A DNA stretch of 64,000 bases. It comes from Burkholderia sp. WP9. GTDB taxonomy: Bacteria > Pseudomonadota > Gammaproteobacteria > Burkholderiales > Burkholderiaceae. Shown piece by piece: positions 1 to 64,000 of this stretch; within the stretch, counting starts at the first letter, position 1; each line of letters opens with the position of its first letter. The notes under the pieces are model-generated. The model saw nothing but the letters and a program-made list of their open reading frames with translations, had not been told where the DNA came from and did no database searches. The position numbers were made by a program, and so were the translations under genes. The stretch covers positions 1,178,001-1,242,000 of the forward strand of contig NZ_FNTG01000001.1 of NCBI RefSeq assembly GCF_900104795.1. The letters run 5' to 3'.

Positions 1-1
1 G

Positions 2-820
2 GCGGTGAAACTGGTCGGCGAAGAAACCTTCCGCCTGTGCAGCGAATATCTCGACGACGTGCTGCTCGTAAATACCGACGCACTCTGCGCCGCGATCAAG
101 GATGTTTTCCAGGACACCCGCAGCGTGCTGGAGCCCGCGGGTTCTTTGGCCGTAGCCGGTGCCAAGCAGTATGCGGAGCGCGAAGGCATCGAGAACCAGA
201 CGCTGATCGCGATCACGTCCGGTGCGAACATGAACTTCGACCGCATGCGCTTCGTGGCCGAACGCGCCGAAGTGGGTGAAGCGCGCGAAGCCGTGTTTGC
301 CGTGACGATCCCCGAAGAGCGCGGCAGTTTCCGGCGTTTCTGCGAACTGGTGGGCACGCGCAGCGTCACCGAGTTCAACTATCGCATTGCGGACGCGAAT
401 TCCGCCCATATCTTCGTGGGCGTGCAGATCAGGAATCGCAGCGAATCGGCGCAGATCGCCGGCGCATTCGAAGCGCACGGGTTCGCCACAGTGGACCTCA
501 CGTTCGACGAACTCTCCAAGCAGCACATCCGCTACATGGTGGGCGGCCGCTCGCCTCTGGCGCACGACGAACGTCTGTTCCGTTTCGAGTTTCCCGAGCG
601 TCCGGGCGCGCTGATGAAATTCCTTTCGTCGATGGCGCCGAACTGGAATATCAGCCTGTTCCACTACCGCAACCAGGGCGCGGACTACAGCTCGATTCTG
701 GTCGGCATCCAGGTGCCGGTGAGCGAGAACGAGGCTTTTGATCGTTTTCTCGCCACGCTCGGCTATCCGAACTGGGAAGAGACGCAAAACCCGGTGTATC
801 GCCTGTTTCTCGCATCGTAG
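2..820 (+). CDS. ilvA: Threonine ammonia-lyase (threonine dehydratase), biosynthetic, 3' part
   Basis: PLP enzyme that deaminates threonine to 2-oxobutanoate, the first committed step of isoleucine synthesis. The gene runs off the left edge, so only the last ~272 residues are present. What remains is the end of the catalytic domain (SGANMNFDRMRF at about residue 72) and two ACT-like regulatory repeats: one from about residue 95 (VFAVTIPEERGSFRRF), the second from about residue 190 (FRFEFPERPGALMKF). Two ACT-like repeats are characteristic of the long, isoleucine-inhibited biosynthetic form rather than the short catabolic TdcB form. The stop is TAG. The ATG at position 5 lies inside the gene and is not its start. 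Nothing unusual is seen. Confidence 0.95.
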   Translation, partial: AVKLVGEETFRLCSEYLDDVLLVNTDALCAAIKDVFQDTRSVLEPAGSLAVAGAKQYAEREGIENQTLIAITSGANMNFDRMRFVAERAEVGEAREAVFAVTIPEERGSFRRFCELVGTRSVTEFNYRIADANSAHIFVGVQIRNRSESAQIAGAFEAHGFATVDLTFDELSKQHIRYMVGGRSPLAHDERLFRFEFPERPGALMKFLSSMAPNWNISLFHYRNQGADYSSILVGIQVPVSENEAFDRFLATLGYPNWEETQNPVYRLFLAS

Positions 821-912
821 AGCGGCTCGGGGTTTACCTTGACGTAGTGCGTGCCGCGCGACGAATGAGTCGTGCAGCGAATGCGCCACGAGCCCTGCCT
901 GGACGGCGTTAG

Positions 913-2007
<1,095 letters not shown>

Positions 2008-2125
2008 ATGAAATCTTTCCCGGCGAATGCAGCGGGACGAAACGACAGCGGCTTATGTCCGCGCTGTCATTTTGCCGGGGTATGCTCTCCCTTTAGTGTG
2101 TTCTTCGAAAAAGGGGCAGAGGCAA

Positions 2126-2890
2126 ATGCGGCGTGTCATATTCAACCAGAAGGGCGGGGTGGGCAAATCGACCATCGTGTGCAACCTGGCGGCCATCAAC
2201 GCCAGCGAGAACCTGCGTACGCTGGTTATCGATCTCGACCCTCAGGGTAACTCCAGCCAGTATCTGCTTGGCAAAGAGGCCCGCGATCTCAAGCCCAACG
2301 TCGCGGACTTCTTCGAAACGGCCTTGAGTTTCAGCTTCAGACCGACGCCGGTCTCGACGTTCATTCACCGCACGCCGTTCGAAAACCTCGACGTGATGCC
2401 CTCTCATCCGGATCTCGACACGCTTCACGGCAAGCTGGAGTCGCGCTACAAGATCTACAAGCTGCGTGACGCGTTGAACGAACTGGACGAGTACGACGCG
2501 ATTTACATCGATACGCCTCCGGCATTGAATTTCTATACCCGCTCCGCGCTGATTGCGGTCGAGCGCTGCCTGATTCCTTTCGACTGCGACGATTTTTCCC
2601 GCCGCGCCCTGTATACGCTGCTCGACAACGTCAAGGAGATTCAGCAGGACCATAACGCCGGCCTGGAAGTCGAAGGTATCGTGATCAACCAGTTTCAGCC
2701 GCGCGCAAGCCTGCCCCTTCAACTGGTCGAGGAGCTGATCAGCGAGGGCTTGCCTGTGCTGGAGTCGCGATTGTCGACTTCGGTGAAGATTCGCGAGTCG
2801 CATCAGTACGCGAAGCCGATGATTCACTTCGACCCGCGTCACAAACTCGCCCATGAATTCATGGCATTGCATCGGGAGCTGATTGGATAG
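2126..2890 (+). CDS. ParA/MinD-family P-loop ATPase, orphan
   Basis: 254-residue ParA-type ATPase. The start is the ATG after AGGGGCAGAGGCAA, which puts the deviant Walker A motif NQKGGVGKSTIVCNLAA at residue 7, as normal for short ParA proteins; upstream in-frame codons are non-conserved. It also has the Walker A' region LVIDLDPQGNSSQYLL and the Walker B-like YIDTPPALNF. There is no N-terminal DNA-binding extension, and no parB gene or parS-like site nearby, so this is not an obvious replicon partition operon. Such orphan chromosomal ParA-like proteins may position other cargo, but none is evident here. It begins 118 bp after the truncated pobA, so the pobA deletion may have brought it there. 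Function beyond ATPase is unknown. Confidence 0.88.
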   Translation: MRRVIFNQKGGVGKSTIVCNLAAINASENLRTLVIDLDPQGNSSQYLLGKEARDLKPNVADFFETALSFSFRPTPVSTFIHRTPFENLDVMPSHPDLDTLHGKLESRYKIYKLRDALNELDEYDAIYIDTPPALNFYTRSALIAVERCLIPFDCDDFSRRALYTLLDNVKEIQQDHNAGLEVEGIVINQFQPRASLPLQLVEELISEGLPVLESRLSTSVKIRESHQYAKPMIHFDPRHKLAHEFMALHRELIG

Positions 2891-3023
2891 TCTCAGGCAT
2901 GCCTCGCTAGTCACGCGTGTCCGGATGGCTTTCGCGACTGAAGAATGAATCCGTTGATCATTCCGTTCGGCGGGCTCGTGAATGTGATAATCGGGCACGT
3001 TCACTCGCTAACGAGGTAATGCA

Positions 3024-3665
3024 ATGCAGGTCTATGGCAGACGCAGTTCGATCAACGTGCAAAAAGTGCTGTGGTGTCTCGCTGAACTGGGTTTCGCAGA
3101 AGGGCGGGAATTTTCGCGGATCGATGCCGGGCTCGAGTTCGGCGTGATCGACACGCCGCCGTATCGTGCGCTCAATCCGAACGGGTTGGTGCCCACGCTC
3201 GTGGATGGTGAGTGCGTGCTGTGGGAGTCGAATACGATCGTGCGCTATCTGGCCGCGAAACACGACGCGCAAACCTTGTTGCCGTCCGAACCCGCTGCGC
3301 GTGCCGATGTCGAGCGCTGGATGGACTGGCAACTCGGCACGCTCTGGGCAACGTTGCGCGTCGCGTTCCTCGGTCTGACGCGAGTGCCGGAGGAGCAACG
3401 CGACTATGACGCCATCGAGCGTTCATATCGCGAAGCAACGCGACTTCTAGGCATTGCGGACGCTGTCCTCGCGAAACACGACTATCTCGCGCAGGATCGC
3501 TTTACCGTGGCCGATATCGGAGTCGGCCTCGCGGCGCACCGCTGGGTGCATCTCGCGGAACGGTTTGCCGACGTGCTCCAGGCGCCGCAGCCCTTGCCTT
3601 CGCTGGACCGCTGGCTTCAGGCGGTCAAGGGCAGGCCGGCTTTTTCCGTGGCGGTCGCTCCCTGA
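3024..3665 (+). CDS. Glutathione S-transferase family protein
   Basis: 213-residue cytosolic glutathione S-transferase-like protein. The N-terminal thioredoxin-like domain begins MQVYGRRSSINVQKVLWCL and holds the glutathione-site segments NPNGLVPTL and WESNTIVRYL (about residues 50-72). An all-helical C-terminal domain follows, with the conserved FTVADIGVG stretch near residue 158 that caps the fold. The start follows AACGAGGTAATGCA. It stands alone; the nearest gene downstream is on the other strand beyond a hairpin. Substrate cannot be told from sequence. Confidence 0.9.
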   Translation: MQVYGRRSSINVQKVLWCLAELGFAEGREFSRIDAGLEFGVIDTPPYRALNPNGLVPTLVDGECVLWESNTIVRYLAAKHDAQTLLPSEPAARADVERWMDWQLGTLWATLRVAFLGLTRVPEEQRDYDAIERSYREATRLLGIADAVLAKHDYLAQDRFTVADIGVGLAAHRWVHLAERFADVLQAPQPLPSLDRWLQAVKGRPAFSVAVAP

Positions 3666-3671
3666 TTGGGC

Positions 3672-3698
3672 GTGAGGCGTGGCGCATATGCGCCTCAC
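3672..3698. terminator. Hairpin between convergent genes
   Basis: Inverted repeat GTGAGGCG / CGCCTCAC (3672-3679 and 3691-3698) with a perfect 12-bp palindrome GCGCATATGCGC nested in it (3682-3693). It lies between the convergent stops of the GST gene and the small leftward gene, so it could terminate both. There is no clear T-run, so intrinsic termination is only a suggestion. Confidence 0.4.
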
Positions 3699-3702
3699 TC
3701 GA

Positions 3703-3939
3703 TCAAAGTGTCGCGAATAGGCCGACCATAATCGCGCCGAATAGAATCCATTTGAATATGTAGTACGTTGGCCGATGCCATGCCTTTAGACGCTTTCCAA
3801 CCCGTCGCACGGCATACAGATAGTTGAAAATGCGATTCAGAAACCCAATGCGATTTCCGGCTTCGTTCGGCGAGGCTGCCGTGCGAAGCTGAATGGCGGA
3901 AAACATCCGATTGAACGCGGCCGCCCAGCGAAAATACAT
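3703..3939 (-). CDS. Small putative membrane protein
   Basis: Hypothetical 78-residue protein, not recognised. The C-terminus has one convincing hydrophobic helix (YYIFKWILFGAIMVGLF), preceded by a basic stretch (AVRRVGKRLKAW), as in a small inner-membrane protein with its N-terminus in the cytoplasm. No Shine-Dalgarno is clear upstream of the ATG, so the start is uncertain. The overlapping leftward frame 3695-4135 has biased, low-complexity translation and was not chosen. It is convergent with the GST gene. Confidence 0.45.
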   Translation of the reverse strand: MYFRWAAAFNRMFSAIQLRTAASPNEAGNRIGFLNRIFNYLYAVRRVGKRLKAWHRPTYYIFKWILFGAIMVGLFATL

Positions 3940-4291
3940 TGTTCGGAGTGGAGAGGCGTTCGGAATGGAGACCGGGGCCGAGTCGCCGCACTCGCTGAAG
4001 CGACCGGGCCTGCGTGGTATAGCGCTCTGAATGACTGCTGCTCCGCAAAACAGGCACTGTGCGCGCCATGCAGAACAGTCCCCGCGTCCGAGCAGAGAAA
4101 GTAGCGTTTTTCAAGCAAATGCCTTTAGAAAACACCGGCTGCCCAACCGTTTTTCATTGTAGTGGCAGCAGCAACAGTGAATTCAGGATTGTCGGATTTA
4201 TCCCGCCGCGTCGGGCACCTACACTGTATTCACCGCTGCAACAACAGCCCCATCCGCAGCGCGTAGAAAGACAATCTCTGGAGGTGGTTTC
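3940..4291. other. Intergenic region upstream of the DUF4148-like gene
   Basis: About 350 bases with no convincing gene in either strand. The right end (4140-4280) is less GC-rich than the surroundings and presumably contains the promoter and leader of the secreted-protein gene that starts at 4292. A good Shine-Dalgarno CTGGAGGTGG sits at 4278-4287. No repeat stands out. Confidence 0.4.
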
Positions 4292-4534
4292 ATGAAGTCG
4301 CTCATTCAAGCTGTTGCTATCGCCGTTGTTCTTGCCGCGCCGGTAGCATCGTTCGCCCAGTCGTCCAATGACGCCGCGTCGCAAGCCGTGCAAGCGCAGG
4401 CCTCGGGCCAGCAACAATCGGCTCAAACGGACAAGAGCGGTTATGGCTCAGGCAGCCGTGGCACGTGGCAAGCGGGTTATGGTAACGACACGACGGTGAG
4501 TTCGTATTCGCCGCCGATCCGCAACATTCGTTAA
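4292..4534 (+). CDS. Small secreted protein, DUF4148-like
   Basis: 80-residue protein with a Sec signal peptide (MKSLIQAVAIAVVLAAPVAS followed by FAQ, likely cut at residue 22-23) that matches the signal typical of Burkholderia DUF4148 proteins. The mature part is Gln/Ser/Gly-rich and lacks the usual RAEV-type helix of DUF4148, so it is a divergent relative. Expected in the periplasm; function unknown. The start follows CTGGAGGTGGTTTC. A hairpin terminator follows directly. Confidence 0.75.
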   Translation: MKSLIQAVAIAVVLAAPVASFAQSSNDAASQAVQAQASGQQQSAQTDKSGYGSGSRGTWQAGYGNDTTVSSYSPPIRNIR

Positions 4535-4547
4535 GCAAACGACGAAG

Positions 4548-4585
4548 CGCGCGGCGAACAGATCGCCGCGCGGGCGGATTGTTTT
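4548..4585 (+). terminator. Intrinsic terminator after DUF4148-like gene
   Basis: Perfect 10-bp stem CGCGCGGCGA / TCGCCGCGCG (4548-4557 and 4563-4572), loop ACAGA, then a short spacer and a T-rich stretch TTGTTTTCT. It sits 13 bp after the stop of the rightward gene and runs up to the stop of the leftward neighbour at 4586. Confidence 0.65.
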
Positions 4586-4879
4586 CTATGGCGCGCGCAA
4601 CAGGGTCATTTCGTTGTGCAGCAGCGCCAGCAGATCATCATTACTAGGCCGCGTGCCCCAGTGCCGCGCGCCCGCCACTGACGCAATCGCGATCCACGAG
4701 TGAGGTGGAAACCATTCGCGCAGCAGTGTGCCATCCTGACGCAAACACAATTGGCCGGTCTGCTCGCTGTATTCGGCGCAGATCAGCGTGTCGTTGATTT
4801 GTGCGGTGACTCGGAGTGGATCGCTGCGTAGCACAATGTTGCTCCCGCGGATTAGGTGGCGCCAATGCGTGCGCGGCAC
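4586..4879 (-). CDS. Hypothetical protein
   Basis: 97-residue leftward protein, not recognised. There is no signal peptide, transmembrane helix or Cys cluster. It has a mixed, globular-looking composition (for example LICAEYSEQTGQLCLRQDGT and WFPPHSWIAIASVAGARHWG) unlike the biased shadow frames around it, which is the main reason to keep it. The start is uncertain. It is convergent with the DUF4148-like gene. Confidence 0.45.
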   Translation of the reverse strand: MPRTHWRHLIRGSNIVLRSDPLRVTAQINDTLICAEYSEQTGQLCLRQDGTLLREWFPPHSWIAIASVAGARHWGTRPSNDDLLALLHNEMTLLRAP

Positions 4880-4912
4880 GGTCGCGTCATCAACGCGAGC
4901 GTGCCGCGTGCA

Positions 4913-5314
4913 TCAATGATCGCCGTGACCGTGACCGTAGCCGCGTTCGTCGCCGCGATCATCGCCATGGCCATGCCAGCCGTTATCGTGACCGCGCCAG
5001 TCGCCGTGCGGACCACGCGCCTCGTGCCATTCGCGTCCGTCGCGGTGACGCTCTTCCCACTCGCGCCGCTCCCAGTAGCGGCGGCCGTCGTAATAGCGCT
5101 CGCCGTACCAGCCCGGACTCACCACGACCACCGGCGGAGCCGGAGCGTAAACCGGCGGCGGGGGCGGGGCATACACGGGTTCGGGCGCGTAAGCGACCCC
5201 GGGAATGCCGATGTTCACACCCACATCGACGTGGGCCAGCGCGACTGACGATGCGCCGATTCCGAGTCCCGCAACGATCGCCATGGACAGCCAGCGGTTT
5301 CGTGATTTGTTCAT
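4913..5314 (-). CDS. Exported Pro/His/Gly-rich protein
   Basis: 133 residues, starting at the ATG after GCGGGAAATACAAC; upstream in-frame codons are not signal-like. A Sec signal peptide occupies residues 1-27 (MNKSRNRWLSMAIVAGLG, cut after SVALA). Next comes a Pro/Val-rich segment with repeats of VYAPPPP type, then a YDGRRYWERREW patch, and a tail of His, Gly, Asp and Arg (GHGHGDH). Similar YXXPPP/WXXR exported proteins are common in Burkholderia and are annotated as hypothetical or YXWGXW-type proteins. The His-rich tail could bind metal, but this is only inferred. A small lipoprotein gene is just upstream on the same strand. Confidence 0.75.
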   Translation of the reverse strand: MNKSRNRWLSMAIVAGLGIGASSVALAHVDVGVNIGIPGVAYAPEPVYAPPPPPVYAPAPPVVVVSPGWYGERYYDGRRYWERREWEERHRDGREWHEARGPHGDWRGHDNGWHGHGDDRGDERGYGHGHGDH

Positions 5315-5367
5315 GTTGTATTTCCCGCTTCTACGATAGTGAGTGGAAAGTCTTGTGTGGCTCGCGC

Positions 5368-5499
5368 TCAATAGCGGTCGCGATCGTGATAGCGATAATG
5401 GTCATGATCGTGGTAACCGCCCTCGGGGACGACGATGCAACCGCTCAATGCACCGCCGAGCGTGACGGCGAGAATGGCCAGCGCGAAAATTCTTTTCAT
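5368..5499 (-). CDS. Small lipoprotein, His/Asp/Tyr-rich tail
   Basis: 43-residue lipoprotein. MKRIFALAILAVTLGGALSG is followed by Cys21, a good lipobox (LSGC), with the +2 residue Ile favouring the outer membrane. The mature peptide is only 23 residues and ends in alternating His, Asp, Tyr and Arg. The start is fixed by a strong Shine-Dalgarno ACAGGAGCAACGTC. It lies upstream of, and is probably co-transcribed with, the His-rich exported protein, with which it shares composition. Function unknown; small envelope or metal-binding roles are possible. Confidence 0.75.
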   Translation of the reverse strand: MKRIFALAILAVTLGGALSGCIVVPEGGYHDHDHYRYHDRDRY

Positions 5500-6113
5500 G
5501 ACGTTGCTCCTGTTTCCTTGTGACCCGAACTCTACTGACCGGCCGTATTTCCGGTGTGTTTGTGTGTAACAGGACGTGTCGATAGGCGCGTGTGGCGACA
5601 ACGCGTGTACCGCGTAAGGGGCGCACGCCAGAGCCTGGTGAGAAGAGGGCGGATTATGCGGCGATCGGCGCGCAAGCCATTGAACGCACTGCAAATACAG
5701 CGTGATGGTCGACCCTTGCGCAAAGCGCTGCGGGCCGATCGGCGTGTGGATCGGCGGCACCCGGTCTCGTGGCGGGCAGGATTACCGCATCCATGCCGTA
5801 CGGATACATTCAGTTGCAGACTAAGTTGCTGACCGGCGCTGTTGGCCGATTGAATCGCTCCGGTCGATTGATGATCCGCCGAAACATTGCGCGTGAGTGT
5901 CAGGACGTGGACAGTCGCCATTGGCGCCCGGCATGCGTAGCGACACGATTACGTCGATATCGACGCGGTGACGTCCGCGCGCGAACCTGGAACGTCGCGC
6001 GTGATAAGCACATGAAAAACAAGTCTTTTACGCGCGTGGCCAAGACTGGTTAGATCACGGGATCGACTGTCCGTCGGTCGATCCCGTTCAATCGCATTTC
6101 TTGCCGGTCAGCC
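5500..6113. other. Gene-poor intergenic region
   Basis: About 610 bases with no supported gene: all open frames give Arg/Pro-biased translation. The left end must carry the leftward promoter of the lipoprotein gene; the right end carries that of the Crp/Fnr gene, including the inverted repeat listed separately at 6059-6085. Confidence 0.4.
6059..6085. promoter_or_regulatory. Inverted repeat upstream of Crp/Fnr gene
   Basis: GGGATCGAC (6059-6067) and GTCGATCCC (6077-6085) form a perfect 9-bp inverted repeat with a 9-nt spacer, ending 28 bp before the ATG of the Crp/Fnr regulator. It could be an operator (possibly autoregulatory) or an RNA hairpin in the leader. It does not resemble the FNR (TTGAT-N4-ATCAA) or CRP consensus, so no binding protein is assigned. 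Confidence 0.4.
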
Positions 6114-6926
6114 ATGAGCACACTTACCGAAGCGTTCACGCCGGATGCCGCGGCGCTCGCCGCGCGCCGGATGCCCTCGCGTGCTGCACCATTGGAGTGG
6201 TCGCGGCGCGACGGCCGCATGCTCGACGCCGATCTGCGCGAGGCGATCCACGCGGCCTTCACCGCGAACCCGTGCCTGAAGAGTTGGCCTGCCCACGCGA
6301 TCGACGCGCTGTGCGACGCCGGCCACCTCCGCACGTGGACCAACGGCGAGTTGATTTTCGCGCGCGACGAGCCGTGCGACGACATTCAGGTGGTACTGTC
6401 CGGCGCGATCGAAATGAGCTGGACCAACGCGGCCGGCGTCCGCGCGGTGGCGGTGTATATGTGGCCGAACGAGGTCATCAATTTCATTCCGGTTCTGGAC
6501 CGGCGCGGTTCGATGCATGATCAGCGCGCGCACGGTTCGACCACGCTGTTCCACATTCCCGGTCAAGCGCTGTTCGATCTGTTCGCCCGCGAGCCGGTGC
6601 TGTTGCGCAACGTGCTGGATCTGATCTGCCTGCGCAGCCGCGCACTGCACGGCCGCATGGGCAAGACGGCGCTGGCGGGTTTTCGCGCGCGCATGGCGGA
6701 CCAGTTGCTCGCGCTCACCGAGTGGCATGGCAGACGAACGGAGCGGGGCGTCGAGTTGACGATCAGACTCTCGCAGGAGGATCTCGCGGCCTTGCTTGCC
6801 GCGTCACGGCAGAGCGTCAACAAGGAACTGCGCTGGCTGGTGCGCAACGGTATCGTCGACGTGCGTTATAGCCGTCTGACCGTGATCGACATGAAGGCGC
6901 TGCGCGAACTGAGCGAGGCCGCGTGA
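6114..6926 (+). CDS. Crp/Fnr-family transcriptional regulator
   Basis: 270 residues. The cyclic-nucleotide-binding-like beta-roll lies at about residues 50-160 ([20 protein letters not shown]), followed by a dimer helix and a winged helix-turn-helix at about 205-250 ([20 protein letters not shown], then [12 protein letters not shown]). There are no clustered N-terminal cysteines, so it is not an oxygen-sensing FNR with an iron-sulfur cluster; the effector is unknown. The N-terminal ~45 residues are extra relative to minimal Crp. It is transcribed toward the dioxygenase gene 130 bp downstream and could control it. The start has only a weak Shine-Dalgarno. Confidence 0.85.
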
Positions 6927-7056
6927 GAAAACTGATAACGATATAAAAAGCGCTTCTATCAAGTGTCCAAAGCGCGATAGATTCGCGGCGCCCACCCTGT
7001 CGATAATGACTCGTCGATTCAGACCTGTCCTGTCCTCAAACCGGGAGTTGCATCAC

Positions 7057-7989
7057 ATGTCGAACCTCAGTCTCGCGACGTCCAACGCACTGGACATTCA
7101 TCCCGTCACTGGCCGCATCGGCGCGGAAGTTCGCGGCGTACGGCTGTCCGGCCAGCTCGAGCCCGCAACGCTCGAAGCCATTCGCGCGGCGTTGCTGCGT
7201 CACAAGGTGATCTTTTTCCGCGGCCAGACGCACTTGCAGGACGCCGACCAGGAAGCGTTCGCCAAGCTGCTCGGCGAGCCGGTTTCGCATCCCACGGTGC
7301 CGGTGGTGGACGGCACGGACTATCTGCTCGAACTCGACTCGCATCGCGGCGGCCGCGCGAATTCATGGCATACGGATGTGACCTTCGTCGATGCCTATCC
7401 GCAAGCGTCGATCCTGCGCGGCGTGACGATTCCGGAAGTAGGCGGCGACACGGTATGGGCCAACACGGCCACCGCCTATGACGATCTGCCGCCGCCACTC
7501 AAGGCGCTCGCCGAACAATTGTGGGCCGTGCACAGCAACGAATACGACTATGCGAACCACGCGAACGTCGGCGAGCGCGGGCGCGATACCGAGGCGTTGA
7601 AACGTTACCGCGAGGCGTTCGTGTCCACGCGCTACGAGACCGAGCATCCGGTCGTGCGCGTGCATCCGGAATCCGGCGAAAAGACCTTGATTCTCGGGCA
7701 CTTCGTGGAGAGTTTCGTGGGCCTCACGCCGAGTGCGTCGGCGCATGTGCTCGAACTGCTGCAAGGCTACGTGACGCGGCTGGAGAACATCGTGCGCTGG
7801 CGCTGGCAGACTGGCGACGTGGCGATCTGGGACAACCGCGCGACCCAGCACTACGCGGTCAACGACTATGGCGACGCCCACCGGGTGGTGCGGCGCGTCA
7901 CGCTGAAAGGCGATGTGCCGGTCAGCGTCGACGGCCGCCGCAGCTTCACGCGCAGTGTCGAACCGAGACCGGCGGCGAAGGCGGCCTGA
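7057..7989 (+). CDS. TauD/TfdA-family Fe(II)/2-oxoglutarate dioxygenase
   Basis: 310-residue non-haem iron dioxygenase of the TauD/alkylsulfatase-type family, which hydroxylates a sulfonate, sulfate ester or related compound with 2-oxoglutarate and O2. The facial triad is visible: His105 and Asp107 in SWHTDVTF, and a distal His near residue 265 in [11 protein letters not shown]; a downstream Arg in HRVVRRVTL would bind 2-oxoglutarate. The ATG at 7057 follows CGGGAGTTGCATCAC; an upstream ATG at 7006 would add 17 non-conserved residues. The tandem Crp/Fnr gene suggests local control. Whether the substrate is taurine cannot be told; no sulfonate transporter is nearby. Confidence 0.88.
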
Positions 7990-8045
7990 GGGTCGTGCTC
8001 ACCTCGATTGCTCGCGAGTGGTTTCGTTCAGCGCGTATGGCGCGG

Positions 8046-8933
8046 CTATTCAGTGGCGAGGTGCGCCGGCGCGGTTGTTTCCCGATAGCCGAGCCGCGTC
8101 GAGATCGCGAGGCCCGACTTTCTGAGCAGCGCGACGTAGTGCGACTTGGTGTCGGCGCCGCAACGCATGGTCGGAAATGAAATGGACAAACCGGCGATCA
8201 CGCGGCCGAAGCGGTCGAACACCGGCACGGCGAGACACTGCAGGCCTTCTTCCTGTTCCTCGTTATCCTCGCCGTAACCCTGCTCGCGCACGCGCGGCAG
8301 AATGCTGAGCACGGCTTCGGCGGAGGCAAGCGTCTTTTGCGTCGACTTGCGGAATTCGACGTGGGAAAGCACTTCGCGCGCGTCGGCCGGTTCCATCCAC
8401 GCGAGCAGCACCTTGCCGATCGCCGTGCTATGCAGCGGATTGCGCCGGCCGATGCGCGATTGCATGCGCAGCCCGTAATCGGCGTCGATCTTGTGAATGT
8501 AGATGATGGCGTCTTCGTCGAAAGCACCCAAGTGCACCGCCTCGCGCGTCGCCGCGCCGATGCGGCGCATCTCGACGTCGGCCTCGCGGACCAGATCGAC
8601 GCTTTCCAACGCTTTCGCGCCGAGTTCGAACAGGCGGATGGTCAGCCGGTAGCGCTCGGTTTCCACTTCCTGCGTCACGTAGCCGAGCGCCTTCAACGTC
8701 TGGATCACGCGATGCACGGTAGTCTTCGACATGCCGAGCCGCTGCGACAGTTCGCTGATGCCGATCTGTCCGCTGTCGCCGATCGCGCCGAGAATGGCGA
8801 AGACCCGGCCGATCGACGAGGCCGATTCGCCCTTGTCGCAAACCATGCCGCCCACGCCGCCGAAGTCGGCGTTCTCCGCGTCCTGTACGTGGGCGGGGGC
8901 GTCGTCCTTGCGCTGTTTGCCTGTTGCTGCCAT
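8046..8933 (-). CDS. IclR-family regulator of the deoxyuronate genes (KdgR-like)
   Basis: 295 residues. An N-terminal winged helix-turn-helix (about residues 40-100, GISELSQRLGMSKTTVHRVI) is followed by an IclR effector domain (about 115-280, LRMQSRIGRRNPLHSTAIGK, LQCLAVPVFDRFGRVIAGLS). The start follows a strong GGGAAGAAGGCA. It heads away from, but directly adjoins, kduD, kduI and divergent kdgT, which in other bacteria are controlled by the IclR-family KdgR binding 2-keto-3-deoxygluconate. A KdgR-like repressor role is therefore likely by context. The first 35 residues are a non-conserved extension. Confidence 0.87.
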   Translation of the reverse strand: MAATGKQRKDDAPAHVQDAENADFGGVGGMVCDKGESASSIGRVFAILGAIGDSGQIGISELSQRLGMSKTTVHRVIQTLKALGYVTQEVETERYRLTIRLFELGAKALESVDLVREADVEMRRIGAATREAVHLGAFDEDAIIYIHKIDADYGLRMQSRIGRRNPLHSTAIGKVLLAWMEPADAREVLSHVEFRKSTQKTLASAEAVLSILPRVREQGYGEDNEEQEEGLQCLAVPVFDRFGRVIAGLSISFPTMRCGADTKSHYVALLRKSGLAISTRLGYRETTAPAHLATE

Positions 8934-9024
8934 TGCCTTCTTCCCTGTCTATGCGTTGCCGCGCCGCCAACGCGCGTGTCGGCGACGCGCCGAGAGCATA
9001 CCGCGTCCCGCGCGCGCTGCCGAG

Positions 9025-9795
9025 TCAACGCGCGAGCCAGCCGCCGTCCACCGCCAGTGTATGCCCGTGCACATAGTCCGAAGCGGATGACGCGAGGAAC
9101 ACGACCGGGCCCGCCAGGTCTTCCGGGGTGCCCCAACGGGCGGCCGGAATGCGGCCGAGAATCTCGTCGTTGCGCTGCGCATCGTCGCGCAAGGCCGCCG
9201 TGTTCGCAGTCGCCATGTAGCCTGGCGCGATCGCATTCACATTGATGCCTTGCGCCGCCCATTCGTTCGCGAGCAACCGCGTGAGCCCGAGCACGCCGCT
9301 TTTCGATGCCGTATAGGAGGCCACCCGTATGCCGCCCTGAAACGACAGCATCGACGCGACATTGATGATCTTGCCACCGCTTCGCTGCTTGACGAACTGC
9401 CGCGCGGCGGCCTGCGAGAGAAAGAACAGGCTCTTCAGATTGACGTCCACGACCGCGTCCCAGTCGGCTTCGGTGAAATCGAGCGCGTTCTCGCGGCGGA
9501 TGAGGCCCGCGTTGTTCACCAGCACGTCGATGCGGCCGAAAGCCTCGACCGCGGCGCGCACGATGTCCTCGACCGGCGCGATCGAGCCGAGATCGGCGCG
9601 CACGTCCGCGAAGCGTCGGCCGGTTGCGGCCACGCGCGCGGGCGTGTCGCCGGCGTCGGCCCGGCTCACGCCGACAATGTCGCAGCCGGCGTTTGCCAGC
9701 GCGAGCGCCATGGCCGCGCCAAGGCCCGTGTTGCTGCCGGTGACGATGGCGACGCGGCCGGTGAGATCAAAGGTGTTCACGGTATTCAAGCCCAT
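9025..9795 (-). CDS. kduD: 2-dehydro-3-deoxy-D-gluconate 5-dehydrogenase
   Basis: 256-residue classical short-chain dehydrogenase. It reduces 2,5-diketo-3-deoxygluconate to 2-keto-3-deoxygluconate in uronate/pectin catabolism. Visible: the cofactor motif TGSNTGLG near residue 17, NNAGL, the catalytic Ser in NVASMLSFQGG, and the YTASK Tyr-Lys pair; the C-terminus GHTLAVDGGWLAR is typical of KduD. The identification rests on these plus kduI 88 bp upstream on the same strand. The start chosen is ATG at 9795; GTG at 9780 is also possible, and neither has an ideal ribosome site. Confidence 0.9.
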   Translation of the reverse strand: MGLNTVNTFDLTGRVAIVTGSNTGLGAAMALALANAGCDIVGVSRADAGDTPARVAATGRRFADVRADLGSIAPVEDIVRAAVEAFGRIDVLVNNAGLIRRENALDFTEADWDAVVDVNLKSLFFLSQAAARQFVKQRSGGKIINVASMLSFQGGIRVASYTASKSGVLGLTRLLANEWAAQGINVNAIAPGYMATANTAALRDDAQRNDEILGRIPAARWGTPEDLAGPVVFLASSASDYVHGHTLAVDGGWLAR

Positions 9796-9883
9796 GTCGT
9801 GCGCCGGGAGTTCCTGACGCGAGAGAAGCAGTGAAGCGAGCAGCAAAACAAGCGGTTGAAAAGCGGGCGAAGAAAGCGGCCCG

Positions 9884-10720
9884 TCAACGCAAGTCCCCAA
9901 CGGCGATGTGATCCATGTCGCTGAACACCTGGTTTTCTCCGACCATGCCCCAGATGAACGTGTACGCCTGCGTGCCGACGCCGGAGTGAATCGACCAGCT
10001 CGGCGAAATCACCGCCTGCTCGTTGTGCACGAGAATGTGCCGCGTCTCGTTCGGCTCGCCCATCATGTGAAAGACGGCGGCGTCGGCGGCGACGTTGAAA
10101 TAGAAATACACCTCCATGCGGCGTTCATGCGTATGGCACGGCATGGTGTTCCACAGGCTGCCCGGTTCGAGCTTCGTCATGCCCATGGACAGCTGGCAGG
10201 TGGGCAGCACTTCGGGAACGATGAACTTGTAGATGGTGCGGCGGTTGCTCGTGGCGGGGTCGCCGAGCGTTTGCGGCGAGGCTTGCGCCAGCGTTATCGT
10301 GCGGGTCGGATACGACGTGTGCGCGGGGGCGCAGTTCAGGTAGAACTTCGCGGGGCGCGTGGCGTTGTCGCTGCCGAAGGCGATGGCCTGCGCGCCTTTG
10401 CCGATGTAGATCGCCTCTTCATTGCGCACCGTATGGCGCGTGCCGTCCACATCGACCCAGCCGTCGCCGCCGATGTTGATCGCGCCGAGTTCGCGCCGCT
10501 CCAGCAGATAACTCACGCCGATTGCCTTGCCGAGCGAGCCGGGCACTTCGACCGCTCGCGCCACCGGCGACACGCCGCCGACGATGATCCGGTCGATATG
10601 GCTATAGGTGAGTTTCAACGCATCGCGCTCGAACACCTGATCGACCAGAAACGCCTGGCGCAGCCCTGCGGTGTCGAGCGTCTTCGCGTATTCGCTGTTG
10701 ATGGCCTGTCTCACTTCCAT
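9884..10720 (-). CDS. kduI: 5-keto-4-deoxyuronate isomerase (DKI isomerase)
   Basis: 278-residue cupin-type isomerase turning 4-deoxy-L-threo-5-hexosulose uronate into 2,5-diketo-3-deoxygluconate, one step before KduD. The family N-terminus [20 protein letters not shown] is present, as is the Zn-binding cluster [16 protein letters not shown] (two His and a Glu) and the later His in [15 protein letters not shown]. The start follows GCGGAGAAAGCACC. It is first in a leftward kduI-kduD pair and divergent from kdgT, so one intergenic region controls breakdown and uptake. Confidence 0.93.
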
Positions 10721-11023
10721 GGTGCTTTCTCCGCTCGGTTGGCGCGCCTTGCCGTCTCTCCAGGCAGGCGCCGTTCTGGGCTCGACTGTAGCGCAGAAAT
10801 GCAGTCCCGGAACAGTGGTCCGAAAATAGTGCAATGCGTCACCATGACTGGCAAGGGTTTCAGAAGACGCACGGGTAAACGATAAACGCAAATTTCGATA
10901 GAAACGGAACGGCGTTCCTGAGGCGGTGCTATATTGCGCCGAAAGGGAGCAGCCCGGCTAAGAACGGGACATTACCCCGGGTGATCCACCCGATAACTGG
11001 ACGCAAAAGTCCACGGAGGAGGC
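10721..11023. promoter_or_regulatory. Divergent kduI/kdgT promoter region with two candidate operators
   Basis: About 300 bp between divergent kduI and kdgT with no gene. Two adjacent inverted repeats lie about 105-130 bp before kdgT: TTTC-GATA-GAAA (10893-10904) and GGAAC-GGC-GTTCC (10906-10918). Two dyads side by side between genes of one pathway, next to an IclR-family gene, make good candidate operators for it. The binding protein is inferred, not shown. Confidence 0.45.
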
Positions 11024-12040
11024 ATGAAGCTCAAGAAGGCCATCGACCGCATTCCTGGCGGCCTGATGCTGGTGCCATTGCTGCTCGGCGCCTGCGTCCA
11101 CACGTTTGCGCCGGGCGCGGGCAAGTACTTCGGGTCGTTCACCAATGGGTTGATTACCGGCACCGTGCCGATTCTGGCGGTGTGGTTCTTCTGCATGGGC
11201 GCGACCATCGATCTGCGGGCGACCGGCACCGTGCTGCGTAAATCCGGCACGCTGCTGGTGACGAAAATGATCGTGGCATGGATCGCGACGATCGTCGCCT
11301 CGCACTTCATTCCGATCGACGGCGTCAAGGCGGGGCTCTTCGCCGGACTTTCGGTGCTGGCGATCACGACCTCGATGGACATGACCAACGGCGGTCTCTA
11401 CGCGGCCGTGATGCAGCAATACGGAACCCGGGAAGAGGCGGGCGCGTTCGTGCTGATGTCGGTGGAATCCGGGCCGCTCGTCAGCATGATCATTCTCGGC
11501 GCGACCGGCGTGGCGTTCTTCGAACCGCGCCTGTTCGTCGGCGCGGTGCTGCCGTTTCTGATCGGCTTTGTGCTGGGTAATCTGGATGGCGAATTGCGCG
11601 AATTCTTCGGCCGTTGCGTGCATCCGCTGATCCCGTTTTTCGGCTTTGCGCTCGGTAACGGCATCGACCTCGGCGTGATTGCGAAAAGCGGCGTGCCGGG
11701 AATCGTGCTGGGTCTGGGCGTGATCGTGGTGACCGGTATTCCGCTGATTCTCGCGGACCGCTGGATCGCCGGCGGCAATGGAGCGGCGGGGCTGGCGGCT
11801 TCGTCGACGGCGGGGGCCGCGGTGGCCAATCCGGCGATCATCGGCGAGATGATTCCGAGCTTCAAGCCGCTGGTGCCCGCCGCAACCGCGATGGTGGCGA
11901 CGGCCTGTCTCGTGACGGCGATTCTGGTGCCGATCCTCACGGCGCTGTGGGTGCGCCGGCATCATGCGCGCGACGCGTTGCGCGAGGAGTTCGCGGCGGC
12001 AAGCTCACCGCCGCTCAATGAGCGGGACGTGCATGTGTAG
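11024..12040 (+). CDS. kdgT: 2-keto-3-deoxygluconate permease
   Basis: 338-residue inner-membrane transporter of the KdgT family (proton symport of 2-keto-3-deoxygluconate). About ten hydrophobic segments are visible; recognisable family stretches are the N-terminal [40 protein letters not shown] and the glycine/alanine-rich [19 protein letters not shown]. The start follows ACGGAGGAGGC. It is divergent from kduI-kduD, so uptake and catabolism of deoxyuronates are set together. No kdgK or kdgA is in the window. Confidence 0.93.
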
Positions 12041-12173
12041 GGCGGGGTGAAGCCAGCTCGCTTGCGTTCCTGATAGACGTAAGCGGGGTCAGGCGTCAGC
12101 GGGTCGCGCGATTGCTCTGTGGTTGCTTGCGCTTGCGGGTAGTGGCTGCCGGTTCGCCCGTGCTCATGACAAT

Positions 12174-12204
12174 AAAAAAAGTCCGCGAGCGACGGCTCAC
12201 GGAC
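12174..12204 (-). terminator. Intrinsic terminator of the aldehyde dehydrogenase gene
   Basis: On the leftward strand a 10-bp stem with one mismatch (GTCCGTGAGC / GCTCGCGGAC, 12181-12204, loop CGTC) is followed by a run of seven T (12174-12180). It lies ~60 bp beyond the dehydrogenase stop. A second 7-bp stem AGGCGGC / GCCGCCT (12234-12253) lies just after the stop but lacks a T-run. Confidence 0.85.
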
Positions 12205-12262
12205 CCGGTGCAGTGTAATGAAGCGTTGGCGGAAGGCGGCGAAAATGCCGCCTGCGCGAACC

Positions 12263-13708
12263 TTAGACCGCCATCACAGATACGGCCTTGGTGACCAGGT
12301 AGCCTTCCATCGCTTCCGGGCCGCCTTCTGAACCGTAGCCCGAATCCTTCACGCCGCCGAACGGCATTTCCGGCGACGGCGTAGCCGGCTGGTTGATCCA
12401 CAGCATGCCGACTTCCAGTTGCTGCGACAGCAGATGCACATTGGCGAACGACTTGGTGAACGCGTAGCCGGCGAGACCGTACGGCAGACGGTTGGCTTCG
12501 GCGATCGCTTCTTCCAGTGTGTCGAAGCCGCGGATCGCGGCGATCGGGCCGAACGGCTCGTTGTTGAACACGTCGGCTTCGAGCGACACGTTGGTCAGCA
12601 CGGTCGGTGCGAAGAAGTTGCCTTCCGAGCCTACGCGCTCGCCGCCCGTTTCCACCTTGGCGCCGGTTTTGCGGGCGTCGTCGAGCACCTTGCTCATTGC
12701 CGTCAGACGGCGCGCGTTGGCGAGCGGCCCGAGAGTCGTGCCCTCGGCAAGCCCGTCGCCCAGCTTGAGGCCTTCAGCGTGCTTGACGAGCGCCGCGGCG
12801 AATTCCTCGCGGATGCTGTTGTGCACGAGAAAGCGCGTGGGCGAGATGCATACCTGACCGGCATTGCGAAACTTCGCACCACCTGCGGCCTTCACGGCGA
12901 GCGCCACGTCGGCGTCTTCGGCCACGATGACCGGCGCGTGACCGCCCAATTCCATCGTCGCGCGCTTCATGTGTGCGCCGGCCAACGCCGCCAGTTGCTT
13001 GCCGACCGGCGTCGAGCCGGTGAACGTGACCTTGCGGATCACCGGATGCGGAATCAGGTAGCTGGAGATTTCAGCCGGGTCGCCGAACACGAGGCCGACC
13101 GTACCCGCCGGCACGCCGGCTTCGACGAAGGCCTGCAGCAGCGCTGCCGGCGACGCCGGGGTTTCTTCCGGCGCCTTGACGAGGAACGAGCAGCCGCACG
13201 CGAGCGCGGCGCTCAGCTTGCGCACCACCTGGTTGACCGGGAAATTCCACGGCGTGAACGCCGCCACCGGGCCGATCGGCTCCTTGAGCACGAGTTGCTG
13301 CGCCGCGAGGTTGCGCGACGGCACGATGCGGCCGTAGACACGGCGGCCTTCGTCGGCGAACCATTCGATGATGTCCGCCGCCGCCAGCACTTCGACGCGC
13401 GCTTCGGCGAACGGCTTGCCCTGTTCCTGCGTCATCAGGCGGCCGATATCCGACGCACGCTCGCGCACCAGGGCGGCGGCGCGGCGCATGGTGTTGGCGC
13501 GCTCGTTGGCCGGCACTTTGCGCCAGGCTTCGAAGCCGCGCTGCGCGGCGGCCAGCGCCCGGTCCAGATCGGCAATGCCGGCGTGCGCCACTTTGCCGAT
13601 GGCCTGGCCGGTGGCCGGGTTGATGACGTCGAGGGTCTTGCCGCTGGCGGCGTCGCACCACTCGCCGTTGATCAGAAGTCGGGTATCGGTATAGCTCGAA
13701 TTGGCCAT
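12263..13708 (-). CDS. NAD(P)-dependent aldehyde dehydrogenase (semialdehyde type)
   Basis: 481 residues of the succinate-/2-oxoglutarate-semialdehyde dehydrogenase group. Catalytic Cys lies in [12 protein letters not shown], the general-base Glu in [11 protein letters not shown], the cofactor region in [11 protein letters not shown], and the Asn in [11 protein letters not shown]. The start is the ATG after CAGGAACCCCAGC. Next to kdu/kdgT genes, a 2-oxoglutarate semialdehyde role (last step of the oxidative route from 2-keto-3-deoxygluconate) is attractive, but no dehydratase for that route is present here, so succinate semialdehyde is an equal alternative. Confidence 0.85.
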
Positions 13709-14156
13709 GCTGGGGTTCCTGTATATGGGAAAACGACAGGCCGCGCGCGCGTGAAACATGGGGCTGAATCTGCGCGGGCCCTGGATGGACTGCCGATACC
13801 AATCATCTTATCTGATTGTGCAAAATCGCACCGACGGCCGGCCCGGCCGCGCCGCGCGGCACGCGTCTTGCGGCGCGGCTGGCGCGACAGCGGGAAACTG
13901 CCCAAAGCGGTGCCGCGCAAAGAAGCGTAGAGTCGAACAGCAGTGGCGGGAACCGGCGCGGACCCGCGGCCGTGGATGGTGCTGGAGGCCGGCTCGGGCA
14001 GGCAAAAGCAGAGAAAAGCAGGGAAAAAGCCGGCTCGATCAGGCGAAAGCAGTACGCAAGGCGGTACGCGAAGCAGCGCGTTAGGCAACGTTCGCAGCGG
14101 CGAGCGAAACCCGGCGAATGCAGCCCAATCAACCCAGATGCACACGAGGAATCGAC
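13709..14156. other. Divergent intergenic region with cold-shock gene leader
   Basis: About 450 bp between the leftward dehydrogenase and the rightward csp gene. The frames here give Arg/Ala-biased translations and no gene is supported. A purine-rich stretch (about 13990-14070, repeated AAAGCAG-type units) lies in the middle. Cold-shock genes usually carry long structured leaders, and the right part is a candidate for one. Confidence 0.35.
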
Positions 14157-14360
14157 ATGCCAACCGGTACAGTGAAATGGTTCAATGACGCGAAAGGCTT
14201 TGGCTTCATCACCCCCGACGACGGCGGTGAAGATCTGTTCGCTCACTTCTCGGAAATTCGTTCCGAGGGTTTCAAGTCCTTGCAGGAAAACCAGAAGGTC
14301 AGCTTTGAAATCAAGCAGGGACCGAAGGGCAAGCAGGCGGCGGATATCAAGCCGGTCTGA
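14157..14360 (+). CDS. Cold-shock domain protein (CspA family)
   Basis: 67-residue single cold-shock domain, a five-stranded OB-fold RNA/ssDNA chaperone that melts mRNA structure. Both nucleic-acid motifs are present: KGFGFITP (RNP1, about residues 15-22) and DLFAHFSEI (RNP2-type, about 29-37). The start follows CGAGGAATCGAC and matches the family length exactly. A terminator-like hairpin follows, then the hpnJ promoter. Confidence 0.95.
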
Positions 14361-14367
14361 ACTGAAA

Positions 14368-14413
14368 GGCCGGTTCGCGCGTGACAGGCGCGCGGCCGGC
14401 CGGTACTTTCCTT
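14368..14413 (+). terminator. Probable terminator after csp
   Basis: GGCCGG-TT-CGCGCG (14368-14381) pairs with CGCGCG-G-CCGGCC (14389-14401) around a 7-nt loop, a very GC-rich interrupted stem, followed by GGTACTTTCCTT. The T-run is imperfect. It would separate csp from the hpnJ promoter whose activator-like box begins at 14411. Confidence 0.55.
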
Positions 14414-14444
14414 AAGGTTTCCTTCAGCTTTGCTCCGTAGTATT
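14411..14444 (+). promoter_or_regulatory. PmrA-box-like promoter of the hpnJ operon
   Basis: Direct half-sites CTTAAG (14411-14416) and CTTCAG (14422-14427) separated by 5 nt, then exactly 10 nt and a -10-like TAGTATT (14438-14444), 92 bp before hpnJ. The half-site pattern matches the PmrA box of enteric bacteria, (C/T)TTAA(G/T)-N5-(C/T)TTAA(G/T). An almost identical 17-mer with the same spacing to a -10 lies at 20489, in front of the second hopanoid operon and the two-component genes. The response regulator at 19711-20370 is the natural candidate to bind it. Confidence 0.75.
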
Positions 14445-14535
14445 TGCGCGATTACCCGCCGCCCGGTGGGCAAAAGTTCCGATTTTTTGTCGTTACTGAA
14501 CAGAAAGCGCCAATACAAGGCTTGCTGGAGCATCC

Positions 14536-15957
14536 ATGAAAACCCTGTTCTTGCAGGCGCCGTCGTACGACGGCTTCGATGGTGGCGCGGGTTCGCGCTA
14601 TCAGGCCAAACGCGAAGTCCGCTCGTTCTGGTATCCGACGTGGCTTGCGCAGCCCGCGGCACTCGTGCCCGATAGCCGCGTGCTCGATGCACCGGCAGAT
14701 GGTCTGTCGGTGGATCAAACGCTCGACATTGCGCAGCAATACGATCTGGTGGTGATCCACACCAGCACGCCGTCCTTTCCGACCGACGCCCTGTTCGCCG
14801 AAGACCTGAAGAAGCGCAAGCCGTCGGTTTTGATCGGCATGGTGGGCGCGAAGGTCGCCGTCGATCCTCACAATTCGCTGGTTGCCACCGAGGCGATCGA
14901 TTTCCTCTGCCGCGAAGAATTCGACTTCACCTGTCAGGAAGTGGCCGAAGGCAAACCGTTCTCGCAGATCAAGGGCCTCAGCTATCGCGCCGCCGACGGT
15001 TCGATCGAGCACAACGAAGCGCGCGCAATCCTCGAAAACATGGACGAGCTGCCGTTCGTGGCGCCCATCTACAAGCGCGATCTGAAGATCGACAACTACT
15101 TCATCGGCTATCTGAAGCATCCGTACGTGTCGATCTACACGGGCCGCGGCTGCCGCTCGAAGTGCACGTTCTGCTTGTGGCCACAAACCGTGGGCGGCCA
15201 CCGCTACCGCACGCGCTCGGTCGAGAATGTGCTGGCCGAAGTGAAGTGGATTCGCGACAACATGCCCGAAGTGAAGGAGATCATGTTCGACGACGACACG
15301 TTCACCGATTTCAAGCCGCGCGTCGAGGAAATCGCCCGCGGTCTTGGGAAACTGGGCGTGACGTGGTCGTGCAACGCGAAGGCGAACGTGCCTTACTCGA
15401 CGCTGAAGATCATGAAGGAAAACGGCCTGCGCCTGCTGCTGGTCGGCTACGAATCCGGCGACGACCAGATTCTGCTGAACATCAAGAAGGGGCTGCGCAC
15501 GGATATCGCGCGCCGTTTCAGCGACGATTGCCGCAAGCTCGGCATCAAGATTCACGGCACTTTCATTCTCGGTCTGCCCGGCGAGACGCAGGACACGATC
15601 CAGAAGACGATCGAATACGCCAAAGAGATCAATCCGCACACGATCCAGGTGTCGCTCGCCGCGCCGTATCCCGGCACCAGGCTCTACAACGAGGCCGTTG
15701 AAAACGGCTGGCTCGAAGAGAACAAGGTGATCAACCTCGTCAGCAAGTCGGGCGTGCAACTCGCGGCGATCGGCTATCCGCATCTATCGCGCGACGAGAT
15801 CTATAACCAGCTCGAACGCTTCTATAAGCATTTCTATTTCCGGCCGTCGAAGATCTGGGAAATCCTGCGCGAGATGCTGACGAGCTGGGACATGATGAAG
15901 CGGCGCTTGCGTGAAGGCGTCGAATTCTTCCGTTTCCTGCGCGCCCGCCAGGCGTGA
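14536..15957 (+). CDS. hpnJ: Hopanoid biosynthesis radical SAM protein HpnJ
   Basis: 473 residues. B12-binding-like N-terminal part (about 1-170), then a radical SAM domain with the cluster Cys206-X3-Cys210-X2-Cys213 in GRGCRSKCTFCLWP, and the SAM-site segments MFDDDTFTDF and YESGDDQILLNIKKG. HpnJ is the enzyme that contracts the glucosamine of bacteriohopanetetrol-glucosamine to the cyclitol ether in Burkholderia. It is first in an operon with an HpnI-like transferase (overlap GTGA), a tiny ORF and hpnL, and has a PmrA-box-like promoter 92 bp upstream. Confidence 0.95.
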   Translation: MKTLFLQAPSYDGFDGGAGSRYQAKREVRSFWYPTWLAQPAALVPDSRVLDAPADGLSVDQTLDIAQQYDLVVIHTSTPSFPTDALFAEDLKKRKPSVLIGMVGAKVAVDPHNSLVATEAIDFLCREEFDFTCQEVAEGKPFSQIKGLSYRAADGSIEHNEARAILENMDELPFVAPIYKRDLKIDNYFIGYLKHPYVSIYTGRGCRSKCTFCLWPQTVGGHRYRTRSVENVLAEVKWIRDNMPEVKEIMFDDDTFTDFKPRVEEIARGLGKLGVTWSCNAKANVPYSTLKIMKENGLRLLLVGYESGDDQILLNIKKGLRTDIARRFSDDCRKLGIKIHGTFILGLPGETQDTIQKTIEYAKEINPHTIQVSLAAPYPGTRLYNEAVENGWLEENKVINLVSKSGVQLAAIGYPHLSRDEIYNQLERFYKHFYFRPSKIWEILREMLTSWDMMKRRLREGVEFFRFLRARQA

Positions 15958-17114
15958 GCGCCGCGCATCTGGCCGCCGTCACGCTCGCCTGCGCGTGCGC
16001 GGCGGGCGCGGTCCTCGGCATCGGCTACACCGCGCTCGCCGGTGTGCTGATCGGACGGTTCTTCAAACGCGCGGTGTCCGAGCCGACCGACTTCGTGCCG
16101 GTTACCATAGTGAAACCGCTGCACGGTAACGAGTGGGCGCTGCTCGACAATCTCTCGAGCTTCTGCCGGCAGAACTATCCGGGGCCCGTGCAGTTTCTGT
16201 TCGGCGTGCACGACTCCGCCGATCCCGCGCTGCAAGCCGTCGACGAATTGCGGCGCCTGCATCCCGAAGCGGACATCACCGTAGTGGCCGATGCGCGCCT
16301 CTATGGGCCGAACCGCAAGATCAGCAACATCCTCAATATGCTGCCGCAAGCGCGGCACGACGTGCTCGTCTTCGCCGACAGCGACGTGAGCGTCGGAGCG
16401 GACTATCTGCGCCACGTGATAGGCGAATTGCAGAAGCCCGGCGTCGGACTCGTCACCTGTGCGTATCGCGGACAGCCCGATCCCGGTTTCTGGCCGCGCC
16501 TGTCGGCCAAGGCGACCAACTATCAGTTCCTGCCAGGCGTCGTGACGGGCCTCGCGCTCGGGCTCGCGCGCCCGTGCTTCGGCCAGACGATCGCGATGCG
16601 GCGCGATACGCTCGACAACATCGGCGGCCTGACGCCGTTCGTGCGGCATCTGGCGGAAGATCACGCAATCGGTGAAGCGGTGCGGCTGACCGGCGAGAAG
16701 GTGGTGATTCCGCCGTTCACCATCTCGCATGCCTGCGTCGAATCGAGCGCGGCACAGTTGATCGAGCACGAGTTGCGCTGGAGCCGCACGATCCGCCGCA
16801 TCGATCCGCTCGGCCATCTCGGCTCGGCACTGGTTCATCCGTTCGCGTTCGCGTTGCTCGCGGTCATCTTCTCGGCGGGCGGCTGGTGGGCGTGGTCGCT
16901 CGCGCTGGCCGCCGTAGGCGCGCGGCTTGCCCTGAAGCTGCTGTCCGATCGCGCGTTGAAGCAGGCGCATCGTGACCTGTGGCTGCTGCCAATATGGGAT
17001 ATCGTATCGTTTGCGATTTTCGTCGCGAGCTTCTGGTCGTCGCGCGTGATCTGGCGAGGCTTCAGCTTCAAGGTGGACGGCGACGGCCTGTTGTCGGCGG
17101 CGCAGGACGAATGA
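15954..17114 (+). CDS. HpnI-like glycosyltransferase (ceramide glucosyltransferase-type)
   Basis: 386-residue membrane-anchored GT2/GT21 transferase with a GTG start overlapping the hpnJ stop. An N-terminal transmembrane helix is followed by PVTIVKPLHGNEWALLDNL, the DxD-type motif FADSDVSVGADYL, the acceptor segment VRHLAEDHAIGE and the RW motif HELRWSRTIRRI, then C-terminal helices. HpnI adds N-acetylglucosamine to bacteriohopanetetrol; a second, better-placed HpnI gene (next to hpnK) starts at 21063. The two differ considerably, so this one may use another sugar or acceptor. The specific role is unsettled. Confidence 0.85.
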   Translation: MSAAHLAAVTLACACAAGAVLGIGYTALAGVLIGRFFKRAVSEPTDFVPVTIVKPLHGNEWALLDNLSSFCRQNYPGPVQFLFGVHDSADPALQAVDELRRLHPEADITVVADARLYGPNRKISNILNMLPQARHDVLVFADSDVSVGADYLRHVIGELQKPGVGLVTCAYRGQPDPGFWPRLSAKATNYQFLPGVVTGLALGLARPCFGQTIAMRRDTLDNIGGLTPFVRHLAEDHAIGEAVRLTGEKVVIPPFTISHACVESSAAQLIEHELRWSRTIRRIDPLGHLGSALVHPFAFALLAVIFSAGGWWAWSLALAAVGARLALKLLSDRALKQAHRDLWLLPIWDIVSFAIFVASFWSSRVIWRGFSFKVDGDGLLSAAQDE

Positions 17115-17218
17115 CGGACGAAGGGCAGCCTGGATCGGCAATGATGAGTCGTATTTTCGAAGCAGCTTTCAAACGCGAAGCAACGCGCCAGAAGCGCGCG
17201 TACGAGGTGGGCGCGTGA
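17111..17218 (+). CDS. Tiny overlapping ORF between the transferase and hpnL
   Basis: 35 codons (MTDEGQPGSAMMSRIFEAAF, then KREATRQKRAYEVGA). The ATG overlaps the upstream transferase stop (ATGA), and its own stop overlaps the hpnL start (TGATG), so it fills the gap between two real genes exactly. The C-terminal half could form an amphipathic basic helix. Perfect coupling at both ends suggests it is translated, either as a small protein or simply to pass ribosomes to hpnL. No homologue is recognised. Confidence 0.5.
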   Translation: MTDEGQPGSAMMSRIFEAAFKREATRQKRAYEVGA

Positions 17219-18213
17219 TGAAACACCTCGGCCGCGTCGCCGCGCTAGTTGGCCTGCTGGTCTCGCTCTGGCTCGTCTGGCAGGATAATCCCGCCGCCGT
17301 GCTCGGCGCGCTGCGCGCGGCCGGCGTGGGACTGCTGCTGGCTGCGCTCGCCCACGTGCTGCCGATGCTCGCCAATGCGTGCGACTGGCGTTCGCTGATT
17401 CGCGGCGCGAACCGTCCGGGCGTGTTCCAGATGCTGCACCTCGTGTGGGTGCGCGAATCGGTCAACAGCATGCTGCCGGTGGCGCGCATCGGCGGCGAAG
17501 TAGTGTCGTTTCGCATGCTCAGGCGTTGGGGCGTGCGGCCGTCCACGGCGGTGGGCAGCATCATCGTCGACATGCAGCTCACTGTGATCAGCCAGCTGCT
17601 CTTCACGATGGTCGGCATCGGCTTCCTGTTCGCGCACGCGCATTCCGACACGCTGCGGCTCGCCGGACAACTGGCATGGGGCGTGGTGGTGCTCACGCCG
17701 CTCCTCGTGCTGTTCTCGCTCGTGCAGCACGCCAGTCCGTTCGAGCGCATCACGCGCACACTCAATCATATGACGAGCGGCAAGCTCGCCGCGCTGGTCG
17801 GACAGTCGGCGCAGATCGATCAGGCCATCAAGCTGATCTGGCGCAGGCGTGGCGTGGTGGTGCGTTATCTGTTTTTCTGGCAACCGTTGCAGTGTTTCCT
17901 CACGTCGCTGGAAATCTGGCTCGCGCTGTACTTTCTCGGCGTGCACGTCACGCTCGTCGAAGCGGTGGTGATCGAATCGCTGATCCAGGCGATCAGCAGC
18001 GCGGCCTTCTTCGTGCCGGGCGGGCTCGGCGTGCAGGAGGGCGGCTTCATTCTGATCGGCGGCGCGCTTGGCCTCGATCCCTCCACCTGTCTCGCGCTGG
18101 CCGGCGCACGGCGCATTCGCGACCTCGTGATGTTCGTGCCGGGGCTGGTTGCGTGGCAGTTCGCGGAGTCGTCGAATCGGGCGCCGCAGCGAGCCTTCGA
18201 GCGCGCACCTTAG
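17218..18213 (+). CDS. hpnL: Hopanoid-associated HpnL-like membrane protein
   Basis: 331 residues, seven or eight hydrophobic helices, of the lysylphosphatidylglycerol synthase/UPF0104 membrane superfamily. Family stretches are visible: RESVNSMLPVARIGGEVVSF and SAAFFVPGGLGVQEGGFILI. HpnL-type proteins accompany hopanoid operons and are thought to move or place hopanoids rather than make them. The start is the ATG overlapping the preceding stop. It is last in the operon and convergent with the sensor kinase gene. Confidence 0.85.
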   Translation: MKHLGRVAALVGLLVSLWLVWQDNPAAVLGALRAAGVGLLLAALAHVLPMLANACDWRSLIRGANRPGVFQMLHLVWVRESVNSMLPVARIGGEVVSFRMLRRWGVRPSTAVGSIIVDMQLTVISQLLFTMVGIGFLFAHAHSDTLRLAGQLAWGVVVLTPLLVLFSLVQHASPFERITRTLNHMTSGKLAALVGQSAQIDQAIKLIWRRRGVVVRYLFFWQPLQCFLTSLEIWLALYFLGVHVTLVEAVVIESLIQAISSAAFFVPGGLGVQEGGFILIGGALGLDPSTCLALAGARRIRDLVMFVPGLVAWQFAESSNRAPQRAFERAP

Positions 18214-18310
18214 CGAGACGAACGGACAGGGCGCGCGGACGGCGTGGCGCGTATAGCGAGCAACTGCGGGTGAGGGGGACGGCGCGCCGTCAGCTCGCGT
18301 CGCGATCTTC

Positions 18311-19714
18311 TCAGCTCATCTGAGCATAGGCGGGAAACGACACCTCGACCGTGAGGCCTCGTTCGCCAATGCCCGCACCCAGACGCAGGCTCGCGCCGAA
18401 GTGCTCCGCGATCCGCGCAACAATCGACAGACCCAGCCCGCTGCCGGTGGCCTGATTGCCGGTCGCGCGAAAGAAACGATTCGTCAGACGGTCGAGATCG
18501 TCGGGCGCGACGCCGGGGCCGTCGTCGCGTACGCTCACCTGCACGCGGTCTTCGGCGTGCTGCACGGCTACTTCTATGTTGCCGCCGGCGCGGCCGTACT
18601 TGATCGCGTTATCGAGCAGATTGTCGAGCAGTATGCCGATCAGCACGGGCTCCGCGTTGATCTCGGCGCGCATGTCGCCCTTGAGCATGACGTGAATGTT
18701 TTTCTGCTGGGCGTTGCGCTCGTTGGCGAGCAGCGCGTCTTTTGCCACCACGGCGGGTTTGAGCGGCGCCGTCGACATGGTTTCGTGCGCGTCCAGACGC
18801 GCGAGCAGCAGCAATTGCTCCGCGAGCCGCGCGCTGCGATCGACGCCTTGCACCACGCGTTCCATTGCCAGCCGTTGCCGCGCTTCGTCCGTTTCGGCCA
18901 GTGCGACCTGTGCCTGCACCTTGATCGCGGCCAGCGGCGTTTTCAGTTCATGAGAGGCGTCGGCGGTGAACGCGCGCTCGCGCTCCAGCGAGTGCAGCAA
19001 ACGCGAGAGCAGCAGATTGATCGCATCGACGAGCGGTCGCACCTCGGTCGGCGCGCGGCCGATATCGACCGGTTCCAGCCGGTTCACGCCGCGCGTACGG
19101 ATCGCACCCGAGAGCACCCGGAGCGGCGCGAGGCTCCAGCCGATGCTGAACCACACCAGCACCGCCAGCACCGGCAGCGCGATCAGCGTGGGGCGGGCGA
19201 TCCGGCTCGCGACGCCGCTCACCAGGTCGCTGCGCGTGTTGGCCGGTTCGAAGACGCGCACGGTGTGGCCGAGCAGCGTGTCGCGCAAGGTGAACGAGTG
19301 ATACATCTGGCCGCCGAGCGTGATGTCCCGCGCGCCGCTCGCGGCCGGCACCGGAAGATCCCATGCGTTGAGCGCGCGCAATTGCGGGCTGCCCGCCAGC
19401 ACTTCGCCGTTCGCGCCGCGCACCTGAAAGAGGGCGTCGCGGGGCAGCGAATCGTCGTCGTCACTGTCGTTGGCGCCGGGATCACCGCCTTTTTCTTCTT
19501 CGCGCACGTCGATGCGCGCGTTGGCGAGCGTGGTCAGATTGCGCTCATCGAGCAGCGCGAGAATCTGCGCGAGTTCGGCGAGCCGCGCCCCTTCCCATTC
19601 GCTCACTTCGCGGACGGCCTGGCGATAGCTCGACACGAGCGCAATGCCCCACATCAGCACGATGCTCGCGAGAACCAGCAGCACGAGCCGCCGGCGGATC
19701 GACGCGCCCATCAT
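18311..19714 (-). CDS. Sensor histidine kinase, QseC/PmrB-like
   Basis: 467-residue inner-membrane kinase. Transmembrane helix 1 at about residues 8-28, a periplasmic domain of ~135 residues with a strikingly acidic patch (REEEKGG... then DSDDDDS at about 70-90), transmembrane helix 2 at about 175-195, a HAMP-like linker, the phospho-acceptor His in ADASHELKTPLAAIK, and the ATPase motifs NLLDNAIKYG, DDGPGV and GSGLGLSIV. Acidic periplasmic residues bind Fe(III)/cations in PmrB, so cation sensing is plausible. The start overlaps the regulator stop (ATGA). It lies between the two hopanoid operons. Confidence 0.92.
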   Translation of the reverse strand: MMGASIRRRLVLLVLASIVLMWGIALVSSYRQAVREVSEWEGARLAELAQILALLDERNLTTLANARIDVREEEKGGDPGANDSDDDDSLPRDALFQVRGANGEVLAGSPQLRALNAWDLPVPAASGARDITLGGQMYHSFTLRDTLLGHTVRVFEPANTRSDLVSGVASRIARPTLIALPVLAVLVWFSIGWSLAPLRVLSGAIRTRGVNRLEPVDIGRAPTEVRPLVDAINLLLSRLLHSLERERAFTADASHELKTPLAAIKVQAQVALAETDEARQRLAMERVVQGVDRSARLAEQLLLLARLDAHETMSTAPLKPAVVAKDALLANERNAQQKNIHVMLKGDMRAEINAEPVLIGILLDNLLDNAIKYGRAGGNIEVAVQHAEDRVQVSVRDDGPGVAPDDLDRLTNRFFRATGNQATGSGLGLSIVARIAEHFGASLRLGAGIGERGLTVEVSFPAYAQMS

Positions 19715-20370
19715 TCTTTCTCCACCACGTAGCCGATATTGCGCACCGTCTTGATCAGCTTCGCGCCGAGCTTCTTGCGCAGATTGGACACGTGCACCTC
19801 GATCGCGTTGCTCTCGATTTCTTCCTGCCAGCCATACAGGCTTTCTTCAAGACGCGAACGCGACTGCGGTATGCCCTGGTTGGTCAGCAACTGCATCAGG
19901 ATGGCCCATTCGCGCGAGGTGAGCGGCACGCGTTTCGCGCCCACTTCGACGGTTTGAGCGGCCGGATTGACCGTCAGGTCCTGATAGCGGATCTGCTCGA
20001 CGCTGCGGCCTTGCGCACGGCGCAGCAGAGCCCGGCAGCGCGCGATCAGCTCGGTCAGGTCGAAAGGCTTGCCGACGTAGTCGTCGGCACCCGCTTCGAG
20101 GCCATCGACCCGGTCGACCACCGTGCCCCGCGCGGTCAACACCAGCACCGGCACGTGCTTGCCCGAATCGCGCAGCCGTTTGAGCAGATCCATGCCCGAT
20201 ACGCGCGGTAACCCGAGATCGAGCACCACCAGCGCGTACGCGGTGGTGTCGAGCGCGAGACCGGCCTTGTGGCCGTCGCGGGCCCAGTCGACCGTGAAGC
20301 CGGCTTGGCGCAGTCCTGCTTCGACACCGCAGCCAATCAGATCGTCGTCTTCTACGAGGAGTACGCGCAT
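19711..20370 (-). CDS. OmpR/PhoB-family response regulator, QseB/PmrA-like
   Basis: 219 residues: receiver domain (acidic pocket Glu8/Asp9, phospho-Asp51 in LDLGLP, Lys in GKPFDL) and a C-terminal winged helix (about 125-217, LTSREWAILMQLLTNQG, SNAIEVHVSNLRKKLG). The start is placed at MRVLLVEDDD, which fits the family; a longer in-frame version is possible. It is promoter-proximal in the operon with the kinase. A PmrA-box-like site 119 bp upstream reads equally well in its direction (CTGAAG-N5-CTTAAG-N10-TATAAA), suggesting autoregulation and control of both hopanoid operons. Confidence 0.93.
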   Translation of the reverse strand: MRVLLVEDDDLIGCGVEAGLRQAGFTVDWARDGHKAGLALDTTAYALVVLDLGLPRVSGMDLLKRLRDSGKHVPVLVLTARGTVVDRVDGLEAGADDYVGKPFDLTELIARCRALLRRAQGRSVEQIRYQDLTVNPAAQTVEVGAKRVPLTSREWAILMQLLTNQGIPQSRSRLEESLYGWQEEIESNAIEVHVSNLRKKLGAKLIKTVRNIGYVVEKE

Positions 20371-20472
20371 GGGTCCATTCATTCCATTCGATGTTTTTTG
20401 CATGGCGGCCGGCAGGTCAAGTCAGGTGTCGAACCGCAGCCCGAAGTTTAACCATGCTGTTCATAACACGCT

Positions 20473-20521
20473 TTATACGCCTTCTTCCTTAAGGTTTCCT
20501 TCAGCTTGACTCGCTACTATC
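20473..20521. promoter_or_regulatory. Bidirectional PmrA-box-like promoter
   Basis: Half-sites CTTAAG (20489-20494) and CTTCAG (20500-20505), 5 nt apart. Rightward, 10 nt separates the second half-site from a -10-like TACTAT (20516-20521). Leftward, the same box reads CTGAAG-N5-CTTAAG and again 10 nt separates it from TATAAA (20478-20473). It therefore sits correctly for both the rightward membrane protein-hpnI-hpnK operon and the leftward regulator-kinase operon. The 17-bp core is identical to that before hpnJ at 14411. Confidence 0.75.
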
Positions 20522-20699
20522 GGCCATCAACAGATCCTTGTGGCGGCGCCATTGCAAGCACGCGGCCTCGCGTCTGTTGCAACGTCTTTGCAGTTCAATC
20601 GTAGGCATCTCGATGGAATGGACGGTCGGCCGTTTTTCGGGCCGACGGGTCGCGCCGAGGCAAGGCGCCAGGCATTTCGTCAGGCAACGAGACCGAGTC

Positions 20700-21050
20700 A
20701 TGAAGCCAGTCACCCTCGATATGCTGCGCGCCCACCTGCTGGTGGCTTCGCTTACGGCCATGGGCGCGGAGTTGCTCGTGTGCCTCGGGCTGCTGGTGTG
20801 GCCGGTTTCGGAGCACGCCTTCGGTTCCACGCCGTTCCGGCTTTTGGCCGTGGCGGTGATTGTCAGCGGTGTGATCGTCACGCGCCAGTTCGCGCACGCC
20901 GCTTTCGACTTCGCTCTGCAGGGTCATTACGCCACAGGCGCCGGCCGGCCCGCACGGTCTGTCGCGGTCGCCTCGAACTGTCCGCGGCGCTGGCTCGTGA
21001 TTCTTCATCTGCGCCTGACCGGCAGACCGTTCGTGCTCGCCGAGCATTGA
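20700..21050 (+). CDS. Small membrane protein ahead of hpnI
   Basis: 116 residues, starting at the ATG after GAGACCGAGTC. Two hydrophobic helices are clear (about residues 8-35, LLVASLTAMGAELLVCLGLL, and about 42-62, FRLLAVAVIVSGVIVTRQF), with a short basic C-terminal tail. It is not recognised. It ends 12 bp before hpnI and should be the first gene of the PmrA-box-driven operon, with a ~170-nt leader. Its position suggests a part in hopanoid head-group synthesis or placement; this is inference only. Confidence 0.7.
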   Translation: MKPVTLDMLRAHLLVASLTAMGAELLVCLGLLVWPVSEHAFGSTPFRLLAVAVIVSGVIVTRQFAHAAFDFALQGHYATGAGRPARSVAVASNCPRRWLVILHLRLTGRPFVLAEH

Positions 21051-21062
21051 CGGAATGGGACG

Positions 21063-22337
21063 ATGGCGGCGCACGCATTAACAGCATGCCAATGGGTCCT
21101 GCTCGGCGGATGCGTCGGCGCTTCGCTGTACGCGCTGCTGGCGGCGGTTGCGATGCCGTTTTTCGCCTCTCGCCGGCGCGTAGCGGGTAGTCCTGCTCAA
21201 GGCGCTTCGCGCAACTCGCATGCGTTGTATCCCTTCAAACATGTCGGTGTCAGCGTGCTCAAGCCGCTGTGCGGCGCCGAGCCACGGCTCTACGAAAATC
21301 TGCGGACCTTCTGCGAGCAGCGCCATGGATACTTCCAGCTGGTGCTCGGCGTGTCCTCGCCCGACGACCCGGCCATTGCCGTGGTCCGCCGGCTTCAGGC
21401 GGCCTATCCATTGCACGACATCGAACTCGCGATCGATACGCGCGTGCACGGCAGCAATCTCAAGGTCAGCAATCTGATCAACATGGCGGAGCGGGCCCGC
21501 CATGAGGTGATCGTGATCGCCGATAGCGACATTGCCGTCGAAGACCATTATCTAGACAGCGTGGCCGCGCCGCTCGCGGATCCGCGCGTGGGCGTGGTCA
21601 CGTGTCTTTACGTGGCCCAAGGTGTCGGCGGTTTCTGGCCGCGCGTGGGCGCGCTCTTCATCAACGAATGGTTCGCGCCGTCGGTGCGTGTCGCGCACGC
21701 GGCCGGTTCGCGCAGTTTCGGCTTCGGTGCGACGCTCGCTTTGCGGCGCGCGACACTCGAGCGCATCGGCGGTTTCGAGGTGCTGAAAAACTGTCTCGCG
21801 GACGATTACTGGCTGGCCGAACACGTGCGCGCCCTCGGGCTGCAGACCGTACTCTCGCGCGTGATCGTGGCCACCGACGTGATCGAGCCGACGTTCTCCG
21901 CGCTGTGGCAACGCGAAACGCGCTGGCTGCGCACGATCCGCTCGGTGAACCCGCTCGGCTTCGCGTTCCTCTTCATCACCTTTCCCACGCCCTGGCTGCT
22001 GACCGGCGCGTGGCTCACCGCCAGCCTTGCTGCGAATACGTCCCATGCGGCCCACGTGTGGGCCGAACTCACGTGCGCAACCAGCACGACGATCGGCCTC
22101 GCTGCCCGTCTGCTGTTGCATTGGCGCTCCGCGCGTCATGGGCGTACTTTCTGGCGTGATCTGCCGCTCGTGCCCTTGCGCGATGCCTTGCTGGCGTTGC
22201 AGTGGCTGGCGGGCGCGTTCGGCTCGCACGTGGTGTGGCGCGGTGCGCGCGTGCCCGTCGAGACTTCCACGTCGAGGGCGGCACGCGGCGGCGCGATGAA
22301 CGTGATGGATGTCGCGGAGGCGTCCGATGGTCGCTAA
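21063..22337 (+). CDS. hpnI: Bacteriohopanetetrol glucosamine glycosyltransferase HpnI
   Basis: 424-residue membrane GT2/GT21 transferase. N-terminal transmembrane helix, VGVSVLKPLCGAEPRLYENL, DxD region IADSDIAVEDHYLDS, acceptor-site Asp pair in KNCLADDYWLAEHV, RW motif WQRETRWLRTIR, then C-terminal hydrophobic helices. HpnI transfers N-acetylglucosamine to bacteriohopanetetrol. It overlaps hpnK by 11 bp, the arrangement expected for the transferase whose product HpnK deacetylates. It is paralogous to the transferase after hpnJ at 15954. Confidence 0.9.
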   Translation: MAAHALTACQWVLLGGCVGASLYALLAAVAMPFFASRRRVAGSPAQGASRNSHALYPFKHVGVSVLKPLCGAEPRLYENLRTFCEQRHGYFQLVLGVSSPDDPAIAVVRRLQAAYPLHDIELAIDTRVHGSNLKVSNLINMAERARHEVIVIADSDIAVEDHYLDSVAAPLADPRVGVVTCLYVAQGVGGFWPRVGALFINEWFAPSVRVAHAAGSRSFGFGATLALRRATLERIGGFEVLKNCLADDYWLAEHVRALGLQTVLSRVIVATDVIEPTFSALWQRETRWLRTIRSVNPLGFAFLFITFPTPWLLTGAWLTASLAANTSHAAHVWAELTCATSTTIGLAARLLLHWRSARHGRTFWRDLPLVPLRDALLALQWLAGAFGSHVVWRGARVPVETSTSRAARGGAMNVMDVAEASDGR

Positions 22338-23151
22338 GCCGCGCGGACTCATCGTGACCGCCGACGATTTCGGACTGCACGCGCGCGTGAACGAGGCGGT
22401 CGAGCGCGCGCATCGCGACGGCGTGCTCAGCGCCGCGAGCCTGATGGTCGGCGCGCCGGCCGCCGGCGACGCGGTGGCGCGCGCCCGTGCGTTGCCGCAA
22501 CTGCGGGTCGGTTTGCATCTGGTGCTGGCTGACGGCGTCGCGAGCGCGCCGCGCGAGCGGATTGCGGCTTTGGTCGACGAACATGGCCGCTTTGGCAGCA
22601 ACATGGTGTGGGACGGCGTGAGGTTCTTTTTCTTGCCGCACGTGCGCAAGCAGCTTGCGCGGGAAGTTCGCGCGCAGTTCGAGGCCTTCGCGAACACCGG
22701 TCTGACGCTCGATCATGTCAACACCCACAAGCACTTTCATTTGCACCCGACGGTGCTCGGGCTGATTCTGGAAATCGGCCGCGAATACGGAATGAAGGCC
22801 ATGCGCTTGCCGTTCGAAGCGAATGCGCCGCCATGGTTGCGGCCGTGGATCGCGCGGGTCGAGGCGCGTCTGGATCGCGCGGGCATCGCGCATAACGATT
22901 ATGTGGTGGGGATCGCGGATAGCGGGCGGATGGACGAGGCGGCGTGGCTTGCGGCGCTCGCCGATCTGCCGCATGGGGTGGGGGAGATTTATTGCCATCC
23001 GGCGGTGGCGGGCGAGCGGGCGTTGAGCGACGGCATGCGCGATTACCGGCACGAGGCGGAATTGCAAGCGCTGTTGTCGGCGAAGGTTGCCATGGCGATT
23101 CGCGCGGCGGGAGTGCGGGTCGGCGGGTTTGGGGATGTGCTGGCCGGGTAG
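22327..23151 (+). CDS. hpnK: Hopanoid biosynthesis deacetylase HpnK (YdjC-like)
   Basis: 274 residues from the ATG after GCGGAGGCGTCCG, overlapping hpnI. YdjC/ChbG-type metal-dependent deacetylase fold: the N-terminal TADDFGLHARVNEAV carries the Asp pair, THKHFHLHPTV the metal His residues, and EIYCHPA a further His. HpnK removes the acetyl group from N-acetylglucosaminyl-bacteriohopanetetrol, giving the free amine that HpnJ then remodels; the cationic amino hopanoid is relevant to polymyxin resistance. Last gene in its operon. Confidence 0.92.
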   Translation: MVAKPRGLIVTADDFGLHARVNEAVERAHRDGVLSAASLMVGAPAAGDAVARARALPQLRVGLHLVLADGVASAPRERIAALVDEHGRFGSNMVWDGVRFFFLPHVRKQLAREVRAQFEAFANTGLTLDHVNTHKHFHLHPTVLGLILEIGREYGMKAMRLPFEANAPPWLRPWIARVEARLDRAGIAHNDYVVGIADSGRMDEAAWLAALADLPHGVGEIYCHPAVAGERALSDGMRDYRHEAELQALLSAKVAMAIRAAGVRVGGFGDVLAG

Positions 23152-23174
23152 TTTTGCGGTCGGCGCTAAAGGGC

Positions 23175-24155
23175 CTAATGTTTCCCGGACGAAAGCGCCG
23201 GAGGTGGCTCGCTCGACGCATCTCCAGACGGGGGACTCAGCGTCGCGTCCAGTTCCGACGCGCTCGACACCTGGCGCAATTCATCGGCGATGATCGACAC
23301 CAGCGCATCCGCCGCGGCGCTCAACGGGCGTCGCGGATGGGTCACGCACACGATATGCCGCACGATGCGCGGCGCGAGAATGGGGTAGGCGCGCAGGCTG
23401 CCCTGGCGCACCCCGCGCTGCACGGCGATACGCGGCAGGATGGTTGCGAAGTGGGTACTCTCCACCAGTTTCACGATCGTGCTCAACACGTCGATCTCGA
23501 AGCGCGGCGCGAGCAGCACGTCTTCATGCTGTGCAGCCGTATCGAGCACGCCCCGCAAGCCGTGACGCTTGGTCGGCAGCACCAGTTCCAGTTCCGGCAG
23601 TTGCGCGAGTTCGATCGCGTGCGGCAACTCGGGTCCGTGCTCGGCGCTCGTCACCAGCACCATTTCCTCGTCGAGCAAGGGCTGCGCGTCGAGTGAGAGA
23701 CGTGCGCGCGGTTTGTTGATCAGCGCCGCGTCGAGCTGGCCGCCCGCCACCCAGTCGATGAAAGTCGCGCTGTAGCCGTCCGCCACGGTCACTTCGACAT
23801 GGGGGTAACGCGCATGGAAACGCGACAGCGCATCGGCCAGCACGCTTTCCGTGACCGATGCGATCAGCCCGATCGACACATGCCCGGTCACCACCTCGTC
23901 GCGCTGCACGAGTTGCTGACGGGCATGCGCGAGATCGCGCATGATCGGCAGAAACAGCCGGTACATCAGCCGGCCGGCCGCTGTCGGCGCCATGCCGTGC
24001 GCGTTGCGCTCGAAGAGCTGCTGGTGCAGTTCGTCCTCGAGTTTGGCAATCTGCATGCTGAGCGCGGGCTGCACGATGTTCAGGCGTTTTGCCGCCCGCG
24101 TGACCGAACCGTCCTCGAAGAGCGCGATGAAATACTGGATTTGCCTGAGGTCCAT
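23175..24155 (-). CDS. hmfR: LysR-type regulator of furan catabolism, copy 1
   Basis: 326 residues. N-terminal helix-turn-helix (MDLRQIQYFIALFEDGSVTR, ending about residue 60) and a type-2 periplasmic-binding effector domain (about 90-300). It is divergent from hmfF, the usual place for a LysR activator of the adjacent operon. It is a close paralogue of the LysR protein at 36665-37588 (shared ALFEDGSVTRAAKRLNIVQP, DEEMVLVTSA, ATILPR). The C-terminal ~25 residues (SPPSGDASSEPPPA) are an unconserved tail. Symbol by analogy with hmfR of Cupriavidus basilensis. Confidence 0.85.
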   Translation of the reverse strand: MDLRQIQYFIALFEDGSVTRAAKRLNIVQPALSMQIAKLEDELHQQLFERNAHGMAPTAAGRLMYRLFLPIMRDLAHARQQLVQRDEVVTGHVSIGLIASVTESVLADALSRFHARYPHVEVTVADGYSATFIDWVAGGQLDAALINKPRARLSLDAQPLLDEEMVLVTSAEHGPELPHAIELAQLPELELVLPTKRHGLRGVLDTAAQHEDVLLAPRFEIDVLSTIVKLVESTHFATILPRIAVQRGVRQGSLRAYPILAPRIVRHIVCVTHPRRPLSAAADALVSIIADELRQVSSASELDATLSPPSGDASSEPPPALSSGKH

Positions 24156-24472
24156 GTTGGTATGAATAAAACATCAGCAAACGTAATGAGAACGGCGCGC
24201 CGTATCAGATGAAAACGGGAGCCGCGCGCCATCAATGCCTGCAAAGCGTGGCTGCGGCCCTCCGCCATGGTCGGCGACCCGCGCGGTGGCTCGCGGTCTC
24301 CATTGATAACCTGCCTACAATTGCCTGTCATTGGTGCTAACACGCATATCATCAGGAATGATCCAGCGCATCAATAATCAATATTAGAAGTTATAAGCCG
24401 ATCTCGTTACGCTTCCGTCATCAACTGGCCGTCCGGTTCGGACATGAAGCCGGGGCACGGATGGAGACGTAA
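24156..24472. promoter_or_regulatory. Divergent hmfR / hmfF control region
   Basis: About 315 bp between the LysR gene and hmfF with no gene. The stretch 24340-24400 is clearly A+T-rich (for example ATAATCAATATTAGAAG at 24374-24390) and is the likely place for LysR binding (T-N11-A dyads) and the hmf promoter, but no single site is convincing enough to call. Confidence 0.4.
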
Positions 24473-25957
24473 ATGAATACTCGCGATGCCGCATCGCCCG
24501 GCACTTTCCACCTGAGGTGGGGCCGCCCGTCGGGCGTGCTCACGCTGCGTGACTGGCTGGCGCACCTGGCGCACACAGGCCGGCTGGCCACGATCGACCA
24601 ACCGGTTGCGCTCGAACACGAACTCGCCGCGATTGCGAAGCGCCTCGACGGCACGCAAGCCGCTTTCTTCACGAAGCCGGGCGGTCACGACGTGCCGGTG
24701 GTCAGCGGTTTCATGTCGCGCCGCGGCTGGATCGCCGAAGCAATGGGCGTGGCCGAGGCCGATCTGCTCGCGCGCTTTCGCGACGCGGCCGATCAGCCGG
24801 TTGCCTCGAAGGAAATTCCACGCGCCGAGGCGCCCTGCCAGCAGGTCGTGCATACCAGCGGCATCGACCTTCACCAGCTGCTGCCGATTCCCACGCACAG
24901 CGAACACGACAACGGGCCGTATATCACCGCCGGTCTCGTGATTGCGCGTAATCCGCGTACCGGCGTGCAGAACGTGTCGATCAACCGCATTCAGGTGCAT
25001 GGGCCGGACCGCATGGCGATCCTGCTGCTGCCGCGCCACTTGTACGCCTTCCAGAAAGCCGCGGAAGAAGCGGGTGAGGCCCTCGACGTCGCCATCGCGA
25101 TCGGCGTCGATCCGCTGACCATGCTCGCCTCGCAAGCCATCTCCCCAATCGATTCCGACGAACTCGAAATCGCCGGCGCACTGCATGGCGCGCCGCTGCC
25201 GGTGGTCAAATGCGTGAGCAACGGCGTCGACGTGCCGGCCTACGCCGAGATCGTGATAGAAGGGCGCATTCTGCCGAACGTGCGCGAACTGGAAGGCCCA
25301 TTCGGCGAATTCCCGAAGTACTACAGCGCGCAGGAAGCGCGCGAGGTGATCGAAGTCACCGCGGTGACGCATCGCGAGAAGCCGATTTTTCATACGATCG
25401 TGCCGGCGGAAATGGAGCATCTGCTGCTCGGCGCGATTCCACGCGAGGCGACGCTGCTCGCGCATCTGCAGCGTAGTCATCCCAACGTGAAGGACGTGCA
25501 TCTGTCCGTGGGCGGCGTGTGCCGCTATCACCTGTGGGTGCAGTTCGAGAAGAAGCGCGAAGGCGAAGCGAAGAACGTGATTCTGTGCGCATTCGGCGCG
25601 CACTACGACATCAAGCAGGTCGTGGTGGTCGACACCGATGTGGACGTGCACGATCCGGCCGAAATCGAATGGGCCATCGCCACGCGCTTCCAGGCCGACC
25701 GCGACCTCGTCGTGATCGAAGGCGCGCAAGGCTCGCCGCTCGATCCGTCCACCACCGTCGGTCAGCCCGAGGACGCGCCGCCGCATCTGCAAGGCGTGAG
25801 CGCCAAGATGGGATTCGACGCCACGCGGCCCGTGGTGTATCCGTCGCACGTGTTCACGCGGGTGCGCATTCCGGGGCAGGACACGGTGAATCTGGAGACC
25901 CTCGTGGCCGCCGACAACACCGCGTTCGACACGTATCTGGGTGGCGCACATGGCTGA
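24473..25957 (+). CDS. hmfF: 2,5-furandicarboxylate decarboxylase, UbiD family
   Basis: 494-residue UbiD-type decarboxylase that needs prenylated FMN made by its UbiX partner. Family segments: HTSGIDLHQLLPIPTHSEHD, NVSINRIQVHGPDRMAI (cofactor/metal region), ELEGPFGEFPKYYS (with catalytic-region Glu) and AFGAHYDIKQVVVVD. In the hmf pathway it decarboxylates 2,5-furandicarboxylate to 2-furoate. First gene of the operon; it overlaps hmfG by 8 bp. Assignment to furandicarboxylate rather than another aromatic acid rests on the complete hmf set downstream. Confidence 0.9.
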   Translation: MNTRDAASPGTFHLRWGRPSGVLTLRDWLAHLAHTGRLATIDQPVALEHELAAIAKRLDGTQAAFFTKPGGHDVPVVSGFMSRRGWIAEAMGVAEADLLARFRDAADQPVASKEIPRAEAPCQQVVHTSGIDLHQLLPIPTHSEHDNGPYITAGLVIARNPRTGVQNVSINRIQVHGPDRMAILLLPRHLYAFQKAAEEAGEALDVAIAIGVDPLTMLASQAISPIDSDELEIAGALHGAPLPVVKCVSNGVDVPAYAEIVIEGRILPNVRELEGPFGEFPKYYSAQEAREVIEVTAVTHREKPIFHTIVPAEMEHLLLGAIPREATLLAHLQRSHPNVKDVHLSVGGVCRYHLWVQFEKKREGEAKNVILCAFGAHYDIKQVVVVDTDVDVHDPAEIEWAIATRFQADRDLVVIEGAQGSPLDPSTTVGQPEDAPPHLQGVSAKMGFDATRPVVYPSHVFTRVRIPGQDTVNLETLVAADNTAFDTYLGGAHG

Positions 25958-26576
25958 GTACGGACACCAGCCTCAGCGCATCGTCGTCGGCATTTCCGGC
26001 GCGAGCGGCGCGCTGATCGCCGTGCGTCTGCTGGCGGCGTTGCGCCGCCTCGGCACGCACGAAACGCATCTGATCGTGTCGGCCTCCGGCGCGGTCACGG
26101 CGGCGCAGGAACTCGGCATGACGCGCGGCGACCTCGAGCGTCTCGCCGACGTGGTCTACAACGTGCGCGACATTGGCGCGGCAGTGGCGAGCGGTTCGTT
26201 CATCACGGCGGGCATGGTGATCGCGCCGTGCTCGATGAAGACGCTCGCGGGCGTGGCCAACGGTTTTGCCGACAACCTGCTCACGCGCGCCGCCGATGTG
26301 ATGCTCAAGGAGCGCCGCCGGCTCGTGCTGGTCGCACGCGAAACGCCGCTCAATCTCGCGCATCTGCGCAACATGACTTCCGTCACGGAGATGGGCGGGA
26401 TCGTCATGCCGCCGGTGCCCGCTTTCTACGCGCATCCCAGGACGATCGAGGACGTGGTCGATCACACGGTAGGCCGTATTCTCGATCTGTTCGGGATCGA
26501 GCATCGGGAGATCGCGCAGCGTTGGAGCGGACTTGCGGACGAATTCGCGGCGCGCCGCTCGGGAGACGACGAATGA
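25950..26576 (+). CDS. hmfG: Flavin prenyltransferase, UbiX family
   Basis: 208 residues from the ATG overlapping the hmfF stop (an in-frame GTG 9 bp earlier is possible). Typical UbiX: the FMN site GISGASGALIAVRLL near the N-terminus, SGSFITAGMVIAPCSMKTLA, and the C-terminal TEMGGIVMPPVPAFY. It attaches a prenyl group to FMN to make the cofactor of HmfF. Its stop overlaps the hmfA start (ATGA). Confidence 0.93.
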   Translation: MAEYGHQPQRIVVGISGASGALIAVRLLAALRRLGTHETHLIVSASGAVTAAQELGMTRGDLERLADVVYNVRDIGAAVASGSFITAGMVIAPCSMKTLAGVANGFADNLLTRAADVMLKERRRLVLVARETPLNLAHLRNMTSVTEMGGIVMPPVPAFYAHPRTIEDVVDHTVGRILDLFGIEHREIAQRWSGLADEFAARRSGDDE

Positions 26577-29500
26577 ATCAGCGCGACTTGCTCCATTCAG
26601 GCGACGCGTCGACCCAGGAACGCCCCGCTGAGCCGGCGTTGGAGAATCGCCCGCAGCGGCATCTAGGCCGCCCGATGGAGCGTCTGGAGGATCCAGCGAT
26701 TCTCACCGGCCGCGGCCGTTATGGCGACGACATCGGTATCCGGCCCGGCACGCTGCACGCCGCGATCCTGCGCTCGCCGCACGCGCATGCGGAACTGGTG
26801 TCGATCGATACCGATGCCGCGTCGAAACTGCCCGGTGTGCACGCTATCCTGACCCGCGACGACCTACGCGCCTGGTCACGGCCATTCGTGGTCGGCGTGA
26901 AATCGCCGATGGAACAGTGGGCGCTTGCCATGGACCGCGTGCGCTATGTCGGCGAACCGGTGGCGGTGGTGCTGGCGCAATCGCGCGCGCTGGCCGAAGA
27001 CGGTCTGGATCTGCTCAAGGTCGAGTACGCGATGCTCGAGCCGGTCACGTCGATCGAACAGGCGGCAAGCGATCAGTCGCCGGTCTTGCACGAGAAAGTG
27101 GGCAGCAACGTGATCAGCGACCGGCACTTCCGCTACGGCGAACCGGAAGCCGCGTTCGAGCAGGCGCCGCATCGCGTGAAACTGGTCGCGCATTATCCGC
27201 GCAATAGCTGCGCGCCGATCGAATGCGGCGTGGTGATCGCGGAGTATCTGGCAGGCGACGAAGGCTACGACGTCACATCGAATTTCATGGGGCCGTTCTC
27301 GCTGCACGCAGTGATGGCGATGGCGCTCAACATCCCGGCCAACCGTTTGCGGCACAAGGCGCCGCGCGATTCGGGCGGCAGCTTCGGCGTGAAGCAGACC
27401 GTGTTTCCGTACGTCGTGTTGATGTGTCTCGCCTCGCGCAAAGCGGGCGCGCCGGTGAAATGGGTCGAGGATCGGCTCGAACATCTGAGCGCGGCGACCT
27501 CCGCGACCGCGCGCGTTTCGACGCTCGAAGCGGCCGTGGAAAACGATGGCCGCATTACGGCGCTCGCTTACGACCAGCTCGAAGATTGCGGCGGCTATTT
27601 GCGCGCGCCGGAACCGGCCACGTTCTATCGCATGCATGGCTGCCTGACCGGTGCCTATGCGATCGACCATCTGCTGGTGCGCAACCGCGTCGTGCTGACC
27701 AACAAGACGCCGACGGGTCTGGTGCGCGGCTTCGGCGGACCACAGGTGTACTTCGCGCTCGAACGGCTGATGCAGCGCATCGCGCTCGAACTGAAGCTCG
27801 ATGTACTCGACGTGTACCGCCGCAATTTCGTCGCCGCCGATGCGTTCCCATATCGTGCCGCAGCCGGCGCGCTGCTCGACTCGGGCAATTACCAGGAAGC
27901 CTTGCGCCGCGCGCTCGCCGAAGGCAATTACGAAGAACTGCGCGCCCGCCGCGACGCGGCACGCCGGCAAGGGCGGCTGTACGGCATCGGCTTTGCGGCG
28001 ATCGTCGAGCCGTCGGTGTCGAACATGGGCTACATCACGACCGTGATGCCCGCCGAGGCGCGCAAGAAAGCCGGGCCGAAGAGCGGCGCGATCGCAAGCG
28101 CGACCGTGAGCGTCGATCTGCTCGGCGGCGTGGTGGTGACGATTGCATCGACGCCCGCGGGCCAGGGGCATATGACGGTGTGCGCGCAAGTGGTTGCGGA
28201 CGTGCTCGGCGTGTCGCCGCATGACGTCGTCGTCAATGTCGAGTTCGATACGCACAAGGACGCGTGGTCGGTGGCGGCAGGCAATTATTCCAGCCGCTTC
28301 GCCGGCGCGGTGGCGGGCACGGTGCATCTCGCGGCCGTGCGCGTGCGTGACAAGATCGCGCGCATCGTGTCGAAGCAGTTGGGTTGCGCGCCGGACGAGA
28401 TCCGCTTTGAAGAAGGCCGCATCTTTGCGAAGGGCGCAGAAGATCGCGCGCAGCCGTTCGGCCGTGTCGCCGCCAATGCACCCCATTGGGCGCCCGCGCT
28501 GTTGCCCGAAGGCGAAGAGCCGGGCTTGCGCGAGACGGTGTTCTGGAATCCGCCGAACATGGCCGCGCCGGACGAGAACGACCGCATCAATACGTCGGCG
28601 GCCTACGGTTTCGCTTTCGACATGTGTGGGATCGAAGTGGATCGCGCCACGGGCCGCGTGCGGATCGATCGCTACGTCACCGCGCATGACGCCGGCACGC
28701 TGCTCAATCCCGCGCTCGCCGACGGCCAGATTCGCGGCGCCTTCGCGCAAGGACTCGGCGCGGCGTTGATGGAGGAATTCCGCTACGGCGCGGACGGCAG
28801 CTTCCAGTCGGGCACGCTCGCCGACTATCTGATGCCGACCACCTGTGAAGTGCCCGATCCGGTGATCGTGCATCTGGAAACACCGTCGCCGTTCACGCCG
28901 CTCGGCGCGAAAGGACTCGGCGAGGGCAACAACATGAGCACGCCGCCGTGCATCGCGAATGCGGTGGCGGATGCGCTAGGTGTCGACGATATCCGTCTGC
29001 CGCTGACGCCGTCGAAAGTGATGGCGCTGATCGGCATCGACGACCCGGAGCCGTCGCGTCCCGAGTTGCGTGAAGCGCGCGCGGCCAAACCGGCGACGCC
29101 GGGTGGCGGCAAGGCGCTCACCGCGCAAGGCAGCGTGGATTTGCCTGCATCGCCGGAAGCGATTTTTGCCGTGCTGCTCGATCCGAACGCGCTCGCCAAA
29201 GTGATACCCGGCTGCCATGCGCTCGAAGCCGAAGGCACGAACCAGTATCGCGCCGACGTGACGGTCGGCGTCGGGATGATCAAGGCGCGTTTCGAAGCGA
29301 AGATCGGCCTGTCGGAAATCGACGCGCCGCATCGGCTGCGTCTGGCGGGCGCGGGCATGTCGTCGCTCGGCAGCGCGCGCGGCAGCGGCCTCGTCGAACT
29401 GACGCCGATCGAAAGCGGCACGCGTCTTTCCTACGACTACGAAGCCCAGGTGTCGGGCAAGGTCGCGGCAGTCGGCGGACGCATGCTCGAAGGCGCGGCC

Positions 29501-29617
29501 AAGGTCGTGTTGCGGCAACTGTTCGAATCGCTCGGCCGTCAGGCGGCGGGCAAACCGGTTCGCACCGGCGGCTCGTGGCTCTCGCGTTTGCTGACCCGTT
29601 TCAGGAGACAGGCATGA
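26573..29617 (+). CDS. hmfA: 2-furoyl-CoA dehydrogenase large (molybdopterin) subunit, fused to a CoxG/SRPBCC domain
   Basis: 1014 residues. The xanthine-dehydrogenase-family Mo subunit (about residues 20-800) shows RLEDPAILTGRGRYGDDI, the MPT-site stretches PRDSGGSFGVKQ and VRGFGGPQVYFALE, GQGHMTVCAQVVADVLG, and the active-site Glu in GAKGLGEGNN. A C-terminal domain of ~180 residues begins at QGSVDLPASPEAIFAVLLDP and ends before a basic tail; it matches the CoxG SRPBCC fold normally encoded separately. HmfABC hydroxylate 2-furoyl-CoA at C5. Overlaps hmfG and hmfB by 4 bp each. Confidence 0.9.
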   Translation: MNQRDLLHSGDASTQERPAEPALENRPQRHLGRPMERLEDPAILTGRGRYGDDIGIRPGTLHAAILRSPHAHAELVSIDTDAASKLPGVHAILTRDDLRAWSRPFVVGVKSPMEQWALAMDRVRYVGEPVAVVLAQSRALAEDGLDLLKVEYAMLEPVTSIEQAASDQSPVLHEKVGSNVISDRHFRYGEPEAAFEQAPHRVKLVAHYPRNSCAPIECGVVIAEYLAGDEGYDVTSNFMGPFSLHAVMAMALNIPANRLRHKAPRDSGGSFGVKQTVFPYVVLMCLASRKAGAPVKWVEDRLEHLSAATSATARVSTLEAAVENDGRITALAYDQLEDCGGYLRAPEPATFYRMHGCLTGAYAIDHLLVRNRVVLTNKTPTGLVRGFGGPQVYFALERLMQRIALELKLDVLDVYRRNFVAADAFPYRAAAGALLDSGNYQEALRRALAEGNYEELRARRDAARRQGRLYGIGFAAIVEPSVSNMGYITTVMPAEARKKAGPKSGAIASATVSVDLLGGVVVTIASTPAGQGHMTVCAQVVADVLGVSPHDVVVNVEFDTHKDAWSVAAGNYSSRFAGAVAGTVHLAAVRVRDKIARIVSKQLGCAPDEIRFEEGRIFAKGAEDRAQPFGRVAANAPHWAPALLPEGEEPGLRETVFWNPPNMAAPDENDRINTSAAYGFAFDMCGIEVDRATGRVRIDRYVTAHDAGTLLNPALADGQIRGAFAQGLGAALMEEFRYGADGSFQSGTLADYLMPTTCEVPDPVIVHLETPSPFTPLGAKGLGEGNNMSTPPCIANAVADALGVDDIRLPLTPSKVMALIGIDDPEPSRPELREARAAKPATPGGGKALTAQGSVDLPASPEAIFAVLLDPNALAKVIPGCHALEAEGTNQYRADVTVGVGMIKARFEAKIGLSEIDAPHRLRLAGAGMSSLGSARGSGLVELTPIESGTRLSYDYEAQVSGKVAAVGGRMLEGAAKVVLRQLFESLGRQAAGKPVRTGGSWLSRLLTRFRRQA

Positions 29618-30435
29618 AACCCGCGTCGTTCGATTATCTGCGCGCCATGACGACGCAGCATGCGCTCGACGCCCTCGCGCAAAGCGGTGAGGACGCTCGC
29701 GTGCTGGCCGGCGGCCAGTCGCTGATGGCGGTGCTGAACATGCGGCTCGCGCAACCGCGCGTGCTGATCGACATCTCGCGCACCGACGAGCTGAACTCGG
29801 TGCGCGTCGATCACAAGGCCGACTTGCTGATCGTCGGCGCGGCGGCGACGCAAGGCAGCGTCGAATGGCGCGCGACGCTGCGCGACGAAGTGCCGTTGCT
29901 GGCCATGGCGTTCCCGCATATCTCGCACTTCCAGATCCGCAATCGCGGCACGGTATGCGGCTCGGTCGCCCATGCCGACCCGAGCGCGGAACTGCCGCTG
30001 GTGCTGGCCGCGCTCGGCGGCGACGTGTTGCTGCGCTCGAAAAGGAAACACCGTGTGCTGCCAGCCCACGAGTTTTTCCAGGGCATGTTGATGACCGCGC
30101 GTGAGCCCGATGAGCTGGTGGAAGCCGTGCGCTTTCCGCTCAAGCGGCCGGGCGAACGCTACGGCTTCACGGAATTCTCCGCGCGCCACGGCGACTTCGC
30201 GATGGTCGCCTGCGCGGCGGTCGTCACGAGCGATTCGATCCGCCTCGCGGTCGGCGGCGTCGCGGACCGGCCGGTGGTCGAGCAATGGCCGCGTCTGCGC
30301 GACGACGATCTGCGCAGCGCATTAAATGATTTGAGCTGGAAGCTGGGCGCGCAGGACGACGCGCATATCAGTGCGGCGTATCGCCGGCATCTGGTCCGGC
30401 AACTGGGATGGCGCGTGATCGAGGAGGCGAAGTGA
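29614..30435 (+). CDS. hmfB: 2-furoyl-CoA dehydrogenase FAD subunit
   Basis: 273 residues of the CO-dehydrogenase/xanthine-dehydrogenase FAD-binding medium subunit. The FAD motifs are seen in VLAGGQSLMAVLNMRLAQP and NRGTVCGSVAHADPSAELPL; the C-terminal CODH FAD domain includes YGFTEFSARHGDFAMV and AVGGVADRP. It passes electrons from the iron-sulfur subunit to the respiratory chain or another acceptor. Start ATG after CAGGAGACAGGC, overlapping hmfA by 4 bp; the stop overlaps the hmfC GTG. Confidence 0.93.
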   Translation: MKPASFDYLRAMTTQHALDALAQSGEDARVLAGGQSLMAVLNMRLAQPRVLIDISRTDELNSVRVDHKADLLIVGAAATQGSVEWRATLRDEVPLLAMAFPHISHFQIRNRGTVCGSVAHADPSAELPLVLAALGGDVLLRSKRKHRVLPAHEFFQGMLMTAREPDELVEAVRFPLKRPGERYGFTEFSARHGDFAMVACAAVVTSDSIRLAVGGVADRPVVEQWPRLRDDDLRSALNDLSWKLGAQDDAHISAAYRRHLVRQLGWRVIEEAK

Positions 30436-30989
30436 GCAACACATCGAACGGCAATGTCGTGCACGTGATGCGGCAGGGCGAACAGCAATGCGTCACGCTG
30501 ACGCTCAATGGCCATGAACGCAGCGGCTATTGCGAGCCGCGTGAACTGCTGTCGGATTTCATCCGTCACGAACTGGGCGCGACCGGCACGCACGTCGGCT
30601 GCGAGCACGGCGTGTGCGGCGCGTGCACGGTGCACGTGGACGGCGTGGCGGGACGCTCGTGCCTGATGCTGGCGGTGCAGGCCGACGGCCGCCGCATCGA
30701 CACGGTGGAGGGACTCGCGCCCGACCTGAAGCTCGGCGATCTGCAGCAGGCGTTCCAGCGTCATCACGCGTTGCAGTGCGGCTTCTGCACGGCCGGGATA
30801 CTGATGTCGTGCGCCGACTATTTGCAGCGCGTGCCCGATCCGAGCGAAGCGCAAGTGCGCGACATGCTGTCGGGCCATCTGTGCCGCTGTACGGGCTATA
30901 CGCCGATCGTGGCCGCGGTGCTCGACGTGGCGGCGCGGCGCCGGCAAGGCAACCCGGCTAGTGAAACCGTGGAGGCCGCTCATGCTTGA
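30432..30989 (+). CDS. hmfC: 2-furoyl-CoA dehydrogenase [2Fe-2S] subunit
   Basis: 185 residues, GTG start overlapping the hmfB stop. Both [2Fe-2S] sites are complete: the plant-ferredoxin type in GCEHGVCGACTVHVDG with a later Cys in GRSCLML, and the helical type in LQCGFCTAGILMSC and GHLCRCTGYTPI. The N-terminal ~20 residues (SNTSNGNVVHVMRQGEQ) are a little longer than usual. Third subunit of the furoyl-CoA dehydrogenase. Confidence 0.94.
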   Translation: MSNTSNGNVVHVMRQGEQQCVTLTLNGHERSGYCEPRELLSDFIRHELGATGTHVGCEHGVCGACTVHVDGVAGRSCLMLAVQADGRRIDTVEGLAPDLKLGDLQQAFQRHHALQCGFCTAGILMSCADYLQRVPDPSEAQVRDMLSGHLCRCTGYTPIVAAVLDVAARRRQGNPASETVEAAHA

Positions 30990-32559
30990 CCTCGGCCGAA
31001 CTTTTCTGCAAGCCGTGGAGCGCAGCCCCAACGCGCTTGCGTTGGTCGACGGCGAACTCGCATTGACGTATGCGCAGTGGCACCGCCTCATCCTGAAGGT
31101 TGCCGAAGGCGTGCGCTCGCTCGGTCTCGCGCATGGCGACCGCTTGCTGGTAGTGCTGCAAAACCGCTGGGAAATGGCGACCCTGCATTGGGCCTGTCAG
31201 TTCACCGGTGTGGTGATCGTGCCGTTGAACTGGCGCGCCAAACCCGATGAACTCGAGTACTGCGTGATCGATGCCGGGGTGAAGGCCATCGTCTATGAGC
31301 CGGTTAGCGCCGAGGCCGTCGCGCAAAGTCCTGCCGCGCAAGCGCTGCCGCGCATCGGTCTCGACGGCGCGCAAGGCGGCACCGCGAGCTTCGAAACGCT
31401 GATGGCGCAGAGCACGCAGAACTCGCTGAACGCCGGCCGCACCTGCGCGAATGCCGACGACTATTCGCTGATTCTCTACACGTCGGGCACCACCGGCAAG
31501 GCCAAAGGCGTGCCGCGCCGTCATCGTCATGAACGCGCCGCGGCGCTCGCACATGTCGCGCAGAATCTGTACGGACACGGCGAACGCACGCTCGGCGTGA
31601 TGCCGCTTTATCACACCATGGGCGTGCGCTCGCTGCTCTCGATGGCGCTGGTGGACGGCCTGTTCGTCTGCGTGCGCCGCTGGAATGCGCGCTTCGCACT
31701 CGATGCGATCGCGCGGCACAAGCTCACCTGCCTTTATCTGGTGCCGACGCTGTATCACGATCTGCTGGCCGATGCGGCTTTTGCCGCGACGGATACGTCG
31801 ACGGTGAAGAAGCTGGGTTTCGCCGGCGCGCCGATGAACGACGGTTTGCTCAAGCGCCTCTCGGCGGCGTTTGAACCCGACCTGTTCGTCAATCACTACG
31901 GCTCGTCGGAGGTCTACACCTTCAGCATCGATCAGGACGCCACGCGCAAGCCGGGCAGTGCGGGGCGCGCCGGTATCAACACGCGTTTGCGCGTCGTCAC
32001 GCTCGACGCCCATACGCCCGAAGACCTCGCGCAAGTGGGCGAAGAAGGCCAGATCATCGCCGACCTGCTAGGTGACGAAGCTTTCGAAGGCTACTGGAAT
32101 CGTCCCGACGCGAACGCCAGGTCGCTGCGCGACGGCTGGTACTTCACCGGCGACACCGGGTTCTTCGACGTCGAAGGCGACCTGTACGTATCGGGCCGCG
32201 TCGACGACATGATCATCAGCGGCGGCGAGAACATCTCGCCGGTCGATATCGAGTCGGTGCTGTCGCTGCATCCCGCGGTCGACGAAGTCGCGGTGGCCGG
32301 CGTGAAGGACGAGCGGTGGGGCCAGCGCGTCGTCGCTTTCGTCAAACGCCGCGATTACGTCGACGCCGACACGCTCGACGCGCACTGTCGCACCTCCGAG
32401 CTCGTCAACTTCAAGCGTCCGCGCGAATACGTGTTCGTGGACGACATACCGAAGTCGCCGGTCGGCAAGATTCTGCGCCGCAAGCTGTCCGCGGGCGAAT
32501 ACCAGCGAGACATGCACGGCGAAGCCATTGCACCTCACACGCAAACCACCAAGGAGTAA
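30982..32559 (+). CDS. hmfD: 2-furoate-CoA ligase (AMP-dependent acyl-CoA synthetase)
   Basis: 525-residue adenylate-forming enzyme. P-loop LYTSGTTGKAKGVPRRH, the A5-type motif NHYGSSEVYTFS, GWYFTGDTGFFD, and the catalytic Lys in SPVGKILRRKL. It activates 2-furoate to 2-furoyl-CoA, the substrate of HmfABC. The ATG follows GTGGAGGCCGCTC and overlaps hmfC by 8 bp. Specificity is inferred from the operon. Confidence 0.9.
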   Translation: MLDLGRTFLQAVERSPNALALVDGELALTYAQWHRLILKVAEGVRSLGLAHGDRLLVVLQNRWEMATLHWACQFTGVVIVPLNWRAKPDELEYCVIDAGVKAIVYEPVSAEAVAQSPAAQALPRIGLDGAQGGTASFETLMAQSTQNSLNAGRTCANADDYSLILYTSGTTGKAKGVPRRHRHERAAALAHVAQNLYGHGERTLGVMPLYHTMGVRSLLSMALVDGLFVCVRRWNARFALDAIARHKLTCLYLVPTLYHDLLADAAFAATDTSTVKKLGFAGAPMNDGLLKRLSAAFEPDLFVNHYGSSEVYTFSIDQDATRKPGSAGRAGINTRLRVVTLDAHTPEDLAQVGEEGQIIADLLGDEAFEGYWNRPDANARSLRDGWYFTGDTGFFDVEGDLYVSGRVDDMIISGGENISPVDIESVLSLHPAVDEVAVAGVKDERWGQRVVAFVKRRDYVDADTLDAHCRTSELVNFKRPREYVFVDDIPKSPVGKILRRKLSAGEYQRDMHGEAIAPHTQTTKE

Positions 32560-32562
32560 CTC

Positions 32563-33369
32563 ATGACCGAGCTGACCCACCGCGGCCAGAGCCTGCTGCA
32601 GGATCTCGACGGCTTTTCCATCGAGATCGACGCGCAACGCGAGCGGGCCGACATCATCCTGCACCGGCCGCCGCTGAATGTGATTTCGATGCACGCGCGC
32701 GACCAGTTGCGCGCCGCTTTCGAGGCGCTCGACGAAGATCCGCGCGTGCGTGTGATCGTGGTGCGCGCAAAAGGCGAACATTTTTCGAGCGGCGGAGATA
32801 TCAAGGGCTTTCTCGAAGCATCGCCCGAAACCGTGTCGAAGCTCGCCTGGAATATTGCCGCGCCCGCACGCTGCTCGAAGCCGGTGATCGCGGCCAATCG
32901 CGGCTTCTGCTTCGGGGTGGGTTTCGAGCTGTCGCTCGCGTGCGATTTCCGCATTGCCACCGACACGACGTTCTACGCGCTGCCGGAACAGAAGCTCGGC
33001 CAGATTCCGGGGTCGGGCGGCTCGGCCCGTTTGCAGCAGATGGTCGGCATCGGCCGCACCAAGGACATCGTAATGCGCTCGCGCCGGATTCCGGGCAAGC
33101 AGGCATACGAGTGGGGCATCGCGGTCGAATGCGTGGCCGACTCCGAACTCGAAGCGACCACCGACGCGCTGGTGGATGAACTGCGCGTGTTCTCGCCGCT
33201 CGCGCAACGCACCGCAAAGAAGCTGCTGAACGATACAGAGGACGCGCCGTTGTCGATCGCGATCGAACTCGAAGGGCATTGCTATAGCCGTTTGCGCACC
33301 TCTGATGATTTCCGCGAGGGCGTCGAGGCGTTTCATGGCAAGCGCAAGCCGGTGTTTCGTGGGAGTTGA
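32563..33369 (+). CDS. hmfE: 2-oxoglutaroyl-CoA hydrolase, enoyl-CoA hydratase family
   Basis: 268-residue crotonase-fold protein. Oxyanion-hole and CoA segments: RAKGEHFSSGGDIKGFLEA and ANRGFCFGVGFELSLACDFR. In the hmf scheme it hydrolyses 2-oxoglutaroyl-CoA, formed by ring opening of 5-hydroxyfuroyl-CoA, to 2-oxoglutarate and CoA. It starts 3 bp after the hmfD stop with AAGGAGTAACTC as ribosome site. Confidence 0.9.
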   Translation: MTELTHRGQSLLQDLDGFSIEIDAQRERADIILHRPPLNVISMHARDQLRAAFEALDEDPRVRVIVVRAKGEHFSSGGDIKGFLEASPETVSKLAWNIAAPARCSKPVIAANRGFCFGVGFELSLACDFRIATDTTFYALPEQKLGQIPGSGGSARLQQMVGIGRTKDIVMRSRRIPGKQAYEWGIAVECVADSELEATTDALVDELRVFSPLAQRTAKKLLNDTEDAPLSIAIELEGHCYSRLRTSDDFREGVEAFHGKRKPVFRGS

Positions 33370-33465
33370 GGCGAACGGCGGGCGTGGTTGAATTCAAATA
33401 TTGCTTTGCATGGGATCGGAATAAGCGCTAAAGCGCTAACTCCGGTCGACACAGGAGACAGTCGT

Positions 33466-35199
33466 ATGGAGCGCTTCGATTACGTGATCGTCGGCGGTGG
33501 CTCGGCAGGATGCGTGCTCGCGCATCGCCTGTCGGCCAATGCGTCGTTGCGCGTCGCGCTGATCGAAGCGGGCGCGGATACGCCGCCGGGCAAAGTGCCT
33601 GCGGCCATCCTCGACAGCTATCCGATGCCCGTCTTCTGCGGCGACCGATACATCTGGCCGGAACTGAAGGCCAGCGCCACGCGCAACGCCGCGCCCCGCG
33701 TGTACGAGCAGGGCCGCGTGATGGGTGGCGGGTCGAGCATCAATGTGCAGTCGGCCAACCGCGGCCTGCCGCGCGACTACGACGGCTGGGCCGCCGAGGG
33801 TGCGAGCGATTGGGCATGGCAGGACGTGCTGCCGTATTTCCGCAAACTCGAACGCGATGTGAATTTCCCAGCCGGCGAACTGCACGGCAGCGACGGCCCG
33901 GTGCCGATCCGCCGCATTCTCCCGGCCTACTGGCCGGCGTTCTGCGATGCTTTCGCCAGCGGCATGCGGAAAAACGGTTTCGCTGCCTTGCAGGATCAGA
34001 ACGCCGAATTCGGCGACGGCTATTTTCCCGGCGCGTTTTCGAATCTCGACGACCGGCGCGTATCGACGGCAGCCGCGTATCTGGACGAGGCGACGCGCCG
34101 GCGCCGCAATCTGCACATCTATGCGGACTTGCGCGTCGAGTCGATCGTCATGGAAGGGCGTGTGGCTCGTGGCGTGGTCGCGGTGGAACGCAGTGGTGCG
34201 CGTATCCGTTTCGACGCCAATGAGGTGGTGGTCAGCGCGGGCGCATTGCAATCCCCCGCATTGCTGATGCGGGCCGGCGTCGGCTCGAAGGCGGAACTCG
34301 ACGCGCTCGGAATCGGGTGCAAAGTCGATCTGCCGGGCGTGGGCCGCAATCTGCAGGATCATCCGTCGCTCACGTTCTGTCATTTTCTCGAGCGGCGTTT
34401 TCGCATGCCGCTTGCGCGCCGCCGCGCGAGTATGACGGCCGCGCGTTTTACCTCGGGTGTCGCGGACTGCGACGAATCCGATCTGTATCTCTCGAGTGCG
34501 ACGCGTGCTGCATGGCACGCGCTCGGCAATCGGCTTGGATTGTTTTTTCTCTGGTGCAACCGGCCTTATTCGCGCGGCCGTGTGCAACTCGTATCCGCTG
34601 ATCCGGCGGTGGCGCCGCGGGTCGATCTGAATCTGCTCGACGATCCGCGCGATCTCGCGCGCCTCGCATACGGCGTGCGGATGCTCGCGAAAATCGTCGA
34701 AGCTTCGGGTCTCGGCGACAACCCGCGCGACTTTTTTCCGGCCGCGTTCTCACCGCGGGTGAAAGCGCTGAGCCGCGTCAGCAAGGGGAATGCGATGCTG
34801 ACTTCGCTGCTCGGCGCGTTGCTCGATACGCCCGCGCCAATGCGGCGTCTGTTGATAGAACGTTTCTTCACGCGCGGCCAGCGCATGTCCGCGCTGCTCG
34901 CCGAGCCAGCCGCGCTCGACGACTTCATCCGCGCCAACGTGTTCGGTGTCTGGCATGCGAGCGGGACTTGCCGGATGGGCAGCGCGCACGACGTCATGGC
35001 GGTCACCGACACGTCGGGCAGCGTGCACGGCGCGCAGGGCCTGCGCGTCGTCGACGCCTCGCTGATGCCGCGGCTGCCCTCGGCGAACACGAATATCCCG
35101 ACCATCATGATGGCCGAAAAAATCGCCGACGCGATGCTCGCGCGGCGCGCGGCTTGTGCTGGATCGAATACGGCGCCGCTCACCGCGGCCTCGTCATAA
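33466..35199 (+). CDS. hmfH: HMF/furfural oxidoreductase, GMC family
   Basis: 577-residue GMC flavoprotein oxidase. FAD fold YVIVGGGSAGCVLAHRL at residues 6-22, GMC signature 1 around GRVMGGGSSINVQSANRG, signature 2 near SAGALQSPALLMRAGVG, the active-site His in WHASGTCRMGS and the FAD closing segment LPSANTNIPTIMMAEKIA. HmfH oxidises 5-hydroxymethylfurfural and its aldehydes to furandicarboxylate. The start follows ACAGGAGACAGTCGT; ~95 bp separates it from hmfE. Confidence 0.88.
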   Translation: MERFDYVIVGGGSAGCVLAHRLSANASLRVALIEAGADTPPGKVPAAILDSYPMPVFCGDRYIWPELKASATRNAAPRVYEQGRVMGGGSSINVQSANRGLPRDYDGWAAEGASDWAWQDVLPYFRKLERDVNFPAGELHGSDGPVPIRRILPAYWPAFCDAFASGMRKNGFAALQDQNAEFGDGYFPGAFSNLDDRRVSTAAAYLDEATRRRRNLHIYADLRVESIVMEGRVARGVVAVERSGARIRFDANEVVVSAGALQSPALLMRAGVGSKAELDALGIGCKVDLPGVGRNLQDHPSLTFCHFLERRFRMPLARRRASMTAARFTSGVADCDESDLYLSSATRAAWHALGNRLGLFFLWCNRPYSRGRVQLVSADPAVAPRVDLNLLDDPRDLARLAYGVRMLAKIVEASGLGDNPRDFFPAAFSPRVKALSRVSKGNAMLTSLLGALLDTPAPMRRLLIERFFTRGQRMSALLAEPAALDDFIRANVFGVWHASGTCRMGSAHDVMAVTDTSGSVHGAQGLRVVDASLMPRLPSANTNIPTIMMAEKIADAMLARRAACAGSNTAPLTAASS

Positions 35200-35291
35200 G
35201 GTTTTTTAACACCACCAAGAGCACGCGCAAAAGAGCGTGCCTCAAACGCGGACGATCGAAAGACGGCCCGCAGATAGTCAAGGAGATGACG

Positions 35292-36668
35292 ATGTCCGTA
35301 GCAGCGCAAAATGGCGCCGCCTTGCCCGCGGTAGATCAGCGGCAAGTGATGGGTGCGGTAATGGCCTCGTGCCTCGGCTGGGCACTGGATCTGTTCGATC
35401 TGTTCGTGTTGTTGTTCGTCGCGCCGGTGGTCGGCCGGCTGTTCTTCCCTTCCGAGCACGCGATGCTCTCGCTCGCCGCCGTCTATGCGTCGTTTGCCGT
35501 GACGCTGCTGATGCGCCCGCTCGGTTCGGCATGGTTCGGCTCGTACGCGGATCGCCATGGACGCAAGGGCGCGATGATCATCGCGGTGGTCGGCGTGGGG
35601 CTTTCCACGGCCGCCTTCGGCCTGCTGCCGACCGTCGCGCAGGTCGGCCTCGTCGCGCCGATCCTGTTCCTCATGCTGCGGCTCGTGCAGGGCGTGTTCG
35701 TGGGCGGTGTGGTGGCCTCGACGCATACCATCGGCACCGAATCGGTCGCACCGAAGTATCGCGGCGCGGTGTCGGGGCTGATCGGCGGCGGGGGAGCCGG
35801 CCTCGGCGCGTTGCTTGCCTCGCTCACCTATCTGGCGATGTCGGCGCTGTTCCCCGGCGCGGCGTTCGAGGTATGGGGCTGGCGCTGCATGTTCTTCACC
35901 GGCATCATCAGCTCGGTGCTCGGCCTGTTCGTCTTCAGCAGTCTGGAAGAATCGCCGCTGTGGAAAAAGCTCGCCGCCGAAAAGGCCGCCAAGGCCGCGG
36001 CGCAGAAGCTCGACGCGCCGGTCGAAATCGTCCGCTCGCCGGTGCGCACGCTGTTTTCCCGCGACTATCGCTCGATCCTGTTCGTCAACCTGCTGCTCAC
36101 CGTCGGCGGCGGCAGCGGCTATTACCTGACCTCGGGTTATCTGCCGACCTTTCTCAAGGTGGTGAGCCATGCGCCGAACGGCGCCGCGGCGGCGATCCTG
36201 CTGATCTGCAGCGTGGCGGTGGTGATCGCGTCGGTGGCGGCGGGGCATCTGAGCACGTTCATCGGCCGCAAGAGCGCTTTCATCTGGCTCGGCGTGATTC
36301 GCCTGTTCGCGTTGCCCGCGCTGTTCCTGCTGTTGCCCACGGCACAAAGCATCACCATGATCGGCGTGTACGCGGTGATTCTCAGCGCGCTCGGCAGCGC
36401 GGGCTACGCGCCGATCCTGATCTTCCTGAACGAACGGTTCCCGACCGCGATTCGCGCGACCGGCACCGGGCTCTCGTGGAACATCGGCTTCGCCATTGGC
36501 GGGATGATGCCGACCGCCGTCTCGCTGGTCGCAAAAGACGCCAGCGAGTTGCCGATGACGCTGGCGATCTTCGTCGCGGCAATCAGCGTGATTTTCCTGA
36601 TCGGCGCGTTCGTCGTGCCGGAGACGCTCGGCCGGCTCGAACAGGGCGCGGCGCGCGACGCGGTCTAG
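35292..36668 (+). CDS. hmfT: MFS transporter for furan/aromatic acids
   Basis: 458 residues, about twelve transmembrane helices, of the aromatic acid:H+ symporter/metabolite:H+ symporter branch of the major facilitator superfamily. The loop 2-3 motif GSYADRHGRKGAM and the later GHLSTFIGRKSAF are visible. The start is the ATG six bases after AGGAG (35281-35285); ATG 35286 is too close. Last gene of the hmf run; its TAG overlaps the stop of the opposing LysR gene at CTAG. Likely imports furoate or furandicarboxylate. Confidence 0.87.
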   Translation: MSVAAQNGAALPAVDQRQVMGAVMASCLGWALDLFDLFVLLFVAPVVGRLFFPSEHAMLSLAAVYASFAVTLLMRPLGSAWFGSYADRHGRKGAMIIAVVGVGLSTAAFGLLPTVAQVGLVAPILFLMLRLVQGVFVGGVVASTHTIGTESVAPKYRGAVSGLIGGGGAGLGALLASLTYLAMSALFPGAAFEVWGWRCMFFTGIISSVLGLFVFSSLEESPLWKKLAAEKAAKAAAQKLDAPVEIVRSPVRTLFSRDYRSILFVNLLLTVGGGSGYYLTSGYLPTFLKVVSHAPNGAAAAILLICSVAVVIASVAAGHLSTFIGRKSAFIWLGVIRLFALPALFLLLPTAQSITMIGVYAVILSALGSAGYAPILIFLNERFPTAIRATGTGLSWNIGFAIGGMMPTAVSLVAKDASELPMTLAIFVAAISVIFLIGAFVVPETLGRLEQGAARDAV

Positions 36669-37588
36669 CTCGCGGACGGGTCGGCGGGCACGCCCGTCGT
36701 CACGCGCCGGATCTCCTCGCCGATGATCTCGATCAGCGCGTGCGCCGCGGGCCCGATCGGCCGCTTCGGATGGCTCACGCGGATGATGTGCCGGATGATC
36801 GGCGGCGACGTGATGGTGCGCGCACACAGCACGCCTTCGTCGACCTTGCGCTGAACCACCACGCGCGGCAGGATCGTCGCGACGCTGCTCTGTTCGACGA
36901 ACTGCACGATGGTGTTCAGCAGATCGATCTCGAACTTCGGTTTGATGACCACGTCTTCGGCCAGCAGCGCCGCGTCCAGCACGCCGCGCAGGCCGTTGCG
37001 GCGGGTCGGCAGCACCAGTTCGATGCTGGCCAGCTGCGCGAGATCGACGGCCGGCGGCAGCTCGGGGCCGAGCGCGGCGCTCGTCACCAGCACCATTTCC
37101 TCGTCGACCAGCGGCACCACGTCGAGCGTGAGGCGCCCGCGCGGCTTGTTGATGATGGCCGCATCCAGCCGGCCGGCTTCGACCGCGTCGATCAATTGCG
37201 CGCTGAAGCCGTCGGCGACCGACACTTCGACCTGCGGGAACATCGCATTGAACCTGGCGAGCGACTCCGGCAGCACGCTTTCCGCCTCCGACGACACCAT
37301 GCCGAGCGACACGCGCCCCGTCACGATCGCGTCCTGTCGGCTCAACTGGTCGCGCGCCCGTTCGATGTCGCGCATGATCGGCGTGTACAGGCGGTACATC
37401 TGGCGCGCGCCGTCGGTCGGCGTCATGCCGTGCGGGCCGCGTTCGAACAGTTTCTGGCGCAATTCGGTTTCGAGCTTCGAAATCTGCATGCTGAGCGCCG
37501 GTTGCACGATATTGAGCCGCTTCGCCGCGCGCGTGACGGAGCCGTCTTCGAAAAGCGCGATGAAATACTGGATTTGCTTGAGGTCCAT
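36665..37588 (-). CDS. LysR-type regulator of furan catabolism, copy 2
   Basis: 307 residues from MDLKQIQYFIALFEDGSVTR; the longer upstream reading (to 37669) has no conserved residues. Helix-turn-helix in residues 1-60, effector domain at about 90-300. Close paralogue of the LysR protein at 23175-24155, which brackets the other side of the operon. Cupriavidus basilensis also has two hmfR genes. It may answer a different intermediate (for example furoate versus furandicarboxylate). Convergent with hmfT, sharing stop bases. Confidence 0.87.
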   Translation of the reverse strand: MDLKQIQYFIALFEDGSVTRAAKRLNIVQPALSMQISKLETELRQKLFERGPHGMTPTDGARQMYRLYTPIMRDIERARDQLSRQDAIVTGRVSLGMVSSEAESVLPESLARFNAMFPQVEVSVADGFSAQLIDAVEAGRLDAAIINKPRGRLTLDVVPLVDEEMVLVTSAALGPELPPAVDLAQLASIELVLPTRRNGLRGVLDAALLAEDVVIKPKFEIDLLNTIVQFVEQSSVATILPRVVVQRKVDEGVLCARTITSPPIIRHIIRVSHPKRPIGPAAHALIEIIGEEIRRVTTGVPADPSAS

Positions 37589-37751
37589 GAAGCGCAGAGG
37601 CGGGAAGGGGCGAGATATTGGCGCAAAGCGATTGGCGCAAAGCGCCTCAAACATCGAGTTTAACCGCACCGCGCGGCGCGGCTCGCGGCATCGTCACGAA
37701 CGGCTTTCCTTACGCTGCTACAATCTCGTCTTTCTCGATCGATTGTGCGCT

Positions 37752-38633
37752 ATGGGTTTCGAACAACTCGCTGAACTGAAGAAGCAATTGGCCGCGGCTC
37801 GCCGCGAGGCTGCGCCTGCCGCGAAATCCGGCGCCAAGCCTGCTTCGAAGGACGCTGCCAGGCCGGCTAAGGAGGCTTCCAAGCCCGCTGCCAAAGACGC
37901 GTCCAAGCCGGGCGCGAGGCCTGCCCGCAAGCCCGCGCCGCCGCGCCGTGCCGCGCCCGCAGCCGCTCCCGGCGACAGGCCGGCTGCAGAGGCCAGGCCG
38001 GCGGTGGACGCAAAGCCGGTGGACCCGGTGGTGAAATCGATCGGGCGGCTGCAGAAGCGCTTTCCCGTTGCTTTCCCCAAGAATCCGGCGCCCAAGCTGC
38101 CGCTCAAGGTCGGTATTTTTGAAGATCTGATGGTGCATGCGAAGGAACTGTCGCTGAGCGAAGCCGAATTGCGTGATGCGATCAAGACCTGGTGCCGTGG
38201 CAGCCGTTATTGGAAATGTCTCGTCGAAGGCGCGGCTCGCATCGATCTGACGGGCGCCGAGGCAGGCAAGGTCACCGCGCAGGAAGCCTCCGGCGCGCAG
38301 CGTCTGCAGGCGCATCGGGCGGGCAAGGGCGCGCCGAAGGCGGCCGGCGCGGCGAGCCCGAATGCAAGCGAAACTGCAAACGCAACCGGCGAGGCCGCGG
38401 CGGAAGCGGGCGCGCAAGCCACTGCCGAGGCAGCAACCACGCAGGCCGAGGCGCAGAATGCTCCTGCCGGGGCGGAGGGTGTCCCCGAGGCCGCAGCAGC
38501 CTCGCAAGAAGGCGTTGCGGACAAGCCGCAGGCCGGCGCGGCGGATACGACGGCGGATCGTGAAGCCACTCACGAAGCAAGTCACGAAGCCGCTACGGAA
38601 CCGGCCAGCACGCCGGCCACCCGCGAAGCGTAA
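37752..38633 (+). CDS. ProQ/FinO-family RNA chaperone
   Basis: 293 residues. A long basic Ala/Pro/Lys-rich N-terminus (about 10-85, with PAKEASKPAAKDASKPGARP-like repeats) precedes the ProQ/FinO domain at about 90-185 (IGRLQKRFPVAFPKNPAPKL, GIFEDLMVHAKELSLSEAEL, CRGSRYWKCLVEGAARIDL). An acidic/neutral low-complexity Ala/Glu/Thr tail follows. ProQ-family proteins bind sRNAs and structured 3' ends. The two disordered flanks of opposite charge are typical of the Burkholderia version. The start is the first ATG giving the family MGFEQLAEL beginning. Confidence 0.9.
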   Translation: MGFEQLAELKKQLAAARREAAPAAKSGAKPASKDAARPAKEASKPAAKDASKPGARPARKPAPPRRAAPAAAPGDRPAAEARPAVDAKPVDPVVKSIGRLQKRFPVAFPKNPAPKLPLKVGIFEDLMVHAKELSLSEAELRDAIKTWCRGSRYWKCLVEGAARIDLTGAEAGKVTAQEASGAQRLQAHRAGKGAPKAAGAASPNASETANATGEAAAEAGAQATAEAATTQAEAQNAPAGAEGVPEAAAASQEGVADKPQAGAADTTADREATHEASHEAATEPASTPATREA

Positions 38634-38648
38634 AACCCGCCGCCCCGC

Positions 38649-40001
38649 CTAGGGGTGGCTGCCTTGCCGCGACGCAGCCCCCAGCCGGCTGCGCACGAAT
38701 CCGACGTGTTCGCGCAGCACATAGAACGCGTCGGCGTAGGCGAGCGGCATGCGCAGCCGGTTCAACGAGTCCTCGATCCGATCCAGTTCCGCGAAGAGCC
38801 GCTTGCGCTCCTCTTCGGTCGAATCGGCGAGCGCGCCGCGTTCGATCGCAATCAGCGAACCATAAAAGCGATAGATGCGCGAGCGCACCCGCCAGCGGTA
38901 GAGCGCGGGAATCAGCCGCATGGCCGGAAACAGCAGCACCGCCACCGGCAGCAGCAGAACGAGCGTGCGGTCGCCGATGCTCGCCAGCCAGAACGGCAGC
39001 GTGCGGTAGAGAAAGCTTTTGCCCGTCCTGTAGTAACGCTGCGCGTCCTCGCTGATCTGATATTCACGCGCAACCGGACTCGGAAATTGCCCCGCGCGCT
39101 GCAATAAGCCCGGCATGCCGTGCACTTCCTGCGCGGCTTCGATCAGCAGATCGGAGATGGCTGGATGCAGCGTGTTGCGGGCCACGAGCTCGACAGTCGG
39201 ACTGATCAGATGCACCGTTTCAGGCGGGATCGTGCGTTTCAGGTCCAGCACGCCCGGCGGCAGGTCGATCTCGTCCAGATAGGGAAAAAGGCGCGTATAG
39301 GCGCTCGCCTCGGCAAAATTCATGACCGACACACCAGGCACCTTGAGCAGGCGCAGCATCAGGCCGCGGGTCGCGGAATCGCCGTTCAGGATCGCCGCGT
39401 CCACTTCGCCCGTCACCAGTTGGGTGGCGGCCTGCAAGCCGTCGGTCGGCACCAGTACGGTGTCGCCGCCGGGCTCGATACCATTGGCATCCAATAGTTT
39501 GAGCGAGAGCAGCCGCGTGCCGCTGCCTTCGCGCCCCACTGCGATCCGTTTGCCTTCCAGTTGCGAAAGCTGGCTCAACCCCGAGCCGCGATAGAACACC
39601 ACCACCGGGATATAGAAGACGCTGCCGAGCGACATTAGCGACGCAGTGTTGAGGCCATCGGCCACGCCACCTTGCACGAACGCAATGTCGACGTGCTGCT
39701 TCGGGTCCAGCAGGCGCTGCAGGTTCTGTACGGAGCCGTCGGACTCCAGCACGTTCAGCTTGATGCCGTTGCGAGCAAGGATTTTCCTGTATTGTTCCGC
39801 GGCGACGAAAAACGAACTGTCGTGCGGGCCGGCGCTCATGGTGATCGTCTTGGGCGGCGCCGGATCGACCAGCCAGACGATCAGCGTGACCATCAGCACG
39901 ACGAGCGCGGCCACGACGATATAAGGCAACGTGTGATCGCGCCACTCGGCGTGGGGTTGAACGCCTGAAAAATGCGGGGGACGCGGGCGCTGCTCTTTCA
40001 T
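38649..40001 (-). CDS. TAXI-family TRAP transporter solute-binding protein, membrane-anchored
   Basis: 450 residues. An N-terminal transmembrane anchor at about residues 25-45 (VVAALVVLMVTLIVWLV) is followed by a TAXI-type binding domain (about 50-330: AGPHDSSFFVAAEQYRKILA, AFVQGGVADG, VGREGSGTRLLSLKLLDANG). A second hydrophobic helix and a cytoplasmic, partly coiled tail end the protein. No TRAP membrane component is adjacent, so it may be a stand-alone sensor-like TAXI protein. The ATG at 40001 gives the family-like start; the longer reading upstream is Arg/Cys-rich and rejected. Confidence 0.85.
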   Translation of the reverse strand: MKEQRPRPPHFSGVQPHAEWRDHTLPYIVVAALVVLMVTLIVWLVDPAPPKTITMSAGPHDSSFFVAAEQYRKILARNGIKLNVLESDGSVQNLQRLLDPKQHVDIAFVQGGVADGLNTASLMSLGSVFYIPVVVFYRGSGLSQLSQLEGKRIAVGREGSGTRLLSLKLLDANGIEPGGDTVLVPTDGLQAATQLVTGEVDAAILNGDSATRGLMLRLLKVPGVSVMNFAEASAYTRLFPYLDEIDLPPGVLDLKRTIPPETVHLISPTVELVARNTLHPAISDLLIEAAQEVHGMPGLLQRAGQFPSPVAREYQISEDAQRYYRTGKSFLYRTLPFWLASIGDRTLVLLLPVAVLLFPAMRLIPALYRWRVRSRIYRFYGSLIAIERGALADSTEEERKRLFAELDRIEDSLNRLRMPLAYADAFYVLREHVGFVRSRLGAASRQGSHP

Positions 40002-40285
40002 GGGGACTCGGTGCCGGGGCCGGGATGAATGCATTGTCCACTGTCCGCGCCCCGTTTGCCGTCGGCAGTTTGCTCTATTGACGGGGCGTAGGCAAAGTTT
40101 GCACCAGACGTGAATGCAAACGGAATGGCCGGAGCGGGGCGGCCAACGCCAGACGTCCAACGAAGCGCCGCAGCCACGCAGCGGATCGGTGAAATGTCCG
40201 GCATAACGGGCGCGCCGGCAAGCGGAAGGCGCGGGTCGTCGTGGCATAATCCGCGACAGCTTCCCCTCGTGTCGCCGAGTGCATC

Positions 40286-40747
40286 GTGAGTCGTTTCTAT
40301 CGGAAAATCGGCAGTTGGCTGGGATTGTTCGCGATCCTGATGGCCACGCTCGCCCCGACGATCTCGCACACGCTCGCAGCACGCGGCGCCGAAAGCGCGA
40401 TGGCGGGCGAGCATTGTGACATGCCGTCGATGGCCTCCATGGGCTCCATGGACACGATGCCCGCGATGGACACGATGCAGGAAGACGTGCCGCACGCGTC
40501 ACCAGTCGCATCCAGTACGCCTCGCCACCCCGGCAACGACCACACCCAGCACTCCACCCTGTCCGACGGCGACGCCTGCGGCTATTGCAGCCTGCTCGCC
40601 CACATGCCCGTCGTGCCGAGCGTCGAGGGACTGTTCGTCGTCACCGTCCGTGCCTTACAGCACACCGTCGCGACCCGCTTCGACAGCGTGCGCCGCGTCG
40701 AGCCGCTCACCTTCGCGCAGCCCCGCGCCCCTCCGTTCGCATCCTGA
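40286..40747 (+). CDS. DUF2946 family exported protein
   Basis: 153 residues with a GTG start. Signal peptide/N-terminal helix (GLFAILMATLAPTISHTLA), then a Met/His-rich stretch (HCDMPSMASMGSMDTMPAMD) and the family Cys pair in ACGYCSLLAHMP. DUF2946 proteins are found with copper genes; the Met/His/Cys content fits binding of copper. A beta-barrel-like gene and copC follow on the same strand, giving a small copper-type operon. Confidence 0.8.
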   Translation: MSRFYRKIGSWLGLFAILMATLAPTISHTLAARGAESAMAGEHCDMPSMASMGSMDTMPAMDTMQEDVPHASPVASSTPRHPGNDHTQHSTLSDGDACGYCSLLAHMPVVPSVEGLFVVTVRALQHTVATRFDSVRRVEPLTFAQPRAPPFAS

Positions 40748-40851
40748 TTCGAGTCTTCACGCGCGATGCATCGAGTGCATCGCGGCTGCCGCCGCACGTC
40801 CGTCGCGACTGCGCGCGCCGGCCTTGTCACGACCTAGAAACAGGATGAATC

Positions 40852-41745
40852 ATGCTGAACCAGACAACGCGCAGCGGGAAACCGCCGCGCGCGGCGGCGC
40901 TTGTCGCTGCCGCCAGCGTTTTGTTGTGCGCGCCTTCGCTCGCCAGTGCCCACGCGATTGCGGGCAATCGCGTCTTTCCGTCGACGATGGCCGTCGACGA
41001 CCCCGGCGTAGGCGACGAAGCCAACCTCCAGTTCGGCCATCAACGCGTGCCGGGCGACAATGGCGACCAGAGCATCAACACCTTCGACTTCGAGTACGAC
41101 AAGCTGATCACGTCGCGGCTCGCGGTGTCCGTGGACGGCACCTATGCGATGCAGAACAATCCGCGGGCGCACGGCTTCGACAACTTCGGCGTCGGCCTGA
41201 AGTACCTGCTGTATGTCAACGACGCGCACGAGTTCATGACCTCGATCGGCGTGGATGCCGAACTCGGCGGCACGGGCAGCCGCGCGATCGCCGACAACTT
41301 CTCGACGATCTCGCCGACCGTGTACGTGGGCAAGGGCATGGGCGATCTGCCCGAGTCGCTCGCGTATCTGCGTCCGCTCGCCATTACCGGTGAAGCGGGA
41401 CCGGCGCTGACCACTGGCGCGGGACAGCCGAACGCATTCAACTACGGCTTCACGGTGCAATACAGCTTGCCGTATCTGCAGCAGCACGTGCGCGATGTCG
41501 GCCTGCCGCAGCCGCTCGCGAACCTGATTCCGCTAGTGGAGATTCCGCTGTCACGCAGCCAGGGGCAGACGACCGGCACGGTCAATCCGGGCTTTATCTG
41601 GATCAACCGTTATGGGCAGTTCGGCGTCGAGGCGCAGATCCCGATCAATCATGCGAGCGGCTCGCACGTGGGCATTCTGGTCCAGGCGCATATCTTCTTC
41701 GACGATGTTGCGCCGACCACGATCGGCAAACCTTTGTTTCAGTAA
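40852..41745 (+). CDS. Putative outer-membrane beta-barrel protein
   Basis: 297 residues. Sec signal peptide (AALVAAASVLLCAPSLASA, cut near residue 34), then regularly spaced aromatic/alternating segments (DFEYDKLITSRLAVSVDGTY, FGVGLKYLLYV, YGFTVQYSLPYL, FGVEAQIPINH), as in transmembrane beta strands. The specific family is not recognised. It is the middle gene between DUF2946 and copC, starting after CAGGATGAATC, and probably has an envelope role in copper handling. Confidence 0.75.
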   Translation: MLNQTTRSGKPPRAAALVAAASVLLCAPSLASAHAIAGNRVFPSTMAVDDPGVGDEANLQFGHQRVPGDNGDQSINTFDFEYDKLITSRLAVSVDGTYAMQNNPRAHGFDNFGVGLKYLLYVNDAHEFMTSIGVDAELGGTGSRAIADNFSTISPTVYVGKGMGDLPESLAYLRPLAITGEAGPALTTGAGQPNAFNYGFTVQYSLPYLQQHVRDVGLPQPLANLIPLVEIPLSRSQGQTTGTVNPGFIWINRYGQFGVEAQIPINHASGSHVGILVQAHIFFDDVAPTTIGKPLFQ

Positions 41746-41760
41746 CGCGGGAGAATCACG

Positions 41761-42159
41761 ATGATCATGAATGGCACGATCGGCAACCATCGCGGTGACG
41801 CGAGGCTCGCTGCCGCGAAACTGGCGGTGTGGTTCGCCGGTCTCGCAGTCGCGAGCGCGGCTTTCGCGCACGTGTTCCCGCAGAAGCAGGAACCCGGAGC
41901 CGGTGCGACGGTGGCCTCACCCGCGCAGGTACGGGTGATTTTTGACGGACCGCTCGAAGCGGCGTTCAGTTCGCTGACGGTGACCGACGCGAGCGGCAAG
42001 CAGGTCAACGCGCAGAAAGCCGCGGTCGACGAGCATCATCCGGCACTGATCGCCGTGCCGCTGCCGCCGCTCGAGGCGGGTCAGTATACGGTGCACTGGG
42101 TGGCCGTGGCGTCGGATGGACATCGCACGCACGGCGACTACGTGTTCAATGTGAAATAG
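41761..42159 (+). CDS. copC: Periplasmic copper-binding protein CopC
   Basis: 132 residues. The signal peptide is cut after ASAAFA, so the mature N-terminal His is the first copper ligand (HVFPQKQEPGAGA). The beta-sandwich includes the PAQVRVIFDGPLEAAFSSL and YTVHWVAVASDGHRTHGDYV stretches; Asp and His of DGHRTHG complete the Cu(II) site. No copD is seen next to it. It begins 15 bp after the beta-barrel gene. The hydrophobic signal is preceded by an unusually long N-region. Confidence 0.9.
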   Translation: MIMNGTIGNHRGDARLAAAKLAVWFAGLAVASAAFAHVFPQKQEPGAGATVASPAQVRVIFDGPLEAAFSSLTVTDASGKQVNAQKAAVDEHHPALIAVPLPPLEAGQYTVHWVAVASDGHRTHGDYVFNVK

Positions 42160-42272
42160 CGGCACGCGGTGATGCGCTGCGTCATCCGTCGAGGTATGGC
42201 GCGCGGTCGGTCGCATCATTCTGTTGCAATGACGCCGACCGCATGCGCATGCCCGGGATATCGCTTGCGGTA

Positions 42273-45200
42273 TCAATGAGAGGTGCCTGTCGCTTCGGCC
42301 GGAATTCCCGGCGGCAGTCCCGGCGGCAGTCCCGGCGGTGGTCCGCTGTCGGTGAGGGTGAGCATCGGCATCGAACTCGGGCATTTGAACGTTGTCAGCA
42401 CATCGCTCGTCAGCGGATTGGCGACGCTGCCCGCACCCGCGATATCGAGCACAGCCTTGCGGCCGTCGAAGTCGAAGGCTACACGTGTGCGTCCCGGTGT
42501 CGTGGTCTCGGCAACCCGGCCTTTCTGAACCAGTCGCATCAGCGCCCACGGCCCGTCCGTTGCGAGCGTCGAAGTCTCCGGCCGGATGCGCGGCTCGGCC
42601 GTCACCTCCGCATGCACCCCGCCGCGTGTGCCCGGCCACGTCACCGGGAACGGCATAACCGGCCCATGCTGATAGAGCGTCGTCTGACCGTCGATATCGA
42701 TCATCAGTCCGGTAATCGTCGGATCGAGCTCGGGAATCCGGATCTCCGCCTTCCATGACAGCTGTTTCCGATCCGGGTCGGCGAAGAAGATGTCGCGGAT
42801 CGCCTTCGCATGCTGGAAGGGTTCGAGCTCCGGCCCCTGGACGGGTTCCGTCGCGCCGGCCAACGTCTTGTAGCGCCACGGTGTTGCCGACGTATCCACG
42901 AAGGCCGAGAGTGTCTTCACGAAGAAGTCGTCGATCACACCGCCTTGCGCGAAGACCCGCGTGAAGTCGTCGATACGCACCTCGCGCTGGCTGCCCGCCG
43001 CGAACGGATAGTTGCCTTCGATCGTCAGCCGGCAGGTGTCGCCGACTACCGCCTGCATCTGTCGCGAGAGCAACTGGCCGATGCCCTGATTCACCTCGCG
43101 CGAGCCGTCCGCCGCCAGCGCCAGCAACACGGCGCGAAGCGGAGGCGGCATGGTGTTGGCGGTCATCTTGAGTCTGGCCGCCGTGTCGCTCGCCGGCGGC
43201 ATGCTGTTGTTGGCGAGCGCATTGTCGGCGACCGTCAACGCCGTGTAGTAGTCGTTCAGCAGGTTCCCCACGCCGTCGAGCCCCGTCTTGTTCACTTGCG
43301 CCGTGCCTGCCTGCACGGCGGCCGGTCCGTCCGCATTGCCCGTAACGACCTCGCGCAGCGCGGCGAAGTGACTATCGACCAGTTCACGTTCGATGATTTC
43401 CGAGGCCCGGATGCCGAGCGCCTTATCCGCTTTCTGGCTCAGCCGGTCGGCGGCCTTTTGCAGCAGGGAGGCGTCCGCTGCCGCGACGGCTTGCGTCAGC
43501 GTGGTCTCGCGCACGGCCGCGCGCGCCAGCCTGGCGAGCGGGGAATCGGGCGCTGCGAAGCTGCGCAGCACCTGTAGATCGAACTGCAGACTGGTCCCGT
43601 TGACAATGCGAATGTCGCCGAGAAACGCATCCCACTGTCGCGCGTATTCCGTCAGATATTGGCGGCGGATAGCCTCCGTGAGCGGGTCGTCGGCGCCGCT
43701 CGCCGCGCTGACGAACTCAGCCGTTTTTTTTTGAGCCTCGCCCAGATAGGTGCGGCCCATTACCCAGGCGTCGTCGTCGCGCGCGGCCTCGACGAACTCG
43801 GGCACATGCTTGTCGAACAGCTGCCGGTATCCGTCGAAGGTGAAGAGTCCCGGAACGCCGCGCGACAGCGGGGCGCCGCTCGCCCGCGTGAAGACGAGTC
43901 CGGCTTGCGGGCCGACCGCGCGGATCAGGGTGAATTCGTCCGGCGCCTCTTTCTGCATCGCCGCTCTGGCCCGTTCATACAGACGCGCGGTTGCATTACT
44001 GCCATCGAGAAACGAGCGGGCCTGCTGCACCAGCGAATCGTTTCGGATCAGCGGTGACTGGACCACGCGGCTGCCTGAAAAGAGCTGCTGCACGTGCTCG
44101 ATCATCGAGGCCCGGCCGCCGAACGCCGCTGCGCTATCCGTGTTCGCCCAGTCGTCGAGCACCCAGGCTTTCACGTCGTCGGCGTGGAATTTCGGCTTGT
44201 CGTAGAGCATCAGGTAGACGCGTAGTGCGTCGTAGGCGGTCTTCGAGTCCTTGTTCGTCACCGCTTGGGCGATGACGTTCTCCATACGCCGGACGATATG
44301 CGGCAGCAGCAGGTTGTCTTCGAGCACATCGTAGGTGCGGCGGCTCTCGGCGACCACAGCAGGCGCGGTGTAAAGACCGAACCGGTACGCGCTATCCGGG
44401 TCCGCCATGTCTAGCCCCGGGAAGGTCGGCAGGTAACGCGCTTCGGTGAGCGTATCGGGGACCGCGTCGGGTTTCGGCTCCTTGTAGAGTTGCGCGACCT
44501 TCGCGGCCAGCGCCTGCGACTTGCGGCCGATGAGGGAAAGATAGTCGCTGTTGTGCGCGAAACTGAGCCGCAGGCCGATTGCAAGCCATGCGAAGAGAAG
44601 CACGGCGAGCGCATGGCCGATGAACCGCAGCAAACGAAAACGGAATTCCCAGCGCAGATTGGGACGCACCAGTTGCGCCTCGGCGAACACGACCTTGGTG
44701 AGCAGATCGTGCAGGAAGTAGCTTTGATTGCCCACCGGCCTGGCACCGCGCGTACCGGGCACCCTATCGAGCGATGCCGACAGCCGCCGTGCGATAGTGC
44801 GCCGCTCGGCGACCAACGTGTCGCCTGCCTGAATCGCGCTCGTGAAGTAAATGCCGCGCAGGCTGGCGTGAAGTTGCGTGGCGTCGTAACGTGAGTCGAG
44901 GAACACGCGTTCGATCAGCTCGCCCAGCGGTTGCGACAGTGCCGCAAACTCTTCGGATAGCGCGACGAGCTGCCGGCGCCGGGCCGGATCGAATTCGTCC
45001 TGCAAACGCGTGTTGACGCCGTCGGCGAGGCGGTTTGTCAACAAGCCGAGTTCCTCGTCGCAGCGCGTCCGCATGCCTCGGGCGGCAAGCGACTCCTTGC
45101 CGTAGGGCAGCGTAAAGCCCCAAGGTTGGGCTCGTCCCTCGGCCGTCAATGAAGCGAAGTATTCGTTGAAGCCGCACAGGCGGTCCATTTTGGTCACGAC

Positions 45201-46349
45201 CAGATAGACCGGAAAGCGGATGCCGAGCGTTTCGCGCAACTCCGCAAGACGTGCGCGTAACGCCGCCGCTTCGGCCATGCGCGCGTTGTCGTCGAGACTC
45301 GTCAGCGCGGCAAGCTCGACTGTCACTATCGCGCCGTTGATCGGCGCGCGAGGCCGGTGTTTGCGCAGCATCGCAAGAAAGCCGAGCCATTCGTCCGCAT
45401 CCGTTTTTTCGTGCAACCGGTTCGAGTCCGGATGATTAGCGGCGGGCGACGCGACAGGTTTGTCCGTGGCGGCCGCTTCTGCATGCCTTGACGTGACCGT
45501 CGCCTTGTCAGCAGCCTTGCTCGTCACCGTAGCGAGCGTCGACGCCGGTCGCCCGTTTTGCGAGGTGCCATGACAGGTGTAGTGCCCCGCGGTATCGATC
45601 AGCACCGCTTCGTTGGTCAGCCACCATTCGACGGACACAGTGCCAAGGAGAGCACCGGCAGTGCGCTGCATCTGCGCCGCGAGCGGAAACGGCAGTCCGG
45701 CATTGAGTAACGCGGACGTCTTGCCGGAGCCTTGCGAGCCGAGCGTGATGTACCACGGCAATTCATACAGGTAGCGTTTGCCCTGAAACAGACGCGCGAT
45801 CCCACGCGCTCCCGTGCGCATGGCTTTCAAACGCGCGAGCGCCGCCGAGACGATCGCATGTACGTTTTCCAGTTGTGCCGCAGCCGGCGATGCCTCCTTC
45901 CTGCGGCCAAATTCGAGCAGGCTCTGGAGGAATTGCGGTTCGCTGCGCATTTTCTGCAAGAGCAGGAATGCCCAGTACACGACGGAGATCGCCAGCAATA
46001 TCGCAATGGCGATCATGCGCGCCGAAGCGGACACGAACGGTTGTTCGCGGCCGACGGTGACGAGTGGCGACGCGTGCCAGATCAGCAGGCACAGCAGCGC
46101 CACGAAAAACACACTGGCGGACCAGTCCGCCAGCCACAGCAGCACGCCTGCCAGCATGAGTGCTATCACCAGCACACGCATGCCGACGGGGGCGAGCGGT
46201 TTCAAGCCGCCGAACGCCACCAGTGGACCCACGAACCAGATCACCAACGCGATAACCAGCAGCGCGGCGAGAGCGAGGAACTGGCGCGATACCAGAAACG
46301 ACAACTTCTTCATGCCTGCATTTCCCGAGTCTCGTGGTTGATCCGTCAT
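42273..46349 (-). CDS. tssM: Type VI secretion membrane-complex protein TssM (IcmF)
   Basis: 1358 residues. Two transmembrane helices near the N-terminus, a third at about residue 560 (GHALAVLLFAWLAIGL), a cytoplasmic NTPase domain with Walker A GSQGSGKTSALLNAG between them, and a large periplasmic part with the C-terminal IcmF domain ending in ...PPGLPPGLPPGIPAE. It spans the inner membrane and bridges TssL to TssJ. The start overlaps the tssL stop (ATGA). Longer than many TssM proteins because of an insert after the Walker region rich in Ala/Thr (about 265-310). Confidence 0.96.
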   Translation of the reverse strand: MTDQPRDSGNAGMKKLSFLVSRQFLALAALLVIALVIWFVGPLVAFGGLKPLAPVGMRVLVIALMLAGVLLWLADWSASVFFVALLCLLIWHASPLVTVGREQPFVSASARMIAIAILLAISVVYWAFLLLQKMRSEPQFLQSLLEFGRRKEASPAAAQLENVHAIVSAALARLKAMRTGARGIARLFQGKRYLYELPWYITLGSQGSGKTSALLNAGLPFPLAAQMQRTAGALLGTVSVEWWLTNEAVLIDTAGHYTCHGTSQNGRPASTLATVTSKAADKATVTSRHAEAAATDKPVASPAANHPDSNRLHEKTDADEWLGFLAMLRKHRPRAPINGAIVTVELAALTSLDDNARMAEAAALRARLAELRETLGIRFPVYLVVTKMDRLCGFNEYFASLTAEGRAQPWGFTLPYGKESLAARGMRTRCDEELGLLTNRLADGVNTRLQDEFDPARRRQLVALSEEFAALSQPLGELIERVFLDSRYDATQLHASLRGIYFTSAIQAGDTLVAERRTIARRLSASLDRVPGTRGARPVGNQSYFLHDLLTKVVFAEAQLVRPNLRWEFRFRLLRFIGHALAVLLFAWLAIGLRLSFAHNSDYLSLIGRKSQALAAKVAQLYKEPKPDAVPDTLTEARYLPTFPGLDMADPDSAYRFGLYTAPAVVAESRRTYDVLEDNLLLPHIVRRMENVIAQAVTNKDSKTAYDALRVYLMLYDKPKFHADDVKAWVLDDWANTDSAAAFGGRASMIEHVQQLFSGSRVVQSPLIRNDSLVQQARSFLDGSNATARLYERARAAMQKEAPDEFTLIRAVGPQAGLVFTRASGAPLSRGVPGLFTFDGYRQLFDKHVPEFVEAARDDDAWVMGRTYLGEAQKKTAEFVSAASGADDPLTEAIRRQYLTEYARQWDAFLGDIRIVNGTSLQFDLQVLRSFAAPDSPLARLARAAVRETTLTQAVAAADASLLQKAADRLSQKADKALGIRASEIIERELVDSHFAALREVVTGNADGPAAVQAGTAQVNKTGLDGVGNLLNDYYTALTVADNALANNSMPPASDTAARLKMTANTMPPPLRAVLLALAADGSREVNQGIGQLLSRQMQAVVGDTCRLTIEGNYPFAAGSQREVRIDDFTRVFAQGGVIDDFFVKTLSAFVDTSATPWRYKTLAGATEPVQGPELEPFQHAKAIRDIFFADPDRKQLSWKAEIRIPELDPTITGLMIDIDGQTTLYQHGPVMPFPVTWPGTRGGVHAEVTAEPRIRPETSTLATDGPWALMRLVQKGRVAETTTPGRTRVAFDFDGRKAVLDIAGAGSVANPLTSDVLTTFKCPSSMPMLTLTDSGPPPGLPPGLPPGIPAEATGTSH

Positions 46350-47680
46350 TGCGCGACCGTGATCTCGACGCGGCGATTTTGCGCGCGGCCCTGTACGGTG
46401 GTGTTATCGCCCACTGGATCGGCGGCACCTTTTCCTACGGCTTCGAGGCGCGTCGCCGGTACGCCGGCTGTCTGAAGCAGTTGCATGATCTGCGTGGCGC
46501 GCTCCTCCGAGAGGGCTTGGTTCGAGGCGAACTGGCGGCTTCGGATCGGCAGATTGTCGGTGTAACCCAACACGGCGACCTTGCCCGGCACCTTGACGAT
46601 TTCGCCCGCGAGCCTGGTGATGAGTGGCGTCATCGCGCTCTTCACCGCCGCAGCTCCCGGCGGGAACATGGAATCTCCGCGGAACGTTACCGAGCTGTGA
46701 TGGTCGTCTTCGTCGACACTCACCGTGCCGGCGGCAATCTCGTTCTTCAACAGTTCCTTGAGGTGCAGTGCGCGCGGGGGAGGCGGGGGTGTCATGCGGC
46801 CAATGTCGGTGATCTGCTTTTGCACCTGCGCGCTGTGGTTCAGCAATTCGTATTTGAAGTAGCCGAACAGAGCGATCAGGATGACTGAAAGAACAAAAAG
46901 CGTGATCCATACCGGGAAGTCGAAAAACGACACCCGATTGCCCTTCGCATCCGATTGCCAGTGTGGCGACAGCGCGACGGCCAGACTCCCTCGCCGCGGC
47001 ATGATCTCGTTATAGACCCGTTGACGCACGGTTTCATGTTTGCGTCGTCCATCGGCCTTGTAGCGGTAGCGGCCTTCGAAGCCCAGACTAAGAATCCGGT
47101 AGATGAGTTCGAGCAGGTCGAGATGTTCCTGCGACTCGCTCATCAGCCGCCCGACCAGAAGATAGACCTTGGTGCCGCCTTGCCGATCTTCGTGGAAGAG
47201 CGTGGCAAGTCCATGGGTATTCCATTCGACGCCGGTTTCTCCGCCTTTGCCCCATACCGTTTGCATGGCGGCTTCGTCGAGTGCCGTGCACAGGCAATAG
47301 CGCGCACCGAGGATATGATCGCGCCGGATGTTGGTCTGATCGCAGAGCTTCTGGAAAGCCCGCACTTCCTGCTCAAGCAGCACCCGCAACTGTTCTATCC
47401 CGTCCTGCTGCAACTGGTCAGGCAGGTCCGCCAGCGCGCGCAACAGAGGGCGGGCCGCCTCGAGCAGCGGGTTGCGCGAGGCCCTGATCGCGGCAAGGCG
47501 CTCCGCGGTCGATTCACCCGGCGGCGCGTCTCGATGAGGGGACGGGCCGGACGCCGCCGCGCTCGCGGCTCGGGAAGACACTTCTGCCTGGGCGAAATGT
47601 GAGGCGGCGGCCTGCATGCCGCCCTGATCGCCAGGCTGCGGGGCACGCTCGCGTGAACGGTTCACTACGTCTGAATGCAC
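46346..47680 (-). CDS. tssL: Type VI secretion protein TssL, OmpA-fused form
   Basis: 444 residues. DotU/IcmH-like cytoplasmic domain (about 60-265, NPLLEAARPLLRALADLPDQ, CTALDEAAMQTVWG), one transmembrane helix (about 273-292, FPVWITLFVLSVILIALFGY), and a periplasmic OmpA/peptidoglycan-binding domain (about 330-440, VLGYTDNLPIRSRQFASNQA, NRRVEITVAQ). This is the specialised TssL that anchors the complex to peptidoglycan directly, so no separate TagL is needed. Partner of TssM and TssK. Confidence 0.95.
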   Translation of the reverse strand: MHSDVVNRSRERAPQPGDQGGMQAAASHFAQAEVSSRAASAAASGPSPHRDAPPGESTAERLAAIRASRNPLLEAARPLLRALADLPDQLQQDGIEQLRVLLEQEVRAFQKLCDQTNIRRDHILGARYCLCTALDEAAMQTVWGKGGETGVEWNTHGLATLFHEDRQGGTKVYLLVGRLMSESQEHLDLLELIYRILSLGFEGRYRYKADGRRKHETVRQRVYNEIMPRRGSLAVALSPHWQSDAKGNRVSFFDFPVWITLFVLSVILIALFGYFKYELLNHSAQVQKQITDIGRMTPPPPPRALHLKELLKNEIAAGTVSVDEDDHHSSVTFRGDSMFPPGAAAVKSAMTPLITRLAGEIVKVPGKVAVLGYTDNLPIRSRQFASNQALSEERATQIMQLLQTAGVPATRLEAVGKGAADPVGDNTTVQGRAQNRRVEITVAQ

Positions 47681-47766
47681 TGACTGACCTCTTCTCTCTG
47701 GATTGTCGTCGCCCTTGTTATTCGAGGCGCTAGCGTCTCACGCTGCCTGGCACCCGCTGATGCGTG

Positions 47767-49113
47767 CTAGCCGCGCACGCCCCACAGTTCGAGCTTCAGC
47801 GACGGGAATTCGCCGGCGACATGCAAGGCAAGTCCCCCGTGTCGCGCGACTTCGTCCCACAACGGGCCGCCACGGGCGAACTCGTAATAAACAAAGCCCG
47901 CGTTAAACGGGATCTGTCGCGGCGGGACCGGCAACGCCTGTAGCGCGATGCCCGGCAGATGTCCCCGCACCAGATCGGGCAGCCGTTCAGAGGGACCGGC
48001 TTTCGCCTGAGCGGCAAACTGTTGCTGGAGCAGGTCGGGCGGCATCGCGGCATGCACCGCGAGCACCACTGCCGTGAAGCCGCGCATGTCGACGGGATCG
48101 ACCACCGCGTTGCGCATTCCATGTCCCAGCTCTCTTAGTTCAATGTGCTGTGCGCTGCGCACCAGCACCGCATTGAGCAGTAGATGCGTGTCGTCCACCA
48201 ACGGCTTCAGACACAGGTGCGGTGTGGTGTGCTGGTAAGCCGGATGGGAATCGAGCGGCCGCCGGCTATCGGTGCGCACGTAGGTCGACAGTTCTCCCGC
48301 CATGCAGAGCAGCAGCGCGTAAAGATCGGCCGGGGACGTGGCCGGCACCCGGCGTAGATGTTGGAGCAAGGGCTCGTAACGGTTGAGCGTTTGCAACAGC
48401 AGATAGTCGCAGACTTCCGCTGTGGTGCCGGCGTTGCCGTTAGCGCCAGTCAGCCGGGTTGCGAGCGCGGTTGCACGCAGGCGCGTGAGTTCGTGAATCT
48501 TCGCGAGCCAGCTCGTGAGCAGTTCGCTCGCACCGAAGCCCGCCACCGGCGGAATCAAGGTCTCGTCCAGCGCGATGCTGCTGTCCGCGTGAATCGTCTT
48601 GACGCGAGTGAGCGCAAGGCCGATCCATGCATCGGTCAATTCCTTCTCCGGCACGAGCCGCAGGCGCAGATTCGACAACTGCACGGTCTTCTGACCTTGT
48701 CCGATCGAATTCGTGTCGCGCAACTCGGTGTCAAATACGGCGTTGCGCGCGAGCGAGTCGGCGGCGTTGTCGAAGCTCGTCTCTTCGCCGTTCGGCACAC
48801 GCGCGGGCACCGCGAGATAGATCACCTGATCCAGGTGCTCCGCGCGGATGGTGAGCGGCGCGGGCGGCGACGTGCTGGCGGGCATATCGAACGGCGTGCC
48901 GTCGGCGAACACGCCACTGGCCGACTTCACGATCACCTTGCCGAGCGCCAGCGCTTCGCTATCGAGACTGTAGTGACTGAAGCCGAAGAAAAACGGCGAG
49001 AGCGTCGCTGCGCGTTTGTGCGCATAGTGCTCGAGGTATCGCTCCTGTTGCTGAAAAAGCTGCGGGCGCAGAAAGAGCCCCTCGCTCCAGACCACCTTGT
49101 TATGCCAGCTCAT
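47767..49113 (-). CDS. tssK: Type VI secretion baseplate protein TssK
   Basis: 448 residues with the family N-terminus MSWHNKVVWSEGLFLRPQLF and C-terminal RQIPFNAGFVYYEFARGGPL. TssK trimers join the baseplate to the TssLM membrane complex. It lies between tssJ (12 bp away, same strand) and tssL (86 bp). Confidence 0.96.
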   Translation of the reverse strand: MSWHNKVVWSEGLFLRPQLFQQQERYLEHYAHKRAATLSPFFFGFSHYSLDSEALALGKVIVKSASGVFADGTPFDMPASTSPPAPLTIRAEHLDQVIYLAVPARVPNGEETSFDNAADSLARNAVFDTELRDTNSIGQGQKTVQLSNLRLRLVPEKELTDAWIGLALTRVKTIHADSSIALDETLIPPVAGFGASELLTSWLAKIHELTRLRATALATRLTGANGNAGTTAEVCDYLLLQTLNRYEPLLQHLRRVPATSPADLYALLLCMAGELSTYVRTDSRRPLDSHPAYQHTTPHLCLKPLVDDTHLLLNAVLVRSAQHIELRELGHGMRNAVVDPVDMRGFTAVVLAVHAAMPPDLLQQQFAAQAKAGPSERLPDLVRGHLPGIALQALPVPPRQIPFNAGFVYYEFARGGPLWDEVARHGGLALHVAGEFPSLKLELWGVRG

Positions 49114-49125
49114 GCTTTTATTCCA

Positions 49126-49626
49126 CTATTTTCTTTCGGTGATCCTGATTGCGTTCGGTTCAAGATCGATGGTCAGTTTCAATTTCGGCGAGGCGCGATA
49201 CCACGCCGCGTCGGGCGCGGCCGGGAGCGGATAGGCCGCGCGCCATACCGAGTTGGGCAGATCCCGATAGGCCGCGAGTATTCCGATCACGGTCGTGGTG
49301 GGATCGGTTTTGTTCCGGATAAATTTGCTCTCGCCTGGCCGCAACTGGAATTGCGCGCGCGTGACGAGATCGTCCGCGAGGGCTGTCCTGTCTTTGTCCT
49401 GCAATGAAAAGAAGTCGGCGGAATTGAATGCCGCGTCGGTTTTCAATTCATAAACCCGTATGACGATCGGCGCCGCACGCTGCTGGTCGTCTGGATTGAC
49501 ACCCGACGACGCAACGACCGACAGTTCGAGCTTGACGGGTTCTTTCGCGGTGTTCGGATCGCGGCTGGCGCACGCGGTCAGCGCACATGCAAAGGCGAGG
49601 GCAATAACGGTGGCGAACGGGCGCAT
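49126..49626 (-). CDS. tssJ: Type VI secretion outer-membrane lipoprotein TssJ
   Basis: 166 residues. Lipoprotein signal MRPFATVIALAFACALTAC with the lipobox LTAC (Cys19); transthyretin-like domain beginning KLELSVVASSGVNPDD and including IRVYELKTDAAFNSADFFSL. It anchors the TssM periplasmic domain to the outer membrane. The start was chosen because it opens the signal peptide; longer in-frame readings do not. Confidence 0.95.
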   Translation of the reverse strand: MRPFATVIALAFACALTACASRDPNTAKEPVKLELSVVASSGVNPDDQQRAAPIVIRVYELKTDAAFNSADFFSLQDKDRTALADDLVTRAQFQLRPGESKFIRNKTDPTTTVIGILAAYRDLPNSVWRAAYPLPAAPDAAWYRASPKLKLTIDLEPNAIRITERK

Positions 49627-49739
49627 TGGGCAACGCAAAAATGAGGCACGATAGAAACGCAGCAAGGACGCAACCCGGCGAGGCCAGGGAACTCTAGGAC
49701 CTACCGGGGACGGGGCTGCGCGTGAACCGGCAACGCGGC

Positions 49740-50222
49740 TCAAGTTTCCTTATTGCCCTTGATGTCGTAACCGGCTGTCACTGCGCCGCCGCTACCGCCC
49801 TGTGCGTTCTGAACGACATACTCCTGCTTGACCTTCGCAAACGAAAGGCGAACATGCTCGTGAATACCGTCGTCGGCGTTGCTGCCGGACGGATGAACCT
49901 GGGTGACGATCACATCGTTCATGGTGATCTTCAGATATTCGAGCGGGTTGCCGCCGGCTTTGCGCACAACCAGCACAGCCTGGTCGACGTGCTTACCGGT
50001 CAGGCAGTATTTCATCAGGTTCGGGCTCGCCCGATCCACGAGGTGTTCGAACTCGAGGTCGTCCACGGTCGCTTTTCCTGCGCCGCCGCCGGAGCCTGCA
50101 TGCATATTCGCTTGCTGGGACACTCGCCAGCCCCAACTCCTGACCTCGATTTCGTTCTTGTGCGAAGCATCCGGCGACTCTCCATCAATACCGTTGATCT
50201 TGAGAAAAATGTCTTGTGCCAT
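49740..50222 (-). CDS. hcp: Type VI secretion tube protein Hcp (TssD)
   Basis: 160 residues, MAQDIFLKINGIDGESPDAS at the N-terminus and SWGWRVSQ near residue 30, both typical of Hcp. Hexamers stack into the inner tube and can carry small effectors. It lies between tssJ and an amidase effector/immunity pair, so it may be the carrier of that effector. Good ribosome site AAGGAGCTTTTTTTAA upstream. Confidence 0.96.
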   Translation of the reverse strand: MAQDIFLKINGIDGESPDASHKNEIEVRSWGWRVSQQANMHAGSGGGAGKATVDDLEFEHLVDRASPNLMKYCLTGKHVDQAVLVVRKAGGNPLEYLKITMNDVIVTQVHPSGSNADDGIHEHVRLSFAKVKQEYVVQNAQGGSGGAVTAGYDIKGNKET

Positions 50223-50268
50223 TTAAAAAAAGCTCCTTGCGTGTTGAATATTGATAGTCTGGTTTTCA

Positions 50269-50760
50269 CTACTTGCTGGCTACATCCGCAATCTCTGCCT
50301 GTAGTGCCTCACGAAGACTGCGGCGATCGTCGGCGGCCCTGATATCGTCGATAAGCCATCTGCCACGAACCCAAACCAGATCGAACTCCACCTGGTGTGG
50401 CTCCTTGAAGTTTGTAAACGACACGACGGCCTTCGCCGTGTGACGCTTCGCGACCGTGACGTCGATGCCGGTCGTCGTGATGTCGAAATCCTGGCAGCGG
50501 CAAACCGGATCCATGTCCAGATAGCCGGCCTCTCCCTTCAATGCCCGCTGATCCTTCCTGATGACCCGCATGAGTGAGGGCGACGCAATCGCATGAGAGC
50601 CGGACGTATCGATGCCGGGAGGATCGCCGTTGAACGTGTAGGCGCCAAAGACGGTTTGCAGAAACCGCTTCGCCGAATCGACGCTCTGTGCAAGTGCCGG
50701 TTGCATGCCCAGAGCAGCCCACGCAACCGCCGCCAAAGTGCAGCTTCGCCATTGCCTCAT
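50269..50760 (-). CDS. Periplasmic DUF3828-like protein, probable immunity to the adjacent amidase
   Basis: 163 residues. Sec signal peptide cut after PALAQ at residue 25. The mature domain fits DUF3828 (VDSAKRFLQTVFGAYTF at its start, YLDMDPVCRCQDFDITTTG, then VWVRGRWLIDDI). Its ATG overlaps the amidase stop (ATGA), the usual order for effector then immunity protein. A periplasmic address is what immunity to a peptidoglycan-cleaving effector needs. Immunity function is inferred from pairing and location. Confidence 0.75.
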   Translation of the reverse strand: MRQWRSCTLAAVAWAALGMQPALAQSVDSAKRFLQTVFGAYTFNGDPPGIDTSGSHAIASPSLMRVIRKDQRALKGEAGYLDMDPVCRCQDFDITTTGIDVTVAKRHTAKAVVSFTNFKEPHQVEFDLVWVRGRWLIDDIRAADDRRSLREALQAEIADVASK

Positions 50761-51158
50761 TGCGCCCCCTGCCAGCGATACACCTTGTACGCCGGCTTCT
50801 TTTGACGATAGCCCGGACCGCCCCACATATCGTTCTGGCGAAAATCCGAGACCCACTGCAAGCCGTTGTACATGGTGATATGGCCGGCGATATTGCCGCC
50901 GGGATAAGGCTGAATAACGGCCGTGTCGCCTTTGCGCGGCGTAATCAGGTCGCCCACGGATACTTCGACAAACCCATGCGCGCGCAAAACGGGACCGTAG
51001 TTCCTGGCGAACTCGACCGCCGGTCCCTGAGAAATGACGATTCCGCCGGCCGCAAGCGCTTGCCTCACATAGGTCGCGCATCGGCCATTGGAATCCGCAT
51101 GGGCGTGAGTATTCAGATGCCTGACCGCTGCATCGACATCGTAATTTTGATCGGACAT
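50757..51158 (-). CDS. Type VI peptidoglycan amidase/peptidase effector (CHAP/NlpC-P60-like)
   Basis: 133 residues, no signal peptide. A Cys-His papain-like hydrolase pattern: Cys27 in SNGRCATYVRQAL at the start of a helix, His93 in GHITMYNG, and a third polar residue in SDFRQND (about 105-110), as in peptidoglycan amidases of the CHAP/NlpC-P60 type. It sits inside the T6SS structural operon between hcp and tssC and is coupled to a periplasmic partner gene, so it is most likely a secreted antibacterial effector. The exact Tae family is not assigned. Confidence 0.78.
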   Translation of the reverse strand: MSDQNYDVDAAVRHLNTHAHADSNGRCATYVRQALAAGGIVISQGPAVEFARNYGPVLRAHGFVEVSVGDLITPRKGDTAVIQPYPGGNIAGHITMYNGLQWVSDFRQNDMWGGPGYRQKKPAYKVYRWQGAQ

Positions 51159-51288
51159 ATCAACGTGTTGAATCGGATCGCAATCGGTTGAAAATCACGA
51201 ACGGAAAGCGGGGCGAGATGCGGACGCACACCTGTTTTCGTAGCGCTAACATGGTCTGCATCCAGAAGCCTGCTTCCGGCCGTTTCAG

Positions 51289-52782
51289 TCAGGCGGCTTC
51301 CTTGATGGACGGCAACCGCGCGACGAGGCGCAAGGACACCGTCAGCCCTTCGAGCTGAAAGTGCGGGCGCAGAAAGAACTTCGCCTGGTAGTAGCCGGGG
51401 TCGCCTTCCACTTCCTCCACCACCACCTCCGCGGCGGCGAGCGGCCGCCGTGCCTTGGTTTCCTGCGATGAGTTGGCGGGATCCGCGTCGACGTAATGCA
51501 TGACCCACTCGTTCAGCCAGCGCTGCATGTCTTCGCGCTCCTTGAATGCGCCGATCTTGTCGCGCACGATGCACTTGAGGTAATGCGCGAAGCGCGAACA
51601 GGCGAACAGATATGGCAGGCGCGCGGACAGATTCGCGTTCGCGGTGGCGTCCGCGTCGTAGTATTCAGCGGGCTTCTGCAACGACTGCGCACCGATGAAA
51701 GTGGCGTGATCGGTGTTCTTGCGGTGGATCAACGGGATGAAGCCGTTCTTCGACAATTCGGCTTCGCGCCGGTCCGAGATGGCGATTTCGGTCGGGCATT
51801 TCATGTCGATACCGCCGTCGTCGGTGGGAAACGAATGGCACGGCAGATTCTCGACCGTGCCGCCCGATTCGACGCCGCGGATCAGCGAGCACCAGCCATA
51901 CAGCTTGAACGAGCGATTGATGTTCACGCCCATCGCGTAGGCCGCGTTGGCCCACGCATAGCGACGGTGATCGGAGCCGTTGGTGTCCTCTTCGAAATCG
52001 AACTCGTCGACGGGGTGGGTTCTCGCGCCATAGGGCAGCCGGGCGAGGAAGCGGGGCATGGCAAGCCCGACGTAGCGCGCGTCTTCGCCATTGCGCAACG
52101 AGTTCCATGGCGCGTACTCCAGGTTTTGCGTGAAGATCCTGGTCAGGTCGCGCGGGTTGGCGAGCTCCTGCCATGATTCCATTTGCAGGACCGCAGGCGA
52201 CGCGCCGGAAATGAACGGCGTGTGCGCCGCTGCGGCCACCTTGGCGATCGAGCCGAGCAGATCGACGTCGGGCGGCGTATGGTCGAAATAGTAGTCGGCG
52301 ACGAGGCACCCGTAAGGCTCGCCGCCAAGCTGGCCGTACTCCTGTTCATAGATCTGCTTGAAGAGCGGGCTCTGATCCCACGCAATGCCTTTGTAGCGTT
52401 TCATCGTGCGCCGCAACTCGTCTTTCGACACGTCCATGAAACGGATTTTCAGACGCTCGTCGGTCTCCGTGTTCGAGACCAGATGGTGCATACCGCGCCA
52501 GGCGGACTCCAGTTTCTGGAAGTCGTCATGGTGCAGAATCAGATTGATCTGTTCGGAAAGCTTGTGATCGATCTGCGCGATGATTGCCTCGATGCTTTTG
52601 TAGGCGTCGTCGCTGATCGTGGCCGACTGCAGCAATGCCTGTTCGGCGAGCGTCTGCACCGCGTGTTCGACAGCCACGCGGGCCTGTTCGGTTTTCGGTC
52701 TGAATTCCCGGTTGAGCAACTGGGTAAAGTCGGACGGCGTATGCGCTTCCGCAGCCCCCGCGTGGATCTGTTGTGTTGCCAT
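51289..52782 (-). CDS. tssC: Type VI sheath large subunit TssC
   Basis: 497 residues; family stretches LILHHDDFQKLESAWRGMHH, QLGGEPYGCLVADYYFDH, FISGASPAVLQMESWQEL and the C-terminal FFLRPHFQLEGLTVSLRLV. With TssB it forms the contractile sheath. It lies 34 bp after tssB on the leftward strand; a 130-bp gap separates it from the effector gene. Confidence 0.97.
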   Translation of the reverse strand: MATQQIHAGAAEAHTPSDFTQLLNREFRPKTEQARVAVEHAVQTLAEQALLQSATISDDAYKSIEAIIAQIDHKLSEQINLILHHDDFQKLESAWRGMHHLVSNTETDERLKIRFMDVSKDELRRTMKRYKGIAWDQSPLFKQIYEQEYGQLGGEPYGCLVADYYFDHTPPDVDLLGSIAKVAAAAHTPFISGASPAVLQMESWQELANPRDLTRIFTQNLEYAPWNSLRNGEDARYVGLAMPRFLARLPYGARTHPVDEFDFEEDTNGSDHRRYAWANAAYAMGVNINRSFKLYGWCSLIRGVESGGTVENLPCHSFPTDDGGIDMKCPTEIAISDRREAELSKNGFIPLIHRKNTDHATFIGAQSLQKPAEYYDADATANANLSARLPYLFACSRFAHYLKCIVRDKIGAFKEREDMQRWLNEWVMHYVDADPANSSQETKARRPLAAAEVVVEEVEGDPGYYQAKFFLRPHFQLEGLTVSLRLVARLPSIKEAA

Positions 52783-52815
52783 GTCATGTCCTCCGGATCT
52801 GTTCTGCTCAGGCGG

Positions 52816-53361
52816 TCAGATGGTCGTGACCGTATCCACTGTGTCGTGGTCCGCGTCTGTCACGAGCGGTTTCGGTGTGGCCGCAAGCGATTTCAACAAC
52901 GCCGGATCCTGTAGCAATCTGTTGACGAGTGATTCCGCACCGGACTTGCCGTCCATATACGTTTGCAGATTCGCGAGTTGCGTGCGGGCTTCGAGCAGTT
53001 GGCGCAGCGAATCGACCTTGCGGGCCACGGCCGCCGGCGAGAAGTCTTCAATGCTCTCGAAGGTCATGTCGACCAGCAACTGTCCGTCGCCTGATAGCGT
53101 GTTCGGCACCGTGAATACGACGCGCGGCTCGATCGCCTTCATCCGTTCGTCGAAGTTGTCGATATCGATGTCGAGGAAACCGCGCGCGGCTACCGGCGGC
53201 AGCGCCTCGACGGGCGAGCCGGAAAGGTCCGACAGCACGCCCATCACGAACGGCAATTCGACCTTTTTCTCGGAGCCGTAGACTTCGACGTCGTACTCGA
53301 TCTGCACACGTGGCGCCCGATTGAGCGCGATGAATTTCTGCGAACTGCTAGGAACGGACAT
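52816..53361 (-). CDS. tssB: Type VI sheath small subunit TssB
   Basis: 181 residues, with VQIEYDVEVYGSEKKVELPF near residue 18, VMGVLSDLSGSP, and the C-terminal helix LANLQTYMDGKSGAESLVNR, part of the ClpV-binding interface region. Forms the sheath with TssC. Located between tssC and tssH. Confidence 0.97.
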   Translation of the reverse strand: MSVPSSSQKFIALNRAPRVQIEYDVEVYGSEKKVELPFVMGVLSDLSGSPVEALPPVAARGFLDIDIDNFDERMKAIEPRVVFTVPNTLSGDGQLLVDMTFESIEDFSPAAVARKVDSLRQLLEARTQLANLQTYMDGKSGAESLVNRLLQDPALLKSLAATPKPLVTDADHDTVDTVTTI

Positions 53362-53399
53362 GGAGGTCTCCGAGGACGGTGGTGAAGAGCCGGCAGCGG

Positions 53400-56153
53400 T
53401 CAGTCAACGTGCTCGACGGAAAATGTGTGTGACATGACGGCTGATGAGTGCCTTTCCGGCGCTGGCGCAAGCGCATACGTGCATTGGAAAGCGAGCGCCG
53501 CGATGGGTAGCGCGCTCGCGTCGACGAGGTCGATCTCGATGCGTGTGATCATTCGTTTCGACGCAAAGGCGTCGAGCCATATCGCGGAAAGGCGCGGCAG
53601 CACGTGTTGTTCGATGAAGCCGATCAGCACGCGAGCCCCGGTTTCCTGAACAAGGCACCTGCCGACGATGTAGTCCACCACTTGCCGGCTGTACGCGAGC
53701 GCCATGTCGTGAACGTCAGCCATGCGTCTGGCAACGCGCTTCAGATGGAGCCGTACGATGCGCGCAAGCGATTCGTGCGCGAGAGGCCGGTACGGCACCA
53801 CGCTGACGCGGCCGAGAAATGCCGCGGGAAATGCCTTGAGCAATTCGGGTCTGAGGGCTTCGCGCAATTGGTTTGCATCGGGTGAGCGCGACGCATCGGC
53901 GCACAGCGTGGCCGTGAGTTCCGAGCCCGTGTTGCTGGTGAGCAGAATCGTCGTATTGCGGAAATCGATGTAGCGGCCGTCTCCGTCTTCCATATAGCCC
54001 TTGTCGAAGACCTGGAAGAACACTTCATGCACGTCGCGATGAGCCTTCTCGATTTCGTCGAGCAAGACCACCGAATAAGGGCGGCGCCGCACGGCCTCGG
54101 TGAGCACGCCTCCCTCGCCGTAACCGACATAGCCGGGCGGGGCGCCTTTCAGTCCGGAAACGCTATGGGCCTCCTGATACTCGCTCATATTGACGGTGAT
54201 CAGGTTCTGCTCGCCGCCGTAGAGCGCCTCCGCGAGGGCGAGGGCGGTTTCGGTCTTGCCCACACCGGAGGGTCCGGCAAGCAGGAAGACGCCCAGCGGT
54301 TTCTTCGGATCCGTGAGCCCGGCGCGCGCGGTTTGCACCCGTTCGCCGATCTGACGCAAGGCGTCGGACTGCCCGATCACGCGCGCTTCGAGCGTGGCTG
54401 GCAGCGACTGCACGGCGGCCACTTCGTCGGTGACCATGCGGCCGACGGGAATGCCCGTCCAGTCCGACACAACCTGGGCGACGATCGCCTCGCTCACGTC
54501 CGCGAACACCAGTGGCGCATCGCCCTGCAATTGCGTGAGGGCGTGCTCCAGATCTTTGAGCGTGTGAAGCGATGCGCGCGCCTCCATGCTCGTGTCCGCG
54601 CGTGGCACGCCGCTATCGATGCCGAACGCATCACGAGCGGTGAGCAACGCCTGCGCCGCTGCGAGCTGCGCTTTCCAGCGGGCTTCGATGCTCCCTTCAA
54701 CGGCGACGAACTCATCGACGCGCGTCTGGGCCGCCGTCAGTGCGCGGCCGGGGTCCAGCCCGATACGCGATTGCGCGGTGAGCAACTCGCTTTCGACGCG
54801 TGCCGCCCGTACGCGCTGACGCACGTCCTGCAACTCTCGCGGAGGTGCGTGCAGGGAAAGTGCGACACGCGCGCACGCGGTGTCGAGAAGACTGATGGCT
54901 TTGTCCGGCAGTTGCCGTGACGGGAGATAGCGATGCGACAGCGTCACGGCCGCGCGGATCGCCTCGTCACGCACGACGACATCGTGATGCCGCGAGAAGG
55001 TCTTTGCGAGGCCGCGCACCATATCGATAGCGGCCGGTTCTTCCGGTTCCCGCACCTGCAGGACCTGGAAACGCCGGGTGAGCGCCGGATCTGTTTCGAT
55101 GTGGCGCTTGTACTCCGCCCAGGTCGTGGCGCCGATCGTGCGAATCGCGCCGCGCGCAAGCGCGGGTTTCAGCAGATTGGCAGCGTCGCCAGTGCCTGTC
55201 TGACCGCCCGCACCGATCAGCGTGTGGATTTCGTCGATGAACAGGATCACGGGCACCGCCGACTTCAGCGCGGCCTCCAGCACGCCTCTCAAACGGGACT
55301 CGAATTCGCCCTTCATGCTCGCGCCGGCGAGCAGCGCGCCCACGTCGAGCGTCAGCAAGCGCACGCCCACCAGTTTGGGCGGCACGTCGCCGGTGGCGAT
55401 GGCGCACGCAAGTCCCTCCACGACGGCAGTCTTGCCGACGCCCGCTTCGCCAGTCAGCAACGGATTGTTTTGCCGACGGCGCAGCAGCACGTCGATCATC
55501 GTGCGAATTTCCAGCTCGCGCCCGATGACCGGATCAATTTCGCCGTTGTGCGCAAGCGCGGTCAGGTCCGTGCAGAACTGTTCGAGCGGCGAAGCTTTTG
55601 ATTGCGCGGCAATTGCATGCGAGGTCTCGCCTGGCACGGCCGGTGAGAAATCGCTGTTGTCGTAGGGTGCTTCAGCGGTTTCTGGGGATGCGTCTATGGA
55701 TGCCAGCAGAGATGCGTTCAGACCTTCGGCGGTTAGCCTGGCGAACGCCGGTGAGATGCAAAGCAGCACACGCCGCAATTCCACCGTCTGTACGAGTGCC
55801 GCGACGAGCCATGCGCTGCGAATGCGCCGGTCATTGAAGCTGAGCGTGGCCAAGACCCAGGCTCGCTCGATCGCCATTTCGACGTGATGCGAGAAATCGC
55901 TGATCGAACTGGCACCTGCGGGTAGCGCGGCGAGCGCGCTCGCCATGTCACGATCGAGCGCTTCCCGGTCGATACCACAGTGCCGCGCAATCCGATGCAG
56001 GTCCGAGTCGGGCTGCTGCAGCAGTTGATGCAGCCAATGCACGAGTTCGATATACGGATTGCCGCGCAGCTTGCAGAAGACGGTGGCGGACTCGATGCTT
56101 TTGTATAGCGTAGTTCCGAGCTTGCCGAAGAGCGCCTGTCGCGTAGTCGTCAT
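53400..56153 (-). CDS. tssH: Type VI ATPase TssH (ClpV)
   Basis: 917-residue AAA+ unfoldase that recycles contracted sheaths. N-terminal domain (LFGKLGTTLYKSIESATVFC), D1 Walker A GEAGVGKTAVVEGLA, a middle coiled region, D2 Walker A GPSGVGKTETALALAEAL and the FDKGYMEDGDGRYIDFRNT stretch. The start at 56153 (MTTTRQALF) matches the usual ClpV beginning; an upstream ATG at 56177 would add eight residues. First gene of the leftward T6SS operon. Confidence 0.95.
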   Translation of the reverse strand: MTTTRQALFGKLGTTLYKSIESATVFCKLRGNPYIELVHWLHQLLQQPDSDLHRIARHCGIDREALDRDMASALAALPAGASSISDFSHHVEMAIERAWVLATLSFNDRRIRSAWLVAALVQTVELRRVLLCISPAFARLTAEGLNASLLASIDASPETAEAPYDNSDFSPAVPGETSHAIAAQSKASPLEQFCTDLTALAHNGEIDPVIGRELEIRTMIDVLLRRRQNNPLLTGEAGVGKTAVVEGLACAIATGDVPPKLVGVRLLTLDVGALLAGASMKGEFESRLRGVLEAALKSAVPVILFIDEIHTLIGAGGQTGTGDAANLLKPALARGAIRTIGATTWAEYKRHIETDPALTRRFQVLQVREPEEPAAIDMVRGLAKTFSRHHDVVVRDEAIRAAVTLSHRYLPSRQLPDKAISLLDTACARVALSLHAPPRELQDVRQRVRAARVESELLTAQSRIGLDPGRALTAAQTRVDEFVAVEGSIEARWKAQLAAAQALLTARDAFGIDSGVPRADTSMEARASLHTLKDLEHALTQLQGDAPLVFADVSEAIVAQVVSDWTGIPVGRMVTDEVAAVQSLPATLEARVIGQSDALRQIGERVQTARAGLTDPKKPLGVFLLAGPSGVGKTETALALAEALYGGEQNLITVNMSEYQEAHSVSGLKGAPPGYVGYGEGGVLTEAVRRRPYSVVLLDEIEKAHRDVHEVFFQVFDKGYMEDGDGRYIDFRNTTILLTSNTGSELTATLCADASRSPDANQLREALRPELLKAFPAAFLGRVSVVPYRPLAHESLARIVRLHLKRVARRMADVHDMALAYSRQVVDYIVGRCLVQETGARVLIGFIEQHVLPRLSAIWLDAFASKRMITRIEIDLVDASALPIAALAFQCTYALAPAPERHSSAVMSHTFSVEHVD

Positions 56154-56718
56154 GGGGTTTCTCTGCGTCGCTGTCATGCGTTTTCGTGCTTTCGCTCGTT
56201 GTCGGGCGAAGCAATTGCGGATCGGCCCAAATCAATCTGGGATCAATCTGAAAATAGGGCTGCGGGCTATTCGATCCATTGCGGATCAATCAAATTTCCA
56301 TTCTTAAGTCATGATATTTTTTTTAAGTGAAATAAAATCGTCAGGATTGTATTAAGCGCATGACTTGATTCATTCGTCAATTGATGCGGGTCGAAACAGA
56401 GTGAAAATGGATGACGTTGTGAAAATTCCGAGTTGGATTGGGATTGTTCTTCGTGAAAGTGTTAATTTGTGATTCTATTTTGTGTGTAGGTGATTTATTT
56501 TATTATGATGTATTGATCTGTATCGTTGTCTTGAAATTGCGGGATAGTCGTGAAAATATGTAAAATGCCATGCGCTGGAAGGTTTTTTATCCTAATCTTT
56601 ATCAAAAAAAATAAGAGATGGCGGTCAAATAAAATTTCATTCGCTTTGAAATGGGCTGATGCTTGGAATTCGTGTTTAGAATGCGGCTTCCGCCAATCAG
56701 CAAAGCACGGGCAATGAC
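56154..56718. promoter_or_regulatory. A+T-rich divergent T6SS control region
   Basis: About 560 bp between tssH and the rightward genes with no supported ORF. From about 56290 to 56660 the composition changes sharply to A+T-rich (poly-T and poly-A tracts at 56310-56325 and 56604-56612), unlike the rest of the window. It must hold the promoters of both T6SS operons and is a likely target for H-NS/MvaT-type silencing. No sigma-54 (-24/-12) element was found by eye. Confidence 0.55.
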
Positions 56719-57411
56719 ATGTGGGTCAGAGGATTTATCAGGCGTGAAATGAGGGTATCCCCGCGCGTTGAAGCGGGCCCGACACAAACGGAACGCAAAC
56801 TGCCGGGAGACAGGCGCCTTGCAAATCAGATCGCCGACGATCATCTGCGCGCCCCCGAATACGATTCCGAGTACAGCAATGGCGAAGCTATTCGTGGCAG
56901 CAGCGCGATATTCGGCCTGATCGGCGCCGCCCTGGCGTCTGATACCGGCGAGTCGCGGCGAGATCGCAGCGAAGCAAGCAGCGGTATCAACGATCTGATC
57001 GAAACGTTGCACGAGCAGTACCGGCGCGTCCTTTGCGATCCCCATGCGTCTCTGCCTGGAGGTTGGGAAGGGCAGTCCCCTCTTTCAGTCGACATGTATC
57101 CGGCTTCGCACTATGAGGCGCAATCCGGTGCACGGACACAGCACATCGCGTCGATCGAAGCACTTCTGTCCGGGGCGCGTTTCATGGAAGACGCGTTCGG
57201 CCCGCTCGCTGCGGACCTGGAGGGCGACTTCGGCGCGGCGGAGTCGGTGCCCGAAATCCTCGGTCTTTTCGCACCGGAGGTATCCCTCGCCGTGGCCGCA
57301 CGGCGCGCGCGCGTGTTGCCGCCCGCGCTGGCGCGACGGGACCACCATGCGTTGGGTCTGGACAGCCCGTTGCCGGCACCACGTTCAATGACACACGAAG
57401 AGACTCGATGA
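56719..57411 (+). CDS. T6SS-associated protein of unknown function
   Basis: 230 residues, not recognised. No signal peptide or transmembrane helix. The N-terminal third is polar and probably disordered; the C-terminal part is helical (SIEALLSGARFMEDAFGPLA, FAPEVSLAVAARRARVLPPA). First gene of the rightward T6SS operon, 51 bp before tssE. The start is weakly supported: no clear Shine-Dalgarno, and a later ATG at 56749 is possible. Position suggests a baseplate accessory or regulator. Confidence 0.6.
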   Translation: MWVRGFIRREMRVSPRVEAGPTQTERKLPGDRRLANQIADDHLRAPEYDSEYSNGEAIRGSSAIFGLIGAALASDTGESRRDRSEASSGINDLIETLHEQYRRVLCDPHASLPGGWEGQSPLSVDMYPASHYEAQSGARTQHIASIEALLSGARFMEDAFGPLAADLEGDFGAAESVPEILGLFAPEVSLAVAARRARVLPPALARRDHHALGLDSPLPAPRSMTHEETR

Positions 57412-57462
57412 CCGCATATCTATCCCGCAGCAACCAGACAGAGTGGCAGCAAGGCGCCGCCG

Positions 57463-58041
57463 ATGGACAGGCCTAAGGCGCCTGCTTCCGGGGCCGTGAA
57501 ACGCGAGGCGCGTTCCGCGCGCGAAGGCGCCGCCACGCCCCGACGAGCGAGCGCGCATCTGTTGCCAACGTTGCTCGACCGTCTGCGTGACGATGCGCCG
57601 CGCAGGCACACGGAAGCGCCCAGTGAATACACGGTGACCCGTTCGCAGATGCGCGACATCGTGCAGCGCGATCTGGCATTCCTGCTGAATACGACCAGCA
57701 TGGAGGATCTGATCGATCGCGAGCGATATCCGCATGTGGCTTCGTCGACGGTGAATTTCGGCGTGCCGCCGCTTGCGGGGGCCTTCACGGCAACGCGCAA
57801 ATGGGAACACATCGAGAAGATCATCCGGTCCGCGATCAACGAGTTCGAGCCACGGCTTATCGCCGAATCACTCAGCATTGCGCCGCTCACCGGTGTCGAT
57901 GCCGAGGTTCACTACAACGTGCTGGCATTCGAGGTCCGCGGCATGATTCGCATGGATCCGTATCCGCTCGAATTCATGGTGCAGAGTTCGCTCGACCTGG
58001 AAACGAGTCAACTGAACGTCACTGGAATGCGCGCGGGCTGA
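57463..58041 (+). CDS. tssE: Type VI baseplate protein TssE (gp25-like)
   Basis: 192 residues. The gp25/TssE domain covers about residues 30-185: LLPTLLDRLRDD, RDIVQRDLAFLLNTTSMEDL, VNFGVPPLAG, IIRSAINEFEPRLIAESLSI. A basic N-terminal extension of ~25 residues is unusual. It is a wedge component; its usual partners tssF and tssG, which normally follow it, are not here. Confidence 0.92.
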   Translation: MDRPKAPASGAVKREARSAREGAATPRRASAHLLPTLLDRLRDDAPRRHTEAPSEYTVTRSQMRDIVQRDLAFLLNTTSMEDLIDRERYPHVASSTVNFGVPPLAGAFTATRKWEHIEKIIRSAINEFEPRLIAESLSIAPLTGVDAEVHYNVLAFEVRGMIRMDPYPLEFMVQSSLDLETSQLNVTGMRAG

Positions 58042-58115
58042 GCGTGATCCTGTATCGCGGCGGACGCATGAAGAACAACCGCAATTGCAGACGGCCAAGC
58101 GGATGAAGGTCAATA

Positions 58116-59213
58116 ATGAGCAAAAGCAGAAAACACCTTGTGCAGAGCGCGGGGACAACGAAAGCACCTGTGCCTCACAACTGGATGACCCCGGTCGACT
58201 CCGCGGCACCGTGCGGCATCGACCTCGAATACGACCCGGAATTCGTCGTTCTCGCGGCGAAAATGACCACGAGGCCGGACGCGCAATACGGCAATTTCGT
58301 GGGATCGCCGGAGCCCGTCAACTGGAGCGACGTCGATCGCGACTGCCGCCGTTTGATGATGCGCAGCAAGGACATGCGTCTCGCCGTGCTGTTCACGCGC
58401 TGCCGCACCCGCCTCACCGGTGCGGCGGGACTCGCCGAGGGCGTGGGCCTGCTCGCCGCGTGGCTCGCGGCTTTTGCGGATCAGATTCACCCGCAGCCCG
58501 GCGTCGACGCGGATCGCGAGGCCGCGCTCGAAATCCGCATGAACGCATTGCAGGCCCTGACCGACGTGGATGGTCTGCTTGCGGATGTGCGAGAAATCGC
58601 GTTGACGAAGTCGACCGCCACGCGCCTTCAGGTGCGCGACATTGAGCGTGCGTTTGCTTATCCCCGTCTAAACGATGCGCTTGCGCCGGAATCGGTGACG
58701 CGGCAACTCGACGATCTGCGCTCACAGCAGCAGGGCACGTTGACGGGCTTCGACGAGGCGCTCGTCAGCCTCGCCGCGATCGACGCATGGAGCCGCGAGC
58801 ACCTGGGCGTCCACGCGCCGGATCTTTCGGCGCTGACCCGGTTGCTCCGGCATGTTGCGCGAGATGGCGCGTACGCGGACAAAAGGAAAGCGGACATCGC
58901 TATGAGTGACCCGCCGACCATCGAACGCGGCGTGGATGAAGCGCCTCCCGATTCGTTGGCCGGGCATGAAGGGGAGTCGGCGCGCGGGAACGTCGATGAA
59001 ATCGCAGGTGAGAGCTTGGGCACGCCACTTACCGATCGCCAAACCGCTCGCGAGCTAATCAGGCAGGCCCGTGAGTGGTTTGAGAAAAACGAACCGAGCA
59101 GTCCGGTTCCTTTGCTGCTCGGGCGCGCCGAGCGACTTGTGGGTAAGCGCTATGCGGAGGTGGTCAAGGCCATTCCCGCTGAACTGCTTGTTCAATGGGA
59201 GAGCGAGGGGTGA
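58116..59213 (+). CDS. tssA: Type VI baseplate/sheath assembly protein TssA
   Basis: 365 residues with the ImpA N-terminal domain (about 25-150: PCGIDLEYDPEFVVLAAKMT, VNWSDVDRDCRRLM, GLLAAWLAAFADQIHPQPGV) and a C-terminal helical region ending in NEPSSPVPLLLGRAERLVGK, typical of TssA. It guides sheath/tube assembly. The last recognisable structural T6SS gene on this side; a porin scrap follows within 35 bp. Confidence 0.94.
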   Translation: MSKSRKHLVQSAGTTKAPVPHNWMTPVDSAAPCGIDLEYDPEFVVLAAKMTTRPDAQYGNFVGSPEPVNWSDVDRDCRRLMMRSKDMRLAVLFTRCRTRLTGAAGLAEGVGLLAAWLAAFADQIHPQPGVDADREAALEIRMNALQALTDVDGLLADVREIALTKSTATRLQVRDIERAFAYPRLNDALAPESVTRQLDDLRSQQQGTLTGFDEALVSLAAIDAWSREHLGVHAPDLSALTRLLRHVARDGAYADKRKADIAMSDPPTIERGVDEAPPDSLAGHEGESARGNVDEIAGESLGTPLTDRQTARELIRQAREWFEKNEPSSPVPLLLGRAERLVGKRYAEVVKAIPAELLVQWESEG

Positions 59214-59246
59214 GCGCCCCACGTGGGAGCGGCGGCGCAGGCCGCC

Positions 59247-59369
59247 TGAACAAATCAAATAGACATCGGTACGCTTCGACACGAAGTAGTCGATACGCGA
59301 AGCGAATTGATGATAGGTCGCTCCCGTTATGCCCTTCACCGAGCTTCCTTTTGCATAGTGGTATGCGAG
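59247..59369 (-). pseudogene. Porin gene fragment
   Basis: A leftward frame reads AYHYAKGSSVKGITGATYHQ and then FASRIDYFVSKRTDVYLI, which closely resembles the late beta strands of Burkholderia OmpC-type porins (pattern YxQxxxxxDYxLSKRTDVY). Only ~40 codons match; neither end continues as porin. It is a decayed remnant between tssA and the PAAR genes. The surrounding 59214-59686 (~470 bp) holds no intact gene; a short rightward frame with a signal-like start (59517-59726) is not convincing. Confidence 0.65.
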
Positions 59370-59686
59370 TCCGCACAGCCGCCGACACACCGCACGCAAC
59401 CCTCCGCCCACTAGCATGAGCGGCCACGCCGCACCCATGAAGAAGGCGCAAATCATCGCGCTTTTTTTGCCCGTGCATCCGGTGCGCTCGGGCCGACCCG
59501 TGATCTGTCAACTCCAGTGCGCATTGTCATGCGGTGCGCATCAGTCGCATTGCTTTTCCGACTTATCCCATGTACGCCGCTGCAGGCCTCCACAGATGAT
59601 TTTGAGCCTGCAGTGGCTAAGCCGCTGCAGCAGCACTGGTGGCTTGGCTCGCCGGTCGCCTTCGTCTATTTCATGGAGTCGTGGAA

Positions 59687-59953
59687 ATGTCGGATCAAGT
59701 ATGTCAAGGCACGTTTTATCACTTAGTCACTGTAGGCGCGCTCATCGGGCAAGGCGTGCGTGTCACCACCGGGCGGTCTATCACGCTGGCCGGGCTGCCC
59801 CTTGCGTGTGTCGGAGATATCGTGACATACAGCGACGGCGCGCATGCCGTGATCAACGACAGTCCGCATCGCAGTTGCACACATCCACCCTGTTCGTGCC
59901 GCTCGATGAGCATGGCAACCAGCTTCAACTTCAGTGAGGGGGTGCAGGTATGA
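59687..59953 (+). CDS. Small PAAR-like protein
   Basis: 88 residues starting MSDQVCQGTFYHLVTVGALI. The central part (RVTTGRSITLAGLPLACVGD) has the glycine/valine spacing of PAAR repeats that form the spike tip on VgrG. The tail is Cys/Ser/His-rich (SPHRSCTHPPCSC). Shorter than a full PAAR domain (~95 residues plus), so it may act with the next PAAR gene, to which it is coupled (ATGA overlap). Confidence 0.65.
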   Translation: MSDQVCQGTFYHLVTVGALIGQGVRVTTGRSITLAGLPLACVGDIVTYSDGAHAVINDSPHRSCTHPPCSCRSMSMATSFNFSEGVQV

Positions 59954-60495
59954 AACGACGCATAGCGGTTGTGGGCGACACCTTGAGCTGCGGGGGCGAG
60001 GTTCTTGACTATGTGCAGGGCACCGGCTTTCGCTTTCACGGCCATAAGGCCGCACTACTCGGCAAGGAAGCATTCTGCCTGACGTGCAAAAGCACCGGGA
60101 TACTCGCGAAAGCGGGCGGCCCGTATCGGCTTCAATACGAGACGACGCACCATGTGGCACTCGATGGAGATATCGTTTTGTGCCAGTGTTCAACCCCACC
60201 GCGCATCACTGCGAGCCTGGCAGGAGAGTCGTGGTGCGAGGACCGCGATTATGAATACGCGCGACGCGTGGAGCTTGATGGTGAGCACGCGTCCCAAGTC
60301 GAGTATGCACATCAACGCCACGATGAGCAGTTTGCGCTTTTTGACGCCGCACATAACGTAGTCCCTGACACGCCTTACACCGTGTTTCTGCCTTCGGGCG
60401 AACGGATTCACGGCATCACCGATTCGCGCGGACGAACCCGGCGCTATCAAACGGACAGCGCGCAATCCATCAAGATTTACCTTGGACACAGATAG
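59950..60495 (+). CDS. PAAR-domain T6SS spike protein with C-terminal extension
   Basis: 181 residues. PAAR domain at about 1-90 (MKRRIAVVGDTLSCGGEVLD, HGHKAALLGKEAFCLTCKS, VALDGDIVLCQCSTPPRI). The C-terminal ~60 residues (YTVFLPSGERIHGITDSRGR, then TRRYQTDSAQSIKIYL) resemble the beta-rich ends of VgrG/PAAR proteins and may dock the following lysozyme. It loads downstream effectors onto the spike. It ends 8 bp before the muramidase gene. Confidence 0.85.
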   Translation: MKRRIAVVGDTLSCGGEVLDYVQGTGFRFHGHKAALLGKEAFCLTCKSTGILAKAGGPYRLQYETTHHVALDGDIVLCQCSTPPRITASLAGESWCEDRDYEYARRVELDGEHASQVEYAHQRHDEQFALFDAAHNVVPDTPYTVFLPSGERIHGITDSRGRTRRYQTDSAQSIKIYLGHR

Positions 60496-60503
60496 GAGGC
60501 TCG

Positions 60504-61067
60504 ATGCCGGATGCACTTGGGACAGCAATAACAAACACCAATCCTAATTCGTGTGTGATCGTACGCACGGATCGGCTTTGCAAGCCGTGGCGAATCTCTC
60601 AGGCGGGAATCGGTTTTATTGAAGCATGGGAGGCTTTCCGGCCACATCTATACGACAACGATGGCGGTGGGCGCGGTGGAAATACAACTATTGGCTTCGG
60701 GCACCTGGTTCATATGGGTCCGATATCGGGTGTATCCTCTGAAGCCCCTTTTTTGAGGGGTATATCGTTGGAGCGTGCGCACCAATTAATGCATCAGGAT
60801 TTGATAGACCCTGAACGGATCGTGAATCAACGCATAAATGTTCCGCTCTTTCAATACGAGTACGATGCATTAGTCGATTTTGTTTATAATTTGCGCAGTC
60901 ACAATGAGGGACTTTTGCATCTCGTAAACACCGGCCACTACGACCAGGTGCCAGCAAAGTTTTTGGAATATTCGTGGGCAGGCGACGTACAACCGCGTGG
61001 CATTTTAAGGCGGCGCCGTGCAGAGGGAAACATGTTCAAGGATGGGAATTACGATGCGAGCCATTAA
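60504..61067 (+). CDS. GH24 lysozyme/muramidase, probable T6SS effector
   Basis: 187 residues of the T4-lysozyme (GH24) family. The active-site pattern E-x8-D/T is visible: Glu43 in AWEAFRPHLYDNDGGG, Asp51/Asp53, and Thr61/62 in NTTIGFGHLV; the RRRAEGNMFKDG tail is typical of phage endolysins. No holin or phage genes surround it. It follows two PAAR genes and precedes a periplasmic lysozyme-inhibitor-like gene overlapping it by 14 bp, so a secreted muramidase effector fits best. The 5' end (GTAITNTNPNSC region) is an extra ~30 residues. Confidence 0.85.
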   Translation: MPDALGTAITNTNPNSCVIVRTDRLCKPWRISQAGIGFIEAWEAFRPHLYDNDGGGRGGNTTIGFGHLVHMGPISGVSSEAPFLRGISLERAHQLMHQDLIDPERIVNQRINVPLFQYEYDALVDFVYNLRSHNEGLLHLVNTGHYDQVPAKFLEYSWAGDVQPRGILRRRRAEGNMFKDGNYDASH

Positions 61068-61503
61068 AGCAATCATTGTAGCGACTGGCTTTGCCTTTGC
61101 CACGTCTGCATTTGCTGACGCGGCTTGTGAGAAACACGCTAAAAAGCGTAACGATTTTCTCGAATGTACAAAAGCTGACGCAGACAAGATGCTTTTTGAC
61201 TCGAAAAGTCTATATCTTAGAATTAGAGAGCAAGCCAAAGGAGACAGGCGGGCCGCGATAGACCAAAATTATCAGATATGGAAAGACAAGCTTGAATCAG
61301 ATTGCACAGTGTTAGGCTATTCATTCAATGGGTGGGGGGGAGACTACACGCCGGATACTGATTTCCAGATTGCAGAATGTCGAAAGACCATCGCGACTCA
61401 GGAATTTGAGTTTTATAAACGGCTCACATGCCCCGGCGATATGGAAACGTCTCCAGTTCCAAAGTGCGCGGCCATAAAAAAGGCGCTTGACGAGAGTCGA
61501 TAG
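61054..61503 (+). CDS. Periplasmic LprI/DUF1311-like lysozyme inhibitor, probable immunity protein
   Basis: 149 residues from the ATG after GATGGGAATTACG. Signal peptide MRAIKAIIVATGFAFATSAF cut after FADA; mature protein with paired Cys (DAACEKHAKKRNDFLECTKAD, KDKLESDC, CPGD, PKCAA) in the spacing of LprI/DUF1311 lysozyme-inhibitor proteins. Directly coupled to the muramidase gene and exported to the compartment where a muramidase would act, so it is the likely immunity protein. Lower GC than the T6SS structural genes. An intrinsic terminator follows. Confidence 0.75.
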   Translation: MRAIKAIIVATGFAFATSAFADAACEKHAKKRNDFLECTKADADKMLFDSKSLYLRIREQAKGDRRAAIDQNYQIWKDKLESDCTVLGYSFNGWGGDYTPDTDFQIAECRKTIATQEFEFYKRLTCPGDMETSPVPKCAAIKKALDESR

Positions 61504-61512
61504 AAAAACACG

Positions 61513-61538
61513 ATCCCCGCTACGGCGGGGATTTTTAT
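61513..61538 (+). terminator. Intrinsic terminator after the muramidase/immunity pair
   Basis: Perfect 8-bp stem ATCCCCGC / GCGGGGAT (61513-61520 and 61525-61532), tetraloop TACG, followed by TTTTTATT. Ten bases after the immunity stop. It closes the PAAR-effector transcription unit. Confidence 0.92.
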
Positions 61539-61644
61539 TGGAACGAAGACCTGCGTGAAAACCGATGAGGCATGGCATCCCCTTGTCAAATGGAAGTAGT
61601 CTTTAGGAGTTCTCTGATGTCATACATGTCTGCCATGGGGATAA

Positions 61645-61678
61645 GTTTGCATTTGTAGTGAGAGCTACATTTGCAAAC
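61645..61678. repeat. Imperfect 14-bp inverted repeat
   Basis: GTTTGCATTTGTAG (61645-61658) and CTACATTTGCAAAC (61665-61678), 12 of 14 positions complementary, loop TGAGAG. It ends 29 bp before the start of the Tat-signal gene. With no T-run it looks more like an operator or leader hairpin than a terminator. Confidence 0.6.
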
Positions 61679-61707
61679 GGCGCAAGCCACTCAATCAGAG
61701 AAAAACG

Positions 61708-62157
61708 ATGACAAGCAGACGGTTATTTTTGCGTAATAGCGCATTATCTCTCGTGGGAATCACATCGCAAATTGCCCGCGCCACCCCCGAGTCGCCCCAG
61801 CTCCCTGCCACGTTGCACCACGGCTATGCGCTAACCAATGGCGCGAGCGCACTGAAGCGCGACGATGGGTCATGGATTTTTTGGGTTCGTATTATCAATT
61901 ATGATAATCCTGATGATGATATTAACGCAAGTCTAGAGCTGGCAACTGATAGGGCATTCTCGCAAATCATCGAAAACCTTCCTTTTACTCTTACGAATTC
62001 ACGATCTTTCATTGCCCAGCCGGTATACACGCCAAAATCTGGAACTTCGCAACCCTTTTATCGCTATGTGATCGGATCGAATCCTTCGACTTCTCGTTCG
62101 GTAAGTTCGGTCGTTAACTCAATTTCCCCATGGGATACTGAATCAAAGGCTGAATAA
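61708..62157 (+). CDS. Unknown protein with twin-arginine signal
   Basis: 149 residues. The N-terminus MTSRRLFLRNSALSLVGITS has a Tat motif (SRRLFLR) and a hydrophobic core, with a likely cut after ARA near residue 25. The mature part is beta-rich looking (WIFWVRIINYDNPDDDINAS) and not recognised. Low GC compared with the T6SS core. It starts a three-gene cassette, 3 bp before the next gene. Role unknown; it could be an accessory or immunity component. Confidence 0.7.
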   Translation: MTSRRLFLRNSALSLVGITSQIARATPESPQLPATLHHGYALTNGASALKRDDGSWIFWVRIINYDNPDDDINASLELATDRAFSQIIENLPFTLTNSRSFIAQPVYTPKSGTSQPFYRYVIGSNPSTSRSVSSVVNSISPWDTESKAE

Positions 62158-62160
62158 CAA

Positions 62161-62916
62161 ATGGCAAAAGTAGAGTTGGTGTTGCAATGGGTCGAAACGG
62201 GGTCGAATTCGATGGGATCTTATCAGGCGTTCATGTCTGCAGGAAATAGTCCGAGCGACTCGCTGTCAATAATCCAGAACGGCAGCAATCTGATTGCGAC
62301 CGTATCAAATGTCAGCAATATGCTGAAACCGATCCGCATCATTACTAACGGCTTGTCAGCCACGTCCGCACTAACCCGGATCGTGACTGACTGGAAAGAC
62401 CCAAATAAAAGGGTTCAACCCGGGGATGTGCTAACTCTTGTCAGTGCGACTGGTACAATCGCCGTTACGCTACTTATATGGGCGGAAATTGGACCCGGCG
62501 CGGCAGCGGCAATTGGAGCACTCGCCCTTGCTGCTGACTTGCAGTCTTCGTTTCAACCGTATGTGAGTGCCGCTAAGGTATGGCTTGGAGCTGCATTGTC
62601 GAAGACGCTGCAGCTTTCAAAACCAGCATCCATTGCCAGCGCATCGCTTTATTGGGGAAGCGTCAACCACGGGAACGGGTATAACCTTTACACATATGAT
62701 GAGATAATGTCCGGTAAAGGTCTATTCGTCTATCTGAGTGATAGCATGACAGCGCCGGGTTTGATAAGAATCTCTGGAACCCCAGTGCCGGGTAGTTTTA
62801 CACCGGTAGCAGACTCCCTATATAAGCAGAGTTACTGCCGGGCGCTGTATGACGAGAGGGGAGGCTCGGACCTTACCAGCTGGATGAATTATTGTCAGAG
62901 TACTATGTTCCGATGA
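62161..62916 (+). CDS. Unknown protein with central hydrophobic region, candidate effector
   Basis: 251 residues, not recognised. Ser/Asn-rich N-terminal part (residues 1-60), a long hydrophobic segment at about 90-126 (LTLVSATGTIAVTLLIWAEI then Gly/Ala-rich), and a C-terminal domain (about 150-251) rich in Tyr, Ser and Gly with two Cys. No signal peptide. Such an architecture resembles membrane-active toxins or toxin-carrying proteins. Its stop overlaps the start of a membrane-protein gene (ATGA), the arrangement of an effector and its immunity partner. Effector role is inferred. Confidence 0.7.
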   Translation: MAKVELVLQWVETGSNSMGSYQAFMSAGNSPSDSLSIIQNGSNLIATVSNVSNMLKPIRIITNGLSATSALTRIVTDWKDPNKRVQPGDVLTLVSATGTIAVTLLIWAEIGPGAAAAIGALALAADLQSSFQPYVSAAKVWLGAALSKTLQLSKPASIASASLYWGSVNHGNGYNLYTYDEIMSGKGLFVYLSDSMTAPGLIRISGTPVPGSFTPVADSLYKQSYCRALYDERGGSDLTSWMNYCQSTMFR

Positions 62917-63308
62917 AGACGCCTGCAATGCCACTCAGTATTCGAGCTGCCATCGTCGCTTTTTTTCTTGCCTTTCTATGTGAGGTATCGGTAGAAGGCG
63001 TTTTGTTATGGAGTTTGCCTTTAAAGCCGACAGGATGGGTCGCTATAATCGCAAGCCTTATAGCTAATCCGTTGGCACTGGTGTATGCAATGAAACGCCG
63101 AAAATGGGCCTTTGATCTTCTCAAGTGGATCGCAGCGTTTAGCATTGTATGGACCGTGTCCGGTGGACCCTATCTTTCGGTATTAGGCGTGTGGTCTATC
63201 GCTCTTATTGCGCTTTGCGTATGGCTTCGCGTTCTAGCGTTTATCATGCTACGGCGCGAGTCGGCGAGAGAGTGGATCGACTCCGCTATGGCGGCACGCC
63301 ACCTGTAG
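62913..63308 (+). CDS. Polytopic membrane protein, candidate immunity protein
   Basis: 131 residues, about four hydrophobic helices (AAIVAFFLAFLCEV, WVAIIASLIANPLALVYAM, LLKWIAAFSIVWTV, VWSIALIALCVWLRVLAFIM) with basic residues between them, so an inner-membrane protein. Coupled to the preceding gene by ATGA. Small polytopic membrane proteins commonly protect against pore-forming or membrane-active effectors. Not recognised; the start at 62913 is favoured by the coupling. A terminator follows. Confidence 0.7.
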   Translation: MKTPAMPLSIRAAIVAFFLAFLCEVSVEGVLLWSLPLKPTGWVAIIASLIANPLALVYAMKRRKWAFDLLKWIAAFSIVWTVSGGPYLSVLGVWSIALIALCVWLRVLAFIMLRRESAREWIDSAMAARHL

Positions 63309-63343
63309 CGCAGGACAAGGGACGAATCTGCGCCGCGGATATT

Positions 63344-63369
63344 GACGCCCGCTTCGTGCGGGCGTCTTT
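63344..63369 (+). terminator. Intrinsic terminator after the three-gene cassette
   Basis: Perfect 9-bp stem GACGCCCGC / GCGGGCGTC (63344-63352 and 63358-63366), loop TTCGT, followed by TTTA. It lies 36 bp after the stop of the membrane-protein gene. The T-run is short. Confidence 0.75.
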
Positions 63370-63423
63370 ACGTAGTTTCTCAAGGGTCGCTTTCGCAGGA
63401 GCGGGAATCGATCCTCTCGGCAC

Positions 63424-63873
63424 TCAAGGCTTCAGCAGCCTGTAAACAGTCAGGGATTTATGCAACGACAGAAGTGACCACGCATTGAGCAGGCCGACTG
63501 AACAAATCCAGAAAATCATCCGGCCTGTACCCGTTTCAGCGCTTACCTGCCTGATGGACAGCAGCACTCCAAGCAGCACACTGAACACACATAGCGCGAT
63601 TTGGTGCCCAGGTGAATTGACGCCGTAAATCTCACCCGTTGCGTGATTAAGCCAACCTACCAACGTTTGCCAGTTTTCCGTATCGCGCAGTACCGCAGTC
63701 ACCACCATGCCGTTTTCGAGTCGGGGCGCACCGTCTATCTGTACAGCGTAGTGACGTTTTCCCTCGACCGTCACGTTAAAAGCCAGTCTCACTATTCTCG
63801 ATCCATACCTATCTTTCTCTGCGACTATCCCGCTGATATTTTCAAGTGTGACTGTAGTTGCGTGGTAGGTCAT
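63424..63873 (-). CDS. Unknown membrane protein, possibly 5'-damaged
   Basis: 149 residues. The N-terminal soluble part (about 1-88) is beta-rich (IVRLAFNVTVEGKRHYAVQI, then DGAPRLENGM) and two C-terminal helices follow (IALCVFSVLLGVLLSI, MIFWICSVGLLNAWSLLSL). Not recognised. The frame stays open 69 bp upstream of the ATG with protein-like sequence (GERVIFGVPLIRLKHDPP) but no start codon, so the 5' end may be frameshifted or the start may be non-standard. Leftward, facing the cassette. Confidence 0.6.
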   Translation of the reverse strand: MTYHATTVTLENISGIVAEKDRYGSRIVRLAFNVTVEGKRHYAVQIDGAPRLENGMVVTAVLRDTENWQTLVGWLNHATGEIYGVNSPGHQIALCVFSVLLGVLLSIRQVSAETGTGRMIFWICSVGLLNAWSLLSLHKSLTVYRLLKP

Positions 63874-64000
63874 AGGCGGGTCATGCTTCAGGCGGATCAG
63901 AGGAACACCAAATATAACCCGCTCGCCATCTTGTATTTCCTTCTACTCATCCGCCAATGTCGGATCAAGATCTTCGCGCTAAAGATGTGTTCACCGGCTG
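63874..64000. other. Right edge of window
   Basis: No certain gene. A rightward ATG at 63957 opens a frame (MSDQDLRAKDVFTG) to the end of the window and could be the start of another T6SS gene, but 14 codons are not enough to judge. Confidence 0.25.

Follow-up and report, generated by a model that had tools for sequence, protein, structure and literature searches.

The known targets of PmrA act on a lipid of the outer envelope whose core is already complete. The box of Salmonella PmrA has the canonical form CTTAAG-N5-NTTAAT (PMC3973317), and in KpPmrA the bases are read by Asn188, Asn196 and Arg210 (PMC4660055). In Burkholderia, the aminoarabinose of lipid A is described as constitutively made and indispensable for life; the same review connects hpnJ with resistance to polymyxin in the B. 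cepacia complex (PMC4244539). Formation of the BHT cyclitol ether needs the HpnI, HpnK and HpnJ genes (PMC5462960). For BesRS of Burkholderia thailandensis, polymyxin B has been reported to induce a hopanoid operon of its regulon; the operon came to light by RNA-seq, and its site, according to the authors, needs verification (PMC9426598). In the text covered from that paper no PmrA-type box is mentioned, and 'PmrA' and 'QseB' occur 0 times. Hopanoid regulation is poorly described in the searchable literature, and among the papers listed by a search covering titles, the starts of abstracts and few subscription papers, none connected hopanoid genes with a regulator of the PmrA/QseB type.

In this work we analysed a stretch of 64,000 nucleotides from Burkholderia sp. 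WP9 (the window), for which an earlier note had proposed that a two-component pair controls two neighbouring hopanoid operons through a shared promoter box. We compared this locus with those of related genomes and with the systems described above.

The shared box and the genes behind it

The element CTTAAGGTTTCCTTCAG is present twice on the + strand of the window (Table 1). The two 17-mers are identical, as the earlier note had reported, with the correction that the second starts at 20488 and not 20489. They are the only matches in the window with at most 3 mismatches, and 100 shuffled windows gave a mean of 0.02 matches and never two. A scan of the 9.02-Mb genome, which the earlier note had called for, placed both exact copies in the window alone, and added three sites with 1 mismatch and two with 2. 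At up to 3 mismatches the element gave 17 matches and its reversed control 9, and therefore only sites with 0-1 mismatch mean much. The shared element is far beyond chance; a chance origin was set aside on the shuffles, the genome scan and reversed-pattern controls.

The element had been likened to the PmrA box, CTTAA(G/T)-N5-CTTAA(G/T), and the fit is partial: its second half-site reads CTTCAG in place of CTTAA(G/T) and so departs by one base from the box of enterobacteria. This second half was found in 47/47 related hpnJ/MP promoters, and the canonical CTTAAG-N5-NTTAAT in none of these 47. Judged by its sequence, the element is not a strict PmrA box.

Table 1. Coordinates of the features discussed
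Feature	Position	Strand	Remarks
Box 1	14411..14427	+	CTTAAG-GTTTC-CTTCAG, 11-bp-phased direct repeat before hpnJ
-10-like hexamer TAGTAT	14438..14443	+	10 nt past box 1
hpnJ, radical SAM protein	14536..15957	+	TIGR03471 840 bits, cut-off 577.6
hpnI copy 1, glycosyltransferase	15954..17114	+	TIGR03472 498 bits, cut-off 310
hpnL, flippase-like membrane protein	17215..18213	+	TIGR03476 341 bits, cut-off 195.65; PF03706
Sensor histidine kinase, QseC/PmrB-like	18311..19714	-	QseC model 252.5 of 475 needed, PmrB 167.3 of 314
OmpR-family response regulator, 219 aa from ATG at 20370	19711..20370	-	PmrA 228.8 of 330 needed, QseB 226 of 345
TATAAA, possible -10 toward regulator gene	20472..20477	-	10 nt from box 2
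Box 2	20488..20504	+	Identical 17-mer; divergent region between regulator and MP-hpnI-hpnK operon
-10-like hexamer TACTAT	20515..20520	+	10 nt past box 2
MP, small protein, probably membrane-bound, 116 aa	20700..21050	+	Two long helices
hpnI copy 2, glycosyltransferase	21063..22337	+	TIGR03472 463 bits, cut-off 310
hpnK, YdjC-type deacetylase	22309..23151	+	TIGR03473 404 bits, cut-off 232.6; PF04794
Second PmrA-like pair, RR2/HK2	C2:88623-90640		L010

The gap of 10 nt from box to -10-like hexamer was found at both copies, as had been claimed. TA stands at this spacing in 113 of the 117 boxes counted over 117 genomes; two of the four others share one genome whose kinase gene has stops. A 17-nt spacer would put the -35 at AGGTTT, inside the box, a match to TTGACA so poor that an activator seems to be needed. 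The reverse-strand TATAAA next to box 2 is also where the earlier note had seen it. Some close relatives alone keep it, in the form TATAA(A) and with a gap of 10 or 11 nt; the putative autoregulation from this strand is weakly conserved. In the alignments, which omit L160 and L023 because they come from the genomes of L034 and L108, 22 hpnJ promoters average 1.85 bits in the box and 0.32/0.38 in its flanks, and 25 promoters of the box 2 type 1.77 against 0.35 bits. By this measure the box is an island of conservation, and outside a 33-bp core the two promoters differ from each other and between species.

Box 1 is followed by hpnJ-hpnI-hpnL and box 2 by MP-hpnI-hpnK, with the kinase and regulator genes on the minus strand between these operons. 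The two hpnI copies are 36% identical. The set for the BHT cyclitol ether, HpnI, HpnK and HpnJ, is complete, each member scoring above its curated cut-off. Of the amination and cyclitol formation suggested earlier, the latter thus has its genes, whereas no HpnO-type amination gene is among those identified in the two operons; a free amine would come via deacetylation by HpnK.

MP ends in a conserved CP...LVILHLRLTG; it has no Pfam family above cut-off, and its structure model has a pLDDT of 77.5. The box with 1 mismatch at C2:77808 stands before an ORF of 88 aa, either a gene or a remnant, which is 36% identical to MP over 77 residues. Many relatives carry behind the box a protein of ~90 aa, modelled as all helical (pLDDT 82.5), for which a comparison with the PDB gave no match at E ≤ 0.001. 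Variant boxes with 2 mismatches precede it in two genomes (G004, G079) that have no kinase match at 1e-100. Separately, a near-palindromic relative of the box at C2:90806 adjoins the second PmrA-like pair of this genome.

The two-component pair and the distribution of its box

The pair has the domains of the OmpR family (PF00072, PF00486, PF00512 and PF02518, all above cut-off), and the solved structures closest to the regulator by sequence are those of BasR/PmrA (8jo2 and 4s04). None of the curated cut-offs for PmrA, QseB, PmrB and QseC was reached by regulator or kinase. In a tree that omitted matches shorter than 190 residues or with stops, E. coli BasR and QseB fell outside the regulator's clade, on long, unsure branches, and BasR outside both local clades. 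The earlier description of the pair as QseBC/PmrAB-like therefore holds at the level of an OmpR-family, PmrA/QseB-type system, for which PmrA and QseB are at most possible orthologues.

Each of the 30 regulator rows shown, among which L023 and L108 are probably one genome, has N188, N196 and R210. Among further base-touching positions of PmrA, V192 is kept, and T187 and H195 are Ser in the regulator. PmrB-type kinases have a periplasmic iron motif, ExxE. In an alignment of 33 kinases, 20 rows have at least 74% identity; 15 of these carry an EVxE-type stretch near the first helix, which is broken in L024, L031, L034, L106 and L159; an acidic periplasmic stretch of the REEEKGG...DDDD type is better kept in those 20.

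The strict pattern CTTMAGRTTTCCTTCAG-N10-TA was found in 61 of 117 genomes of the genus, and these are exactly the 61 that have the window's kinase at 61% identity or more, the line of 60% having been set after the gap between 61% and 55% was seen. The other 56 have neither strict box nor close kinase, and 50 of them carry hpnJ; the reversed pattern was found 0 times in all 117. The genomes are related, so that 61 and 56 are not counts of independent events, and co-inheritance explains part of the co-occurrence, since for 102 of 113 box sites the kinase is no more than 8 kb away. Among 219 other genomes of the family, two have the box, both with the kinase (82% and 63%). As for conservation across Burkholderiaceae, which the earlier note had proposed to check, the box is present in 61/117 genomes of the genus and 2/219 others.

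Upstream of hpnJ, a box with at most 2 mismatches was present in 20/27 loci with the regulator and in 0/65 without it. One of the 30 loci scanned, L029, looked boxless because its box, with 2 mismatches, starts at the edge of the upstream region taken. Six loci (L044, L049, L053, L054, L076 and, on a contig that ends near hpnL, L025) keep the order hpnJ-hpnI1-hpnL with neither the regulator in the locus nor a box of at most 2 mismatches, and 17-mers with 3-4 mismatches precede MP-hpnJ or hpnJ in L054, L075 and L076. In one of the 61 box genomes (G031) the sole box stands before cytochrome b561 and an ORF resembling MP, and no hpn gene was found in that locus.

The box also stays with hpn operons that do not share a replicon or contig with the kinase gene. 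In G080, hpnJ-hpnL and MP-hpnI2-hpnK are on C1 and the pair on C2, and each relocated operon stands behind a box (0 and 2 mismatches); in two further genomes (G003, G076) hpnI2-hpnK is behind a box on a contig other than the kinase's. In a divergent group with 53-55% kinase identity, the pair adjoins cytochrome b561-MP-hpnI-J-K-L in 8/8 loci, and variant boxes with 3-4 mismatches, whose second half is always CTTCAG, precede both cytochrome b561 and MP. Both variant boxes are present at 4 mismatches in L166; L168 has the distant form of the pair and no box within 4 mismatches. In divergent relatives the box or its variants precede unrelated genes, cytochrome b561 and PAP2. By sequence comparison, the tie of the pair to both hopanoid head-group operons is strongly supported. 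The proposal that it controls them gains from the co-occurrence (61/61 versus 0/56), the retention of the box after relocation and its conservation.

A proposed conditional regulon and its alternatives

The pair is very probably a PmrA/QseB-type activator of conditional hopanoid head-group enzymes that acts via CTTMAG-N5-CTTCAG. Through this box, the pair at 18311-20370 would control a small regulon. The phosphorylated regulator would bind as a head-to-tail dimer to both half-sites, which are phased by 11 bp, replace the -35 element and recruit sigma-70 polymerase to the -10 hexamer 10 nt downstream, a class II activation by analogy with PmrA and PhoB. Activation would switch on hpnJ-hpnI-hpnL and MP-hpnI-hpnK as a second, conditional enzyme set, which would add a sugar to the head group of bacteriohopanetetrol, deacetylate it and contract its ring. 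Synthesis of the scaffold, for which hpnH lies at another place in the genome, would not be affected; the ~90-aa helical protein would also be turned on. Binding, activation rather than repression, an envelope-stress signal and the lipid change are what we infer. Some of the observations above speak against this reading: the variant boxes in G004 and G079, the boxes beside the second pair (G007:C12 and C2:90806), the sole box of G031, the loci that keep the hpnJ-hpnI1-hpnL order with neither regulator nor box, and L168.

The regulator might instead bind the box and repress, or act both ways, the hopanoid genes being off until a signal arrives. QseB-type regulators can both activate and repress, the model scores fail to separate PmrA from QseB, and the box covers the -35 region, where a bound protein could block polymerase. 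We consider this unlikely, as the poor -35 argues for an activator over a repressor and the fixed 10-nt spacing would fit class II activation. A different reader of the boxes would be RR2/HK2, the neighbouring pair then doing something else. RR2 shares 48% identity with the neighbouring regulator, has the better score of the two with the PmrA model (251.7) and is found near the hpn locus in several relatives; a box-like site with 1 mismatch adjoins HK2 in its own genome, and an exact box adjoins RR2 in G007 (G007:C12). However, RR2 (E ≤ 1e-95) is present in 106/117 genomes, 55 with the box and 51 without, and 6 box genomes have no match at this threshold. Among the best three RR2 upstream sites shown per locus in 14 loci, none has a CTTCAG second half, against 47/47 hpnJ/MP promoters, a contrast exaggerated by different reference words (CTTAAG halves for RR2, the window's 17-mer for hpn). 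Residues 195/196 of the recognition helix are SN in the neighbouring regulator and HS in RR2. Control by this second pair, set aside on the box distribution and the RR2 upstream half-sites, is very improbable.

It is scarcely credible that the 17-mer is a constitutive promoter element, or the remnant of a promoter duplication, with no regulator involved. Both hpnI and hpnJ have paralogous copies, and duplication of upstream DNA is therefore conceivable, but beyond the 33-bp core the two promoters are unlike in sequence, as are those of different species; unrelated genes (the small protein, cytochrome b561, PAP2) likewise stand behind the box or its variants, and none of the 56 genomes without a close kinase has the strict box with N10-TA. 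This reading was set aside, as the box tracks the kinase and conservation is confined to the core.

The tie of the neighbouring pair to these genes through a strongly conserved box suggests that this Paraburkholderia-like soil bacterium and its relatives re-dress their hopanoids on demand, as others re-dress lipopolysaccharide against polymyxins. A constitutive and essential aminoarabinose on lipid A leaves room for another lipid to carry an inducible response. We tentatively propose, as a possibility that falls somewhat short of an even chance, that the pair was re-wired to a dedicated hopanoid-tailoring response; that cationic hopanoid head groups replace inducible lipid A modification where, as in Burkholderia, that aminoarabinose is described as constitutive and essential; that MP and the ~90-aa protein, both undescribed, are effectors of the regulon; and that the pair reads its diverged box by way of a change in the recognition helix, by which it is insulated from its PmrA-like paralogue. 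The candidate regulon is compact, with defined sites, is found in 61/117 sampled species of the genus, and would act on head-group tailoring and not on the scaffold; since the paralogous pair has a box of its own, it lends itself to studying how regulators of common descent avoid cross-talk.

Comparison with known systems

The second PmrA-like pair resembles the one studied here in its regulator (48% identical) and in a related box, and differs in its separate clade, its TTAAG-type half-sites and the lack of co-occurrence with the strict hpn box. With QseBC the likeness lies in the kinase, which fits the QseC model best, and in the regulator, which fits QseB almost as well as PmrA; however, the scores are far below the curated cut-offs, and E. 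coli QseB lies outside the clade on a long, unsure branch. PmrAB/BasRS of enterobacteria shares the OmpR-family regulator, the CTTAAG-N5 tandem box and Asn188, Asn196 and Arg210 (PMC4660055, PMC3973317). It differs from the present system, in which half-site 2 is CTTCAG, residues 187 and 195 are Ser instead of Thr and His, the ExxE motif appears not to be strictly kept, the kinase fits the QseC model better, and hopanoid head-group genes are the putative targets.

BesRS is likewise a two-component system with a hopanoid operon in its regulon, but its regulator was aligned with ParR, RstA and CpxR, and its cis element is of the TGCG/TGCA type, different from our box (PMC9426598). The earlier note's remark that it knew of no described link of this kind thus needs qualifying by this different two-component system; for PmrA/QseB-type regulators no such link was found among the papers listed. 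Since BesRS has been reported, hopanoid induction by a two-component system is already known; the version with a PmrA-like box is new.

The box promoters of strain WP9

The earlier note had claimed an identical 17-mer with a -10-like element at a 10-nt spacing before two hopanoid head-group operons of Burkholderia sp. WP9, and both copies of this PmrA-box-like sequence (CTTMAG-N5-CTTCAG, hereafter the box) were confirmed at the positions tabulated here. Shuffles of the window gave a mean of 0.02 chance matches, even with 3 mismatches allowed. The genes behind box 1 are hpnJ-hpnI-hpnL, and box 2 separates the divergent regulator gene from an operon encoding a 116-aa probable membrane protein (MP), hpnI and hpnK. 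Model scores exceeded the curated cut-offs for hpnJ, both hpnI copies (the two proteins being only 36% identical), hpnL and hpnK; the neighbouring kinase (QseC/PmrB-like) and regulator (PmrA/QseB-like) fell short of the thresholds curated for the models in question. With the -35 region occupied by the box and no good -35 hexamer left over, class II activation by the regulator would be the most likely mode of action.

Features in the window and in compared sequences (C2, sequence C2 of the WP9 genome; L, locus examined)
Feature	Position	Downstream element	Context
Box 1, CTTAAGGTTTCCTTCAG	14411-14427	TAGTAT, exactly 10 nt	
hpnJ of the window	14536-15957		
Sensor kinase	18311-19714 (-)		
Neighbouring regulator	19711-20370 (-)		
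Box 2, CTTAAGGTTTCCTTCAG	20488-20504	TACTAT, exactly 10 nt	
Site with 1 mismatch	C2:77808	N10-TAGATT	upstream of ORF 36% identical to MP across 77 residues
Second PmrA-like pair (RR2/HK2) with adjoining gene	C2:88623-92651 (L010 2623-6651)		TTAAG-type tandem sites upstream; adjoins PF01663 phosphodiesterase/sulfatase-like gene
Near-palindromic box relative	C2:90806	no TA at 10 nt on matched strand	between HK2 and PF01663 gene
Site with 1 mismatch	C2:1030881	N10-TAAATT	upstream of 88-aa ORF
hpnH	C2:1869907		sole copy above cut-off
hpnJ, canonical boxless cluster	C2:2105468-2106886		
MP-hpnJ-hpnI-hpnL in one row	L054 9430-13700		Paraburkholderia sp. DHOC27

A scan of the 9.02-Mb genome, proposed as a check in the same note, found exact copies only in the window, with three further sites at 1 mismatch and two at 2; at up to 3 mismatches there were 17 matches versus 9 for the reversed control. 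The hpnH gene is distant from all five sites with at most 1 mismatch. Four hpnJ copies are present in this genome, and the one on C2, which follows the canonical hpnI-J-K-L order, lacks both the box and the pair within the 18 kb inspected. It is 98% identical to the hpnJ of the window, more than the best matches from other genomes (96%), and gene conversion between these paralogues is possible.

Conservation of the box and its association with the kinase

Mean information in 22 hpnJ promoters was 1.85 bits per base for the box, 1.42 for the spacer, 1.38 for the -10 hexamer and 0.32/0.38 for the flanks, and in 25 MP promoters 1.77, 1.21, 1.59 and 0.35/0.35, respectively, the rows (all distinct, no pair >93% identical) having been selected by the box and aligned on it, a procedure biased towards the box columns and not towards the spacer or the -10. 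The 17-mer alone occurred at 117 sites in 62 of 117 same-genus genomes, with TA 10 nt on at 113 of them. Of the four other sites, two are in G008, where the kinase gene has three stops, one (G059) has no evident target, and one (G042) lies ~395 bp upstream of an unlinked hpnI-hpnL pair. At the G008 locus (L108, on C1) both hpn boxes lack the N10-TA match and the hpnK match is partial; the whole system appears to be in decay.

A box with at most 2 mismatches preceded hpnJ in 20/27 cases in loci with the regulator versus 0/65 in loci without it, where L075 had one at 3 mismatches and L076 one at 4. The seven misses comprise six operon-internal hpnJ genes of a divergent group and the additional, canonical copy of L029. 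Some of these 65 cases retain the hpnJ-hpnI1-hpnL order in the absence of pair and box (L044, L049, L053, L076 and also L025, which ends near hpnL). In L054 a diverged box, CTTAAGGTTCTCATCAG, lies upstream of the hpn row, and no regulator was found within the locus.

CTTMAGRTTTCCTTCAG-N10-TA was present in 61/117 same-genus genomes (reversed control 0/117). The kinase was matched at E<=1e-100 in 78, with a best identity of 61-100% in 61 and 48-55% in 17. Box genomes and high-identity kinase genomes coincided (61 with both, none with either alone, 56 with neither), a Fisher value for this overlap not being readable as a probability because the genomes are related and the identity line was set once the gap had been seen. 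hpnJ is present in 50 of the 56 genomes without the box. RR2, the regulator of the second PmrA-like pair, was found in 106/117 genomes (E<=1e-95) without any association with the box: the two occur together in 55 genomes, RR2 alone in 51 and the box alone in 6, and 5 have neither. In a family-wide draw the box occurred in 16/249 genomes and, outside the genus, in 2/219, both with the kinase (82% and 63%). Fourteen other genomes were searched for the kinase: the single box-positive one has it at 87%, and among the 13 without the box there were two with nothing closer than 48-53% homologues and 11 with no match at 1e-90.

Relocated boxes and the proposed wider regulon

Within 8 kb of the kinase lie 102 of the 113 N10-TA sites. 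Six of the 11 remote ones precede a ~90-aa protein (WP9, G006, G008, G036, G085, G097). In G080 the remote box precedes hpnJ-hpnL on replicon C1 of that genome, where an additional 2-mismatch box stands before MP-hpnI2-hpnK, and the pair is on its C2; in G003 and G076 the box precedes hpnI2-hpnK on a contig other than that of the kinase. The G029 site has an hpnJ-type core that is cut short by an undetermined base, apparently at a join in the assembly, and the G007 site is near the second PmrA-like pair. Since hpn genes keep the box away from the kinase, we argue that the regulator would act on them in trans. The sole box of G031, a member of the set of 61, stands before an MP-like ORF and cytochrome b561, and no hpn gene was found in the 17 kb inspected, which counts against a purely hopanoid reading.

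The ~90-aa protein is a predicted further target. It was matched in 72 genomes, and among the 30 loci returned and examined 16 had a box with at most 2 mismatches on the right strand, at least two of them (G004, G079) in genomes without a kinase match; five more had 3-4-mismatch boxes and nine had none. The family (L005/L011, the C2:1030881 site, and L119-L148) is all-helical and without a Pfam match, and some members have CRTAAG-N5-CTTAAG-type variants upstream. Loci L128, L133 and L134 (G004, G079, G111) have a common variant box, CTTAAGTTTTTCTTCAG, and two of these genomes lack a kinase match; this is possibly a mobile segment.

In the divergent group (kinase 53-55%) the pair stands beside cytochrome b561-MP-hpnI-J-K-L in 8/8 loci examined, with 3-4-mismatch boxes, each ending CTTCAG, before cytochrome b561 and before MP. 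Among six more distant loci (kinase 48-52%) cytochrome b561 adjoins the pair in five, none with hpn genes in the stretch examined; the sixth, L168, has neither cytochrome b561 nor PAP2, and no box within 4 mismatches. Three of the five (L114, L167, L170) also carry a PAP2 phosphatase gene behind CTTAATCTTTTCTTCAG-N10-TARAGT, pointing to a putative older envelope-lipid regulon. It is plausible that an envelope-gene regulon came first and that hpn genes were captured later.

DNA recognition and relation to known systems

KpPmrA reads bases via Asn188, Asn196 and Arg210, and Thr187, Val192 and His195 touch bases (PMC4660055). The neighbouring regulator aligns to PmrA without gaps; N188, V192, N196 and R210 are kept in the 30/30 rows shown, with Ser at 187 and 195. 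RR2, in the 10 rows shown, carries Ser187, His195 and Ser196. Half-site 2 is CTTCAG in 47/47 hpnJ/MP promoters, and for RR2 the best upstream sites in 14 loci are mostly repeats of the (C/G)TTAAG type that lack CTTCAG, a contrast sharpened by the different reference words used to pick the two sets. A recognition-helix change may have caused the change of box. A tree of 41 regulators places the 20 sequences of the neighbouring regulator and the 10 of RR2 in separate groups, each with an ultrafast bootstrap value of 100; E. coli BasR and QseB sit outside the two groups on branches that are long and unsure.

The reading of a putative PmrA-like response that remodels hopanoids is partly supported overall, and the putative regulatory link within it is well supported by genome comparison. 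Conversion of bacteriohopanetetrol (BHT) to BHT cyclitol ether needs HpnI, HpnK and HpnJ (PMC5462960), and deacetylation by HpnK would provide a free amine. The periplasmic part of the kinase has an acidic stretch, conserved in the close clade, which at a guess could serve to sense cations or cationic peptides. A review connects polymyxin resistance in the B. cepacia complex with hpnJ and describes the aminoarabinose of Burkholderia as constitutive and essential (PMC4244539). The literature searched, mostly non-subscription papers, yielded no report of this pair, box or targets. Two-component control of hopanoid genes in this family is already in print, since the genes induced by polymyxin B in the report on BesRS of B. 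thailandensis include a hopanoid operon (PMC9426598). BesRS differs from the present pair in its cis element, which is of the TGCG type, and in its regulator, for which the published alignment was with ParR, RstA and CpxR (PMC9426598).
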